A DNA stretch of 55,320 nucleotides from Hydrogenimonas thermophila (GTDB lineage: Bacteria; Campylobacterota; Campylobacteria; Campylobacterales; Hydrogenimonadaceae), in contig NZ_FOXB01000012.1 of NCBI RefSeq assembly GCF_900115615.1, forward strand, positions 1 to 55,320, given 5' to 3'. The position numbers and the translations under genes are program-made. Below, piece by piece: positions 1 through 55,320 of this stretch. Each line of letters starts with the position of its first letter. The stretch's first letter is position 1. The notes beneath the pieces were generated by a model, which saw only the letters and a list, made by a program, of their open reading frames with translations, was not told where the DNA came from and ran no database searches.

Positions 1-97
1 CAAAGTATCTCATATAAGCTCCTCTCGTATCTCTCTTTGGTTGCCCAAAGGGCATCACAGCCTCGTAATCAATGAGCAATTGATGCAAAAGCATCAT
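1..97 (-). CDS. Possible N-terminal fragment of a protein running off the left edge
   Basis: Reading leftward from an ATG at 97 (a second ATG follows directly), about 32 codons stay open to the window edge. The codon use is more gene-like than its surroundings, and the peptide includes the stretch PFGQPKRDTRGAYMRYF. An in-frame TGA lies 12 bases upstream of the start. There is no strong ribosome binding site, and the protein family is not recognised. The opposite strand over the same bases is also largely open, so only one of the two readings can be real. This is a weak call that depends on the sequence to the left. Confidence 0.25.
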   Translation of the reverse strand, partial: MMLLHQLLIDYEAVMPFGQPKRDTRGAYMRYF

Positions 98-228
98 TGC
101 AACTTTTAATCAGTGATTATCACCAAAGAGACAGTCAAGCTAAATTAAGTGATCTCCTTAAGCAAACTAAGCTTAAAGAAGTCACAGGGGGTATAAAAAG
201 ACTTTTTAGCTCTTTGGTTAGACTGTGA
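1..228 (+). pseudogene. Possible 3' remnant of a rightward gene, interrupted by TGA
   Basis: Frame 1 is open from the left edge except for one TGA at 73-75, and ends at a TGA at 226-228. The last 50 codons read like a helical, lysine-rich protein tail containing SDLLKQTKLKEV and GGIKRLFSSL. I do not recognise the family. It competes with the leftward reading of bases 1-97. It could be the tail of a gene inactivated by the internal stop, or chance. Confidence is low because the upstream part is missing. Confidence 0.2.
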
Positions 229-274
229 TTAAGTTAAAGATCTGAAGTCTAATTTCTTCATTCTTGATAGTAAT

Positions 275-322
275 AATTTAGAGTTAATTTTTCAATCCTT
301 TTTGGATGAAAATCTCTAAATT
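275..322. other. Large inverted repeat ahead of the DUF2202 gene
   Basis: AATTTAGAG (275-283) and CTCTAAATT (314-322) are perfect inverted repeats. Between them is a second, imperfect stem (ATTTTTCAATCC against GGATGAAAAT) that closes on a T-rich loop. Together they would fold into one long hairpin about 30 bases before the start codon of the next gene. It could be a leader RNA structure or the terminator of whatever lies to the left; no T-run follows it. Confidence 0.4.
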
Positions 323-355
323 ATTTCTATAAATGTATTATACGAGGAGGTAAAA

Positions 356-1675
356 ATGGTAAAAAGTAGTTATATAGTGTCTGGAGTAGCAGCTTTAGCA
401 CTGCTAGTTGCAGGATGTGGAAGCAGTAGCTCATCTGATACAACTGCAATTTCTGGTTATGATGTTACTGTAGAGAGAGGACCAATATTACACTCTGTTG
501 TTATAGATGCAAATGGACAAAAATCTTTTGAATTAGGAAATGGAAAATACCGATTTGCTCAACCGCCTGTATATCCAGTTACAGCTATGGGTGGTTTTAT
601 AGATATTGACCGTGATGGCATTGTATCGGTTAATGATGTTAACAATACAATAATACTAAGAGGACATAATGGAAGTGCAACAACTCTAGTTAATACTATT
701 GCTGCAGATGAAGAGATTAAAACTTGGTTAACCGAGCAATTTGGATTAACTGAAGATGAAATTTATAATGCTACACCAAATACAAATGCAACAATTGCGG
801 CAATTAGTGATGTTGTTTTTGCTTATTGTGTAGAAAATAATCTTACTAGTCCTGAATCTATAACATTAGATCAGTTAAAAAGCTTAGAAAATGATATAAA
901 TGATCGTATCAGTTTATATATAAATAGCGAAGTAACAACTGCTGATTTAGAAGAACAGTTAGTTGATGAATTAAATATATCTCGCTTAACAAGTGATGAT
1001 ATACTTAATATGCAAAATATGTATAATGGTACTTTTGGCGGAGGTGGATGGAATAGTATGCATAATGGCACAGCAATCATTAGTACACTGCCAACTTCAG
1101 AATTAACTAATGAACAGAAGTATCTATTGGCTTATATGTGGAATGAAGAGAAACTTGCTAAAGATATATATTTTGCACTAAATGAAATTACACCTCATCA
1201 AGCTTTATATAATATAGCAGCTAACTCAGAAACAACACATGAAGCAATGGTAGAAGCACTCATTGAAAAATATGATCTAAATATTACAAATTTGACTGAT
1301 TATAGTGGAGGCTATTCTGCAGATGAGCTAAGTGCATTTGCTCCTGGTCAATATGAATTGCCAGAAATAGAAAATTTATATAACGTATTGTATGAAAAAG
1401 GAAGTCAATCACTAATAGATGCTCTGCAGGTTGGATGTATGGTTGAAGTTACTGATATAAATGATTTAGATAAAGATATTGCTACTGCTAGCGGTGCAGA
1501 CGATTTGGTAATGGTATTTAGCAACTTAAGAAGTGGTAGTTACAATCACTACTGGGCATTTGATAGTGCTTTAAAAGCTCTTGGAGTATCTGACGGATGT
1601 TGCTCTGCTGGAGAAGAGTATTGTAAAACTGCTGATGAGTATCCTCTTCCACATAATGGACACTACAACTTTTAA
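356..1675 (+). CDS. DUF2202 (ferritin-like) lipoprotein with EF-hand-like loop
   Basis: A 439-residue predicted lipoprotein. The signal peptide ends in a lipobox, LVAGC, with the lipidated cysteine at 21, followed by a serine-rich spacer. Residues 83-94 form an EF-hand or dockerin-like calcium loop (DIDRDG...ND). The C-terminal part, about 251-430, matches the DUF2202 ferritin-like domain: NEEKLAKD near 263, an SETTH segment near 291, an acidic EV.DINDLDKD segment near 364, and NHYWAF near 397. These spaced Glu/His pairs are what a four-helix di-metal site would use, but no function is established for the family. The ATG follows an excellent AGGAGG site. The gene stands alone, with a hairpin after it. 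A surface metal-binding or redox role is inference. Confidence 0.8.
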   Translation: MVKSSYIVSGVAALALLVAGCGSSSSSDTTAISGYDVTVERGPILHSVVIDANGQKSFELGNGKYRFAQPPVYPVTAMGGFIDIDRDGIVSVNDVNNTIILRGHNGSATTLVNTIAADEEIKTWLTEQFGLTEDEIYNATPNTNATIAAISDVVFAYCVENNLTSPESITLDQLKSLENDINDRISLYINSEVTTADLEEQLVDELNISRLTSDDILNMQNMYNGTFGGGGWNSMHNGTAIISTLPTSELTNEQKYLLAYMWNEEKLAKDIYFALNEITPHQALYNIAANSETTHEAMVEALIEKYDLNITNLTDYSGGYSADELSAFAPGQYELPEIENLYNVLYEKGSQSLIDALQVGCMVEVTDINDLDKDIATASGADDLVMVFSNLRSGSYNHYWAFDSALKALGVSDGCCSAGEEYCKTADEYPLPHNGHYNF

Positions 1676-1706
1676 ATAATACTTATTTAATAACTTTAAT
1701 TTTTTT

Positions 1707-1732
1707 AAGAGATGGCATTTTTGCCATCTCTT
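1707..1732 (+). terminator. Hairpin after the DUF2202 gene
   Basis: AAGAGATGGCA (1707-1717) pairs with TGCCATCTCTT (1722-1732) around a TTTT loop, giving an 11-bp perfect stem 30 bases after the stop codon. The run of T lies before the stem rather than after it, so this is a less than canonical intrinsic terminator. Confidence 0.6.
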
Positions 1733-1835
1733 ATCTTCATAAAAAACTTCAATTACTAAATTAAATAAATCAAAATCAATTTTTACATAATTTAAATTGC
1801 CTAAAGTAACCCAATTATAATTTTCACATCTTTAA

Positions 1836-1871
1836 AGTTGATTGACATCGACTAAACTTTTATGATATAAT
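1836..1871 (+). promoter_or_regulatory. Promoter of cbpA-hspR with operator-like inverted repeat
   Basis: A near-ideal housekeeping promoter: TTGACA at 1842-1847, an 18-base spacer and TATAAT at 1866-1871. The -35 box sits exactly between AGTTGA (1836-1841) and TCGACT (1848-1853), an inverted repeat with one mismatch. Binding there would block RNA polymerase. Because the second gene of the operon encodes HspR, the natural inference is autoregulation by HspR, as is known in Helicobacter and Campylobacter. The spacer also contains GACTAAACTT, which recurs in the clpB promoter. Confidence 0.65.
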
Positions 1872-1906
1872 TCCACAAAAATTTGGTTAGTTATTAAGGA
1901 GTGGGC

Positions 1907-2809
1907 ATGAGTAAAAGCCTATATGAAACATTAGGTGTAAGCGAAAATGCAAGCGCAGATGAAATAAAGCGTGCCTATCGTAAATTAGCAAGAAAGTATC
2001 ACCCGGATATAAATAAAGATCCAGATGCTGAAGAGAAATTTAAAGAGATTAATGCAGCATATGAAGTATTGAGTGATCCTGAAAAGAAAAGACAGTATGA
2101 TCAATTTGGAGATCAAATATTTGGCGGTCAAAACTTCCATGACTTTGCTCGTGGACAAGGTGCAAATGTTGATCTCGATGAAATTTTACGTAATATCTTT
2201 GGCGGTGGATTTGGCGGATTTGGCGGAGCATCTAGGCAAGGTGGCTTCGGAGGTTTCAGCTCCGGCGGATTTGGCGGATTTGATATGGGAGGAATGGGCG
2301 CTCCTGATCTGGATATTCATGCAAAGATTACAATACCATTCAATACAGCAGTTTTAGGTGGAACACACAGCATAACAGCAAATGGTGAGACATTTGATGT
2401 ACGTATTCCTGCTGGTGTAAAGACAGGAGAGACTCTTCGCATTCGCAATAAAGGTAAAAGTTACAATGGACAAAGGGGTGATCTGTTACTAAAAATTGAA
2501 GTTGCACCAAGTCCTGAATTTAATAGAGAAGGCGATGATCTTTACAAAACAATTGACATTCCATTAAAAACAGCTATGTTTGGAGGAAAAGTAAAGGTTC
2601 CAACACTAGAAAAAGAGATCACGCTTAAAATTCCTCAAAACACAAAAAATGGACAAAAGTTCCGTGTAAAAGGTTTGGGTGTAACAAATAGAAAGACAAA
2701 GATCAAAGGAGATCTTTATCTTATAGCCAATATTGTGTTGCCAAAGGTTGAAGAGCTTGATCCTGAACTTGCTAAAATGATGGAAGAAAAACTTCCGGGA
2801 GGTGAGTAA
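1907..2809 (+). CDS. cbpA: DnaJ-family co-chaperone CbpA
   Basis: A 300-residue class B J-domain protein that stimulates the Hsp70 chaperone DnaK. The J domain covers about residues 4-68 with the HPD motif at 32-34. A Gly/Phe-rich linker follows at about 80-130 (repeated GGFGG units). Two C-terminal substrate-binding domains follow, with no cysteine zinc-finger repeats, which separates it from DnaJ proper. I start it at ATG 1907, which is 5-6 bases after AAGGAG, rather than at GTG 1901, which lies inside the ribosome binding site. The stop codon overlaps the start of hspR by one base (TAATG), so the two genes are translationally coupled, the usual Campylobacterota arrangement. Confidence 0.93.
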
Positions 2810-3183
2810 TGCATAGTTATGATGAACCCGTATATTTAATAAGTGTCGTAGCAAAGGTTTTAAATATCCATCCGCAGACTCTGCGGCAGTATGAACGAGA
2901 AGGTCTTATAGAGCCTTCAAGAACAGAAGGTCGTATGAGGCTCTATTCTCAGCGAGATATAGATCGAATAAAGCTTATTTTGCGTCTTACACGTGAGCTG
3001 GGTGTTAACTTGGCAGGTGTTGACATCATTATGCAACTTAAAGAGAAGATTGATGCAATGCAAGAAGAGATAGACTCTCTAAGAAAAGAGTTGGAAAAAG
3101 CCAACAATAGTACAACAATTCCTAGTCACAGAGCAATAGTTACAAAAAACAACTATGAAATAATCATATTTGAAGAGGAGTAG
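2809..3183 (+). CDS. hspR: Heat-shock repressor HspR, MerR family
   Basis: A 124-residue transcriptional repressor. The MerR-type winged helix-turn-helix covers about residues 8-75 (LISVVAKVLNIHPQTLRQYE, then EGLIEPSRTEGRMRLYS). A predicted coiled coil at about 76-98 would mediate dimerisation. The C-terminal tail is short and has no metal-binding cysteines, as expected for HspR. It is co-transcribed with cbpA. In Helicobacter and Campylobacter, HspR represses chaperone operons and needs DnaK or CbpA partners; that is knowledge of the family, not seen here. Likely targets in this window are its own promoter and that of clpB, which share a motif. Confidence 0.92.
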   Translation: MHSYDEPVYLISVVAKVLNIHPQTLRQYEREGLIEPSRTEGRMRLYSQRDIDRIKLILRLTRELGVNLAGVDIIMQLKEKIDAMQEEIDSLRKELEKANNSTTIPSHRAIVTKNNYEIIIFEEE

Positions 3184-3204
3184 GGGGATCTCCCTACTCT
3201 TTTA
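3178..3204. terminator. Bidirectional terminator between hspR and murA
   Basis: GAGTAGGG (3178-3185) pairs with CCCTACTC (3192-3199), followed by TTTT. The stop codons of both convergent genes lie inside the stem (hspR TAG at 3181-3183, murA stop at 3194-3196), so one hairpin ends both transcripts with only 10 bases between the genes. Confidence 0.75.
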
Positions 3205-4456
3205 ATCTCTCTATATTTGCTCCAAGTTTCTTTAACTTTTCATGTAAAGACTCATAACCTCTATCTAAATGGTAAATACGATGAACATTTGTAACACCAT
3301 TTGCAGCAAGTCCTGCAAGTACAAGTGCACTGCTTGCTCTTAAGTCTGTTGCCATAACATCAGCACCAAGTAGTGAAATAGGTCCATTAAGTGTTGCAGT
3401 ATGACCTTTTAAGTGTATGCTAGCTCCAAGACGCTGCAGTTCACTGACATGCATAAAACGGTTTTCAAAGAGTCTCTCTTCTATAATGCTGACACCTTCA
3501 GCCTGTGTAGCCAGTGCCATAAACTGTGCTTGCATATCGGTAGGAAATCCCGGATACTCAGTTGTAGAGACTTCAAATGCTTTTAATTTTGCAGCAGGGT
3601 AGATTGTCATGCTGTTTTCATTGCTTTCAATACGACATCCTGCTTCATGAAGTTTTGCTGTAACTGCATCAAGATGATCAGCTCTAACATTGTTAAGAGT
3701 AATAGAGCTGAATGTTATAGCTGCAGCACAAAGGTATGTTCCTGCTTCTATTCGATCTGGAATAATAGAAAATTGTTTAAAATTCAAAGGTTCCCTGTCC
3801 GTTCCGTGTATAATTAGCTCATCAGTTCCTATACCTTCAATATTTACACCTGCATCTTTTAACACTTCGCACAACTGGACAACCTCAGGCTCTTTAGCAA
3901 CATTTATCAACTCACTCTTACCTTTAGCCAGTGCTGCTGCCATAATGATATTTTCACTGCCAGTTACAGTGATTTTGTCAAATATAATGCGTGCACCGTG
4001 CAATCCTTGTGGTGCTGTTGCTACAACATAGCCATTTTTTATCTCTATTGATGCTCCCATTTGCTCTAATGCTTTTAAATGAAGATCAATAGGGCGCTGA
4101 CCTATGGCACATCCTCCAGGCAAACTTACTTTACAAGTTCCAAATCGGCTTAAAAGCGGTCCAAGAACCAAAATTGATGCACGCATCGTCTTTACTATGT
4201 CATATGTAGCTGTAGTATTTGTGATGTTCTCATTATCTATTTTTAAAGTATGATCTTCAAAAATAAATTTGCTTCCAAGTTTTTCAAAAAGCTTTAATAG
4301 AGTTCTAATGTCTGCAACATTTGGAATATTCTCTATAGTGCAAGGTTTATTACATAATAGTGTTGCTGCAATTAATGGCAAAGCAGCATTTTTTGCTCCT
4401 GAAATATTTACCTCTCCACTTAGACGAGAGGGACCTTTAATCGATAGATAATCCAT
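3194..4456 (-). CDS. murA: UDP-N-acetylglucosamine 1-carboxyvinyltransferase MurA
   Basis: The 420-residue enzyme of the first committed step of peptidoglycan synthesis; it transfers enolpyruvate from PEP to UDP-GlcNAc in the cytoplasm. The length matches the family (about 419). The catalytic loop [11 protein letters not shown] has the active-site Cys at 116, so the protein should be fosfomycin-sensitive in type, and the substrate-binding Lys-Asn pair is at 22-23. I start at ATG 4456, just after the Nudix stop codon; a TTG nine bases upstream would overlap that gene and lies too close to the AAGGA site. It is probably co-transcribed with the Nudix gene. Confidence 0.95.
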
Positions 4457-4458
4457 TT

Positions 4459-4881
4459 TTAACAAGTTTCCTTATGCTTAATATAGTCTTTTAAAATCTG
4501 TTTATGATCAAAAACAAGTTTGTCCCAGGGAATATCAGAGAGATGATATAGAGTTGCAGTTTTTGCATCATCACCGCCAATAGGAACTCCTACAGCTTTG
4601 CTTACATAAACAATAGATACTGTATGAAATCGCTTATCACGTTTTGGATCTGAATAGACTCCAAGCAAATACTTAAGTTCTATATTTAATCCTGTTTCTT
4701 CTTTCATCTCTCTAATACAGGCGTTTTCAACTGTCTCTCCAACATCTACAAAACCACCGGGTAGGGCAACTCCTAAAGGTGGATTTTTTCTTTCAATAAG
4801 AACAATACCTTTAAACTCTCCTTTATCATTGAAACACTCTATGATACTGTCAGTTGCAAGAAACGGTGTTTTGATAGACAT
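4459..4881 (-). CDS. Nudix hydrolase, ADP-ribose pyrophosphatase type
   Basis: A 140-residue Nudix-fold hydrolase. The complete Nudix box runs from Gly43 to Leu65 (G-x5-E-x7-REMKEETGL), with the metal-binding glutamates present. Length and the PGGFVDVGE lead-in resemble ADP-ribose or nucleoside-diphosphate sugar pyrophosphatases, but the substrate cannot be read from the sequence. It lies directly upstream of murA on the same strand, two bases apart, so the two are likely one operon. Confidence 0.85.
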
Positions 4882-4966
4882 AAAAAATACCTTCTTCTAA
4901 ATTTGTTGATTTTACCATAAAAAGGCGTTAAAATAGGGTGATATTTTTTAATATGGAGTAAAATAT

Positions 4967-5404
4967 ATGTCAAATAAAATAGATAGACTAAAGGCATTGG
5001 CAAATGAACTCTCCTCTTATGAGATAGATCGTAAAAAAAATCAAAAACGTTTAAAAGAGCTTTTTAATACATTGGAACTATATTCAAAAGTTGAAGATTT
5101 TGAAAAAATATTTGAGTTTAAGGCAATGAATCTCTCAGGTATTTCTCTAAACAATAGTAGTCTTGGTGAAATTTCAGAAGGAAAATATGCTCAGATTATT
5201 GCTATTATTTATGCAGAAGAAGAGGGTAAGAAGAGGGCAAAAAATGTTAATCTCAGGTATTTTGGCAGAGTTGAAAAGCTTGATGAAGAGTTAAAAAGAG
5301 ATATTATAGAGTTTGTATTGAGATGGCGGCTTGAAAAGAGCTTTTTAGGAGTTGACCACTATAAAAAGATGATTAAAGAGTTAATAAAAGAGGAATCAGC
5401 TTAA
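4967..5404 (+). CDS. Conserved hypothetical protein, helical
   Basis: A 145-residue soluble protein that I do not recognise. It has no signal peptide or membrane segment. The first 45 residues are charged and helical, coiled-coil-like (IDRKKNQKRLKELFNTLE). A middle part at about 50-75 is rich in Ser/Asn/Gly, and the C-terminal half is helical and lysine-rich (LKRDIIEFVLRWRLEKSF). GGAG lies at a good distance from the ATG. The gene stands between a divergent Nudix gene and a rhodanese gene 82 bases downstream. Codon use matches its neighbours, so it looks like a resident gene. Confidence 0.7.
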   Translation: MSNKIDRLKALANELSSYEIDRKKNQKRLKELFNTLELYSKVEDFEKIFEFKAMNLSGISLNNSSLGEISEGKYAQIIAIIYAEEEGKKRAKNVNLRYFGRVEKLDEELKRDIIEFVLRWRLEKSFLGVDHYKKMIKELIKEESA

Positions 5405-5486
5405 ATAAAATAAATAGCTTCTCAAACTTCACAACAACTTGGTTTTCTGATGATACTATTGCGAAAAAAATCGCAAAGGTTTAAAA

Positions 5487-5876
5487 ATGACATCTGAAGA
5501 AATAAGTAATGCAGTACATATTTTTCCAACGAAAGATATGCTAGAAAGCGGCATTATGAAAATTATAGATATACGTACAGAAAAAGAGTGGCGACAAACT
5601 GGAGTAGTACCAGGATCTAAGTGCATAACTTTCTTTGACAATGTAGGACAATACGATATAGATAAATTTTTAGAAGAGTACCATAAAATCGCAGATAAAG
5701 ATACACTAGTTGGTTTAATTTGCCGTACAGGAAGCCGTACGAGAATGGTTACAAACTTTCTACGTCAACAAGGATACAATGTTGTAAATCTTGATGGTGG
5801 AGTTTATCATTTAAATCGCATAGGAGTTGAGTTGGTTCCGTACAAACAAACTGTCTATTGCAATAGCGAAAATTAA
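5487..5876 (+). CDS. Single-domain rhodanese-like protein
   Basis: A 129-residue rhodanese-domain protein, probably a cytoplasmic sulfurtransferase handling persulfide sulfur. The catalytic loop CRTGSRT starts with Cys79, and the flanking elements IDIRTEKEW (27-35) and LDGGVYHL (102-109) are those of the family. No signal peptide is visible. A small hairpin, TTGCGA/TCGCAA around a run of A, lies just upstream and ends next to the AAAGG ribosome binding site, so it could affect translation. The natural acceptor is unknown. Confidence 0.88.
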   Translation: MTSEEISNAVHIFPTKDMLESGIMKIIDIRTEKEWRQTGVVPGSKCITFFDNVGQYDIDKFLEEYHKIADKDTLVGLICRTGSRTRMVTNFLRQQGYNVVNLDGGVYHLNRIGVELVPYKQTVYCNSEN

Positions 5877-5906
5877 TGGAATAGTGAGTATAATACATTA
5901 TAAAAT

Positions 5907-5938
5907 AAAGTTTGAAAATTATAGTTTTCAATACTTTT
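5907..5938. other. Candidate dif (difH-like) recombination site
   Basis: Two arms in inverted orientation, AAAGTTTGAAAA (5907-5918) and TTTTCAATACTTT (5925-5937), flank a 6-base centre, TTATAG. The GAAAA-N6-TTTTC core and the position just upstream of xerH are what is described for the single-recombinase Xer systems of Campylobacterota. The right arm also pairs with 5945-5960 as part of a terminator-like hairpin, so the site may have two roles. The assignment is inference from shape and position. Confidence 0.5.
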
Positions 5939-5980
5939 ATTAAAAAAGTATTGGAAACTAGAGTTTTTATAGTTTTTTTT
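5923..5980 (+). terminator. Terminator-like hairpin after the rhodanese gene
   Basis: GTTTTCAATACTTTT (5924-5938) pairs with the segment ending AAAGTATTGGAAAC (to 5959) around a short AT loop, with one G-T pair. It is followed by GTTTTTATAG and then a run of eight T. The stem is AT-rich but about 15 bp long. It would separate the rhodanese transcript from xerH and overlaps the candidate dif site. Confidence 0.5.
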
Positions 5981-5996
5981 ATAAGGAAATATCTAT

Positions 5997-7067
5997 ATGA
6001 AATATCCATTGGATTTTGAAAACAGTTTCAATAAAACACTTCTTTTTTGGATAACACGCTATATGCACTCCAAACTTAACTCATTATCTAACCGTCAAGT
6101 AAAAGATCCTCAAGCACTTGCACGCATTATCTCAAATCTTCGTACCGGTGTAGATAGCATCGAGACTCTGTCACGTTTAGCAAAAGAGGCCAGAAATGCT
6201 GGATTAATTGGAATCAATACATACTATAAACCTCTTGAGAAGCTATATTATTATTTAGAAGAGATGGGTCCTGCATCTATGAAAGAGATTGATGAAGAGT
6301 TAATTAGTGATTTTCTTGCCTCAGCTACAGCAAGGCTTTCAGATGCAACAAAAAAGAATTATAGAATCTCTATGATTAACTTTTTTGGCTATATAGACAA
6401 ACAAAACAGTGATGAAGATGGAAGAACCCATCGTTATGGAATTGAACTTAAAAACTGGGGCGGATTGTCTGGAAAAAGTGGTACAAAACTACCCTCTTTT
6501 ATGCAGGAAGATGAAGTTGAGAGATTTTTAGAAGCTATTGAAACATACCCATTTCAAAGCAGCGTGGCTGCCAGAAACAGGCTTTTAATAAAGCTAATTC
6601 TATTTACAGGTATCCGTGTTGGAGAAGCTTTGCAACTTAAAACCAAAGATTTAATTGCCGAGGGAGATATCTATCTCATCCGTATTACAGGAAAAGGAAA
6701 TAAAGCTCGAGTAGTAATGATAAAGGCATCTCATATTAATAAATATCTAACAGAGTGGATGCAAATTTGCAGATGTGAAAGTGACTGGCTCTTTTGCAAC
6801 AAAAAAGGAACCCCCCTAACCCAAGCCTATGTAAGCCGTATAGTTGAAAAGATACTAATGAAAGCTGGTATTCGTAAAGAGAAGAATGGCGCACATATGC
6901 TTCGGCATACATTTGCAACCATGCTCTACCTTAAAAAGAAAGATTTAGTACTGGTTCAAGAAGCTTTAGGGCATGCAAGTTTAGATACATCACGCATATA
7001 TACCCATTTTGACAAAGATAGGCTTAAAGAGGCTGCAAGCGTGATGGATGATATTGCTAAAGGTTGA
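5997..7067 (+). CDS. xerH: Tyrosine recombinase XerH
   Basis: A 356-residue site-specific recombinase, expected to resolve chromosome dimers at dif. The N-terminal SAM-like DNA-binding domain covers about 35-150; the catalytic domain about 165-350. The catalytic set is complete: Arg207 (TGIRVGEAL), Lys233/236 (GKGNKAR), His300 and Arg303 (HMLRHTF), His326 (LGHASL) and nucleophile Tyr335. The length matches XerH of Helicobacter and Campylobacter better than XerC/XerD (about 300). The start follows AAGGAA. A dif-like site lies 60-90 bases upstream. It is followed by rnz with almost no gap. Confidence 0.88.
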   Translation: MKYPLDFENSFNKTLLFWITRYMHSKLNSLSNRQVKDPQALARIISNLRTGVDSIETLSRLAKEARNAGLIGINTYYKPLEKLYYYLEEMGPASMKEIDEELISDFLASATARLSDATKKNYRISMINFFGYIDKQNSDEDGRTHRYGIELKNWGGLSGKSGTKLPSFMQEDEVERFLEAIETYPFQSSVAARNRLLIKLILFTGIRVGEALQLKTKDLIAEGDIYLIRITGKGNKARVVMIKASHINKYLTEWMQICRCESDWLFCNKKGTPLTQAYVSRIVEKILMKAGIRKEKNGAHMLRHTFATMLYLKKKDLVLVQEALGHASLDTSRIYTHFDKDRLKEAASVMDDIAKG

Positions 7068-7072
7068 AGTTA

Positions 7073-7993
7073 ATGAATAAAATTATTTTTCTTGGAACAT
7101 CAGCAGGTGTTCCTACAAAGTTTAGAAATGTATCTGCCCTATCCCTTCAACCCGAAAACTCTAAAGAGTGGTTTCTTTTTGATTGTGGAGAAGGAACACA
7201 GCATCAGATATTAAAAAGCCATTTGAGTCCATACAATCTATCTAAAATATTCATAACGCATCTACACGGCGATCACATATACGGTTTACCAGGACTACTT
7301 GCATCAAGAGGAATGCAGCAAGCTAAAACAGAGTTGGAAATTTACGGTCCTGCAGGCATTAAAGAGTTTATAGAGACCGTTTTAAAACTTAGCAGACTCA
7401 ATCTTCCTTTCGATTTGAAGATTTATGAAATTTCAAATGATATGTCAATAGACTTTAAACAGCTATCTATTGACATAGTAGAACTCTCCCACTCTTTAAC
7501 TTCTTATGGCTTTGTTTTAACTTTTAAAGATAGACCTGGAAAGTTTAATGTTGAAAAAGCAAGATCTATGAGCATACCGGAAGGTCCTATTTATGCAAAG
7601 CTTAAAAATTTAGAAACTGTCACACTTGAAGATGGGAGAGTTATAGATGGAAAAGAGTTTTTAGGAGATCCTATAAAGGGAAAACGCATTGCAATAGGTG
7701 GAGATAATGATAATCCCCTACTCTTTTCAAAATATGCCCCATTTGATCTAATGATCCACGAAGCAACATACACACAAAATGATTTTGATAATCTACCAAA
7801 AAAGTTTCAACATACAACAGCAAAACAGTTAGCTACTGCAGCTAAAAAAATGGGTGTAAAACATTTGATATTAAATCATATCAGCCCAAGATATGATAAA
7901 GATAACAGAGTCTCAGAGCTTTTAGAAGAGGCAAAAAGCTACTTCACTGAAAAAGTTGAAGTAGCTTATGACTTTATGCAGGTAGATTTTTAA
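7073..7993 (+). CDS. rnz: Ribonuclease Z
   Basis: A 306-residue zinc-dependent tRNA 3' endonuclease of the metallo-beta-lactamase fold. The metal-binding motif HLHGDH is at 63-68; further ligands are expected around GGDNDN (about 205) and the HISP segment near the C-terminus (LILNHISPRYD). I start at ATG 7073, nine bases after AAAGG, rather than at TTG 7064, which overlaps the xerH stop. The last 60 bases occur a second time after the toxin-antitoxin pair downstream. They contain an inverted repeat, AGCTACTTCA/TGAAGTAGCT. Confidence 0.93.
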   Translation: MNKIIFLGTSAGVPTKFRNVSALSLQPENSKEWFLFDCGEGTQHQILKSHLSPYNLSKIFITHLHGDHIYGLPGLLASRGMQQAKTELEIYGPAGIKEFIETVLKLSRLNLPFDLKIYEISNDMSIDFKQLSIDIVELSHSLTSYGFVLTFKDRPGKFNVEKARSMSIPEGPIYAKLKNLETVTLEDGRVIDGKEFLGDPIKGKRIAIGGDNDNPLLFSKYAPFDLMIHEATYTQNDFDNLPKKFQHTTAKQLATAAKKMGVKHLILNHISPRYDKDNRVSELLEEAKSYFTEKVEVAYDFMQVDF

Positions 7994-7994
7994 T
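7934..7994 (+). repeat. Direct repeat, copy 1 (3' end of rnz)
   Basis: A 61-base segment covering the last 20 codons of rnz, including its stop codon. Copy 2 lies at 8689-8747 with two substitutions and a two-base deletion. The repeat contains the inverted pair AGCTACTTCA/TGAAGTAGCT and ends in GCAGGTAGATTTTTAAT. The two copies bracket a toxin-antitoxin pair. Confidence 0.9.
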
Positions 7995-8033
7995 TTTTTG
8001 CTTTACTAATCTGTAATCATATACTAAATTAAG

Positions 8034-8050
8034 ACCAAATTTGGTACAAT
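8034..8050 (+). promoter_or_regulatory. Palindromic operator and -10 box of the toxin-antitoxin operon
   Basis: ACCAAATTTGGT (8034-8045) is a perfect 12-base palindrome. It runs straight into TACAAT (8045-8050), a fair -10 box about 20 bases before the antitoxin start. Antitoxins of this family normally repress their own operon by binding such palindromes, so I read this as the operator. No convincing -35 box was found. Confidence 0.6.
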
Positions 8051-8070
8051 GTTATAAAAAGGATATTCAC

Positions 8071-8343
8071 ATGCAACTTAGTGAAACTATAAAACCTATC
8101 AGTTATTTAAAATCAAAAACAGCAGAAATTATAAATAGTGTAAATGAAAATAGGCAAGCTATTATCATAACTCAAAATGGTGAAGCAAAAGCTATTATTC
8201 AAGATATAAAAAGTTATGAAAACTTGAGAAATTCCTTATCATTATTAAAATTGATAGTTCAAAGTGAAGAAGATATACGAAATGATAATGTAATCTCTCA
8301 AGATGAAATGTTTGAAAATTTAGAAAAAAAACTTTTTGGATAA
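8071..8343 (+). CDS. Antitoxin, Phd/YefM family
   Basis: A 90-residue antitoxin. The N-terminal Phd/YefM-type DNA-binding fold is visible in ISYLKSKTAEIINSVNE and in IIITQNGEAKAIIQDIKSYE (about 10-55). The charged C-terminal tail is typical of the toxin-neutralising segment. I start at ATG 8071, with AAGG 8 bases upstream; the longer frame from TTG 8041 would cover the operator. The toxin follows after 3 bases. The gene lies inside the unit bracketed by the rnz-end repeat, a sign of recent acquisition. Confidence 0.87.
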   Translation: MQLSETIKPISYLKSKTAEIINSVNENRQAIIITQNGEAKAIIQDIKSYENLRNSLSLLKLIVQSEEDIRNDNVISQDEMFENLEKKLFG

Positions 8344-8346
8344 CAA

Positions 8347-8682
8347 TTGAAAAATTTTGAAGTTATATGGACAAAAAATGCAGAATTTGATTTAGAATCT
8401 ATTATAGAGTATATCAAAACCGATAGCATTAAAATAGCTAAAGATATTTTTTTTGATATTAAAAATCAATGCAATCAATTATCAACTTTTCCTACCAGTA
8501 GAAGAATTGTTCCTGAACTTCAACAAATAGGGATTTTGAGGTACAGAGAACTCATATTTAAAAGATGGAGAATTATTTACAAGATTGAAAAAGAGAAAGT
8601 TTTTATTTTAATAGTTGTTGATTCAAGTAGAGATATCGAAGATATTCTTTTTCAACGGTTGTTAAAAGATGACAACAAATAG
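8347..8682 (+). CDS. Toxin, RelE/ParE family
   Basis: A 111-residue toxin of the RelE/ParE superfamily. The pattern VIWTKNAEFDLESIIEYIK at the N-terminus and the late YRELIFKRWRIIYKIEKEKVFILIVVDSSRD are typical of the ParE/RelE fold. Whether it cleaves mRNA on the ribosome or poisons gyrase cannot be read from this sequence. It starts with TTG at 8347, immediately after the antitoxin stop. The antitoxin should be unstable and the toxin stable, as in the family. The repeat copy starts 6 bases after the stop codon. Confidence 0.87.
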   Translation: MKNFEVIWTKNAEFDLESIIEYIKTDSIKIAKDIFFDIKNQCNQLSTFPTSRRIVPELQQIGILRYRELIFKRWRIIYKIEKEKVFILIVVDSSRDIEDILFQRLLKDDNK

Positions 8683-8688
8683 AGAAAT

Positions 8689-8747
8689 AAAAGCTACTTC
8701 AATGCAAAAGTTGAAGTAGCTTATCTTTATGCAGGTAGATTTTTAAT
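8689..8747 (+). repeat. Direct repeat, copy 2 (relic of rnz 3' end)
   Basis: A second copy of the end of rnz, no longer joined to an open reading frame; a two-base deletion shifts its frame. Its right end contains the stop codon of the convergent lipoprotein gene (8743-8745). The ancestral junction therefore probably had rnz and the lipoprotein gene overlapping tail to tail, before the toxin-antitoxin pair entered. Confidence 0.88.
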
Positions 8748-9267
8748 CTATAGCCTCTTCAAGGTCTTTAGCAGTTGTAACAAACTCAACTTCTTTAACA
8801 ACACTATGATCAAGATCAATTACCATAACATAATTTTTATATTTATCATTTTTAAATTTTTGAGAGACAGACTCGTCAAGAATTAGATAGATTGGATATT
8901 TGTGTTTTTGTAAATCTGGAAGTGCTGCATATTTAAATATCATAGATGGCATTTTACTTACATCAGCAATAAAGATAACATGATGCTCTTCTAAGTAATT
9001 TTCCGGTTTTGTATTTAAAAACTCTTTTACAAGATGTCCTGTTGATTTAGCAAAAACCATTATAACCTTTTCACTATTTTCATCAACAGTTCCTTCTTTA
9101 CCAAACTGATCTTTTAAAGTACCAGGCTCAAACTTTTTCCCTATCTCTATTGCCGGAGCAATTGTGCCCTTCTCTACTTTTACTACAGGTTTCTCTTCTA
9201 CTTTATTGCTACAACCACTTATAGTCAGCACTGAAGCAAATATAGCTGCCATTAATTTAAGTTTCAT
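8743..9267 (-). CDS. Lipoprotein with thioredoxin-like fold, no CXXC
   Basis: A 174-residue predicted lipoprotein: lipobox ISGC with Cys19. The mature part resembles a thioredoxin or peroxiredoxin fold (GTIAPAIEIGKKF near the start, KVIMVFAKSTG, then YPIYLILDE and KNYVMVIDLD). The usual CXXC position reads AKSTG, so redox catalysis of the normal kind is not expected; the only cysteine is the lipid anchor. It may be a structural relative or chaperone-like protein. It faces rnz tail to tail across the inserted toxin-antitoxin unit. The start has AAAGGAT upstream. Confidence 0.7.
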   Translation of the reverse strand: MKLKLMAAIFASVLTISGCSNKVEEKPVVKVEKGTIAPAIEIGKKFEPGTLKDQFGKEGTVDENSEKVIMVFAKSTGHLVKEFLNTKPENYLEEHHVIFIADVSKMPSMIFKYAALPDLQKHKYPIYLILDESVSQKFKNDKYKNYVMVIDLDHSVVKEVEFVTTAKDLEEAID

Positions 9268-9306
9268 TTTTATCCTTTATTAATTAGTTTATCGATTAAG
9301 TCTAAA

Positions 9307-9933
9307 TTATAAGATGTAATCTGTAACTTCGTCAAGAGTTAATCTATGTTTCTTTTTTGGTCTATCTGCTCTGTAACCAAAAGGTAGAACCAAAGCACTT
9401 TGAAATACATTAGTATCAATACTTAAAATTTTATCGACCTCTTTATAGTCAAAACCCTCTATAGGACAAGAGTCAATACCAATAAAAGCTGCACCAGTCA
9501 TCATATTTGCAGCTGCTATGTAGGCTTGCTTTTCACTCCACAACTCAAGCGTATGATCGTCTCTTCCATCAACCCAATCTGCATAAAGTTTTAAAAGACC
9601 GTTATATTTATCTTCAGGTAATCCATATCTTTTCAACTGTTTTTGAACATACGGATCACTGCTTCTTACATCTTTTCTTGCCAAAATAACGACTAAATCG
9701 CTACAAGTACCAACCTGTTTTTGATTCCAAGAAACTTTTTGTATTTTGTCTTTTATCTCTTGGTTTCTAATTACAATAAACTTCCATTGCTCTATACCAA
9801 AAGAGCTTGGGCTCAATCTTCCACACTCTAGAATATATTCCAAATCCTCTTTTGGAATTTTTCTATTTTGATCAAATACTTTGCAAGCATATCGATCATT
9901 CATAGCTTTTAAAAATAGTTCTCTATTTGTCAT
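9307..9933 (-). CDS. NAD(P)H-dependent nitroreductase family protein
   Basis: A 208-residue FMN-dependent oxidoreductase of the nitroreductase fold. Typical features are the N-terminal RYACKVFDQNRKIPKEDLEYILECGRLSPSS (about 14-44), WKFIVI (46-51) and, at the end, ALVLPFGYRADRPKKKHR. In the family this domain reduces nitro compounds or quinones; the physiological substrate is unknown. It is preceded by AAGGATGG. The lipoprotein gene follows on the same strand after a 39-base gap. Confidence 0.88.
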   Translation of the reverse strand: MTNRELFLKAMNDRYACKVFDQNRKIPKEDLEYILECGRLSPSSFGIEQWKFIVIRNQEIKDKIQKVSWNQKQVGTCSDLVVILARKDVRSSDPYVQKQLKRYGLPEDKYNGLLKLYADWVDGRDDHTLELWSEKQAYIAAANMMTGAAFIGIDSCPIEGFDYKEVDKILSIDTNVFQSALVLPFGYRADRPKKKHRLTLDEVTDYIL

Positions 9934-10122
9934 CTTCCATCCTTTTAATTATAAGATTTTATCATATTAAATATCTATTTAAATGAATTAAACCCTCTAA
10001 GTAATTTGGTTATGGTTACTTTAATACATTAGAACAGGTTATTTCAAACGAAATTTTGAAGAATTGGGAAAATTTTTACGAAATAATGAAAGAGAATTAT
10101 TGGTAGTTAAATTAATTTTACT

Positions 10123-10695
10123 CTATCTTAAAAATTCTTTGTATGTTTTTTCATCTGAAATTGTTTCTAAAAATATCTCTTTAGTATCAGTTACAGAACC
10201 AGATGTGAGTTTTTTTACAAAGTTATTTGTAATTACTCTTTTACAAAATTTATACATATATGGATAAACAATACTATTTTTTTGCAAATAGTTTTTTATC
10301 TGAATATTACCTATCCTAAATTGCGATGCAATAAAAAGTCCAAAAGTCCATACAAATAGTACCCAAAGTCTATTAGTCAACATTCCAAATATTTTGTTTA
10401 TAATTTTAAAACGGTTTTTTATGTATACTCCATATAATTTCTCTATGGCAATAACAGTTATGAAATATATAGAAAATAGAAGTAAAAATCCAATTAGTTT
10501 TAAACTTGCAAAGTTTTCTGGTATAAGTATATGGTGTTTAACTAAAAAAATAGAAAAACTTGCTCCAAAACTATCTGCAAATGCAATTCCTACAAAGACT
10601 TTTATTATCTCATAAAGCTGTTTTGATAAACCAGATTTAAAGCCAATATATGAAAAATATATGATGCTTGCAAAAACTAAAGTATCTACAAAAAT
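10123..10695 (-). CDS. cvpA: CvpA family membrane protein, ATT start
   Basis: A 190-residue inner-membrane protein. Read from the ATT at 10695, the N-terminus is (M)FVDTLVFASIIYFSYIGF, then KSGLSKQLYEIIKVFVG; this is the CvpA pattern of an Asp early in TM1 followed by a G-x3-G turn. Further TM segments lie at about 60-85 and 108-125, then a polar C-terminus. ATT is placed 6 bases after AAAGGA, ideal spacing. No ATG, GTG or TTG exists in frame until ATG 10383, which would remove more than half of the protein. CvpA is linked to colicin V production and envelope functions, role unclear. Its start is 3 bases after the stop of the flippase-like gene, in the same frame. Confidence 0.75.
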   Translation of the reverse strand: MFVDTLVFASIIYFSYIGFKSGLSKQLYEIIKVFVGIAFADSFGASFSIFLVKHHILIPENFASLKLIGFLLLFSIYFITVIAIEKLYGVYIKNRFKIINKIFGMLTNRLWVLFVWTFGLFIASQFRIGNIQIKNYLQKNSIVYPYMYKFCKRVITNNFVKKLTSGSVTDTKEIFLETISDEKTYKEFLR

Positions 10696-10698
10696 AGC

Positions 10699-11559
10699 TT
10701 ATCCTTTTTCAGGAGAAACTCTATTTAATAGAAAGAGACCCATTAGTGATGAAATTGCAGTTATTATAAAAAATAGAAAAGAGAATGTTACTCCTAAACT
10801 AGGATCTTCACCTATATACTCTAATCCATAAAGAAATGTAAGCTCTCTAACCCCTATTCCACCAATTGTAAGTGGTAAAACGGCAACTACACTGGAGATG
10901 AGAAAAAGAGTCATATACTCTAAGTTTGAATGACCTATATAAAGACTCTTTATGATTGCTAATGCACATAAAAGTTGAAGGAGTTGTACTGCAAATCCCC
11001 AAACAAGAGTTTTATTAAAACATTTTAGAAAATCTTTAAAAAAGAGTTTTGTTGAAAAATAGGCAATAGGAAATAGTAAAATTGCTATTAAAAATGATAA
11101 CCATTTAGTCCAATCTCCTAAAAGTTCTGAGTAGTCACTAAAAGCAAATAACAAGCAGGAATAAAATGCTAAAGCAAAGAGTCCACTGAGCCGGTCTAGT
11201 AAAACTGCTTGAAACAGTGGTTTAATTCCTTTTTTATAGTGTTTATTAAGTAGATAAATTTTATAACCATCACCACCTATTCCGCCGGGTAAAAATAGGT
11301 TATAAAACATTCCTACATAGTAAAGAATAAGGTTAAACTTTTCAGATAGTTTTAGCCCAATAGCTTTGAAGTAGATATTTAGCCTGAAAGAGCTGGCAAT
11401 TTTTGAAAGATTAAATAGTATAAAAGCTATGAAAAGCCAGATTGAATCAGCACTTTGAAGAGACTCTTTTAGTCTTTCAATATCGACTTTGTGCAGCACA
11501 AACCACAGTGCTGCACCTGTAAGTAAAATTTTAAGAAGAAGTTTAATCTTTTGTTTCAT
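10699..11559 (-). CDS. Flippase-like integral membrane protein (UPF0104/YbhN type)
   Basis: A 286-residue protein with about seven or eight transmembrane segments. It resembles the lysylphosphatidylglycerol synthase transmembrane family (LPG_synthase_TM, YbhN, AglD-like): LSKIASSFRLNIYFKAIGL near 48, LFLPGGIGGDGYKIYLL near 88, and VLPLTIGGIGVRELTFLYG near 232. Family members sit in lipid and glycan pathways, where some have been proposed to move lipid-linked sugars or lipids. Here it overlaps the glycosyltransferase 2 gene by 17 bases, which supports a role in the same pathway. Exact function unknown. Confidence 0.8.
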   Translation of the reverse strand: MKQKIKLLLKILLTGAALWFVLHKVDIERLKESLQSADSIWLFIAFILFNLSKIASSFRLNIYFKAIGLKLSEKFNLILYYVGMFYNLFLPGGIGGDGYKIYLLNKHYKKGIKPLFQAVLLDRLSGLFALAFYSCLLFAFSDYSELLGDWTKWLSFLIAILLFPIAYFSTKLFFKDFLKCFNKTLVWGFAVQLLQLLCALAIIKSLYIGHSNLEYMTLFLISSVVAVLPLTIGGIGVRELTFLYGLEYIGEDPSLGVTFSFLFFIITAISSLMGLFLLNRVSPEKG

Positions 11560-12502
11560 CAGACTTTTTTGATTTTCCTACATAAACCTCTTTTATTGTA
11601 TAAGGCTTCTTATTTTGAGACTCATAATAGGTTCGCATTATCAATTCAGCAATAAATCCAGTTGTAATAAGTTGAATACCACCTAAAGTCAACATTACCC
11701 CAAGAGTTAGTAGAGGTCTTTGCCCTATATCTTCTCCAAAAAGTTTTACTAAAAACATATATGCATCAATAAGAAGACCAGCTCCAAGCATTGGAATACC
11801 TAATGTTCCAAACAGATGCATTGGTTTTGTTCTATATTTCTGCATAAATAACATTAAAAGCAGGTCACTTACAACACGAAAAGTTCTACCTATACCATAT
11901 TTGCTCTCTCCGTGTATGCGTGGGTGGTGTCTTACATCAACTTCAGTAATCTTTGCACCATACATTTTAGCAAGAACTGGAATAAAACGGTGAAGCTCTC
12001 CATACAATCCAAGGTTTTTAGCTACATCAGCTTTAAAAATTTTAAGTGTACAGCCATAGTCATGCAGGTAAACTTTTGTAGTTTTACGAATAATGGCATT
12101 TGCTATTTTACTTGGAATTTTGCGTAAAAACATACCATCTTGACGTTTTGCACGACGACCTGCTACCAGATCCCACCCCTCTTTTTCCAACTTCTCTATC
12201 ATCATAGGAATATCTGCCGGATCGTTTTGCAAATCACCATCCAATGTAACTATTAACTCACCCTTAGCCTCATCTATTCCTGCAGCCATTGCAGTAGTTT
12301 GACCAAAATTTCTGTTGAAAACTAATATTTTAGTACGCTCATCAGCAAGCTCTTTCATTTTCTCTACGGTTTTATCTGATGAACCATCATCTACCATAAT
12401 AAGCTCATAATCAATATCTTTAAGAGCTTCCCTAACTGCTTTAAAGAGTGGGGCTATGTTATCCTCTTCGTTCATCACTGGAATGACAACCGAAAGTTTC
12501 AT
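11543..12502 (-). CDS. GT2 polyprenyl-phosphate glycosyltransferase (ArnC/DPM-like)
   Basis: A 319-residue family 2 glycosyltransferase. The catalytic GT-A domain covers about 1-220, with VDDGSSD at 37-43 and the metal-binding LDGD at 87-90. Two C-terminal transmembrane helices lie at about 228-250 and 268-290, the layout of ArnC, GtrB and bacterial dolichol-phosphate mannose synthases. It is expected to move a sugar from a nucleotide donor to undecaprenyl phosphate on the inner face of the membrane. It lies between a GT39 enzyme and a flippase-like protein, with ugd nearby, so the sugar could be glucuronic acid. That substrate is inference. Confidence 0.85.
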   Translation of the reverse strand: MKLSVVIPVMNEEDNIAPLFKAVREALKDIDYELIMVDDGSSDKTVEKMKELADERTKILVFNRNFGQTTAMAAGIDEAKGELIVTLDGDLQNDPADIPMMIEKLEKEGWDLVAGRRAKRQDGMFLRKIPSKIANAIIRKTTKVYLHDYGCTLKIFKADVAKNLGLYGELHRFIPVLAKMYGAKITEVDVRHHPRIHGESKYGIGRTFRVVSDLLLMLFMQKYRTKPMHLFGTLGIPMLGAGLLIDAYMFLVKLFGEDIGQRPLLTLGVMLTLGGIQLITTGFIAELIMRTYYESQNKKPYTIKEVYVGKSKKSDETKD

Positions 12503-12521
12503 CTTTTTCCTTTTAAATTTA

Positions 12522-14090
12522 CTATTTATTTTTCATTTTATTTACACGAACAATGACAATGCCATACTTTTTAAAGATAGGCTGATAACTCTCTATCTCT
12601 TTTAGCTTTGTCACTTTTGTAAGTACAATTTCACCATTTTTAGGAACTCTTTTTGGAACTAAATTTTGGGAGTATACCATAAAACTAGGCATATTAATTC
12701 CCCACATAACTACGCTTAATTTATGTTTTTTAGTAAATAACGCAGCATCTTTTATAGGCTGTTGCGCTAATGCAGCATATGTAGGAAGAACTGTTCCGTT
12801 TATAAGCAATATAGAGATTATAGAGGTAAAAACTACTTTAACAAAATTACTATACTGCATCTTCCATACTATAAGAAGCGCTGCAAAAAGTATAGCAATC
12901 TCCATCTTATATCTCCAACCAAACAGCTCTTTACCTTCTATTATTAAAGCTTTTGCAAACTCATCTTTTATAGTTGGTAAAATAGCCTGTGCAATCTCTG
13001 GTAAAAAGATAAGAGCAGTCATCAATATTGCAACAGGAAGAATAATCCATAGAGATGAACGAATCTTTTCAAAGCCAAGAGCCATCAATACAAACAGAGG
13101 TGTATACCCATAGATTACATAGTGTGGAAGTTTTGTTCCTGAAAAAGAGAAAAAGATGAAGACAAAACCAAACCATAGTGTCAGAAACAAAATACGCTCA
13201 TCTTTAAACCACGTTTTTAGCTGGCTGAATGCAACAAGTAAAATACCAGTATGAGGCATTGTACCAACTAACAAAACCGGAATATAGTATAAAAAAGATC
13301 CACTATGACCTTCAAATGAGTTTTCAAAACGAGAGAGGTTATGTTTGAAAAAGAATCCTTCAATAAACTTCATTCCCTGATCTTGATACTCTAACCAATA
13401 CCAAGGAGCAGCAATTAAAAGAAATATCAAAATTCCTATAGGATTAAAAACAGATTTAAGCCAAAAGAGAAGATCTCGCTTTAAGGCAAAATAGATAAAT
13501 GTTACTACAAACGGAACCATAATAGCAACAGGCCCCTTGGTTAAAACACCAAATCCAATTGCTGCAAATGTAATGTAAAGCCATAACTTTTTTTCTGTTT
13601 GGATATAAAGAAAAATAGCAAACATACTTGACGCGATGCAAAGATTAAGCAATGCATCTGCAATAGCCGCTTTTGCAATGACACTTATTTGAAGTGCAGA
13701 AGCCATAAAAATGGCACTTAAAAGTGCTATTTTTCGATCATAAATATATTTTACAAATTTATAAAAAATTAAAACCCAAGCAGTTGCAGCTAAGCTTGAT
13801 GGCAGGCGTAAAGCAAACTCATTAAGTCCAAAGAGCTTTACACTAACTGCTTGTAGCCAATAGATGAGAATTGGTTTATCAAAACGAAGTTCACCACCAA
13901 GATAGGTGGTTATATAGTTACCAGAGGCAAGCATCTCCCTTGTTGCCTCGCTAAAAGCCCCCTCATCCAAATCAAACAGGGGGACACTACCAAGATTAAA
14001 GAAAAAACTCAAGTAGATAATAAAGCCAAGGAATAATAATCCATAACGCTCTACATAGTCTTCAACGTTGTTAGCAGTAACAGGTTTCAA
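12522..14090 (-). CDS. GT39-family membrane glycosyltransferase, ArnT-like
   Basis: A 522-residue polytopic membrane enzyme of the ArnT/PMT (GT39/GT83) group. The first periplasmic loop carries the acidic catalytic signature [16 protein letters not shown] (Asp40, Asp42, Glu43), followed by the [12 protein letters not shown] segment. About 12 transmembrane helices and a periplasmic C-terminal domain (from about 430) follow, as in ArnT. Such enzymes transfer sugar from undecaprenyl phosphate to lipid A or another acceptor on the outer side of the inner membrane. The cluster lacks arnA and arnB, so aminoarabinose is unlikely as donor sugar unless those genes lie elsewhere. It overlaps ugd by 4 bases. 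Confidence 0.85.
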
Positions 14091-15418
14091 GCTTTCGGCA
14101 CCCCAATCTGATAATACTCAAACCCTTTTTTATTCATCTTCTCAATGTTATACTGGTTTCGTCCATCAAAGATGATAGGATTTTTTAGTCTTTGTTTCAT
14201 CTCATCAAAGTCAGGGCTTCTAAACTCTTTCCACTCTGTAACCAAAAGCATTGCATCAGCATCATTTAATGCGTCATATTTGCTTTTAGTGTACTCTACG
14301 TTTGGATTATCTTTTAGGTAAAACTCTTTTGCTTCATCCATTGCTTTAGGATCGTAAGCTTTTATTTTTGCGCCTCTTTTGGTTAGTTCATTGATAATTG
14401 TAATTGAGCTTGCTTCTCTCATATCATCAGTTTCTGGTTTAAAGCTAAGTCCCCAGATAGCAAATGTTTTTCCATTTAAGTCTTCACCAAAGCGTTTTAT
14501 GACTTTTTCGGCAAGTACTCTTTTTTGATCTTTGTTTACCTCTTCTACTGCTTGAATGATTCTTGGTTTATATCCTGCATCTAGGGCTATTTTATTTAGA
14601 GCTTGAACATCTTTAGGAAAGCAGCTTCCACCATAACCGCATCCTGGGTAGATGAAGCTGTAGCCTATACGTTTATCGCTTCCTATTCCTATGCGTACTT
14701 TATTTACATCTGCCCCTACTCTTTCACAAATATTTGCTATCTCATTCATAAAGCTGATTTTAGTTGCTAAAATAGCATTAGCTGTATATTTAGTCATTTC
14801 AGCGCTTCTTACATCCATAGCTATGAAGCGTTCGTGGTTATGTGTAAATGGAGCGTATAGCTCTTTCATAACTTCTAAAGTCTCTTCATTTTCAGCACCG
14901 ATTACTACACGATCTGGTTTCATAAAGTCTTCTATAGCTGAACCCTCTTTTAAGAACTCTGGGTTACTTACTACTTCAAAAGGAATATTTACACCACGTT
15001 TATCTAACTCTTTTTGGATTGTCTCTTTTACTTTATCAGCAGTTCCTACTGGAACAGTTGATTTATCTACTACAATCATTTTATGAGTCATATATTTACC
15101 AATATCTTGGGCAACTTTTAGAACATATTGTAAATCTGCACTTCCATCTTCACCTTGAGGGGTTCCAACTGCTATGAATATGACATCTGATTTTTTGAGA
15201 GCCTCTTTAATGTCTGTAGTAAATTCCAAAGTACCTTTTTTATAGTTCTCTTTGACCATACTCTCTAGGCCCGGCTCATAGATGGGAATAATTCCTTGTT
15301 TTAGTTTTTCTATTTTATTTTCATCTATATCTACGCAGATTACGCTATTGCCCATCTCGGCAAAGCAGGTGCCTGTTACCAGGCCTACGTAGCCGGTGCC
15401 TACTATGCTTAGTTTCAT
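14087..15418 (-). CDS. ugd: UDP-glucose 6-dehydrogenase
   Basis: A 443-residue enzyme that oxidises UDP-glucose to UDP-glucuronate with two NAD+. The N-terminal Rossmann motif [10 protein letters not shown] is at 7-16. The catalytic Cys266 lies in [10 protein letters not shown], Lys210 in [10 protein letters not shown], and the C-terminal UDP-binding domain ([14 protein letters not shown]) is complete. The length is normal. The gene is inside the glycan cluster, so the product UDP-glucuronate, or a sugar made from it, is the probable donor for the neighbouring GT2 enzyme. Confidence 0.94.
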
Positions 15419-15423
15419 TATCT

Positions 15424-16902
15424 CTATTCTCCTTCTTTATAGCCATTAAAATCTTTAAGATAGTATACATAATAGATCATTTTATAATCTTTATATAGAG
15501 GTATAACAATTGTCTTAATCTTTTCAACCTTCTTAAAAGAAGATGCTACATCAGATATATTTTCACGATTTGTTACAAAAATAAAATTTTCACCAATATG
15601 CTCTTTTAAATCCGTAGTAAGCTCATAATGGTCAAGCAAAGTACCTTTAGGATTCCATTTAACTGCATCAAAAGGGTGAGGATGAATGTAATAAATTAAC
15701 TCTGCCATTGTTTTACGATCGTCACTAAGAAGCTTTGCATCAGGGTAATTCTTTATTATGCTTTCAACTTCTTTGCCCAACTCTTTCCAGCCTAACACTC
15801 TTTTATATGGATCAGTTTTTCTTGTTAACTCTATTCCTAATGCTTTTGTTATGTCATGATAGTGGTAAAAGAGTACTCCTAAAAATATGTTGACTCCAAT
15901 TGCAGTGTAAAGCCAACCTCTTTTATTATGCATAACAAGCCACGCAACAACTAAAACAGTAGAAGCTACATACATTGGAGCCGACCAGTTAGCATGAGCA
16001 CGAGAAAGCAGACTTATAGTAAGTATCAACATAAAAAATGGAACTATAAACCACCAAAGTAGATATAGGTTATTATCTTTTTTTAGTGATTTAAAGCGAA
16101 GTAGCAGTATAAGTAACCAGCCAAAAAGAATTGGACCAAAAACACCAAACTGTGCTCCTAAAAACTCAAACATTCGTCCAGGATGAAACAACTCTCCTTC
16201 TAAATGTGCATTATCTTCTGTATGTTTAAAACTGACAAATTCATGAGTATAGTTCCAGTAAAGATTTGGCAAATATATAAGTGCTGCCAGTACCATTGTT
16301 ACATAAAGTTTTGGATTTTTAAGATGATAGCGATAAGTTTTAGATGTAATAAGATATGCAAAAGCAGAGACAACAAAAATGATCATTGTATACTTGCTAA
16401 GAAGACCACCTCCTCCTGCAATGGCGATAATAAGCCAATCTCTCCAGCTATCACTTTTAAGTGCTTTAATGAAAAAGAGCATTCCTAAAGACCAAAAAAA
16501 CAAAAACGGTACATCTGTAGAGATAATGAGCGAAGAGAGCCAGACAGCCGGCAACATAACAAAAGCTATTGCACTATAAAATGCAACCTTTTCATCAAAA
16601 AGCTCTTTTGCAAGAAAATATATGTTTATTGTAGTTAACATATAAACAATAGGAGAGGCTATTTTAATACATACAAATCCATCACCGCAAATTGAAGTAC
16701 TCAGCATAATAAGCCAAGCTACCATAGGAGGTTTGGAGTAGTAACCAAAATCAAAATGCCTTGACCATCCCCAATAGTATGCTTCATCAGCATACAGATC
16801 AATAACAGAGCTAGCCTGTGTTAACATATATATTCTATATGCTGTCACCAAAAAAAGTAAAATAAACATATTTGTAAATGAATAATATTTTGTTTCTCTC
16901 AT
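15424..16902 (-). CDS. Second GT39-family membrane glycosyltransferase
   Basis: A 492-residue polytopic protein of the PMT_2/GT39 type, not closely similar to the first. The catalytic loop is [20 protein letters not shown] (about 35-54; Asp39, Glu40) followed by [10 protein letters not shown]. About 10-12 membrane helices follow, and a C-terminal soluble part starts near 370. It is expected to use a polyprenyl-phosphate sugar donor at the periplasmic face. It heads the leftward cluster and is 5 bases from ugd. Two GT39 enzymes in one cluster suggest two acceptor positions or two sugars. Confidence 0.82.
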
Positions 16903-17073
16903 TGCAATCCTATTAGAAATATTTGTTGGTATTTTAGCAAAAAATCTGATTCTTGATATATTAAATTTTTTTAGATAAAATATAAGTTCCCGCGATGAAC
17001 CGCTTGCTTAAGTAATCTGTTACGTAATTGAATCGTAATATTGATTATATAGCATAAAATAAATAAATCAAGA

Positions 17074-17080
17074 AAGGAGG
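17074..17080 (+). promoter_or_regulatory. Perfect Shine-Dalgarno site
   Basis: AAGGAGG, five bases before the ATG at 17086, is the strongest ribosome binding site seen in the window. It argues that the small unknown protein is truly translated, and well. Confidence 0.7.
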
Positions 17081-17085
17081 AAAAG

Positions 17086-17403
17086 ATGATACATGAACTC
17101 AATGGAAGAGTAATCAAAATCATAGGCACAAAATACCCACGCCTAAGACATTTGATTCGCAACCATCCATATACTAAAATAGTAGGTATAGGTGTTATGA
17201 AATGCCTGTTAGATGATATGCAAATGACACCTGATGAAATTTCAGATGAACTGCTTACGGAAATGATTGAAAAAGGAATTGAGCTTTATCATGAAAAGGA
17301 AGATGAGATAAATGAGCTTCCTGTACTTGAACAAAAGCGCAAAGTTCTTTGTAAATCACTTAAGCAAATAGCAACAAGCCACTTAGAGACAGTAGCCTCT
17401 TAA
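17086..17403 (+). CDS. Small conserved hypothetical protein
   Basis: A 105-residue soluble, largely helical protein that I do not recognise. It starts with MIHELNGRVIKIIGTKYPRL, contains a single Cys in the first half (VMKCLL, about 43) and has an acidic central part (about 50-85). No signal peptide or membrane segment is seen. It stands alone between the glycan cluster, which diverges from it, and hemH, which converges on it. The ribosome binding site is perfect, so expression is probably high. No function can be given. Confidence 0.7.
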   Translation: MIHELNGRVIKIIGTKYPRLRHLIRNHPYTKIVGIGVMKCLLDDMQMTPDEISDELLTEMIEKGIELYHEKEDEINELPVLEQKRKVLCKSLKQIATSHLETVAS

Positions 17404-17414
17404 GTGACACTTAA

Positions 17415-18356
17415 CTACTTCATTTGACGATATAAAGCTTCAACTGCTCGGACAAAACTATCCGAGTCATTTGGACAACGACATACCTTATAGGTTTTAA
17501 AGCCAAGCTTTTGGGCTACTTCACGATACTCTATATCAAGTTCAAAGAGTGTTTCTGAATTATCTATAGTAAAGGCTATTGGGTAAATCAAAGCCTTTTT
17601 GTTTTTTATCTCTTCAAGAACCATTTCTAAAGATGGTGTAAGCCATTTTAGAGGACCAACCTTAGATTGATATGCCAAATGAACCTGATTAAACTCTACT
17701 CCCTGCTGCTTTAGCCTCTCTACATGCAAAGCCACCTCTGCTTCTACCTGTTTTTGATAAGGATCACCTTTTTTTATAACACGAACAGGCAATCCATGAG
17801 CAGAAAAGATAAGGTTTAATGACTTAGGATCTTCATTACCAATTCCTTCAATAATGCGTTCTTCAACACTTTCAAGGTAAGGCTCAAAATCATAATAATG
17901 CAAATGACTCACAATTGTAGGATGATAACCAATATCCTTTGCAGCAGCACGTATATCCTCTATTGATGATGCTGTAGTTGTAGTTGAAAATTGCGGATAC
18001 ATAGGAATCAAGTATAATTTTTTAATCCCTTCCTCTTTCAATCTTTTTAAAACATCTTTTGCAAAAGGAGGAGTATATCGCATAATAATCTCAACCTTTG
18101 CATCACCTATTCGCTCTTGAAGTTTTTTTTGAAAACTTTTTGTAATGCTAAGAAGAGGTGAACCTCCCCCTATCTTTTCATAATTCTCTTTTACTTCAGG
18201 CAAACGAGTTTTAGTAATGTAGTTTGCAAGATTTTTACGTACAAACGGCGGTGCACCAATAATACGATGATCGTTAAACATGTTTTTCATAAAAATTTCT
18301 ATCTCATCGTAGTTTGAAGCTCCGCCCATATTCATTAATATGATTGCTTTTTTCAT
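17415..18356 (-). CDS. hemH: Ferrochelatase
   Basis: A 313-residue enzyme that inserts ferrous iron into protoporphyrin IX, the last step of protoheme synthesis. Family features are MNMGGAS at 8-14, the GGGSPL segment at 63-68, the catalytic His187 in FSAHGLP, and the late acidic metal-site region near DNSETLFELDIEYRE. The protein is of normal length and probably peripheral to the inner membrane. It is transcribed alone, leftward, with an extended -10-like TGGCATAAT about 50 bases upstream of the start. Confidence 0.94.
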   Translation of the reverse strand: MKKAIILMNMGGASNYDEIEIFMKNMFNDHRIIGAPPFVRKNLANYITKTRLPEVKENYEKIGGGSPLLSITKSFQKKLQERIGDAKVEIIMRYTPPFAKDVLKRLKEEGIKKLYLIPMYPQFSTTTTASSIEDIRAAAKDIGYHPTIVSHLHYYDFEPYLESVEERIIEGIGNEDPKSLNLIFSAHGLPVRVIKKGDPYQKQVEAEVALHVERLKQQGVEFNQVHLAYQSKVGPLKWLTPSLEMVLEEIKNKKALIYPIAFTIDNSETLFELDIEYREVAQKLGFKTYKVCRCPNDSDSFVRAVEALYRQMK

Positions 18357-18440
18357 TAATAAATCTACCCTTAGTAGTTAAAATTATTAAGAATTATGCC
18401 AAACTCACTATTTAGTAGAGTTTAACTCTTGGATTTTGAG

Positions 18441-18446
18441 TATAAT
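18441..18446 (+). promoter_or_regulatory. -10 box of the polyamine operon
   Basis: TATAAT, preceded by TGAG as an extended -10, lies 33 bases before the dehydrogenase start codon. No clear -35 box is visible; T-rich sequence replaces it, as is common for Campylobacterota promoters. Confidence 0.55.
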
Positions 18447-18478
18447 TACATTTATTTCACACTAAAGGTTGAGATGTC

Positions 18479-19678
18479 ATGAATAGAGTATTAATTATCG
18501 GTGCTGGCGGTGTCGGACGAGTTGTAGCGCATAAGTGTGCGCAAAACAGTGAAATTTTTGAACATATTACATTGGCTAGCCGTACGCTATCTAAATGTGA
18601 AGCAATTCGTGATGAAATAAAAGAGAAACAGAATAAGTCAATCGATGTAGCACAGGTTGATGCTGACAATGTTGAAGAGCTTGTTAAGTTGATCGAAGAG
18701 GTTAAACCATATGTTGTTATCAATGTTGCTTTGCCATATCAAGACTTGACTATTATGGATGCTTGTTTAAAGACAAATGTTCACTATCTTGATACAGCCA
18801 ACTATGAGCATCCAGATACAGCAAAATTTGAGTATAAAGAGCAGTGGGCAAAAGACCCTGACTTTAAAGCAAACGGTTTGATGGCACTTCTTGGTAGTGG
18901 GTTTGATCCAGGTGTTACCAATGTCTTTTGTGCCTATGCGCAAAAGCACTACTTTGATGAGATTCATACTATCGATATTTTAGACTGTAACGCAGGTGAT
19001 CATGGCTATCCGTTTGCAACTAACTTTAACCCAGAAATAAATATCCGTGAAGTTAACTCAAAAGGACGATACTGGGAAAATGGCAAGTGGATCGAAACTG
19101 AGCCAATGGAAATAAAAATGGTTTGGGACTACCCAGAAATTGGCCCAAAAGATAGTTATCTTCTTTACCATGAAGAGGAGGAGTCACTTGTTAAAAACAT
19201 TAAAGGTCTAAAACGTATCCGCTTCTTTATGACCTTTGGTGAAAGTTATCTAACCCATCTTAAAGTGCTTGATAACATTGGTCTTACACGAATTGATCCT
19301 ATTGAAGTAGATGGATGTAAAGTGATTCCTTTACATGTTGTTAAAGCACTTTTGCCTGATCCTGCAAGCCTTGGACCACGCACTAAAGGAAAAACCAACA
19401 TCGGTGTTGTTTGTGAAGGTATTAAAGATGGTAAAAAGCGTAAAATCTATATTTACAATGTCTGTGACCATCAAGAGGCATATAAAGAGGTTTGCGCACA
19501 GTGTGTTAGCTATACAACAGGTGTACCTGCCATGATTGGTGCAAAATTGATGTGTGAAGGCAAATGGATGAAAGCAGGTACAATTAATATGGAGCAGATG
19601 GACCCTGATCCGTTTATGGAAGAGCTTAATCGCCAGGGATTGCCTTGGAATGTCATTGAAATGGATCCTGAAAAGTGA
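18479..19678 (+). CDS. Carboxyspermidine / carboxynorspermidine dehydrogenase
   Basis: A 399-residue enzyme of the saccharopine dehydrogenase (Lys9-like) family. The Rossmann motif GAGGVGRVV is at 8-16; the substrate-binding part includes LGSGFDPGVTNVFCAYA. In Campylobacter and Vibrio the family condenses putrescine or diaminopropane with aspartate semialdehyde using NADPH, giving a carboxylated triamine. The decarboxylase for the next step follows with a 4-base overlap (GTGA), which fixes this assignment rather than lysine biosynthesis. Whether spermidine or norspermidine is made depends on the diamine available. Confidence 0.9.
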   Translation: MNRVLIIGAGGVGRVVAHKCAQNSEIFEHITLASRTLSKCEAIRDEIKEKQNKSIDVAQVDADNVEELVKLIEEVKPYVVINVALPYQDLTIMDACLKTNVHYLDTANYEHPDTAKFEYKEQWAKDPDFKANGLMALLGSGFDPGVTNVFCAYAQKHYFDEIHTIDILDCNAGDHGYPFATNFNPEINIREVNSKGRYWENGKWIETEPMEIKMVWDYPEIGPKDSYLLYHEEEESLVKNIKGLKRIRFFMTFGESYLTHLKVLDNIGLTRIDPIEVDGCKVIPLHVVKALLPDPASLGPRTKGKTNIGVVCEGIKDGKKRKIYIYNVCDHQEAYKEVCAQCVSYTTGVPAMIGAKLMCEGKWMKAGTINMEQMDPDPFMEELNRQGLPWNVIEMDPEK

Positions 19679-20811
19679 TAGACTTTAGCAAAGTTCCAAC
19701 CCCTTGTTACGTTTGTGAAGAGGAGCTTCTGGAGAGAAACCTTAAGATCCTCGACCGTGTTCAAAAAGAGAGTGGTGCAAAGATTTTGCTTGCTCTCAAG
19801 GGCTTTGCTATGTGGAGTACCTTTGATCTGGTTGGCAAATATCTTTGCGGTACAAGTGCCAGCGGTCTGCATGAAGCAAAGCTAGGTCGTGAGGAGATGA
19901 ACAAAGAGGTACATACCTACTCTCCAGTCTTTAAAGAGGAAGAGATTGAAGAGATTGCAAGACTCAGTGATCATATTGTCTTTAACTCTCCTGAACAGAT
20001 ACGACGTTTTTTAAAAAAGTCAAAAGCGGTCAATCCATCAATTTCTTGCGGTCTTCGGGTCAATCCGGAGTTTTCATCGGCACCTGTTGACCTTTACAAC
20101 CCTTGTGGTCTTTATAGCCGACTTGGCACAACCATTGCCAATTTTGATCCTGAAATTTTAGAAGAGCTAGATGGACTGCACTTTCATGCACTCTGCGAGC
20201 AAAACGTCGATGCCCTTGAAGGGGTTCTGAAAGCATTCGAAGAGAAGTTTGGCAAATTTATTTCTAAGATGAAGTGGATCAACTTTGGGGGCGGTCATCA
20301 CATTACCCGTAAAGATTATGATGTTGATCGTTTGATTGAAGTGATCCGTGATTTTAAAGCTCGTTACAACAACATTACCGTCTATTTAGAGCCAGGAGAA
20401 GCTGTTGGATGGCAAACAGGACCATTGGTAGCTTCAGTGCTTGATATTATTTATAATGGGATGGATATTGCAATACTTGATGTGTCAGCTGAAGCACATA
20501 TGCCAGATACCTTAGCGATGCCTTATAGAGCTGAAGTGCGTGGAGCGGGTGAAGCTGGTGAAAAGTCTTATACCTATCGTCTTGGTGGTAATACCTGTCT
20601 TGCAGGTGATATTATGGGTGATTACAGTTTCGATAAACCGCTTAAAGTGGGTGATAAGATTGTCTTTGAAGATCAGATCCACTATACAATGGTCAAAACG
20701 ACCACATTTAATGGGGTACAACATCCATCTATTGCCATTTGGACTAAAGAGAATGAACTTAAAATTGTAAGAGAGTTTAGTTATGAAGATTTTAAAAATA
20801 GACTCTCATAA
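19675..20811 (+). CDS. nspC: Carboxynorspermidine / carboxyspermidine decarboxylase
   Basis: A 378-residue PLP-dependent decarboxylase of alanine racemase fold (type III). The PLP lysine is Lys42 in LLALKGF. Later motifs are NFGGGHHITRKDYD (about 203-216), the EPGEA phosphate-binding segment near 241 and the GNTCLAGD active-site Cys segment. It removes the carboxyl group from carboxyspermidine or carboxynorspermidine, completing the alternative polyamine route used by organisms without spermidine synthase. It starts with GTG overlapping the upstream stop codon, so translation is coupled. Confidence 0.92.
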   Translation: MIDFSKVPTPCYVCEEELLERNLKILDRVQKESGAKILLALKGFAMWSTFDLVGKYLCGTSASGLHEAKLGREEMNKEVHTYSPVFKEEEIEEIARLSDHIVFNSPEQIRRFLKKSKAVNPSISCGLRVNPEFSSAPVDLYNPCGLYSRLGTTIANFDPEILEELDGLHFHALCEQNVDALEGVLKAFEEKFGKFISKMKWINFGGGHHITRKDYDVDRLIEVIRDFKARYNNITVYLEPGEAVGWQTGPLVASVLDIIYNGMDIAILDVSAEAHMPDTLAMPYRAEVRGAGEAGEKSYTYRLGGNTCLAGDIMGDYSFDKPLKVGDKIVFEDQIHYTMVKTTTFNGVQHPSIAIWTKENELKIVREFSYEDFKNRLS

Positions 20812-20818
20812 ATTAATT

Positions 20819-21100
20819 TTACGAATCAATCTGTTTAGCAATATCTGCTATGCCCTCTTCTAACTTTTTGCGATTTTCATAAGTAAAAAATGAAGGGGGC
20901 TTAGCCTCTTCTTTGTAGTGTATGCATATGGCATAATGTAAAAGATTTACATCTTGGTTAGCCATTTTGTCAAACCACTCCAGCGAGATTGGTGTTACAG
21001 TACCATCTGCATATTTTATAATGGCAGCTGGATATAGCTGACTGACATTGTCAAGATCTATTGTTTCATTTTGAATTGTAAGTGTCACGCTTTCCCCCAT
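20819..21100 (-). CDS. Small conserved hypothetical protein
   Basis: A 93-residue soluble protein of unknown function. It starts with MGESVTLTIQNETIDLDN and ends in a lysine/glutamate-rich helix. One short aromatic stretch (YPAAIIKYADGTVTPISLEW) looks like a beta-rich core. Starts at GTG 21088 (better spaced from GGGGG) or TTG 21124 are also possible. It converges on nspC with 7 bases between them and diverges from the methyltransferase gene. Confidence 0.6.
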   Translation of the reverse strand: MGESVTLTIQNETIDLDNVSQLYPAAIIKYADGTVTPISLEWFDKMANQDVNLLHYAICIHYKEEAKPPSFFTYENRKKLEEGIADIAKQIDS

Positions 21101-21157
21101 TTGTTGATGTGATATACTAAACAAAGTTGCTTTAAAAGTTGGTTACAAAGGCATGAA

Positions 21158-21709
21158 ATGATTGAAGACAAATATAGATGGAATGAAAGATATAAAACTC
21201 TGCCACCACCTCAAAATCCAAGTGATCTACTACTAAGATACATTGATCGTATCAAAGGAAAAGATGTATTAGATATTGCAGCAGGATTGGGAAGACATTC
21301 TCGTATTTTAGCAGAAAATGGTTGTAAGGTTGATGCTATAGAGTATAGTGATGTTGCAATAGAATCTTTAAGAAAAATAATAGGGGTTAATGCCATTGAG
21401 ATGGATTTAGAGAATGGATGTAGTTTAGAAAAGAGTTATGATGCTATTTTATGTTTTAACTATCTAAACAGAAATCTTTACGATTTTATGATTAACCACA
21501 TAAAAGATAATGGAATTATTCTCTTTGAAACATTTGTATTTGATGAAGAGAATGAGTGTGCACCAAAAAACCCTGACTTTTTACTAAGAAAAAATGAACT
21601 GTTAAAGGTTTTTGGCTCACTTCATATTATAGAATATAAAGAGTCTAATGTTATAAAACAGAATGGTCAAAAGGCGCTGATGGCTTCTATGGCTGCGATA
21701 AAAAAATAA
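21158..21709 (+). CDS. Class I SAM-dependent methyltransferase
   Basis: A 183-residue methyltransferase, TehB-like in size. Motif I is VLDIAAGLGRHS (about 36-47), followed by the acidic end of strand 2 (VDAIEYSD) and motif IV (YDAILCFNYLNR). The N-terminal WNERYK start is common to small methyltransferases of this kind. The substrate is unknown; tellurite, thiol or metabolite methylation are possible. AAAGG lies 9 bases before the ATG. Confidence 0.8.
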   Translation: MIEDKYRWNERYKTLPPPQNPSDLLLRYIDRIKGKDVLDIAAGLGRHSRILAENGCKVDAIEYSDVAIESLRKIIGVNAIEMDLENGCSLEKSYDAILCFNYLNRNLYDFMINHIKDNGIILFETFVFDEENECAPKNPDFLLRKNELLKVFGSLHIIEYKESNVIKQNGQKALMASMAAIKK

Positions 21710-21724
21710 AAATATAGAAAAAAC

Positions 21725-21753
21725 TTGCTTTTATAAAACTTTTCAGCTATACT
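21725..21753 (+). promoter_or_regulatory. Promoter of the cold-shock gene
   Basis: TTGCTT (21725-21730), a 17-base spacer and TATACT (21748-21753). Transcription would start near 21760, leaving a leader of about 125 bases before the start codon. Long structured leaders are a feature of cspA-type genes, where they control translation with temperature. Confidence 0.55.
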
Positions 21754-21884
21754 TCCAGCAAGAAAGATGATTTAGATTCTCGTCTTTGTGTGTGACCGTT
21801 CTACCTCGACCCTTCGAATTAGAGTTTTTAACCCGCAAGATAGCTTCAAAACACTTTTCAAATTTAAACAACAAAGGTATCGCA

Positions 21885-22103
21885 ATGGCAGATATTATCA
21901 ATGGAACAGTTAAATGGTTCAATAGTGAAAAAGGTTATGGATTCATCCAACCTGAAGATGGAAGTAAAGATGTATTCGTACATTTCAGACAAATTAACAA
22001 CCCAGGTTATGGACGTGTTTCATTAGATGAAGGTCAAAGAGTAAGTTTCTCAATTGGTCAAGGTGAAAAAGGCCCACAGGCAGAAAACGTTACACCTCTG
22101 TAA
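21885..22103 (+). CDS. cspA: Cold-shock domain protein
   Basis: A 72-residue single cold-shock domain that binds single-stranded RNA/DNA and acts as an RNA chaperone. RNP1 is KGYGFI and RNP2 is VFVHF; the first strand reads [12 protein letters not shown] start at ATG 21885 ([12 protein letters not shown]), preceded by AAAGG, because the longer open frame from 21786 adds a tail foreign to the family. A strong terminator follows. The long leader suggests post-transcriptional control. Confidence 0.93.
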
Positions 22104-22115
22104 TTAACTTCAAAA

Positions 22116-22143
22116 GAGTGGCTTTTTAAGCCACTCTCTCTTC
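22116..22143. terminator. Terminator between the cold-shock gene and glmS
   Basis: GAGTGGCTT (22116-22124) pairs with AAGCCACTC (22128-22136) around TTT, followed by a pyrimidine-rich stretch. The symmetric stem lies between two convergent genes and can serve both. Confidence 0.75.
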
Positions 22144-22147
22144 TACT

Positions 22148-23947
22148 TTACTCTACCGTTACACTTTTAGCCAAGTTTCTAGGCATATCAACATCATTTC
22201 CTAAACGAATAGCTATCTCCATAGCAAGCAACTGTTCAACTACCATCATTTCAAAAAACTCAAGCATTGGATGGTTATGATTATGAGTTAAGATAAAATC
22301 ATCTGCAAGATCAAAAATTTCTGGTGAGATTGCCAATATTGTAGAGTCTCTTGCACTTAACTCCTCTACATTACTTTTTGTTTTATCGTAAAGCAGAGTT
22401 TTTGGCATCAAAGCTATTGTAAAAAGTTCAGCATCAGCCAAAGCAATAGGTCCATGTTTCATCTCTCCGGCAGGATAGCCTTCTGCGTGAAGATAACTAA
22501 TCTCTTTTAGTTTTAAAGCCCCTTCAAGTGCTAAAGGATAGAATATATCACGCCCAATAAAAAAGAAGCCGTGCCCATGCAAGTAACGTTTAGAGAGACG
22601 TTTACACTTTTCATGTATATCAAGAGCATTTTTTAAAACAGTAGGAACATGCCCAATAGCATCAAGCTCTTTGTTTATTTGACTATCTTCTAAAACACCG
22701 CATCTCTTTCCAAAATAGAGAGACAACATCCATAAAACCATAACTTGCGTAGCAAAAGCTTTTGTGCTTGCAACCCCTTTTTCTATTCCAGCTCTAGTTA
22801 AGATTGTGGTATCTGCTAAGCGTACAATAGATGAGTTGTCAACATTACAAATAGCCAATGTCTTTAATCCGGCATGTTTTGCCATTTTAAGAGCTTCAAG
22901 AGTATCGGCAGTCTCACCACTTTGACTAATAACTATAAATAGCGTATCTTTTGTCAGCAGTGGTTCTTTATAGCGAAACTCACTGGCTATCTCCACTTGT
23001 ACAGGCAGTTTTGATAATCTTTCAAAAAGGTAACTAGAAACCAATGCAGCGTGATAACTTGTACCACAAGCACAAAGTTTTATGCGTGAGATACCATCTA
23101 AGAAGTTTTCATCTATCTCTTCAAAAGAGATCTCATTATCTAATACACGCCCTATCATTGTATCGCTCATCACTTCATACTGCTCATAAATCTCTTTTTC
23201 CATGAAGAAGCGATACCCACCCTTTTGAGCTGTTAGTTTATCTCCTGAAAGTGGAACGAACTGTAGAGTATGAGGTTCAGTATATATGGAATCTGGTGTT
23301 GCATACCCAATTGTACCATCCTCCATATATGCAACCTCTTTAGCTTCGCCAATCAAAGGTGCATCTGATGAGGCAAAAAAGACTTCATTCTCACTGTTCT
23401 TACCGATAATCATCGGCGAACCTTTACGGGCAAAATAGATAGTATCAGGAGTTTTTTGGGTTATAAGTAAAACTGCATAAGCACCTTCTAGTCTCTCAAT
23501 TGTTGCTTTAAAAGCAGCAAAAGTATCTTTATAGTGCTCATACTCTTTTTCAAAAAGGTGAACAATTACCTCTGTATCTGTCTGGCTTAAAAAATTTACA
23601 CCACAATTTTCCAGTTCAGATTTTATTTCACGATAATTTTCAATAATACCGTTATGAACTACATAACTGTAATCACCCATATGAGGATGGGCATTCAGTT
23701 CGGTAGGTTTTCCATGCGTTGCCCATCTTGTATGACCGATTCCAACACCTAAACCATCAGTTAAAAAGTTTTTTGTCTTATTATCTAAATTTGTAAGTTT
23801 GCCAACAGCTTTAAAAGAGTCTATCTTTCCACTCTGCATTACAGCAATTCCTGCAGAGTCATATCCGCGATACTCTAACTCTCTTAAACCTTCTATTAGT
23901 TGACTTTTGATCTCTCTTTTTCCAATATATCCAACAATACCACACAT
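22148..23947 (-). CDS. glmS: Glutamine-fructose-6-phosphate aminotransferase
   Basis: A 599-residue enzyme that makes glucosamine-6-phosphate from fructose-6-phosphate and glutamine, the entry to UDP-GlcNAc for peptidoglycan and LPS. The nucleophile Cys2 starts the glutaminase domain (MCGIVGYIG). It is followed by two SIS sugar-isomerase domains (about 275-420 and 445-590; SQSGETADTLEA near 340). The C-terminus ends in LAKSVTVE, as in most homologues. No ribozyme-like leader is present; mnmE lies 9 bases upstream, so the genes are probably co-transcribed. Confidence 0.95.
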   Translation of the reverse strand: MCGIVGYIGKREIKSQLIEGLRELEYRGYDSAGIAVMQSGKIDSFKAVGKLTNLDNKTKNFLTDGLGVGIGHTRWATHGKPTELNAHPHMGDYSYVVHNGIIENYREIKSELENCGVNFLSQTDTEVIVHLFEKEYEHYKDTFAAFKATIERLEGAYAVLLITQKTPDTIYFARKGSPMIIGKNSENEVFFASSDAPLIGEAKEVAYMEDGTIGYATPDSIYTEPHTLQFVPLSGDKLTAQKGGYRFFMEKEIYEQYEVMSDTMIGRVLDNEISFEEIDENFLDGISRIKLCACGTSYHAALVSSYLFERLSKLPVQVEIASEFRYKEPLLTKDTLFIVISQSGETADTLEALKMAKHAGLKTLAICNVDNSSIVRLADTTILTRAGIEKGVASTKAFATQVMVLWMLSLYFGKRCGVLEDSQINKELDAIGHVPTVLKNALDIHEKCKRLSKRYLHGHGFFFIGRDIFYPLALEGALKLKEISYLHAEGYPAGEMKHGPIALADAELFTIALMPKTLLYDKTKSNVEELSARDSTILAISPEIFDLADDFILTHNHNHPMLEFFEMMVVEQLLAMEIAIRLGNDVDMPRNLAKSVTVE

Positions 23948-23956
23948 ATATTATCC

Positions 23957-25300
23957 TTACTTTCCTAAGCAAAATTCGCCAAACATTTTATCCATAATAT
24001 CATTAAAGTCGACTGGTTTTGATATAGAACTGATAGCAGAGATTGCATCATTTAGATGGAATGTAAATATCTCCAATTCACCCATTAAAAGTGGCTCTTT
24101 TGCTTGAGATATTGCACTTCTAGCTCGTTTTACAGCTTCTATTTGTCTTGCTGAGATTAAGAGCAGTTCATCTCCTTGTGCCATTTTTGAAAGTCTCTTT
24201 TCCAATTCAGAAAAAATCTGTTCAGCTTTATTGTCTTGGCTTAATTGCAATGGATTAAATTGTTCTAACTTTTTTGTATCTAATTTTTTAGGAAGATCTA
24301 TTTTGTTTAATGCAACTATTATCTCTTTATTATTGCCTGATTTCTCAAGTAGAGATAGTATTTGCTCATCTTCTTCATCCCAAGTCCTACTTACATCAAA
24401 GATTGCAATAACTATATCACTCTGTTCAATTGCCTCTACAGATCTTTCTATACCAATCTTTTCAATTGTATCTGATGAGTCTCTAATTCCTGCTGTATCT
24501 ATGATACGAATCAGATGTGAACCAACTCTTATCTGTTCTTCAATAGTATCTCTGGTAGTACCGGCTATATCACTTACAATAGCTCTTTTATAACCTAACA
24601 TTGCATTTAGTAAAGAGCTTTTCCCAACATTTGGTTTGCCTACAATTGAAACTTTAAAGCCTTCTATCATACCCCGTCTGCGTTCACTAGAACTAACTAT
24701 CTGCCCTATTTTAAGCTCTATCTCTTCAAGCTGATGAAGAATGTTATTTACTATATCATCAGGCAAATCTTCTTCAGCATAATCAATAGTAACTTCAGCA
24801 AATGCAACAGCTCTAAGAAGCTTTTCTCTTACATCATCTACAAACTCTCTAAGCTCACCTTTCATCTGTCTAGCTAAGATCTTGGCAGTTTCATCACTTT
24901 TTGCTTCTATCAGTTTTGCTATCGCTTCTGCTTCTGTTAAGTCTATACGACCACCCAAAAACGCTCGACGGGTAAATTCGCCCGGTTCTGCAAGCCTTGC
25001 ACCATAGAAAAGTACGGTTTCTAGGATCTTTTCAGCAACAATAGAGCCGCCATGACATTGAAACTCTACTACATCTTCAGTAGTAAAACTATGGGGAGCT
25101 TTAAACCAGATAACAATCGCTTCATCTATAAGTTCATCATTTTGATTGTAAAGGGAAGAGAGGTGGGCATATCTAGGAGAAAAAGTTTCTCTTTTGGTTA
25201 CTTTTTTAGCGATATCTAAAGCATTATCACCACTTACACGAACAATAGCAACCGACCCCACCCCGCTTGCGGTGGCGACGGCAGCTATAGTATCACTCAT
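23957..25300 (-). CDS. mnmE: tRNA uridine-5-carboxymethylaminomethyl modification GTPase MnmE
   Basis: A 447-residue GTPase that, with MnmG, modifies the wobble uridine of certain tRNAs. The N-terminal folate-binding domain covers about 1-115. A helical domain surrounds the G domain (G1 GKPNVGKSS at 221-229; DTAGIRD; ALNKIDL). The C-terminal CLGK closes the protein, with the conserved cysteine. It overlaps the jag gene by 4 bases. Confidence 0.95.
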   Translation of the reverse strand: MSDTIAAVATASGVGSVAIVRVSGDNALDIAKKVTKRETFSPRYAHLSSLYNQNDELIDEAIVIWFKAPHSFTTEDVVEFQCHGGSIVAEKILETVLFYGARLAEPGEFTRRAFLGGRIDLTEAEAIAKLIEAKSDETAKILARQMKGELREFVDDVREKLLRAVAFAEVTIDYAEEDLPDDIVNNILHQLEEIELKIGQIVSSSERRRGMIEGFKVSIVGKPNVGKSSLLNAMLGYKRAIVSDIAGTTRDTIEEQIRVGSHLIRIIDTAGIRDSSDTIEKIGIERSVEAIEQSDIVIAIFDVSRTWDEEDEQILSLLEKSGNNKEIIVALNKIDLPKKLDTKKLEQFNPLQLSQDNKAEQIFSELEKRLSKMAQGDELLLISARQIEAVKRARSAISQAKEPLLMGELEIFTFHLNDAISAISSISKPVDFNDIMDKMFGEFCLGK

Positions 25301-26232
25301 CGACGCTCCAAAAACTCATTGATAATAATGTATCGACCACCTTCTCTGTTTGTGCGTACAGCTACATATTTATTAGGGAAAATCTCTCTTAGACGCTTGA
25401 GTGCTATTTGAACAAGAATACCATCAAGAACTTTTGTTTGGGCTCTGCCTTCAATCTCAACACGCTCTATAATTGGCTGAAGATAATTTTCTATCATAAG
25501 TTCTTGATTTTGTAAAAATTCAGCAATTTCCAAGCGTACTTTGTAGCCATATTTTCCGTTGATCCAATTATAGATAAGATATGCTAGCGATTTATATCTG
25601 TATCCCTCTTTACCTATGAGAAGTGCAGCATCTTCACCTTTAAACTCAATGAAAATTGTTTCATCATCATATACACTTACACGAATCGGCTCAAGGTTGA
25701 AACAAGCAGAAGAGAATAGTTTATTAATCTCTTCTTCAACTATATTTACTACTGTATTTATATCTAAGGATTCTGTGTAGAAGTTATCAAAAATTTCACT
25801 CTCTTTTTTCAGATAATTTCTCTCTTTTTCTTCAACCTGCTCTTTTTCTTCTACAGGCTGCTTTTCTGTACTAGGAAGAGTATCTTCTATTTTTTCTTCT
25901 TCAACCTTCTCAATCTCTTTAACTTCTTCAATCTTTTGAGATACCTGTAACTCTTCTTGCTTCTCTTCACTCTTTTCTATCTCATCAGTGCTCGATTCAG
26001 TTTTTGCCTTTTGCTTAGGTGCTTCTTCTTTTAGCTCTTCTTTTTCTTCGCTTTTTTCTTGAACTTTTTTAGTACATTGGGCTACTATAATGGCAGGTTT
26101 GCGCCCAATTCCAAGAAAACCTTTAGATGGATTTTGAATTATTTGAATCTCCAGTTCAGTTATTGAACAGGAGAACGCCTTTGCTGCTTCAGCGTATGCT
26201 TCTTCCAGTGTTAAAGCTTCAAACTTTTTCAT
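25297..26232 (-). CDS. jag: Jag (SpoIIIJ-associated/KhpB-like) RNA-binding protein
   Basis: A 311-residue protein. The Jag-N domain is at 1-50 (ALTLEEAYAEAAKAF; KGFLGIGRKPA). It is followed by a long low-complexity linker at about 55-145, made almost only of Glu, Lys, Gln and Val. A KH domain follows (about 160-240, with LLIGKEGYRYKSL in place of GXXG) and an R3H-like end (about 245-311). In this family it binds RNA and is linked to membrane protein insertion and cell elongation through the neighbouring yidC. The linker is much longer than in short homologues. It overlaps yidC by one base. Confidence 0.88.
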   Translation of the reverse strand: MKKFEALTLEEAYAEAAKAFSCSITELEIQIIQNPSKGFLGIGRKPAIIVAQCTKKVQEKSEEKEELKEEAPKQKAKTESSTDEIEKSEEKQEELQVSQKIEEVKEIEKVEEEKIEDTLPSTEKQPVEEKEQVEEKERNYLKKESEIFDNFYTESLDINTVVNIVEEEINKLFSSACFNLEPIRVSVYDDETIFIEFKGEDAALLIGKEGYRYKSLAYLIYNWINGKYGYKVRLEIAEFLQNQELMIENYLQPIIERVEIEGRAQTKVLDGILVQIALKRLREIFPNKYVAVRTNREGGRYIIINEFLERR

Positions 26233-27821
26233 TATTCAGCCTTTTTATGCTTTTCCAACATCTTGTTGATAACAAGTTGCTGTGCAATAGAGAATATATT
26301 GTTAGTCAACCAGTATAACACAAGTCCGGCAGGGAAAGTAACAAAGAAGAAAGTAAATATGACTGGAAGCCACTTAAATATCTTCTCTTGCATAGGATCA
26401 GTAAAGTTGTTTGGTGTTACCATTTGATGTAGCCACATTGATGCACCCATCAAAATTGGCAATACATAGTATGGATCCATTACAGAAAGGTCATGAATCC
26501 AAAGTATCCATTCTGCACCTTTAAGCTCTATTGCATTCAAAAGAACTCGATAAATAGCAAAGAATACAGGTATTTGCAGAAGCATTGGTAAACAACCGCC
26601 TAGAGGATTTGCTTTATGTTTTTTATAAAGCTCCATCATATGCATATTCATCTTTTGCGGATCGCCTTTATACTTCTGCTGAATCTCTTTAATTTTAGGA
26701 GCAAGCTCTTTAAGCTTATGCATAGAGACCATGCCTTTGTACGTCAAAGGATAAAGCAATATACGAATAAGAACAGTCAATGCAACAATTGTCCATCCCC
26801 AGTTAGGAATAAAACTATGAAGCCACATAAGAACTTTAAACATTGGAGCTGCTATAAAAGTGAACCAGCCAAACTCAATGATTTTTGTTAATTCAGGATG
26901 AATAGATTGTAAAATTTTATACTCTTTTGGTCCTATATAACCATGTAAAGTTGTTTCACTTCCCTCTTCTTTTATAAAAAGAATAGGATTATCTTCTGCA
27001 TCTTTGTTTATTACAACATCCATTCCTTTCTCAAAATCATAGAAAGCTGTAGCATAGTAACGATCAAATGCAACTGCTATACGAGCTTTTCTGAAAGCTT
27101 CAGTACCTTTAGCATCTCCATCATCTATAATAGTTAAAGTTCCATCAGCCTCTTCTACCATAACGCCATGCACTGTATAACTATCTATTCTTAAATCTGG
27201 TCTATATCCTGGTGAAATAAAGTATGGCTTGGAATCACTAAGCTTAACTGTTATATCATAGTGATGATCTGGATAGATTTTTACTCTCTTTTCAACAATC
27301 AAACCATTGAGATTTTGTGTAAAGAGAATCTCTTCAGGCTTATCTTTGCCAATATTCAGTTTAGATACAGAAACAGTATAAGGCGTTTTAAATGCAAGTT
27401 CATTGAGTTTAGGATCACTAAATCTTATCTCAAGAGGTTTTGGAATTTTAGGAGAATTGAATAGTTTAAGCTCTTTTCCCTCTTCAGTACGATACTGCTT
27501 ATCTTTTAGATATACTTGAGAAATTCTACCAAGAGCATCAAATTCTATAGTAGCATTAGATGTCTCAACTGTTGCTATTACATTTGTTAACTTTTTATCT
27601 GCTGTTTGACTTTTTTGTGTTGGAGCAACACTTTTTTCAATTGCAGAAGAGGTTGTCTCCGATATAGTTTTACTATCTTTTACAGTTGTTTGAACTGTTC
27701 TGTTTTGATCAACCAAATGTTTTGGTTTTGGCATAAAAAAGTAATCATACCCTATAAAAACAAGTAATGAAAGCACGGTTGCTATTACAACACGCGTTTG
27801 TGTATTCATGTTATCTATCAC
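26232..27821 (-). CDS. yidC: Membrane protein insertase YidC
   Basis: A 529-residue insertase for inner-membrane proteins. There is an N-terminal transmembrane anchor (about 10-28), a large periplasmic beta domain (about 60-320) and the conserved five-helix core (about 340-520), with the LGGCLPMLLQIPVFFAIYRVL segment near 405. I keep the GTG start at 27821 because AAAGG lies 6 bases before it; ATG four codons later would be 18 bases away. It is part of the rpmH-rnpA-yidD-yidC block. Confidence 0.94.
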   Translation of the reverse strand: MIDNMNTQTRVVIATVLSLLVFIGYDYFFMPKPKHLVDQNRTVQTTVKDSKTISETTSSAIEKSVAPTQKSQTADKKLTNVIATVETSNATIEFDALGRISQVYLKDKQYRTEEGKELKLFNSPKIPKPLEIRFSDPKLNELAFKTPYTVSVSKLNIGKDKPEEILFTQNLNGLIVEKRVKIYPDHHYDITVKLSDSKPYFISPGYRPDLRIDSYTVHGVMVEEADGTLTIIDDGDAKGTEAFRKARIAVAFDRYYATAFYDFEKGMDVVINKDAEDNPILFIKEEGSETTLHGYIGPKEYKILQSIHPELTKIIEFGWFTFIAAPMFKVLMWLHSFIPNWGWTIVALTVLIRILLYPLTYKGMVSMHKLKELAPKIKEIQQKYKGDPQKMNMHMMELYKKHKANPLGGCLPMLLQIPVFFAIYRVLLNAIELKGAEWILWIHDLSVMDPYYVLPILMGASMWLHQMVTPNNFTDPMQEKIFKWLPVIFTFFFVTFPAGLVLYWLTNNIFSIAQQLVINKMLEKHKKAE

Positions 27822-27832
27822 TATCAGCCTTT

Positions 27833-28156
27833 CTAATAAATATTTTTTATAACTTTACATCCATCAGACTCAGGTACATACCAAAATTTGATATTAGAAA
27901 CCCTATTTGAAACTTGGATGGCACTAAAATGTTTACATGAGATTTTTGGATAATCTATACCACCGTCGAAAAATTGGTTGCAACGAAGTATTCTAAGTAA
28001 AGAAGAAAAAAGTGCTTTGATGATGTTTGGATTGGTTTGAATTTGCCACTTGGCATATTCTGAGCATGTTGGATAGTATCGGCAGCTTCCAAACCCCAAA
28101 AGTGTTAAATACTTCTGGTAAAACTTTAAAGACTCCGACAGTATCTTTCTGATCAT
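27833..28156 (-). CDS. yidD: Membrane protein insertion efficiency factor YidD
   Basis: A 107-residue protein of the Haemolytic/YidD family: FYQKYLTLLGFGSCRYYPTC at about 12-31 and the central LLRILRCNQFFDGGIDYP. It is thought to help YidC. The last 40 residues are unusual for the family in length, and the family-typical end is not obvious. It is 9 bases downstream of rnpA and 11 bases upstream of yidC. Confidence 0.9.
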   Translation of the reverse strand: MIRKILSESLKFYQKYLTLLGFGSCRYYPTCSEYAKWQIQTNPNIIKALFSSLLRILRCNQFFDGGIDYPKISCKHFSAIQVSNRVSNIKFWYVPESDGCKVIKNIY

Positions 28157-28165
28157 CTCATAGCC

Positions 28166-28492
28166 TCATTGCCCAATATCCAATCGTTTAATAGCCCGTC
28201 TAAAAGCTTTTTCAAGCTCGTTGAATGGTGTATCAAGTATAGGTGGTTTTGCAACCAAAACATATTTACCATTTTTCAGCATCGGGATCATTTTTAAAAA
28301 AAGAGCCCGTAGTCTACGTTTAGCACGAGCTCTTTTTACGGCGTTGCCAATCTTTTTACTAGCAACAAAGCCAACGCTGCATTCTCTCCCATCAGGTACT
28401 GCAAAAAGCACGAATGACTTATCGTGCCATCGTTTGTTAGATTTATATACCCTATTAAAATCAGCTGTACGCTTAAGGGAGCTGTAGTGAAT
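28166..28492 (-). CDS. rnpA: Ribonuclease P protein component, ATT start
   Basis: The 108-residue protein subunit of RNase P, which removes 5' leaders from tRNAs. Conserved features are SLKRTADFNRVYKSNKRW at the start, VGFVASKKIGNAVKRARAKR (the RNR-like RNA-binding motif) in the middle, and LVAKPP. The conserved N-terminal helix is coded upstream of the first ATG/GTG/TTG (GTG 28411). Read from ATT at 28492 the length matches the family; that ATT overlaps the rpmH stop (TAATT), exactly where TAATG would be expected. It is followed by yidD and yidC. Confidence 0.85.
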   Translation of the reverse strand: MHYSSLKRTADFNRVYKSNKRWHDKSFVLFAVPDGRECSVGFVASKKIGNAVKRARAKRRLRALFLKMIPMLKNGKYVLVAKPPILDTPFNELEKAFRRAIKRLDIGQ

Positions 28493-28626
28493 TAAACCGC
28501 CAATCGCTTACGACCTTTTGCACGGCGTGCATTGATGATTTTACGTCCATTTTTTGTCTTCATTCTTGTTCTGAAACCATGTGTACGTTTGCGTGGAGTG
28601 TTATGTGGTTGATAGGTTCGTTTCAT
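28492..28626 (-). CDS. rpmH: Ribosomal protein bL34
   Basis: A 44-residue large-subunit protein, highly basic: [20 protein letters not shown], then [20 protein letters not shown] and a short end. It is a full match to the family. It starts at ATG 28626 with GGAAGGAAAG upstream. It heads the leftward rpmH-rnpA-yidD-yidC-jag-mnmE block, and its stop codon overlaps the rnpA start by one base. Confidence 0.96.
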
Positions 28627-28798
28627 CTATCTTTCCTTCCTCTATTTTAGATTTAAGCCCGGTATTTTAATTAAATTTCGCTTAATAATAGATTAGAAGA
28701 TTTTATAGTGATAATTTATTATTGCACAAACTGAAGTCTCAACTCAAATAAAAATCTCCAATAAAATATTTAATATTATTTAATACTAAAAGGATACT

Positions 28799-28831
28799 AT
28801 GATAATTATAAAGCCAAATTTAAAAGGTTAA
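28799..28831 (+). other. Possible 10-codon leader peptide
   Basis: An ATG preceded at good distance by AAAAGGA opens a 10-codon frame (MIIIKPNLKG) ending three bases before the start of the epimerase gene. Its end carries the ribosome binding site of that gene (AAAAGG). It may couple translation, or be chance in AT-rich DNA. Confidence 0.25.
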
Positions 28832-28834
28832 AAA

Positions 28835-29701
28835 ATGAAAGTTGTTATAAGCGGTGCAAGCGGTTTTGTAGGTAGTCATTTAACAAAAGAGTTTGAAAAG
28901 AGAGAATGGAATATAACTCCTTTGATACGTTCTGATTTTAAGTTATCAGATAGTGAGTTTAGCAAAAAATTTATTGGAGCAGATGTAGTTATACATTTAG
29001 CCGGTGCGACAATTAATAGACGATGGAGTGAATCTTATAAAAAAGAGCTATATTCAAGTCGTATTGATACAGCAAAAAAAATAGTAAATGCTATGGCAAT
29101 AATGGAGAAAAAGCCAAAACTTTTTATCTCTACATCTGCAGTAGGCATATATGCTGGTGATGGACAATATAATGAAGAGAGTGCTGTCTATGCCAATAAT
29201 TTTTTAGGTAGTCTTGCACAAGATTGGGAAAAAGCTGCTTTGGAGGCAAAAAGTTTAGGAGTAAGAACCGTAATATTTCGTTTTGGTATTGTAATGGGGC
29301 ATGGAGGTGGCGTATTGCAACAAATGGTGCCAATGTTTAAGCTGGGACTAGGAGGAACTATTGGAAATGGTAAACAACCATTTTCATGGGTACATATAGA
29401 CGATCAGATGAGAGCATATTTTTATATCATAGAACATGAAGATTTAGAAGGAATATTTAACCTTATGGCACCTACACCAACTACAAACTATGGCTTAACC
29501 AAAGCATTGGGAAAAGCTCTGCACAGACCTACTTTTTTTATAATACCAAAGTTTCTTTTGAAGCTGAGATTTGGCAGTGAGGCTGCAGAAGTATTTGCAG
29601 GTGGGCAATATGTAACGCCTTTAAGACTTCCAAAAGCTGGTTTTGAGTTTAAGTTTAGAACTATAGAAGATGCATTAAATGATCTTTTTGATAAAGATTA
29701 A
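28835..29701 (+). CDS. SDR-type NAD(P)-binding epimerase, TIGR01777 family
   Basis: A 288-residue protein of the YfcH/SDR39U1 family. The Rossmann motif GASGFVGSH is at 6-14; the middle contains HLAGATINRRW (about 53-63) and STSAVGIYAGDG (about 99-110), and the family-typical GKQPFSWVHIDD is near 182. These proteins resemble sugar epimerases, but the substrate is unknown in any organism I can name. Its stop overlaps that of the convergent pseudopilin by 4 bases. Confidence 0.87.
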   Translation: MKVVISGASGFVGSHLTKEFEKREWNITPLIRSDFKLSDSEFSKKFIGADVVIHLAGATINRRWSESYKKELYSSRIDTAKKIVNAMAIMEKKPKLFISTSAVGIYAGDGQYNEESAVYANNFLGSLAQDWEKAALEAKSLGVRTVIFRFGIVMGHGGGVLQQMVPMFKLGLGGTIGNGKQPFSWVHIDDQMRAYFYIIEHEDLEGIFNLMAPTPTTNYGLTKALGKALHRPTFFIIPKFLLKLRFGSEAAEVFAGGQYVTPLRLPKAGFEFKFRTIEDALNDLFDKD

Positions 29702-30183
29702 AAATTTACCTCTTCTTGAATATCTTCATCTCCCCACTTCTCAATACACATTTCTCTTAACTTTTCATGTGTTGATATTTTAATATTTTTGCAATTTATT
29801 CTATATTTTATTACATTTTCACTTTTATTTAAAGTTATTCTCAATACCACTTGAGGAGTTGCATATGTTTCATCTCTTAATGAATAAGTACCATCTTTAT
29901 TATAATCTCCATTGGTTGTATAGTTCCACTTTAATCCAGGGACTAACTCTTTTTCATTAATAATTAAAATATCATTAAGTTTAAATGTTGAACTTCCTTC
30001 AAGATACATCCAGTTAATTGCATTTTGAACTGCTAAATCAAGCCCTGTTGTAACTGTATAAGACATACTTTCAATTACAGTTCGCTCTTTTAAGTTAATA
30101 AAATGTGATATACCTACAGCAGCTAATAATCCAATAACTATAACTATAAATATTAATTCTAATAATGTAAATGCTTTTTTCAT
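29698..30183 (-). CDS. Type II/IV pseudopilin-like protein
   Basis: A 161-residue protein with a class III signal peptide: MKKAFTLLELIFIVIVIGLL. The N-methylation motif FTLLE follows Ala at the cleavage site, instead of the more usual Gly, with Glu at position +5. The single helix is followed by a small globular domain with two late Cys residues (INCKNIK, LREMCIE) that could form a disulfide. No other pilus or secretion gene is nearby, so it may be a minor pilin or a stand-alone pseudopilin served by machinery coded elsewhere. Confidence 0.82.
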   Translation of the reverse strand: MKKAFTLLELIFIVIVIGLLAAVGISHFINLKERTVIESMSYTVTTGLDLAVQNAINWMYLEGSSTFKLNDILIINEKELVPGLKWNYTTNGDYNKDGTYSLRDETYATPQVVLRITLNKSENVIKYRINCKNIKISTHEKLREMCIEKWGDEDIQEEVNF

Positions 30184-30357
30184 TCCAACTACCTAAATAT
30201 TCAGCTATTGCAATAGTAGCAATTAAAAGTAAGTTATAAGATTAATATTGGAATTAATAAGTAGTCTAAGAACAAACCTTAAAGAATATAGACTTATAGA
30301 AAAATTTGTAAAATTAATATCGTACAAACTGCTTTTTTTTTAAGTATTTATTGAAGA

Positions 30358-30388
30358 AACAAGCTGGATATAATAATTCCAGCTTGTT
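30358..30388. terminator. Hairpin downstream of clpB
   Basis: AACAAGCTGGA (30358-30368) and TCCAGCTTGTT (30378-30388) form an 11-bp perfect stem around a 9-base AT loop. It lies 24 bases after the clpB stop codon. The flanks are only moderately T-rich. The 228 bases between the pseudopilin and clpB genes hold nothing else that I can identify. Confidence 0.6.
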
Positions 30389-30411
30389 ATAGTGAAGTCA
30401 ATTAAGAAGTA

Positions 30412-32988
30412 CTATTTATTAATATGTACTATAATCTCATCATTTTCAGCATCGAAGATGACACTGTCACCCTCTTTGACCTTGTCTTCAAGAATAAGCT
30501 CAGCAAGTTTGTCTTCGACAAGCTCATAAAGTGCTCGTTTAAGTGGTCTTGCGCCATAAACTGGGTCAAAACCTGCCTTAGCAATGAGTTCTTTTGCTGC
30601 ATCGCTAAGTGAAACTTTGATGTCTCTTTCTTTAAGTTTATCTTGAATATTTCTAAAGAGAATATCCACAATTTGTGTAATTGCACCTTGATCAAGTGGA
30701 TTAAAGATAACAATGTCATCAAGCCTATTCAAGAATTCTGGCTTGAAGTACATCTTCAACTCATCTTTAACCGCTTTTTCTCGATCTTCTGGATCTTTAA
30801 ACTCCATAATCTTATCACTTGCAATGTTAGATGTAAGGATGATAATGGTATTTCTAAAATCTACCGTAACACCCTTATTGTCAGTTAACCTTCCATCATC
30901 TAACACTTGCAACAAGACATTAAAGACATCTGGATGCGCCTTTTCAATCTCATCGAAAAGAATTACGCTATAAGGTTTTCTACGTACCGCTTCAGTAAGC
31001 TGTCCACCCTCTTCGTATCCAACATATCCAGGAGGCGCACCAACAAGGCGACTTACCGCATGTTTCTCCATATATTCGCTCATATCAATACGGATCAAAG
31101 ATTTTTCCGTATCAAATAAGAACTTCGCCAATGTTTTGGCAGTTTGTGTCTTACCAACACCTGTTGGACCAAGGAATAGGAAACTTCCAATTGGTCTATT
31201 CTGTTCGCTTAGACCAGCTTTGTTACGCTTAATTGCTCTTGCAACAGCTTTAATTGCAGTCTCTTGTCCTACAACATCTTGTGCAAGAACATCTTCAACA
31301 TGTAAAATCTTCTCTTTTTCACTCTGCAACATCTTAGTTACAGGGATCTGAGTCCAACGGCTGACAATTTTGGCGATAGCTTCTTCATCAACACTGTTTT
31401 TAAGCAGTGTACCCTCTTCTTGCATTCTTTCCCACTGCTCATTGAGTTGTTTAAGTTTTTGATCAAGCTCTGGGATCTTGCCATACTCAATCTCAGCGGC
31501 TTTGTTGTAATCGCCATTTCGTTTCGCCATCTCCGCTTCATTGCGCAGTTTATCAATATCGACTTTGATCTGTGCAATTTCATTAAATACACTCTTCTCA
31601 GTCTCAAATTGCGCTTCAAGCTTACGTCGTTTCTCTTCAAGATCAGCAAGTTCTTTTTCAATCTCTTCTAAACGTGTTTCATTCTTTTTAGACTCTTCCA
31701 TCATTAGAGCCTCTTTTTCAACCTGTAGACGGCTGATTTCACGTTTTACACGTGCAAGCTCGGTAGGCTCACTCTCAATTTGCATTTTAAGCTCTGCAGC
31801 TGCCTCATCAATAAGGTCAATAGCTTTATCAGGCAAATAACGATCCGTAATGTAGCGTGCAGAGAGTTTTGCTGCTGCTACCAATGCACTATCTAAAATA
31901 GTTACATTATGGTGAGCTTCTAGCCGCTCACGCAATCCTCTTAAAATTTGTAAAGCCTGATTAATGTTAGGCTCATTTACGTGCACTGGCTGGAATCTTC
32001 GTTGAAGTGCCGCATCTTTTTCAAAATATTTGCGATACTCTTTAAGAGTTGTTGCACCAATTGTATGCAACTCACCTCGTGCCAGTGCAGGTTTTAACAT
32101 ATTTGCAGCATCCATACTTCCTTCAGATGCACCTGCTCCAACTATAGTATGGATTTCATCAATAAAGAGGATAATATCACCGCTATTTTTAACCTCTTCA
32201 ATAACTGCTTTTAAACGATCTTCAAACTCACCGCGATATTTGGCACCTGCTATCAATGCACTCATATCAAGAGCTATAACACGCTTGTTTTGTAAGCTTA
32301 ACGGCACCTCTTTATTTACTATTCTCTGTGCCAATCCTTCAACAATAGCAGTTTTACCAACACCTGGCTCACCAAGCAATATCGGATTGTTTTTTGTCTT
32401 ACGGATCAAAATCTGCATTACCCGCTCAATCTCTTCATCACGACCTATGACTGGATCTAACTCTCCATCTATCGCTTTTTTATTTAGATCTATACCATAT
32501 TTTTCAAGAGCCTCAAGTGTCTCATCTGCTGTTTGACTCTCTATCTTCTTACCGCCGCGAATAGCCTCAAAAGTCTTTTTAAGCTCCATTATATCGACAT
32601 ACTTACCAAGTATATCTTTAATTTGTGCATTCTCTAAATTTGCAAGCAACCAGGTATCAACAGCTAAGTATTGATCACCTTGCTTTGCCATCAAACCTTC
32701 AGCTTGCTGTAGGCTCTCTTGCAATGCACGAGAAATTTTAATATTTTCTTTTGTAACAGTTGAAACCTTTGGTAATCTATCTGCTACACTTTTAGCTTCA
32801 AGCTCTATAGGAGCTTTATCTACTCCCATACGATTTAATGCTTGATTTAAAACACTTCCACTGTTTGTTAATAGTGCCCATACAAGATGAGCTGGTTCAA
32901 CTTCAGGGTTTTTATTGTGTAGTGCAAGACTTACACCTGATTCAATTGTTTCAGTCATTTGGTGTGTTAATTTTTCAAATATGCTCAT
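30412..32988 (-). CDS. clpB: ATP-dependent disaggregase ClpB (Hsp104 family)
   Basis: An 858-residue hexameric chaperone that rescues aggregated proteins with DnaK. The N-terminal domain is at about 1-145. AAA-1 has Walker A GEPGVGKT near 207. The middle coiled-coil domain, about 405-525, is charged and long, which separates ClpB from ClpA/C. AAA-2 has Walker A GPTGVGKT near 605, and [15 protein letters not shown] start at ATG 32988 because AAGGAG is 6 bases upstream; a TTG two codons earlier overlaps the spacer. Its promoter shares a motif with that of cbpA-hspR, so HspR control is likely. Confidence 0.96.
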
Positions 32989-33064
32989 TAGCAACTCCTT
33001 TTTTAATACCTAAATCTGTAACAAATGATTTATTTTACTATCATCTGTTAAATTAACTGCGCGT

Positions 33065-33094
33065 ATTATATCAAGTTTAGTCTATTAATGTCAA
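33065..33094 (-). promoter_or_regulatory. clpB promoter with motif shared with cbpA-hspR
   Basis: On the minus strand: TTGACA (33094-33089), an 18-base spacer and TATAAT (33070-33065), the same geometry as the cbpA promoter. The spacer contains GACTAAACTT (33082-33073 on the minus strand), identical to ten bases in the cbpA-hspR spacer but shifted by 4. This is a good candidate for an HspR half-site. Confidence 0.65.
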
Positions 33095-33239
33095 GGTTTT
33101 TAATTTAAATCTCTAAATGTTTCTAAATTATTCAGTTATAACCTGAAAATTAAATGAACTTTTTTTATTTATCAACATTTCAGTGTCAAATTACTATAAT
33201 ATCAGCCAAACAATTTATAGATTACAATGGATCAAATAG

Positions 33240-34556
33240 ATGAAGAAAAAAAGAGGTTTTATAGCAGCCGGTTTTCTATCGACAGCTACAGCTCTAACAT
33301 TAATAACAACCCCTAACCTGTTTGCTAAAAGTGATACCAACACTACGGTATCTAAACTTGAAGCTTTAACCAAATTTACTAGAGTCATAGGTACTGTTGA
33401 GAAGTATTATGTTGACGACTTGACTATCAATGAAATAATTAATAAAGCCATCAAGGGATTAATGGCAAATCTTGATGCTCACTCATCTTTCCTTGATGCA
33501 AAAAGTTTCAAGGAGATGAAGATCCAAACAAGCGGTGAGTTTGGAGGCTTGGGGATAACTGTAGGAATGCGCGATGGTGCATTAACTGTCATTGCTCCTT
33601 TAGATGGTACTCCAGCATATAAAGCGGGACTTAAATCAGGTGATATTATTTTAAAGATAAACAATCAGTCAACACTAAATATGACACTTGATGAAGCTGT
33701 CTCGCTTATGCGTGGAAAACCTAAAACAAAGATTAACCTGACAATTGTTAGAAAAAATGAACCAAAACCTTTAGTTGTAACTATTGTTCGCGATATCATC
33801 AAGATACAATCTGTCTATACTAAAAAGATAGAGAATGATATATTATACATTCGTGTCGTATCTTTCGATAAAAAAGTTGTAAAAGATATCAAAAAAGCTT
33901 TAACAGATAACCCAAGTGCAAAAGGTATTATCATTGACTTGCGTAACAACCCTGGTGGATTGCTTGATCAAGCAGTGGGTACAGTCGATCTTTTTGTGGA
34001 TGAAGGTGTAATTGTTTCGCAAAAGGGTCGTGTTAAAAATGAGAATGAAGTCTATAAAGCTCATAAAAAAGGTACATACACAAATATTCCTATAGTTGTA
34101 CTTGTAAATGGTGGAAGTGCCAGTGCAAGCGAAATTGTCAGTGGTTCACTTCAAGACCATCGACGTGCAGTAATTGTTGGTGAAAAAACATTTGGTAAAG
34201 GTAGCGTTCAAATCATTATGCCTGTAAATGAGACAGAAGCTATGCGTCTTACAATTGCACGCTACTACCTTCCAAGTGGTCGTACAATACAGGCAGTTGG
34301 AGTAACTCCTGATATTGTAGTACCTTTTGGTAAAGTGACTATTGAAAAAGATACATTCTCTATAAAAGAGGCTGAACTTAAAAAGCATTTAAAAAGTGAG
34401 TTAGAAAAGATAGAGGGTAAAAAAGAGGATAAAGCAGAAAAAGTTGATCCTAAAAAAGAAAATATCATTACAAAAGAGGATCTTTATAATGATAATCAGC
34501 TAAAAGAGGGTGTTGATATTTTACGTGCTCTCATAATCACACAAAAACAAAAGTAA
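33240..34556 (+). CDS. ctp: Carboxy-terminal processing protease, S41 family
   Basis: A 438-residue periplasmic serine protease. A signal peptide is at about 1-29 (ends NLFAKS). The PDZ domain is at about 100-175 ([20 protein letters not shown]). The S41 catalytic core follows, with the nucleophile in GSASASE (292-298) and the general base Lys320 in GEKTFGKGS. The C-terminal 60 residues are lysine/glutamate-rich. It degrades or trims periplasmic proteins. It lies just upstream of the purine genes (14-base gap) and may share their transcript. A TATAAT at 33195-33200 is the best -10 box. Confidence 0.92.
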
Positions 34557-34570
34557 ATTTAGGAGAAGAA

Positions 34571-35290
34571 ATGACTAAAAAAGAGTTACTTTATGAAGGA
34601 AAGGCGAAACGCCTTTTTACAACTGATGAACCAAATCTTCTTATTGCAGAGTTCAAAGATGATTTAACTGCATTTAATGGTGAAAAGCATAGTCAAGAGG
34701 CTGGCAAAGGTGCACTAAACAATAAAATCAGCACTGAGTTGTTTAAGCTTCTTGAAAATGCAGGTATTCCAACCCACTTTGTTGATCGCCCAGATGACAA
34801 CCATATGGTGGTTAAAAAAGTTGATATCATTCTTATTGAAGTAGTTGTACGTAACATTGCTACAGGAAGTCTCTCTAAACGTCTTGGAATTGAAGATGGG
34901 ACAAAACTTCCTTTCACTCTTGTAGAGTTTTATTATAAGCGTGATGACTTGGGTGATCCTATCATCAATGATGAACACTGTTTAATTCTTGATCTTATAA
35001 AAAGTGAATCAGACCTTGAAGAATTAAAACGTCTTGGTCGTGAAATAAATACAATTCTTAAAGCATTCTTTGCCAAAAAAGGTCTAAATCTTGTTGATTT
35101 TAAAGTTGAGTTTGGTTATGACTCTGAAGGCAATATTCTACTTGCAGATGAGATCAGTCCTGATAGTTGCCGATTTTGGGATATGGAAACCAATGAGAAA
35201 CTTGACAAAGACCGCTTCCGCCAAGGACTTGGAAATGTTAAAGTTGCTTATGAAGAGGTCCTTAAACGTATACTTGGAGAAGATAAATGA
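34571..35290 (+). CDS. purC: SAICAR synthetase PurC
   Basis: A 239-residue enzyme joining CAIR and aspartate with ATP in purine synthesis. Motifs: [11 protein letters not shown] at 5-15, KDDLTAFNG at 29-37, [11 protein letters not shown] at 91-101, and [14 protein letters not shown] near 191. The length is that of the short bacterial type. AGGAG lies upstream; it overlaps purS by 4 bases. Confidence 0.95.
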
Positions 35291-35529
35291 AAGCTATTGT
35301 AAACGTATATCTTAAAGAAGGTGTTTTAGATCCTCAAGGTAAAGCTGTCCATCATGCGTTGGGTGCTCTTGGATTTGAAAATGTTTCAAATGTTCGTGTA
35401 GGTAAGCAAATCGTTTTAGACCTTCAAAGTTCTTCTGAAGAAGAAGCTAAACAAGAGGTTGAAAAGATGTGCGAAACTCTTTTGGCGAATACCGTCATTG
35501 AAGATTACAATATCGAGATTGTCCAATGA
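35287..35529 (+). CDS. purS: FGAM synthase subunit PurS
   Basis: An 80-residue small subunit that joins PurQ and PurL into the formylglycinamidine ribonucleotide synthase complex. Typical pattern: [20 protein letters not shown], then [19 protein letters not shown]. It overlaps both purC and purQ by 4 bases, so translation is coupled. purL is not in this window. Confidence 0.94.
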
Positions 35530-36197
35530 ATGTAACTGTTTTACAGTTTCCTGGTACCAACTGCGAGTTTGATACAAAGTATGCTTTTGAGCGTCTTGGA
35601 CAAAATGTATCTATTGTATGGCACGAAGAGGAACAAATTCCTGCAAATAGTGATCTAGTTGTAGTTCCAGGTGGATTTAGTTATGGAGATTATCTTAGAA
35701 GTGGTGCTATTGCTCGTTTTAGTCCAGTAATGAAAGCGGTAAAGGCGTATGCTGATAGAGGTGGTTATGTTTTAGGAATCTGTAATGGATTTCAAATTTT
35801 GCTTGAAACCCATCTGCTTCCAGGTGCTATGAAAAGAAATGAAAATTTGCACTTCATCTCTAAACACCAGTACCTTAAAGTAGAAAACAATGATAACCAC
35901 TTCTTACGTAAATGTGAAGTTGGAGAGAGGCTAAATATTCCTATTGCACATGCTGAAGGAAACTATTTCATTGAAGAAGATGGTCTTAAAATGCTTTATG
36001 ACAATGGTCAAGTTCTATTGACATATTGCGATAAAGATGGAAATCCTGATAATCCAAACGGTTCTGTAGACAATATTGCTGGAATTTGCAATAAAGAAAA
36101 AAATGTGTTTGGTTTGATGCCTCACCCTGAACGTGCAATGGAAAGCATATTGGGTTCAGATGATGGTGTAAAAATGCTTGAAGGGTTTTTGACTTAA
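35526..36197 (+). CDS. purQ: FGAM synthase glutaminase subunit PurQ
   Basis: A 223-residue class I glutamine amidotransferase that delivers ammonia to PurL. The nucleophile is Cys86 in GICNGFQ; the other triad members are in the C-terminal MPHPERAME. The N-terminal FPGTNCEFDT is family-typical. It is followed after one base by an unrelated membrane protein gene. Confidence 0.95.
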   Translation: MNVTVLQFPGTNCEFDTKYAFERLGQNVSIVWHEEEQIPANSDLVVVPGGFSYGDYLRSGAIARFSPVMKAVKAYADRGGYVLGICNGFQILLETHLLPGAMKRNENLHFISKHQYLKVENNDNHFLRKCEVGERLNIPIAHAEGNYFIEEDGLKMLYDNGQVLLTYCDKDGNPDNPNGSVDNIAGICNKEKNVFGLMPHPERAMESILGSDDGVKMLEGFLT

Positions 36198-36198
36198 A

Positions 36199-37347
36199 GT
36201 GATACGATATCTACTTTTTTTAACTCTTATGCTCGGTATCTCTTTTGCTACCGAGCCATCTGTCTATTCTGCTTATTTAGATTCTGAATTTAGTGAAGAA
36301 AATATAACTACACAAAATAATGAAGAGATTAATGTAAGCACTTCCATCAAAGAACCAGACGAGCAGTTAATTTACCTTAATATTGAAAATATGCCTGAAA
36401 AGATTTATGTTGGTCAAGTTTTTACATTAACTCTTAAAGTTACATCACTGGAAAAAAATCAGCCATATACTATAGATTTGGAAAATGAATACAATTTAAC
36501 CATTATGCAAGAACCAAACGAAATAGCTCCCAAAGCAATCAACTATTTAACATATGTTTTCAAAGCTACCTCAAGTCAAGCAAAACTTCCTGATTTTGTT
36601 GTATATTATGATAATATGCCAGAAAAAGAGTATCGTCTTAATGGTTCTTATCTAAAAACTGTTTCACTAAATCCACCAAAAGATTTTTCTGGTGTTCTTG
36701 CAAAAAATATGCAGCTTGTTAACTATCAGGCATCTACATATACAGAAGATACAAATTTACTGGCACTGCAACTAAATATTTCATATGGAAATTATGATGA
36801 TTTTCATCTGCCAAACTCTAACAATCAAGGTATAGATACATATAGTGGAGATTTAAACAGTACAACATTGCTATATTTTGCAGTCTATCCATTAAATGTA
36901 GAAAAAGTTGAATTTACTTACTTTAATTTGTCTAAAAACAGATATGAGAAATTCAATATACCTATCATAGTAAAGCGCAGCAGTGTAAGCACACAAAGTA
37001 ATCTTGATCCGCAGGCAAGCGAGTTTACAAAATTTAAAATTATTGCAACTATTGTTTTAATTACTGTATGGTTGATATTATGGCTAATGCATAGAGGATG
37101 GATGTATCCTATACTTATTATTCTTGCTGTAGCTTATCTATTAACATATTTAATTCCATTAAAAACTATCTGCATAAAACCTGGGAGTACTCTGTATCTT
37201 CTTCCTACTAAACAAAGTACACCTGTAATGAATATCTACGAAGAAGTAGAAGCAAAAGAGATGAACCGTTATGGTGATTATGTAAAAATTCAATTGCAAA
37301 ACAATACTATAGGATGGATAAAAAATGAATCTATTTGCACGCATTAG
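36199..37347 (+). CDS. BatD-like membrane protein with C-terminal SH3-type domain
   Basis: A 382-residue protein with a signal peptide (about 1-17, ends SFATEP) and a periplasmic beta-sandwich region at about 50-265 (NMPEKIYVGQVFTLTLKV is BatD-like). Two closely spaced membrane helices follow at about 276-322. The last 55 residues form a bacterial SH3-like fold (GSTLYLLPTKQSTPVM, WIKNESIC). It starts with GTG one base after the purQ stop and overlaps plsC by 23 bases. Role unknown; a cell-envelope function is likely. Confidence 0.72.
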   Translation: MIRYLLFLTLMLGISFATEPSVYSAYLDSEFSEENITTQNNEEINVSTSIKEPDEQLIYLNIENMPEKIYVGQVFTLTLKVTSLEKNQPYTIDLENEYNLTIMQEPNEIAPKAINYLTYVFKATSSQAKLPDFVVYYDNMPEKEYRLNGSYLKTVSLNPPKDFSGVLAKNMQLVNYQASTYTEDTNLLALQLNISYGNYDDFHLPNSNNQGIDTYSGDLNSTTLLYFAVYPLNVEKVEFTYFNLSKNRYEKFNIPIIVKRSSVSTQSNLDPQASEFTKFKIIATIVLITVWLILWLMHRGWMYPILIILAVAYLLTYLIPLKTICIKPGSTLYLLPTKQSTPVMNIYEEVEAKEMNRYGDYVKIQLQNNTIGWIKNESICTH

Positions 37348-38032
37348 ATTTTACTATTCGGCTTTTATTATCTCACTTATCGTAAGTATAATGATACCTT
37401 TGCTTTACTTCTTTCCTAAAAAGAAGAGCAAGATTTTGCATTATGGTAATAAAGCAATGTTAGCCTTGCTATTTGCAAAAGTAACTACTGTTGGTAAGCC
37501 CGATGATAGAGCACAGTTATATCTAATAAACCATCAAGGAATTGTAGATATCATTACACTTGAAGCTCTTCTAAATAAAAATCTTAACTGGGTTGCAAAA
37601 AAAGAGCTTTTTGAAGTACCTTGGTTTGGTCTTTTACTTAAAAATGGTGAGATGATATCGGTTGATCGTGAAGATAGACGCGGATTGATAAAACTTTTAA
37701 AAGATGTAAAATACTCTGTTGAAGAGCTTCATAGACCTGTTGCAATTTTTCCAGAAGGAACACGTGCAAAAAATCAAAAAATGCTACCATTTAAACCAGG
37801 TGCCAAATTTATTGCCGAAAAGTATTGTATGATTGTACAACCGGTAGTCATTGTTGGTAGTAAAAGCGTTGTAAATGAGCACGAAAAAACTTCAGAAGGT
37901 GGAAATCTAAAAGTTATTTACTTACCTTCTATTGATGTACCCAATGCTTCTAAAGACTGGTACGATCAACTTCGTACAGATATGCAAAAGATAATAGATC
38001 AAGAGTTGGAGCAGTATGAAAATAAACGATAA
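37325..38032 (+). CDS. plsC: 1-acyl-sn-glycerol-3-phosphate acyltransferase
   Basis: A 235-residue membrane-bound acyltransferase making phosphatidic acid. The catalytic H-x4-D is His70/Asp75 in NHQGIVD; the glycerol-phosphate site is FPEGTR at 142-147. One N-terminal membrane helix (about 13-30). It overlaps both neighbours. Confidence 0.92.
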   Translation: MNLFARIRFYYSAFIISLIVSIMIPLLYFFPKKKSKILHYGNKAMLALLFAKVTTVGKPDDRAQLYLINHQGIVDIITLEALLNKNLNWVAKKELFEVPWFGLLLKNGEMISVDREDRRGLIKLLKDVKYSVEELHRPVAIFPEGTRAKNQKMLPFKPGAKFIAEKYCMIVQPVVIVGSKSVVNEHEKTSEGGNLKVIYLPSIDVPNASKDWYDQLRTDMQKIIDQELEQYENKR

Positions 38033-38225
38033 TATGGATGGGCGTATCCGAAAAAATATAAAAAGCGGCTTGAGTGTGGCGATTGTTTTAAAAGAAGACC
38101 AATCAACAGGTAGATTAACAGATGGCATTGTAAGAGATATTTTAACTAAATCTTTAAAACATCCTCATGGTATAAAAGTGCGTCTAATGAGTGGAGAAGT
38201 TGGACGTGTAAAAGAGATTTATTAA
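38016..38225 (+). CDS. ywbE: YwbE family protein
   Basis: A 69-residue protein matching the YwbE (DUF2196) family: DGRIRKNIKSGLSVAIVLKE, then TGRLTDGIVRDILTKS and VRLMSGEVGRVKEIY. It is a basic, KOW-like small protein of unknown function. GGAG lies 6 bases before the ATG, and the gene overlaps the end of plsC. Its stop overlaps the convergent ABC gene by 4 bases. Confidence 0.88.
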   Translation: MKINDNMDGRIRKNIKSGLSVAIVLKEDQSTGRLTDGIVRDILTKSLKHPHGIKVRLMSGEVGRVKEIY

Positions 38226-38803
38226 CGAAGTTCAATAATTTTATCACTACACCATTTTGCTAAATCTCTATCGTGTGTTATCATTAAAATTCCTACTGAA
38301 TCAAGAGTTTTTAGAAGTAGCTTCATTACATCTAGTTGAATCAGATTATCTAGAGCTGATGTGGGTTCGTCAGCAAGAAGCAGTTTAGGTTTCATAAGCA
38401 GTGCACGCAAAATGGATGCTCTTTGCAACTGTCCACCGGAGAGTTCATGTGCTCTTTTTTTTAGCAGTTCTCGTTCAAACCCCATTTGATCACATAGTGC
38501 ATCAATTCCTTCCAAAGAGGCAACATCAGAAATTTGGTTTTCTATCGTATAGCTTGGATGAAAGGAGCTGTAAGGGTCTTGAAATACTTGTGAAAAAGGG
38601 GCTTTTTCTATTTGCCCAGACATAGGTCGGAGGTTGCCGGCAATAAGTTCAAACAGTGTACTTTTTCCACTGCCGCTTGGACCAAGAATTGTGACAATTT
38701 CACCCGCATGGAGCTTTAAAGAGAAGTCTTTATATAACAACTTCTCTTTAGTGTATCCAAATGTCAGATTTTCAATCTTTAGTACAACCTCCTGAGGCTT
38801 CAT
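38222..38803 (-). CDS. Short ABC transporter ATP-binding protein
   Basis: A 193-residue ATPase with all motifs: Walker A GPSGSGKST (about 41-49), signature LSGGQLQRAS (about 120), Walker B LLLADEPTSALD, and H-loop THDRD. It is shorter than most (220-260), mainly between Walker A and the signature. The style (FQDPYSSFHPSYTI) is closest to peptide/nickel importer ATPases. No permease or binding protein is adjacent, so its partners are unknown. It follows proA directly. Confidence 0.82.
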   Translation of the reverse strand: MKPQEVVLKIENLTFGYTKEKLLYKDFSLKLHAGEIVTILGPSGSGKSTLFELIAGNLRPMSGQIEKAPFSQVFQDPYSSFHPSYTIENQISDVASLEGIDALCDQMGFERELLKKRAHELSGGQLQRASILRALLMKPKLLLADEPTSALDNLIQLDVMKLLLKTLDSVGILMITHDRDLAKWCSDKIIELR

Positions 38804-40036
38804 TTAACGAATCTGCCCTTCTCCGTAAATCTTATATTTGTAAGTTGTCAAATCGTTAATCCCCATAGGACCTCGTGCATGTAGTTTGTTTGTACTAATT
38901 CCTACTTCTGCACCAAAACCAAATGCTCCACCATCGGTAAATCTGGTTGATGCATTTACATATACACATGCTGCATCAACTTCATTTAAAAACTTCTCAG
39001 CAGCACGATGGTTATTGGTCAAAATTGCTTCAGAATGACCTGAACCAAATGTGCGAATGTGCTCAATTGCCTCTTCGATTCCTTTTACAACTTTAATAGA
39101 TAAGATATTTGCAAGATATTCTGTATGATAATCCTCTTGGGTGGCAGCCTCTATGTCAATAATCTTACGTGTAGCTTCATCGCCAAGCAGTTTTGTAGAT
39201 TCTGCATCAAATGCAATTTTGAGCTTTGGTAAAATCTCACCAGCAATATCTTCATCAACAATCAAGGTCTCCATAGCATTACAAACGCCTGGACGCTGAC
39301 ATTTTGCATTTACTGCAATTTTGATTGCCTCATCTATATCAGCATCTTTATGAATGTAAGTATGGCAAAGCCCTTTATCGTGTTTAACAACAGGAACTGT
39401 CGCATTATCATTTACAAAACGGATCAATGCTTCTCCGCCACGTGGAATGATAAGATCAACATACTTATCCATTTTAATTAGCTTTGCAACACCTTCACGA
39501 CTGCTATCAGGTAGTAAACTTACAAGTGCTTTAGGTAATCCTTCACCCTCTAAAGTATCTTGAATGATTTTTGCAATAGCATCATTGCTCTGTTTTGCTT
39601 CTTTCCCACCTTTTAGAATTGCAACATTTCCACTTTTAAAACATAAAGCAGCTGCATCACTGGTTACATTAGGACGAGATTCATAAATTATGCCAATTAC
39701 ACCTATAGGAATAGAGACTTTTTCTATGCGCAAGCCATTATCTGTAACCCATCCATCCAAAATACGCCCAACAGGCTCTTTAAGTGCTGCAATCTCACGT
39801 ACAGCCTGCGCCATTGCTTCTATTCTGTTCGCATCCAAATAGAGTCTATCCATAAGAGCTGAAGAGAGATTGTTTCGTTTGCCCTCTTCCATATCATATT
39901 TATTGTGTTCAATAATTAATGCACTGTTAGCAACCAAAGCATCAGCTATTTTATTTAAAACACGATTTTTAACCTCTCCACTTAGTGTGGCAAGAACAGA
40001 AGCGGCATTCTTAGCTTCTTGTAAGTAATTCTCCAT
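38804..40036 (-). CDS. proA: Gamma-glutamyl phosphate reductase
   Basis: The 410-residue second enzyme of proline synthesis, making glutamate semialdehyde with NADPH. The catalytic Cys252 is in QRPGVCNAMETL; the NADP-binding IPIGVIGIIYESRPNV is at about 109-124. Length normal. proB is not adjacent. It overlaps gpsA by one base. Confidence 0.95.
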   Translation of the reverse strand: MENYLQEAKNAASVLATLSGEVKNRVLNKIADALVANSALIIEHNKYDMEEGKRNNLSSALMDRLYLDANRIEAMAQAVREIAALKEPVGRILDGWVTDNGLRIEKVSIPIGVIGIIYESRPNVTSDAAALCFKSGNVAILKGGKEAKQSNDAIAKIIQDTLEGEGLPKALVSLLPDSSREGVAKLIKMDKYVDLIIPRGGEALIRFVNDNATVPVVKHDKGLCHTYIHKDADIDEAIKIAVNAKCQRPGVCNAMETLIVDEDIAGEILPKLKIAFDAESTKLLGDEATRKIIDIEAATQEDYHTEYLANILSIKVVKGIEEAIEHIRTFGSGHSEAILTNNHRAAEKFLNEVDAACVYVNASTRFTDGGAFGFGAEVGISTNKLHARGPMGINDLTTYKYKIYGEGQIR

Positions 40037-40935
40037 TATCTCCTCCTATTGTTTAAAAGATCTTTTAAGCTCTCCATTGGATCTTTTCCTTCTAATATTT
40101 CATAAACTTCATTAGCTATTGGTAAGTAAATATCATTAGTCTTCGAAATTGTATATAAAGCTTTTGCTGTGCCAACGCCTTCAGCCACTTCTCCTAGTTC
40201 TTTAAGAATTTCATCAAGAGTTTTACCCTCTGCAAGTCCTAAGCCTACTCGAAAATTTCTAGAAAGTTTACTGCTTGCAGTTAAAAAAAGATCTCCTGCC
40301 CCACTTAGTGATAAAAAAGTCTCCTCTTTTGCTCCAAACTCACGACCTAAACGCGCCATCTCTACAAGCCCTCTTGAAATCAAGCTAGCACGTGCATTTT
40401 CACCAAGTTTCAACCCTTCACAGATCCCACCTGCAATGGCAATAACATTCTTATATGCACCACCTATCTCTGCACCTATTACATCTGTACTTACATAAGT
40501 TTTTATAAAATCAGGAAAAACCTCACTCCAACCTGTAGCAACCATACGATTATGACTGTTTAACACAAGTGCAGTTGGAAGCCCTAAAAGTACCTCTTTA
40601 GCAAAAGATGGTCCACTTAGGTAAGTTAAATTGCTCTTTGGAACAAACTCTTCATAAATCTCATTTAAAAAGGCACCAGTACTAGCCTCTATTCCTTTAG
40701 ATGCAACAAGAATATTGTGATTTTTAAAACCATAGTGTTTATGCAACCACTCTCGTACAGCTTGAGCAGGAATGGTCATAACAATATTTTCATATTCCAG
40801 TGCTTCATCAAGTGATACAAATCCTTCAATATCACGCTTTGTTCTTGAAGTTATTACTACATTACACTTATGACGAAAAGCAGAAGCTAATGCTTGTCCC
40901 CATTTGCCTGCACCAATCACTGCTATTTTATTCAT
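40036..40935 (-). CDS. gpsA: Glycerol-3-phosphate dehydrogenase [NAD(P)+]
   Basis: A 299-residue enzyme reducing dihydroxyacetone phosphate to sn-glycerol-3-phosphate for phospholipids. Rossmann motif GAGKWGQAL is at 8-16; the catalytic Lys is in GGAYKNVIAIAGG (about 165-177); SLSGAGDLFLT follows (about 206-216). It overlaps the RCK gene upstream by 8 bases. Confidence 0.94.
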   Translation of the reverse strand: MNKIAVIGAGKWGQALASAFRHKCNVVITSRTKRDIEGFVSLDEALEYENIVMTIPAQAVREWLHKHYGFKNHNILVASKGIEASTGAFLNEIYEEFVPKSNLTYLSGPSFAKEVLLGLPTALVLNSHNRMVATGWSEVFPDFIKTYVSTDVIGAEIGGAYKNVIAIAGGICEGLKLGENARASLISRGLVEMARLGREFGAKEETFLSLSGAGDLFLTASSKLSRNFRVGLGLAEGKTLDEILKELGEVAEGVGTAKALYTISKTNDIYLPIANEVYEILEGKDPMESLKDLLNNRRR

Positions 40936-41644
40936 CTATTTGCCCCATTAAAAGAGTATAGAAATCTTCTAAAGCCTGACTCTCTCCTAATAATACTAAA
41001 ATATCCCCTTCATCAAATTTATGATTTATTCCCCTTGAAACAAATGTAAAATCATCACCAAGCTCTTTGTCAGTAATACCTATTAAAATTAATCCAAACT
41101 CTCTAAAATCAATATCACTAACATATTTGTCTTCAAGAAAGCTCTTTGGAGGAATTTCTATCTCTTCAATTCTTATCTCATTATCAATATATATGATTTC
41201 ATCAAGGACTTTTGTGACAGCTGGACGAGTAATAATGTCTACTATTCTATTAGCACTAGATTCATATAGATCAATTACTTTATCTGCACCAATAAATTTA
41301 AGTTTTCTAGTACTCTCTGAAGATGTAGATACAGATATAATAGTAGAGTTGCTTGAAATGGTTTTAAGAGAAAGCACTAAAAATATATTAAGAGACATCT
41401 CATCCATAGCACAAAAGAGTATTTTATTATCAAGTCCTAACTCTTCCAACTTTGAATCATCTACTAAATCAATATAGAAAGCAGAGTCAATACCATACTC
41501 TTTTGCATCATTAATTATATCTTCTCTATTGTCTGCAACAGTTATTTTACTAAAATTTGATGTGAGCATTTCATAAATTCTATGCCCAAGTTTTCCAAAT
41601 CCAAAAAGAATTATTTCACGAGACTCTTGTTTTGAACCGTACAC
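40928..41644 (-). CDS. TrkA/RCK-domain potassium regulator
   Basis: A 238-residue cytoplasmic protein with an NAD-binding RCK-N domain (LFGFGKLGHRIYEML near 13-27) and an RCK-C domain (about 150-235). It has no membrane segment. It overlaps the potassium channel gene by 29 bases and starts with GTG, so it probably regulates or assembles with that channel. A role with a separate Trk/Ktr transporter is possible too. In place of the usual GxGxxG the motif reads GFGKLG. Confidence 0.85.
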   Translation of the reverse strand: MYGSKQESREIILFGFGKLGHRIYEMLTSNFSKITVADNREDIINDAKEYGIDSAFYIDLVDDSKLEELGLDNKILFCAMDEMSLNIFLVLSLKTISSNSTIISVSTSSESTRKLKFIGADKVIDLYESSANRIVDIITRPAVTKVLDEIIYIDNEIRIEEIEIPPKSFLEDKYVSDIDFREFGLILIGITDKELGDDFTFVSRGINHKFDEGDILVLLGESQALEDFYTLLMGQIDE

Positions 41645-43211
41645 TTTTTTCTAACCTTCCTTTAAAGTCAGCAATACTAACACTATAACCCATTATTACA
41701 AGAATATCACCTACTTTTAATTCTGTATTTTCTGAAGGATTAAATATTATATAGTGACTACTTTTATCATTGCTTCGTAAGCTTTTTAATACAGCCAAAA
41801 GAACTAATCTGTTAGCAGAAAAATCAAAATCTCCAACAGTAGAACCATCTAAAAACGATCCAAGTTTAATCTCTATTTCATCAATTCTAGCAGTTCTTTT
41901 TTGAGTTAAAATAGCTTGTAAAGCTTCAAATGCAACAGGTTGACCTATATAAACAGCACCAAGCAGTCCTGCAATCTCTTCAGGCATAATTAGATGATTT
42001 GCACCAGCAAGTTTTAATTTCTTTGCAACACTTTTGTCACTGCAACGAGCTATTATTTCAACATCTTTACATAGACTTCTTGCATTAATAGTTATAAATA
42101 CATTAATTATATCATCATGTGTAACACATATTACAGACTTTACATTTTGACAAAGTTTAAGTTTCAAAAATGTATCACTTTTTGTTGCATCAGCTTTTAA
42201 AACATGAAATCCATCAAGTTCTGCTTTTTCGACTTTTGCTGGGTCTGTCTCTATAACAAGAAAAGATTCACCAGCTTCTTGGAGCTTTTTTGAAACAAGC
42301 TGTCCTATCTTGCCATAACCACATACTAGATTCAGATCTTTTTTCTTCATGATCTGATTCATAACTCTTGTCTCTTTAATTTCAGGCAGTTTTTCATTGA
42401 AAGCTGAAACAATAATAGAAGTTAAAAAAGATATTGCACCTATACCTGTAAGAATGATCAGCATTGAAACTGCACGACCCTCTGTTGTTACAGGAGTAAT
42501 ATCGCCATAACCGACTGTAGTAATAGTTACTAAAGCCCAATAAACAGCATCAAAAAGACCATTAATATTTGGATTTGTTCCATTCCCTTCAAATACATAA
42601 ATCATTACTGATGCAATAAGAGTAAAGAAAGAGAGAAGAGTTACAAGGGTATATAGCTCTATTTTTTTACTTTTTAATATTTCAAAAAATTGAAGAAGAC
42701 TCTTACTGTAACGTAACATTTTAAAAGCTCTAAATAGAACAAATACCCTAAGGACTCTTATTTCACGATAACTAGGTAAAATTGCTATTAAATCTATGAT
42801 TGCAGGAACAGAAGTCATATATGACCACTTATTAGAGGCAATATCTTTAAATACCTTAGTTAGTTTAAATGGCTTTTCAAAAAATTGAGACTCTTCATAC
42901 TCTGTAATAATAACTTTATGTATATCATCATGTACCCATAAACGTAAAAGATACTCTACTATGAAAATTGATGTAACAATATAAAGATCATAATAATCAA
43001 GCCAATCAGCTACATGCTCCCTAACATCAATTACTAATATTGAAACACTTGATAGTATTATCAATACCATAAAAATATCAAAATATTTTTTATATGGATA
43101 GTCATCATTATTTAGAAGATCGTTGAAGAATTTTTTAATTTTTTGATATCTGTGTGCACTCTCTAGAAAATAAGAGAATGCAACCAGATATTTGATCACT
43201 ATATGTTTCAA
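41616..43211 (-). CDS. Voltage-gated-type potassium channel with RCK domain
   Basis: A 531-residue channel. Six transmembrane helices at about 45-260, with an arginine-spaced S4 at 149-170 ([20 protein letters not shown]). The selectivity filter TVGYGD is at 232-237. A cytoplasmic RCK-N domain starts with [11 protein letters not shown] (about 294) and an RCK-C domain ends the protein. The first 40 residues are a cytoplasmic tail. Expected to conduct K+ out of the cell under ligand and voltage control. It overlaps gatB by 4 bases. Confidence 0.9.
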
Positions 43212-44638
43212 GAGTTAAGACGCTCTTTTAGTAGTTGATTAACTTTACCTGGGTTAGCAGAACCTTTCGAAGCTTTCATTACTTGTCCAACAAAAAAGCC
43301 AAAAAGCTTCTCTTTACCACCTTTATACTCTTCTACTTTGTCTTGATTATTGGCTAAAACTTCATCTATTAAAGCCAAAATTGCACCATCATCGCTAACT
43401 TGTTTTAAACCAAGTTTTTCTATGACTTCATCAACATCTGCACCTTGGTTTTCAAAGAGATAGTCAAGAACATCTTTACCGGCTTTACCGCTAATAGTGC
43501 TCTCTTCTATTCTTTTTACAATCAATGCAAGTTGCTTGGCACTAACAGGAGATGTTTCAACTGTCATACCACCTTTTAGTCTTCCTTGAAGCTCGATTGT
43601 AAGCCACTTTGCTGCCTCTTTAGGGTTTGCACCCTCTTCTATCATCTCTTCATAAAAACGTGCCATCTCAACTTCAGATGTTATGACAACGGCATCATAT
43701 TCACGAATACCAAAATCTTTAACATACCTTGCTCTTTTAGCATCAGGCATTTCTGGTATATTTTTAGCCTCTTCGATCATCTCATCATCAAGAATTACTG
43801 GAAGAAGATCAGGCTCTGGGAAATAACGATAATCAGCACTATCCTCTTTACCTCTCATAGAGCGGGTTTCACCTTTTACTGTATCAAATAGACGAGTTTC
43901 CTGCCATACCTCTTCATTATAAACGCCATCTTCCCAAGCCTCTATCTGACGCTGTACTTCATAATCAATAGCTTGATGAATAAAGCGGAAACTGTTCATA
44001 TTTTTAATCTCTACACGAGTATAAAGTTTATCATCCCCTTTTGGTCGAATAGAGACATTAACATCACATCTAAAAGAGCCTTCTTGCATATTTGCATCAC
44101 TGATGCCAAGGTATCTTACGATAGAGTGAAGTTTTTTAAGATAACGTACTGCTTCATCAGCACTTCTCATATCAGGTTCGCTGACAATTTCAAGCAGAGG
44201 GGTTCCTGCACGATTTAAGTCAACTAAAGAGTGATCACCTTCATGAGAGTTTTTACCCGCATCTTCTTCAAGATGGGCTCGTGTAATTCCAATACGTTTT
44301 TGACTTCCATCATCAAAATCGATCATTAAATGACCATTCTCTACAATAGGTATCTCAAACTGGCTGATTTGATACCCTTTTGGAAGATCTGGATAGAAAT
44401 AGTTTTTACGGTTGAAAACAGACTTTTTATGAACTGTAGCTTCAATAGCATTACCAAACATCATAGCTTTTTTTACAGCTTCTTTATTTAAAACTGGCAA
44501 TGCTCCTGGAAGACCTAAACATACAGGACAAGTATGACTATTTTGATGATCGGCAAAACTGGTAGCACAGTTACAGAAGATTTTTGTTTTTGTATTTAGC
44601 TGAACGTGGACTTCAAGGCCAATAATGACTTCAAACAT
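43208..44638 (-). CDS. gatB: Asp-tRNA(Asn)/Glu-tRNA(Gln) amidotransferase subunit B
   Basis: The 476-residue tRNA-binding kinase subunit of GatCAB, which makes Gln-tRNA(Gln) and Asn-tRNA(Asn). Opening [20 protein letters not shown] with zinc-type cysteines (CNC...CPVC), then [22 protein letters not shown]-terminal YqeY/tail domain is complete. gatA and gatC are not in this window. Confidence 0.96.
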
Positions 44639-44659
44639 ATCTGAAAAATCCTTAAGTAT

Positions 44660-45214
44660 TTATTTTAAAAAAAAGCGTATCGACGCAAAACCGTCAGCTC
44701 CCGCATCTTTAACGGCATCTATATGAGACTCAGTAACAATACCGCCTAATGCGAAAAGTTTGATTGCTATTTTACCTTTAATTTCTTTCAACTTCTCTAA
44801 ACCTTTAGGCTCTCCTTTACCAGGAGTTTCAAATATAGGACTATATGTAATGGCATCAGCCCCCTCATTCTCTGCAAAAGTTGCCTCTTCTAAAGAGTGC
44901 GTACTTGCTATAACCCAAAGCCCTTTTGATTTAGCATCACTTATTTTGTCCAAAGATGAAGATGGCAGGTGAACACCAAATGCACCTAAGTTTGCAGCCA
45001 ATTGATAATCAGTGTGCAGTAAAAACTTTGTTAAAGTGTATTTTGACTGGATTGAAAGAAAACTTTTAGCCAACTCTTCATATTTATCTGTTTTTTTATC
45101 TCGAAGAGAGACCATATCAACTCTTTTTTGTACTAAAACTTTTTTAAGAGTTTGCAGTAGAGTATTTGGATTAGAAGTATAATATTTTGGATCAGTTATC
45201 GCGTAATGAAGCAT
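44660..45214 (-). CDS. thiE: Thiamine phosphate synthase-like protein (ThiE/TenI)
   Basis: A 184-residue TIM-barrel protein: MVSLRDKKTDKYEELA (about 34-49), HTDYQLAANLGAFGVHLPSS (about 67-86), ITYSPIFETPGKGEPKGLE (about 122-140) and FALGGIV. It is shorter than typical ThiE (about 210), so a TenI-like or short ThiE assignment is both possible. It couples HMP-PP and thiazole phosphate if ThiE. It overlaps the upstream small membrane protein gene by 23 bases. Confidence 0.8.
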   Translation of the reverse strand: MLHYAITDPKYYTSNPNTLLQTLKKVLVQKRVDMVSLRDKKTDKYEELAKSFLSIQSKYTLTKFLLHTDYQLAANLGAFGVHLPSSSLDKISDAKSKGLWVIASTHSLEEATFAENEGADAITYSPIFETPGKGEPKGLEKLKEIKGKIAIKLFALGGIVTESHIDAVKDAGADGFASIRFFLK

Positions 45215-45482
45215 TGTTTGATGATTCCATCAACTCTTTAATAGCTAAAAGTATATCAGTTTGTCGTTTTAATTCCCTATGTTTTTCATACTGTAAGGAT
45301 GCCAATTCAAGTATTACTACAAAAAAAAGACCAAGAAGAGAGCCAACTATACCAGCCATTAATGCAATTATAATTCCAAAAGGAAGAAAAGACCAGAAAA
45401 GCAGACCTGCACCTAAAAAAACGAGAGCCCAAGAGGCTCCCAAAAGAAAACTGATAATTGATTCAGTAAATGAGTGCTTCAA
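45192..45482 (-). CDS. Small two-helix inner-membrane protein
   Basis: A 96-residue protein with two, perhaps three, membrane helices at about 10-62 (Gly/Leu-rich: LLGASWALVFLGAGLLFWSF, GIVGSLLGLFFVV) and a charged cytoplasmic tail (about 65-96). The family is not recognised. It lies 13 bases downstream of atpB, in the same direction, and might be an assembly or accessory protein of the ATP synthase; that is inference from position only. Confidence 0.6.
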   Translation of the reverse strand: MKHSFTESIISFLLGASWALVFLGAGLLFWSFLPFGIIIALMAGIVGSLLGLFFVVILELASLQYEKHRELKRQTDILLAIKELMESSNNASLRDN

Positions 45483-45495
45483 GAGAGCTCCACTA

Positions 45496-46176
45496 TTAGT
45501 GAGACTCTTCTTCTAACAATACTGCACCCGCCAAGTAGACGTATGTAAGAATCATAAAGATAAATGTTTGCAAAATAGCAGAAAACGCCAAAAGTACAAA
45601 TGCTGGAAGAGGCACGAACCAAGGTGCTAGCATCAATAGAACCCATAAGAAAAGGTCATCTCCCTTGATGTTACCAAAAAGACGGAAAGAGAGAGAAATA
45701 ATACGAGAGATATGAGATACAATCTCAATTGGGAACATTAGAGGTGCCAACCATTTAACGGGTCCAGCAAAGTGCGCAAAGTAGTGTACTACACCATTTT
45801 TTCTTATCCCTTCGAAGTTATAGTATACAAATACTATAAGAGCAAGAGTAAGAGTCATGTTGATGTTACCAGTTGGTGACTCGAAACCAGGAATAATTCC
45901 TAAAACGTTTCCAATAAATACAAATATTCCGATTGTAGCTACTAACGGAAGATATCTTTTAGCATTTGTTTCACCGATAACATCACGTCCCATAGCAACA
46001 ATGCCTTGCAAATATGCTTCCATAATGTTTTGTGTTCCTATAGGAACCATTCTTAAAGATTTTGTAGCCATTTTTGCAAGAGCTAGTGCAATAATAGCAG
46101 AGAGAAGAACATGCGTTACAAATACGAATGCATGTGAATGGTTAATAGCTCCAAAAAAGGTAAATACACCTTCCAT
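45496..46176 (-). CDS. atpB: F0F1 ATP synthase subunit a
   Basis: A 226-residue membrane subunit forming the proton half-channels. About five or six helices; the essential Arg lies in [15 protein letters not shown] (about 162-176). The gene stands apart from the other ATP synthase genes, which is usual in Campylobacterota. AGGAAG lies upstream. Confidence 0.95.
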
Positions 46177-46222
46177 CCGACTTCCTTTATCATAAATTTG
46201 TGCGATTTTAGCATAAACTCCA

Positions 46223-46981
46223 TTAATCAGGCTTTAATAACTCAACTTTTTCTTGCCCTATTCTGTAAAGTGCAAAATCATATTTTACAGGGTCTTCAGC
46301 TGAAAACTCTTTTAGTTTCTCTGTCAACTCTACAGCAGCTTTCCAATCATAAGTTTTTCGTTTTAAAAGTCCTAATTTACGACTTACATTAAATGTATGA
46401 GTATCTAGAGGAATAATCAAATCAGCAGAAGATACTTCACTCCATAATCCAAGGTCAAGTGCATCTTTTCTAACCATCCAGCGTAAAAACATCATCCACC
46501 GTTTATATGGACTTGAAGGCTTGCCATTTTTAGGTAGTGTTCCTATTAAAAACCTATAACCTTTGCTGTCATAACTATTTAACTCTCTTATCTTTTTGAT
46601 TATTTCAAATACTCCATCTATTACTGACTTTTCTTTTAAGTAGCCTTGCAAAAAAGTATATTTAAGTTCACCTTTTTCCATTTGGCTCAATGTCAGAAAA
46701 ATTTGAGCAACATCCTCTTTTGATTGAAATCTATAATAGTACTCTGATGCATTTTTTCGTATATTTTCTTCATTTGAGTTTAATAGTGAAAAATCAAGTT
46801 TTTTTAAAAACTTAACAATAGCATTTGCATTTCCGTATGCAAAAAGAGCGCAAAGCAGTATGGCACGCTCATCATCTAAATCTTTTGCAACCTGTAAAGG
46901 ATCTGCCCCTCCTAATATAAGCTCAGCCTCATCATTTCGTTTCTTAGCCTCATTTTCTAATAACTTAAATAAATCTTCCAT
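46223..46981 (-). CDS. TIGR02757 family protein
   Basis: A 252-residue helical protein of the TIGR02757 (DUF2400) family. Features: [17 protein letters not shown] (about 42-58), the central [28 protein letters not shown], and the late [22 protein letters not shown]. The fold hints at a helix-hairpin-helix DNA glycosylase relation, but no activity is known. It lies between rpoN and atpB, same direction. Confidence 0.85.
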
Positions 46982-47016
46982 ATTTAAATCCTACCCCCTA
47001 GCTCTTAACTCAAAAA

Positions 47017-48276
47017 TTACGCAAGCTGATAAAATCGTTTGCGTTCACTAGAACCACCTATTTTCATCTGCTTTCTATACTTTGTAATTGTACGGCGAAC
47101 CATTTTTACCCCAAATTTCGCCTCAATCATATCTAAAAGTTTTTGATCACTTAGCGGTTTATTTTTATCCTCTGAAGCAATTGCATCTGCTATAAACTTC
47201 TTAATAACAGCATTGCTGACTTCTTCATCTATTCCTGTAGTAAAAAAAGTTTTCATAGGAAAAATACCACGTTCGCAAGCCAAATATTTGTTTGCTATTG
47301 CCCTAGAAATTGTAGATGGATTATGATCAAACTCTTGGGCTATATCTTTAAGTTTCATCGGCTTAATATCTCCACCTTGAAAAAAATCATACTGAAACTC
47401 AACTATCATTAAACCTATTTTATATAGTGTTGCTTTGCGCATTTGCAAAGCATCTATCAAGTCTCTTGCCTCTTTAATCTTTTTTTTGACAAACTCATGG
47501 TCTAAAGAGCAATCTTCAATAATAATATCAGGATAGAAGAGATCATTCATCTGCACTTCTATACCATTAGATTTTTCTACTATTATTAAATCTGGAATAA
47601 CTGGAGGTGAATCCTCCATATTATCTAATGCCGGTGGATTTTTAAAACTGCGTATTACTTTAAGAGCCTCTTCATAATTTGATGAATTTTTAAACTTTGA
47701 TAAATTTTGTAAATCTTGCAGCATATCTGATACAAGTGAGTATATAGGCTCTTCAACACCACTTTGTCTAAGTTGAAACAGCATAGCTTCAGTAGCATTA
47801 ACTGACCCAACACCAGGTGGATCAAGATAGGAAAATCGTTGCCGTATACTCTCAACCTGATAAGGCTCTGCTTTTACCTTTTTAGCAATCTCATTTATAT
47901 CACCGGTAAAATACCCTTCATCTGAAATCTCTTCAATAATCGCATAAGCAATATCAATACTTTTTGGTGTAGGAAAAAGTGGAGCATTTATCTGTTCATT
48001 TAATTTTTCATACAAAGATAAATTTTGGATTGTTTTAGCTTCTATTGCTTCTGTAGTGCTTGAATTATCACTTTGATACAATACTTTATGAGTAAATTTA
48101 GCAGAAAACTGCTCTTCAAATCCAGATTGAACCTGCATATATGGATTTTCACTCTCATATTTTTGCAGCAGCTCTTCTAGTTCCTCTAGACTAGACTGCA
48201 AAATTGGAAGCCAGCTTCTCAGAGTACCTGATAGTCTATTTTTTAACTGTGTACTCTGTGAGCGTCGAAGTTTCAT
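47017..48276 (-). CDS. rpoN: RNA polymerase sigma-54 factor
   Basis: A 419-residue sigma factor that needs AAA+ activators; in Campylobacterota it controls flagellar middle genes. The N-terminal Gln/Leu-rich activator region is at about 1-48, then the core-binding domain (about 80-250), a helix-turn-helix (about 300-345) and the RpoN box near 390-403 (VRRTITKYRKQMKI). Short compared with the enterobacterial 477, as is usual in this phylum. It overlaps lptB by 4 bases. Confidence 0.95.
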   Translation of the reverse strand: MKLRRSQSTQLKNRLSGTLRSWLPILQSSLEELEELLQKYESENPYMQVQSGFEEQFSAKFTHKVLYQSDNSSTTEAIEAKTIQNLSLYEKLNEQINAPLFPTPKSIDIAYAIIEEISDEGYFTGDINEIAKKVKAEPYQVESIRQRFSYLDPPGVGSVNATEAMLFQLRQSGVEEPIYSLVSDMLQDLQNLSKFKNSSNYEEALKVIRSFKNPPALDNMEDSPPVIPDLIIVEKSNGIEVQMNDLFYPDIIIEDCSLDHEFVKKKIKEARDLIDALQMRKATLYKIGLMIVEFQYDFFQGGDIKPMKLKDIAQEFDHNPSTISRAIANKYLACERGIFPMKTFFTTGIDEEVSNAVIKKFIADAIASEDKNKPLSDQKLLDMIEAKFGVKMVRRTITKYRKQMKIGGSSERKRFYQLA

Positions 48277-48995
48277 AGTGTAAAATGCTCTCCTAAATAG
48301 TGTTTAATGACATCAGGATTGCTTGCAATCTCTTCTGCACTTCCCTCGGCCATCAATTCTCCACTACGCATAACATAGGCTCTATGGCATATACCAAGTG
48401 TTTCACGTACATTATGGTCTGTAATTAAAACCCCTATCTCTAAATCAAGCAACTGTTTAATAACATTTTGGATATCAATCACAGCTATTGGATCAACTCC
48501 GGCAAATGGTTCATCAAGAAGAAGAAACTTTGGTTTATGCACCAACGCGCGTGCAATCTCAGCACGCCTTCTCTCTCCACCGCTTAAACGAATCCCTTTT
48601 CTATTTCTAATAGGTTCAATGTTAAATAGCTCTAAAAGATTTTCTATCCTCTTTGTAGAACTTTTTGTATCTAGCTTAGCAGCTTCTGCAGCGATCCAAA
48701 GATTCTCTTCAACAGTTAAATCTTTAAAAATACTCGATTCTTGGGGCAAATAACCTATACCAAGTCTTGATCTTGTATGCAAAGGATCTTTTGTAACATC
48801 CATATCATCAATGAATACTCTTCCTCCACTTACACCAATAAGTCCGCAAATCATATAAAATGTTGTAGTCTTTCCTGCACCATTTGGGCCAAGAAGTCCA
48901 ACAACCTCTTTTGTGTTCAGCTCTATTGAAACATCTCTGACTATTACACTCTTTTTTATCGTTTTACTAAGGTTTTGGGCTCTTAAACTATGCAT
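48273..48995 (-). CDS. lptB: LPS export ABC transporter ATP-binding protein LptB
   Basis: A 240-residue cytoplasmic ATPase driving LPS export with LptF/G. Walker A GPNGAGKTT (about 36-44), Q-loop GYLPQESSIF, signature LSGGERRRAEIARAL, Walker B LLLDEPFAGVDP. The tsaE-lptB-rpoN order is known from this phylum. It overlaps tsaE by 8 bases. Confidence 0.94.
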   Translation of the reverse strand: MHSLRAQNLSKTIKKSVIVRDVSIELNTKEVVGLLGPNGAGKTTTFYMICGLIGVSGGRVFIDDMDVTKDPLHTRSRLGIGYLPQESSIFKDLTVEENLWIAAEAAKLDTKSSTKRIENLLELFNIEPIRNRKGIRLSGGERRRAEIARALVHKPKFLLLDEPFAGVDPIAVIDIQNVIKQLLDLEIGVLITDHNVRETLGICHRAYVMRSGELMAEGSAEEIASNPDVIKHYLGEHFTL

Positions 48996-49407
48996 CCGTT
49001 ATAATCCTATACTTTCGTGCATTATCAATTGGAGTTATCTCTATTATGGCAACTTCAAAACCAAGGCTTTTTAAAAGTTCATACAATTCATCATCTCCCC
49101 ACTCTATTAAGTGCCATCCACTATTTTCCAACTCATCCAATAGACCAATTTGCATAAACTTCTCATTTGGACACTGGTAAAGATCATAATGATAAAGCGA
49201 ATCACCATAAATTTGCTGTATGGAAAAAGTTGGAGAAGTAACTGTTTGACTATTGCCTTTTGCATCCGCCAAAGCTTTAACTAATGTAGTCTTTCCAGCG
49301 GCAAGATTACCGCGCAAAAAGATGACAGTATCCTGTGGTAAAATGCTGACAATCTCTTTTGCCAACTCCGGTAACTGCTCTAATGTTGCTACCTTCTCTT
49401 TTATCAT
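48988..49407 (-). CDS. tsaE: tRNA threonylcarbamoyladenosine biosynthesis ATPase TsaE
   Basis: A 139-residue P-loop protein, part of the TsaBDE system for t6A in tRNA. Walker A is GNLAAGKTTLVKAL (about 33-46), followed by VTSPTFSI and HLIEWGDD. Length normal. It overlaps both lptB and trpD. Confidence 0.93.
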   Translation of the reverse strand: MIKEKVATLEQLPELAKEIVSILPQDTVIFLRGNLAAGKTTLVKALADAKGNSQTVTSPTFSIQQIYGDSLYHYDLYQCPNEKFMQIGLLDELENSGWHLIEWGDDELYELLKSLGFEVAIIEITPIDNARKYRIITDA

Positions 49408-50387
49408 AGTGAATTACTAACCTTAACAATCTTTTTAAGAGCCTCTTTTGCATGTCCTGAATCTATTGTCTCTTTTGCAATTTGAAGACCATCTTGAAAA
49501 TCACGTGCCTGTCCATCTACAATAAGAGCAGCAGCGGCATTGATTAGAACAATATCACGCTTAGCGCCCTCAATCTCTCCTTCCAAAATTCCCTTGGTAA
49601 TAGTTGCATTTAAAGCTGCATCGCCACCTTTAATCTCTTCAAGAGTGCTTTTCTTGATTCCAAATTCCATTGGGTCTATAGTCAAACTACTTAGTTCTCC
49701 ATCTTTAAGAGAGACTGCTTCACTTACATCTGATAGTGATATTTCATCCAATCCATCTCTACTGCTAACAACCATAGCACTTGTAGTACCCAATCTTTTT
49801 AAAGCCTCTGCCACTCTCTTTACAAATGATGTATCAAATACACCTATTAACTGTTTTCTTACATCTGCAGGATTGCTTAAAGGTCCCAAAATATTAAAGA
49901 TTGTTCGATGCTCAATAGATTTTCTAATTGGCATAATAAACTTCATAGCCGGATGGTGATGAATAGCAAAAATAAATGTAAAACCTGTCTCTTCAAGCAT
50001 TTTTACCTGCTGCCCGGGTGAAAGGTCTAAACGTACTCCAAGATGCTCAAGCATATCTGCGCTTCCTGATCTGCTTGTAATAGATCTATTGCCGTGCTTT
50101 GCAACATAACAACCAGCTCCTGCTAACAAAAGAGAGACTGTAGAAGATATATTGAAACTTCCGCTTTTATCGCCTCCGGTACCGCAGTTATCTATGAGTT
50201 TTTGTCGAAGGTCATCGCTTACTGGCAACTTTACAGAGTGAGCTCGCATAACTTCAGCTGCAGCAGCAATCTCATCTGCATTTTCGCCACGTTTTGCCAT
50301 ATCTATTAGCAGATTTCGAGCCTCTTCCTCATCCATATATCCTGAAAATAGCTGTTCAAATTTTGATTTTGCTTCATCATATGTCAC
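49404..50387 (-). CDS. trpD: Anthranilate phosphoribosyltransferase
   Basis: A 327-residue enzyme of tryptophan synthesis, joining anthranilate and PRPP. The PRPP site is NCGTGGDKSGSFNISS (about 67-82) and KHGNRSITSRSGSADMLEHL follows (about 98-117). No other trp gene is in the window, so the pathway is dispersed. It overlaps the S4 protein gene and tsaE by 4 bases each. Confidence 0.95.
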   Translation of the reverse strand: MTYDEAKSKFEQLFSGYMDEEEARNLLIDMAKRGENADEIAAAAEVMRAHSVKLPVSDDLRQKLIDNCGTGGDKSGSFNISSTVSLLLAGAGCYVAKHGNRSITSRSGSADMLEHLGVRLDLSPGQQVKMLEETGFTFIFAIHHHPAMKFIMPIRKSIEHRTIFNILGPLSNPADVRKQLIGVFDTSFVKRVAEALKRLGTTSAMVVSSRDGLDEISLSDVSEAVSLKDGELSSLTIDPMEFGIKKSTLEEIKGGDAALNATITKGILEGEIEGAKRDIVLINAAAALIVDGQARDFQDGLQIAKETIDSGHAKEALKKIVKVSNSL

Positions 50388-50635
50388 GACTGTAACTCCT
50401 GTACATACTCATCTTTTGCGCTTTTAGGAATAGTTTTAGTAGTTGGAATTTTAAGCACTTTATACTGCTTGGCACCTTTTAAGTATCGTATCTCTATAGT
50501 ATCGCCAACCTTAACATCTTTACTTGGCTTTGCTTGAACACCATTGATGAATACGACACCGCTTTTTACCATATCTTGTGCTATTGTTCTGCGTTTAACA
50601 AGATTTACACTGCTTAAATACTTATCTACTCTCAA
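50384..50635 (-). CDS. S4-domain RNA-binding protein
   Basis: An 83-residue HslR/Hsp15-like protein. The S4 domain starts immediately: RVDKYLSSVNLVKRRTIAQD, then GVVFINGVQAKPSKDVKVGD. I choose TTG at 50635, 5 bases after GGAG, because a start at 50692 would add a tail foreign to the family. It probably acts on ribosomal RNA or stalled ribosomes. It heads the leftward run. Confidence 0.82.
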   Translation of the reverse strand: MRVDKYLSSVNLVKRRTIAQDMVKSGVVFINGVQAKPSKDVKVGDTIEIRYLKGAKQYKVLKIPTTKTIPKSAKDEYVQELQS

Positions 50636-50673
50636 AGATACTCCATATGCATATAGTTTGTTAATTCTATCGC

Positions 50674-50696
50674 CTAATTGGTTAAACCCCAATTAG
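50674..50696. promoter_or_regulatory. Inverted repeat between divergent genes
   Basis: CTAATTGG (50674-50681) and CCAATTAG (50689-50696) form a perfect 8-base inverted repeat around 7 bases, between the S4 gene and the rightward lipid-transporter operon. It could be an operator controlling either side, or a small RNA hairpin. No T-run follows on either strand. Confidence 0.45.
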
Positions 50697-50755
50697 AAGG
50701 TACTCTATCTTTAATTAAAGGATACATTTAAACATAGCCCGCTAAAATAGTTACT

Positions 50756-51889
50756 ATGAATGATAAAAGATATTTTTATTTGGATATTTCCAAAAAACCG
50801 GCTCTATTGTACTTTAAAGGAAGATGGGAGATAGATAATCTTTCCTCAATAGAAAAATCATTTAAAGATTTACTACCAACAATTTTAAATCAAAAAAAGC
50901 TTGTTATAGATCTTTCTGAAATATCTTCAATAGATACAGGCAGTATGATATTTTTTATTACTATACGCAAAGAGTTAAAAGAGAAAATCAATATCAAAAC
51001 AGTTAATGCATCAAAATCATTTTGTCAAATGTTTCGTCTTGTTAAAGGATTTGAGCCAAGAGATAAAGAAGAGAAAGTAAAAACAGATCCGTTACTTACT
51101 TTTCTAAATTATATAGGAAAAAAAAGTTTTTCTGTTTTACAAGACTTTTTACAATTTGTAGACTTTTTAGGACACACTGCTATAGCAATGTGGCAAATTC
51201 TTCTTCACCCTTCCAAATTTCGTATAAAAGAGACAGTAGGAAATATCTATACCGCAGGTACCACAGCTTTACCAATTGTAGCTTTAAGTGCTTTTCTTGT
51301 AGGAATAGTTATAGCTTTTCAAAGTGCAGTTCAACTACAAAAATATGGTGGAGATATATTTATAGTAGATATGATAGGCATATCTATTCCAAGAGAGCTA
51401 GCACCACTGATAACGGCAATAATTGTAGCAGGCAGAAGCGGATCATCATATACTGCACAAATTGGTGTAATGAAGATAACGGAAGAGATAGATGCTATGA
51501 AGATTATGGGATTTGATATATACAGATTTTTGGTTATTCCACGCATAGCAGCTATGATCATTGCTTTACCTCTACTCATCTTTTTTGCAGATATTATCGG
51601 AATTTACGGTGGTTTACTTGTTGCCAAATATCAGCTCGATATTACACCCGCACAATTTTTAGATAGACTCCACTCCAGTGTTGATGTCAGGCACTATCTT
51701 GTAGGTATATTAAAAGCTCCATTTTTTGCCTTTATCATAGCTGCTATAGGCTGTTTTAGAGGATTTCAGGTTTCAAAAAATACTGAAAGCATAGGCAAAT
51801 ATACAACAATCAGCGTCGTTAACTCTATTTTCCTTGTAATCGCTCTTGATGCTATCTTTTCTATCATCTTTACGGAGCTTGACATATGA
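50756..51889 (+). CDS. iamB: MlaE-type ABC permease with N-terminal STAS domain
   Basis: A 377-residue fusion. Residues 1-105 are a STAS domain (LVIDLSEISSIDTGSMIFFI), the job of separate MlaB in enterobacteria. Residues about 130-377 are the MlaE permease with five or six helices (ALPIVALSAFLVGIVIAFQSA; ELAPLITAIIVAGRSGSSYTAQIG). It moves phospholipids between the outer and inner membranes. The fused form matches IamB of Campylobacter. First gene of a four-gene operon, 4-base overlap with the ATPase. Confidence 0.9.
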   Translation: MNDKRYFYLDISKKPALLYFKGRWEIDNLSSIEKSFKDLLPTILNQKKLVIDLSEISSIDTGSMIFFITIRKELKEKINIKTVNASKSFCQMFRLVKGFEPRDKEEKVKTDPLLTFLNYIGKKSFSVLQDFLQFVDFLGHTAIAMWQILLHPSKFRIKETVGNIYTAGTTALPIVALSAFLVGIVIAFQSAVQLQKYGGDIFIVDMIGISIPRELAPLITAIIVAGRSGSSYTAQIGVMKITEEIDAMKIMGFDIYRFLVIPRIAAMIIALPLLIFFADIIGIYGGLLVAKYQLDITPAQFLDRLHSSVDVRHYLVGILKAPFFAFIIAAIGCFRGFQVSKNTESIGKYTTISVVNSIFLVIALDAIFSIIFTELDI

Positions 51890-52677
51890 GTCAAAAACCT
51901 ATCATCTCAATGCGTCATATAGTAACACGCTTTGGCGATACGGTAATACACGATAATGTAAATTTAACTATATATGAAGGTGAGATTTATGCCATACTTG
52001 GAGGTAGCGGTTCTGGGAAAACTACACTTTTAAGAGAGATGAATATGCTTCTTCGTCCAAGTGCAGGAGAGATTGATGTTTTAGGGCATAATATTTTGCA
52101 TATTTCACCTCAAACTGCACAATGGCTAAGAAGCCAATGGGGAGTTCTGTTTCAGTTTGGAGCACTATTTACTTCCCTGAGTGTTGCAGAGAATATAGCA
52201 ATCTCTTTAAATGAATATACAAAACTTTCAAAAAAAATAGTTCAAAAAATCGTACAATCCAAGCTTGAAATGGTAGGATTAGAAGCAAAAGTGGCTGATC
52301 TTTACCCAAGCGAATTGAGTGGTGGTATGGTTAAACGGGTAGGACTTGCCCGTGCATTGGTAATGGATCCGCAGTTACTCTTTTTAGATGAACCTACATC
52401 AGGACTAGATCCTATAAGTGCTGAAGCATTTGATAATCTCATTACACAATTGCGCTCACTTTTAAAGCTCACTATCGTCATAGTTACTCACGATATAGAC
52501 TCTATTTTCAATATTGTTGATAGGATGGCTGTTTTGGGAGACAAAAAAGTAGTTGCAGAGGGAACTTTGCCTCAAATTCTAAACAACAATCACCCTTTTA
52601 TTCAGCACTTTTTTGGTGGAAATAGAGCTAAAGTACGCATTGAAGCAATGATGGAGCATAAAAAAGATGGAAAGTAG
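51886..52677 (+). CDS. iamA: MlaF-type ABC ATPase
   Basis: A 263-residue ATPase of the lipid transporter. Walker A GGSGSGKTTLL (about 38-48), Q-loop LFQFGALF, signature LSGGMVKRVGLARAL, Walker B LLFLDEPTSGLDP, H-loop THD. The VKR variant of the signature is typical of MlaF. It matches IamA of Campylobacter. Overlaps mlaD by 11 bases. Confidence 0.92.
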   Translation: MSQKPIISMRHIVTRFGDTVIHDNVNLTIYEGEIYAILGGSGSGKTTLLREMNMLLRPSAGEIDVLGHNILHISPQTAQWLRSQWGVLFQFGALFTSLSVAENIAISLNEYTKLSKKIVQKIVQSKLEMVGLEAKVADLYPSELSGGMVKRVGLARALVMDPQLLFLDEPTSGLDPISAEAFDNLITQLRSLLKLTIVIVTHDIDSIFNIVDRMAVLGDKKVVAEGTLPQILNNNHPFIQHFFGGNRAKVRIEAMMEHKKDGK

Positions 52678-53635
52678 ACCAAACTATAACATAGTAGGAG
52701 CTTTTGTTTTAATACTTGGCATAGGAGCTATATTTTTTGCCCTTTGGATGGGTAATATAAATACCCAGCAAGCATATAACTACTACTATACATATATGGA
52801 AGAGTCTGTTGCAGGTCTTCCACCAGATGGTACTGTCAAATATATGGGAGTTGATATAGGAAAAGTCAAAGAGATATATATTGATCAAGAAGATCAAACA
52901 AGAATTCGCTTAAAACTTCAACTTCCAAAAGATTTTCGTGTAAGAGAAGGAATGTATACAACACTTAAATTTGCTGGCATTACAGGTATAACCTACATAG
53001 AAATAGTTGGTGGACAAAAAGATGCTCCTGTAATAAAAGCAAATGAAAAAGATATTCCAATAATTCCATCAAAACCTTCTGCTTTGGCACAAATAGGAAC
53101 ATCCATTACTGATGTGACAACAGGCTTTACTAAAGCAATAAGCCGTATAAACAGAGTGTTAAGTGATAAAAATATAGAACATATCAATAACACTTTAGAG
53201 CAGTTAGATAGCTCATCAAAAGCCTTGACAAAACTTCTAAGCAGTAAAAATTTAGAAAATATAGAGACAATTTTAAACAATCTAGCAAAGTTATCAAAAG
53301 AGAGTTCTAAACTGATAGAGACAATAGAGAGTATAAAGAGTACATCACAGATAATAGGATATGAAGGAAATAAAACTATGTACTCTATTAAAGAGAGTGC
53401 TGATGCATTTAAGATATTTAGCAATAAATTTAGAGAGAGAATAGAGGCAGGAGATTACGATATTCGCCAAATATTAAAACCGACTATAGAAGAATTAAAT
53501 ACCCTTTTGCAATCAACCCAAACACTAATTTATCAACTGCAAGAAGATGCCCAAATGTTAAAAGAGAGTCCAAGCAATCTACTATTTAAAGAGGCTGAAC
53601 CTCTAATTGGCCCTGGAGAAGGAGATAAAAAATGA
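52667..53635 (+). CDS. mlaD: MlaD/MCE-domain substrate-binding protein
   Basis: A 322-residue periplasmic protein anchored by one N-terminal helix (about 9-29). The MCE domain is at about 38-120 (GLPPDGTVKYMGVDIGKVKEI; GITGITYIEIVGG). A long, predicted helical C-terminal part (about 145-300) is much longer than in E. coli MlaD (183) and more like the tube-forming MCE proteins. It would bridge the periplasm. Overlaps the lipoprotein gene by 4 bases. Confidence 0.9.
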   Translation: MESRPNYNIVGAFVLILGIGAIFFALWMGNINTQQAYNYYYTYMEESVAGLPPDGTVKYMGVDIGKVKEIYIDQEDQTRIRLKLQLPKDFRVREGMYTTLKFAGITGITYIEIVGGQKDAPVIKANEKDIPIIPSKPSALAQIGTSITDVTTGFTKAISRINRVLSDKNIEHINNTLEQLDSSSKALTKLLSSKNLENIETILNNLAKLSKESSKLIETIESIKSTSQIIGYEGNKTMYSIKESADAFKIFSNKFRERIEAGDYDIRQILKPTIEELNTLLQSTQTLIYQLQEDAQMLKESPSNLLFKEAEPLIGPGEGDKK

Positions 53636-54222
53636 AAATAGTTTTTTTAATCATAGTTTTTTTATTAAGTATTGGCGGTTGTGCCGTAAAAAAAGTACCT
53701 CCTACACAATCATACATTATAGACCCACATACACCAAAAATAGAAAAATCTATAAAAAAACCTAAGTTTCATACTATAAAAGTTACAATAGCCAATATAG
53801 GACGCCTAAGCCAAACACATAATATCTACTATCGAAACAAAAATTTCATACTTCAACCATATGCATATGGAAAATGGTATGACTCTTTGGGAAATATGAT
53901 CAAGGCAAAACTTATAGAAGCCTTACAGCAGACTAATATTGCTTCAAATGTTATAGGAAGCAGTGCAAATATAAAAAGTGAAATGATTTTAGAAATTTCT
54001 ATTCTTGATTTTGTACAAGATTTTTCAAAAGGAGAACCATCTACAGTTCATATATCCTGGCTAGCAACACTTATACAAATTAAAGATGATCAAGTAGTAA
54101 AAAGCAAGCACTTTAAAACAACCATCAAATCCACTTCTGAAAATGCAAAAGGGGGAGTAGTAGCTTTTAATCAGGGGACAAATATCATTGTAAATGAAAT
54201 AGCTAAATGGTTGTTAGATTGA
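53632..54222 (+). CDS. ABC-type transport auxiliary lipoprotein
   Basis: A 196-residue lipoprotein with lipobox IGGC (Cys17). It matches the PqiC/ABC-transporter auxiliary component family (PF03886, DUF330): TIKVTIANIGRLSQTHNIYYR, QPYAYGKWYDSLGNMIKAKL. It probably sits in the outer membrane and receives the MCE tube. Last gene of the operon, followed by a terminator. Confidence 0.83.
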   Translation: MKIVFLIIVFLLSIGGCAVKKVPPTQSYIIDPHTPKIEKSIKKPKFHTIKVTIANIGRLSQTHNIYYRNKNFILQPYAYGKWYDSLGNMIKAKLIEALQQTNIASNVIGSSANIKSEMILEISILDFVQDFSKGEPSTVHISWLATLIQIKDDQVVKSKHFKTTIKSTSENAKGGVVAFNQGTNIIVNEIAKWLLD

Positions 54223-54228
54223 TATAAA

Positions 54229-54262
54229 AGGTGTATATCGTACTTAGATATACACCTAATTT
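54229..54262. terminator. Bidirectional terminator after the lipid-transporter operon
   Basis: AGGTGTATATC (54229-54239) pairs with GATATACACCT (54247-54257), an 11-bp perfect stem with a 7-base loop, followed by AATTTT on the plus strand and TTTAT on the minus strand. It serves both converging genes. Confidence 0.8.
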
Positions 54263-54269
54263 TACACTA

Positions 54270-54971
54270 TTATTTACAAGTTATTGTATTGTCTGCACAT
54301 ACATCTGGGCACTTTTCAGTAGCACAACCGTCAGTAGTAATGTCTATTGTTCTTATAGGAATAACTGGTTCTGGTTTAGGCTTTTTACAATTTTCAAATA
54401 TTCTGCAATCATTAGAATGAAAAATCACTCTTGAAGTTGCTATAACTCTACCATTTTTATTATCAACTATTCTTGAGTTTATTAAAATACCTTCTGCTAT
54501 TTTAGTATATGTCCCAACTAATACATATTTATTTTCAATTGGTGAATGTAGTTTTTTTACATTTCTTGATAGGAAGAATTCTCCATTTGCATTGATAGAG
54601 AGAGATTTTTGACCTCTAAAATCCATCACCTTAACACCTCTTTTAAACAACTCATTAAATAGGCTTTCTCCTAAAACTCTACCAAAATGTGTAGTTTTAT
54701 TTAATTGGTGAAGATCTACAAATGATGTAATAGCAACAGAACCAACATTTTTAACTTTTAATGTATTTACCAACTGTTGTGCTATTTTGTCAGCAGTATC
54801 TTTTATTGTTGTCGAAGTAGCAACATTTACACTATAGTTTGATACATCTCTATAGGAAATTTTGTTAACTTCTTTAACTGGTTTTACAGTAGTTGTTTCA
54901 CTTTTTTGGGCACATCCTTGAGCCAACAATAAAGCAAAAGTTAACGAAGATAATAGTCCTAATTGTTTCAT
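54270..54971 (-). CDS. FlgO-family outer-membrane lipoprotein
   Basis: A 233-residue lipoprotein with lipobox AQGC (Cys20). The FlgO domain (PF17680-like) covers about 45-190: DKIAQQLVNTLK, VAITSFVDLHQLNKTTHFGR, LGESLFNELFKRGVKVMDFR. The C-terminal 40 residues are Cys-rich (six cysteines) and not part of the family core. FlgO is linked to flagellar motility in Vibrio; no flagellar gene is near, so the role here is open. A TATAAT on the minus strand (55012-55007) is a good promoter. Confidence 0.8.
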   Translation of the reverse strand: MKQLGLLSSLTFALLLAQGCAQKSETTTVKPVKEVNKISYRDVSNYSVNVATSTTIKDTADKIAQQLVNTLKVKNVGSVAITSFVDLHQLNKTTHFGRVLGESLFNELFKRGVKVMDFRGQKSLSINANGEFFLSRNVKKLHSPIENKYVLVGTYTKIAEGILINSRIVDNKNGRVIATSRVIFHSNDCRIFENCKKPKPEPVIPIRTIDITTDGCATEKCPDVCADNTITCK

Positions 54972-55087
54972 CCTTGATCCTTTAGATAAATTTTTAATGA
55001 AATTTTATTATACTAGTAGCCCATTCCGATACTAAGGAATACTTTTTGCTATAAAGCCAAAAAAGTATATTTATATCGGGAGAAAAA

Positions 55088-55320
55088 ATGGAGCCAGAAT
55101 TATTGAAAATTTTAAAAGAGCATATATCAGAACAGGCAAGACCACAGGGGAGACAGTATAGTTTGCCGGTAATAATGTTTTTATCGATAATAGCTATATT
55201 AATGGGAGCAAAGAATCCAATAGAGGTATATAAATGGATGAAAGCAAACGCTAAAAGGAAGGAGATAAAAAAATTACTAGGAGTAGAGTTTATACGAATA
55301 CCTGGGAGATCAAGATTATA
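55088..55320 (+). mobile_element. ISAs1-family transposase, 5' part only
   Basis: About 77 codons open to the right edge. The N-terminal part matches the DDE_Tnp_1-associated domain of ISAs1-type transposases: LKEHISEQARPQGRQYSLPV, then IMFLSIIAILMGAKNPIEVY. GGGAG lies 6 bases before the ATG. A full enzyme would have about 300-380 residues and a DDE core, which is beyond the window. The left inverted repeat of the element must lie between 54972 and 55087, but I could not pick it out. Confidence 0.78.

Follow-up and report, generated by a model that had tools for sequence, protein, structure and literature searches.

A difH site beside xerH in Hydrogenimonas thermophila and a probable inverted copy of it before the recombinase gene

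Introduction

The window analysed here, 55,320 nucleotides long, is the whole of contig C12 (NZ_FOXB01000012.1) in the draft genome of Hydrogenimonas thermophila (2.44 Mb in 92 contigs). Near its left end, an inverted repeat (site 1) lies directly upstream of xerH, the gene of a single-recombinase Xer protein, and a weaker repeat (site 2) stands between the two. The locus raises the question of whether the first repeat is dif, in which case it would mark the terminus region of the chromosome, and of what the second repeat is. Our search found no literature on xerH in Hydrogenimonas. The features discussed below are as follows.

5487..5876, plus strand: upstream gene with a rhodanese domain (PF00581), co-directional with xerH, ending 30 nt before site 1
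5890..5992, no strand: imperfect inverted repeat as a whole, with arms at 5890-5938 and 5944-5992 that are 80% complementary
5907..5937, minus strand: site 1, assigned to difH, with 29 nt in common with Nitratiruptor difH and 28/28 to the consensus
5922..5960, plus strand: stem-loop between the left arms of the two sites, 17 pairs, 5-nt loop
5945..5977, plus strand: site 2, very probably a decayed inverted difH copy, 28-mer at 5948-5975 (22/28), 33-nt identity in G015
5968..5973, plus strand: TATAGT, a possible -10 element of the xerH promoter, picked out by eye
5997..7067, plus strand: xerH, single-recombinase Xer, 356 aa (PDB 5jjv, E 2.1e-108; PF18644, PF00589)

Results and discussion

The xerH product carries both of the domains listed and is a full-length relative of Helicobacter pylori XerH (residues 1-351 of the comparison with PDB 5jjv); it passes no NCBIfam cut-off. 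Some XerH match was present in 35 of the 40 genomes searched, our own included. Among the genus relatives, 15 of 17 matched at E 1e-151 or better and two (G001 and G014) had no match, while 6 of 22 genomes from other families had matches that cover most of the protein at 55-67% identity, with weaker or no matches in the rest. The same query found no record at 60% identity in plasmids and phages, where the matches listed reached at most 38%. Further to the right in the window (8041-8682), two short genes after rnz resemble by eye a RelB/RelE-type toxin-antitoxin pair. Scanning the window at Rfam gathering thresholds gave 0 matches.

Identity of site 1

On the plus strand, site 1 reads AAAGTTTGAAAA-TTATAG-TTTTCAATACTTT (5907-5937); its minus-strand reading is AAAGTATTGAAAACTATAATTTTCAAACTTT, with a 28-mer core at 5907-5934 and the centre CTATAA. 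Two inverted arms, TGAAAA/TTTTCA, enclose a 6-bp centre. The site is intergenic, between the rhodanese gene and xerH, and has 4 G/C in the 28-mer; the 86-aa antisense frame that overlaps it is a mechanical ORF. It has 29 consecutive nt in common with the Nitratiruptor difH as tabulated by Carnoy and Roten 2009 (PMC2731167) and Debowski 2012 (PMC3325230), and it agrees with the published 24-species difH consensus. When the window was scanned with the difH 28-mer, sites 1 and 2 were the top two matches (28/28 and 22/28) and the next reached 20/28. A scoring matrix derived from 69 difH sites, which include site 1 and its counterparts, gave 43.5 bits for site 1, 13.4 for site 2 and -2.0 for the next best. 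In the whole genome, the 26-mer of site 1 had one match at up to 3 mismatches. The first-pass annotation had described a Xer-type arm-spacer-arm repeat upstream of xerH and suggested that it may be dif, unless a better match existed elsewhere at the skew switch; our results bear out the layout, the published difH sequences support the identification, and the genome holds no other match with 3 or fewer mismatches.

The conservation that the annotation had asked for in close relatives was also found, with difH (26-mer, up to 3 mismatches) in 16 of the 18 Hydrogenimonas genus genomes. The two genomes without a match were G006 (82% complete) and G014 (76% complete); searching for the right arm of difH found none in G006 and two 3-mismatch matches in G014. 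A second match occurred in 2 of the 16, exact and on a 3.5-kb contig in G017, and with 3 mismatches in G016. More broadly, we examined 87 xerH loci (80 from the genome collection and 7 from whole genomes), and a recognisable difH lay within 700 bp upstream of xerH in 69 of them; the 18 without include some in which the contig ends, and the regular expression used fixes TG[AG]AAA and TTT[TC]C, so that other variants count as misses.

Three observations on the relatives may be recorded here. In G006, which lacks a canonical difH, two odd dif-like stretches lie directly before xerH (L040, about 390-460), one of them with the difH left arm and centre and a foreign right arm; the contig starts 487 bp upstream, and the stretches are possibly an element junction. 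In G001, listed as 99% complete and without an XerH match, difH sits right at a contig end (L131, C5:7995-8020), which is perhaps only an assembly break. The G+C content is spread widely for one genus, at ~29-40% in 2-kb windows of our sequence and 52-58% in xerH of G003, G004, G008, G009 and G016.

Chromosomal position of difH

As our own genome is in 92 contigs, the position of the terminus was read from relatives. In four of them, difH lies nearly opposite dnaA: measured along the shorter arc and divided by the length of the main contig, the distance was 0.471 (G002), 0.460 (G008), 0.448 (G016) and 0.444 (G003, which has three contigs), with dnaA located by a domain match. GC skew was then sampled in G002 and G008, each at 20 stretches of 20 kb. 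For a fixed dnaA position, the change point that fitted best lay in both genomes between the two samples on either side of difH, and the skew had the sign opposite to its arm in 1 of 20 samples in G002 and 2 of 20 in G008. An octamer that has been proposed as the KOPS of H. pylori, AGTAGGGG, also changed its orientation around the site: within 300 kb of difH, the counts of its two orientations were 13 and 4 on one flank, against 4 and 16 on the opposite flank (G002 and G008 pooled and counted by hand, a bias to which GC skew itself contributes). This octamer was rarer than its reversed control (17+18 vs 44+56 in G002, 34+31 vs 132+118 in G008). In the window, the skew starts out positive on the left and is for the most part negative beyond 8 kb, reversing several times on the way; with only 5.9 kb left of the site, this proves little. 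The proposal that the site marks the terminus region thus agrees with its placement in four relatives and with the skew switch in the two sampled.

Given the sequence identity, the single match in the genome, the conservation, the position opposite dnaA, the skew switch, the change in octamer orientation and the adjoining XerH gene, site 1 is almost certainly difH, the site of chromosome-dimer resolution. If the process known from H. pylori applies, the arms of site 1 would be bound by two XerH subunits, FtsK would control the synapsis of two difH sites, and chromosome dimers would be separated by strand exchange within the 6-bp centre. The identification as difH rests on sequence, position and conservation, and activity of XerH on the site is to be expected from the published H. 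pylori work. A difH beside xerH is known biology and ordinary in Campylobacterota; what we add is that this known module is confirmed in a draft Hydrogenimonas genome and that dif, and hence the terminus region, is placed there.

One could argue that site 1 serves only to regulate xerH and is not dif, since it sits in the presumed leader of xerH and has a centre that looks, by eye, like a -10 element. Published difH sites with the same centre are nevertheless 36-215 kb from xerH in four Campylobacter species, and difH sits at the skew switch in the two relatives sampled, so that a purely regulatory site has next to no chance of being the right answer. Those four species also weaken a separate idea that we considered, namely that the difH centre is kept as the promoter of xerH.

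Site 2, an inverted copy between difH and xerH

The second, weaker copy that the annotation had placed at 5946-5972 was confirmed at 5945-5977. A match of 22/28 on either strand was reached by a 100-nt stretch in 0.03% of 20,000 trials against a first-order random background modelled on this gap. When each of the 69 loci was searched, with its own difH masked, for a second match to that difH within 120 bp of it, the best values were 22/28 here (G000) and 21/28 in the relative G015; Helicobacter turcicus reached 20/28 (85 bp upstream, AT-rich) and the other 66 loci 14 to 18. No counterpart of site 2 was found near difH and xerH in the other 67 of the 69 loci, and searching the 18 genus genomes with the site 2 pattern found it in 2.

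These two genomes, G000 and G015, are sisters in the XerH tree (support 95/90). Site 2 is identical between them at 33 of 33 nt, although the DNA of their xerH genes is down to 77.5% identity and both substitutions and gaps occur elsewhere in the stretch before xerH. At 77.5% per base, and with independence assumed, 33 of 33 would occur by chance with a probability of about 0.0002. Site 2 appears to be kept by selection, and very probably it is both derived from difH and under constraint. Most simply, it would have arisen once, as an inverted difH copy in the ancestor of this species and G015. The two parts taken together, a difH at site 1 and a constrained, difH-derived copy at site 2, are a reading that we hold with high confidence. 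Site 2 and the hairpin described below are a real, lineage-specific extra and not part of dif.

Arm types and binding of XerH

According to the published analysis of H. pylori XerH (PMC5241119), base recognition by the enzyme concerns the 5 bp nearest the centre in either arm, and cleavage is lost or strongly lowered when these are altered. The inner arms of the 69 loci fell into two types, GAAAA/TTTTC (49) and GGAAA/TTTCC (20), with no mixed site among them though the search expression allowed such sites. Residues 65, 74 and 75 of XerH (window numbering) separate the two types without overlap. The GGAAA/TTTCC type forms one clade in a quick tree, so that it should be counted as one event, a specificity switch, and not as twenty. 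The comparison points to two kinds of arm specificity in XerH, told apart by these three residues; the protein encoded here belongs to the GAAAA type. The inner arms of site 2 are GGAAA and TTTTT, no matched pair. Each arm departs from difH at bases that XerH contacts, so that site 2 probably does not work as a dif.

Alternatively, site 2 may be a second, weak XerH operator, such that XerH at both sites would repress its own promoter (with TATAGT at 5968-5973 as the -10 element). This would be consistent with conservation over the whole dif-like length, the right part included, with difH being in or near the xerH leader, and with the suggestion, in a study on H. pylori, that the amount of XerH is tightly controlled (PMC3325230). 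Yet the left arm of site 2 is of the type paired with XerH proteins that have other residues at 65, 74 and 75, and the right arm suits neither type; we regard an operator as rather unlikely.

The hairpin and a possible leader function

Sites 1 and 2 lie within the imperfect inverted repeat at 5890-5992, which has arms of 49 nt each with 5 nt between them. The annotation had noted a long, terminator-like hairpin formed by parts of the two repeats. The hairpin is there, as a 17-pair stem at 5922-5960 with 3 G-C pairs, and the label of terminator is weak: the T-run begins 3 nt after the stem, and 20 kb of sequence contained 14 terminator-like sites vs 10.6 (sd 3.0) in shuffles, barely above chance. 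Among those 14 stems, the one at 5922-5960 is the longest. RNA fold z-scores were -6.82, -6.88 and -6.28 for three stretches of the window and -5.18 for G015. The base pair that closes the loop is C-G in G015 and U-A here, the only compensating pair and one that comes from two sequences. Folding of the sense strand was better than that of the antisense strand by 9.4 kcal/mol, which 6.75% of 400 random decayed copies also reach.

In both species that have site 2, the gene preceding difH is directed toward xerH (the rhodanese gene here, a 447-aa frame in G015). Ten genus relatives lack site 2 and have enough sequence upstream to be compared; nine of these have a divergent neighbour, which looks like a TetR regulator as read from the protein start, and G005 has a co-directional rhodanese gene. 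The upstream gene is therefore co-directional in 2/2 genomes with site 2 vs 1/10 without (overlapping frames, e.g. one of 92 aa in G002 and one of 143 aa antisense in G005, are disregarded in these counts). In loci L010-L024, several GAAC-N4-GTTC-like palindromes were seen by eye between the divergent TetR-looking gene and difH; such palindromes are present in many Hydrogenimonas relatives.

In view of the fold z-scores, the pair exchange in G015, the stability of the sense strand and the co-directional upstream gene, we tentatively favour a function of site 2 as a leader hairpin that affects transcription of xerH. Site 2 and the left arm of difH would fold in the presumed leader RNA of xerH, and the hairpin would either insulate xerH from the co-directional upstream gene or attenuate it. 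Against this role, G005 has a co-directional upstream gene and no site 2, and the conserved right part of site 2 exceeds what a hairpin needs. The constrained inverted copy offers a testable case of a dif site reused to control the gene of its own recombinase.

Phage contigs with difH

Xer-using mobile elements are another possible source of a second site. In six of the 96 viral loci fetched, there are sites that match one of two difH types at 26/28 or better. Sites resembling the GG-type difH occur in three contigs that look like those of tailed phages (L139:14215-14242, L224:105-132 and L215:10179-10206), near terminase or between modules; terminase profiles in L139 and L215 and a family A DNA polymerase in L224 account for this look, and L224 and L139 share sequence around the site. 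No XerH was seen among the ORFs listed for these contigs (size limits 100-130 aa, contigs incomplete), which are candidate phages exploiting the XerH of their host. Searching 298 genomes of the order with the L139 terminase (E up to 1e-60) gave 2 matches of 43-44% identity, whose 4.2-kb loci contain no difH and thus give no support for integration at dif there.

In L140 (813-10522), inovirus genes (Zot, secretin and a rolling-circle Rep) stand directly ahead of difH and xerH, and in L225 a similar gene precedes difH (220-247). The gene adjoining difH in L140 is winged-helix-like and encodes 193 aa; it has homologues in 4 of the 298 genomes of the order (L285-L289) and no match in the phage collection, and all five copies (5/5) have a difH within 100 nt, at four distinct sites. 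A 9.8-kb isolate-derived viral contig (L226:402-9400) has halves with the same proteins in opposite directions and a central difH (4876-4903), and is either an inverted duplication or an assembly artefact. We infer that phages may integrate through XerH. Some phage contigs of Campylobacterota thus contain difH or border on it, and with them the range of Xer-exploiting elements would include a single-recombinase system. Our searches found no literature on inoviruses with XerH, and none on phages at difH as judged by titles and abstract openings; for Arcobacter thereius, one study reports a difH and no prophage (PMC5495459).

Could site 2 be the relic, an attachment-site scar, of such an XerH-using element at difH, perhaps with a CTXphi-like inverted pair? 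Besides the phage contigs with difH-type sites, of which L215 shares the first 19 nt of its site with site 2, and the inovirus genes beside difH in L140, the described attP of CTXphi provides a model, in that its two inverted dif-like sites pair within one strand (PMC4246890). The inverted pair is present at our locus, but the four neighbouring proteins scanned gave no phage profile, simple insertion yields direct and not inverted repeats, and a plain scar would not remain identical over 33 nt, so that a relic seems distinctly unlikely. Still more speculative, and very improbable in our judgement, would be a combination of both ideas, with difH and site 2 as the domesticated fold-back attachment site of an XerH-using inovirus that was once integrated at difH in the manner of CTXphi and is kept as a hairpin switch coupling xerH expression to the state of dif.

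Comparison with known systems

With the attP of CTXphi (inverted attP1/attP2), our locus shares two inverted dif-like sites that can pair within one strand; the phage differs in its XerCD host, a 90-bp spacer and its phage genes. The difSL/XerS system of streptococci and lactococci is similar in that a single recombinase gene is linked to the site, and differs in its 11-bp centre and, as stated in the papers that describe it, in an unrelated recombinase lineage (PMC5357621). The closest agreement is with difH/XerH of other Campylobacterota (H. pylori, C. jejuni, Nitratiruptor), which have the same arms, 6-bp centre and low G+C, the same intergenic placement near the terminus and a single 356-aa recombinase gene adjoining, and our results support the overall interpretation of the first-pass annotation. 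Unlike in those systems, a decayed second copy lies inverted between difH and xerH here (2/69 loci), an unusual addition to an otherwise known module.
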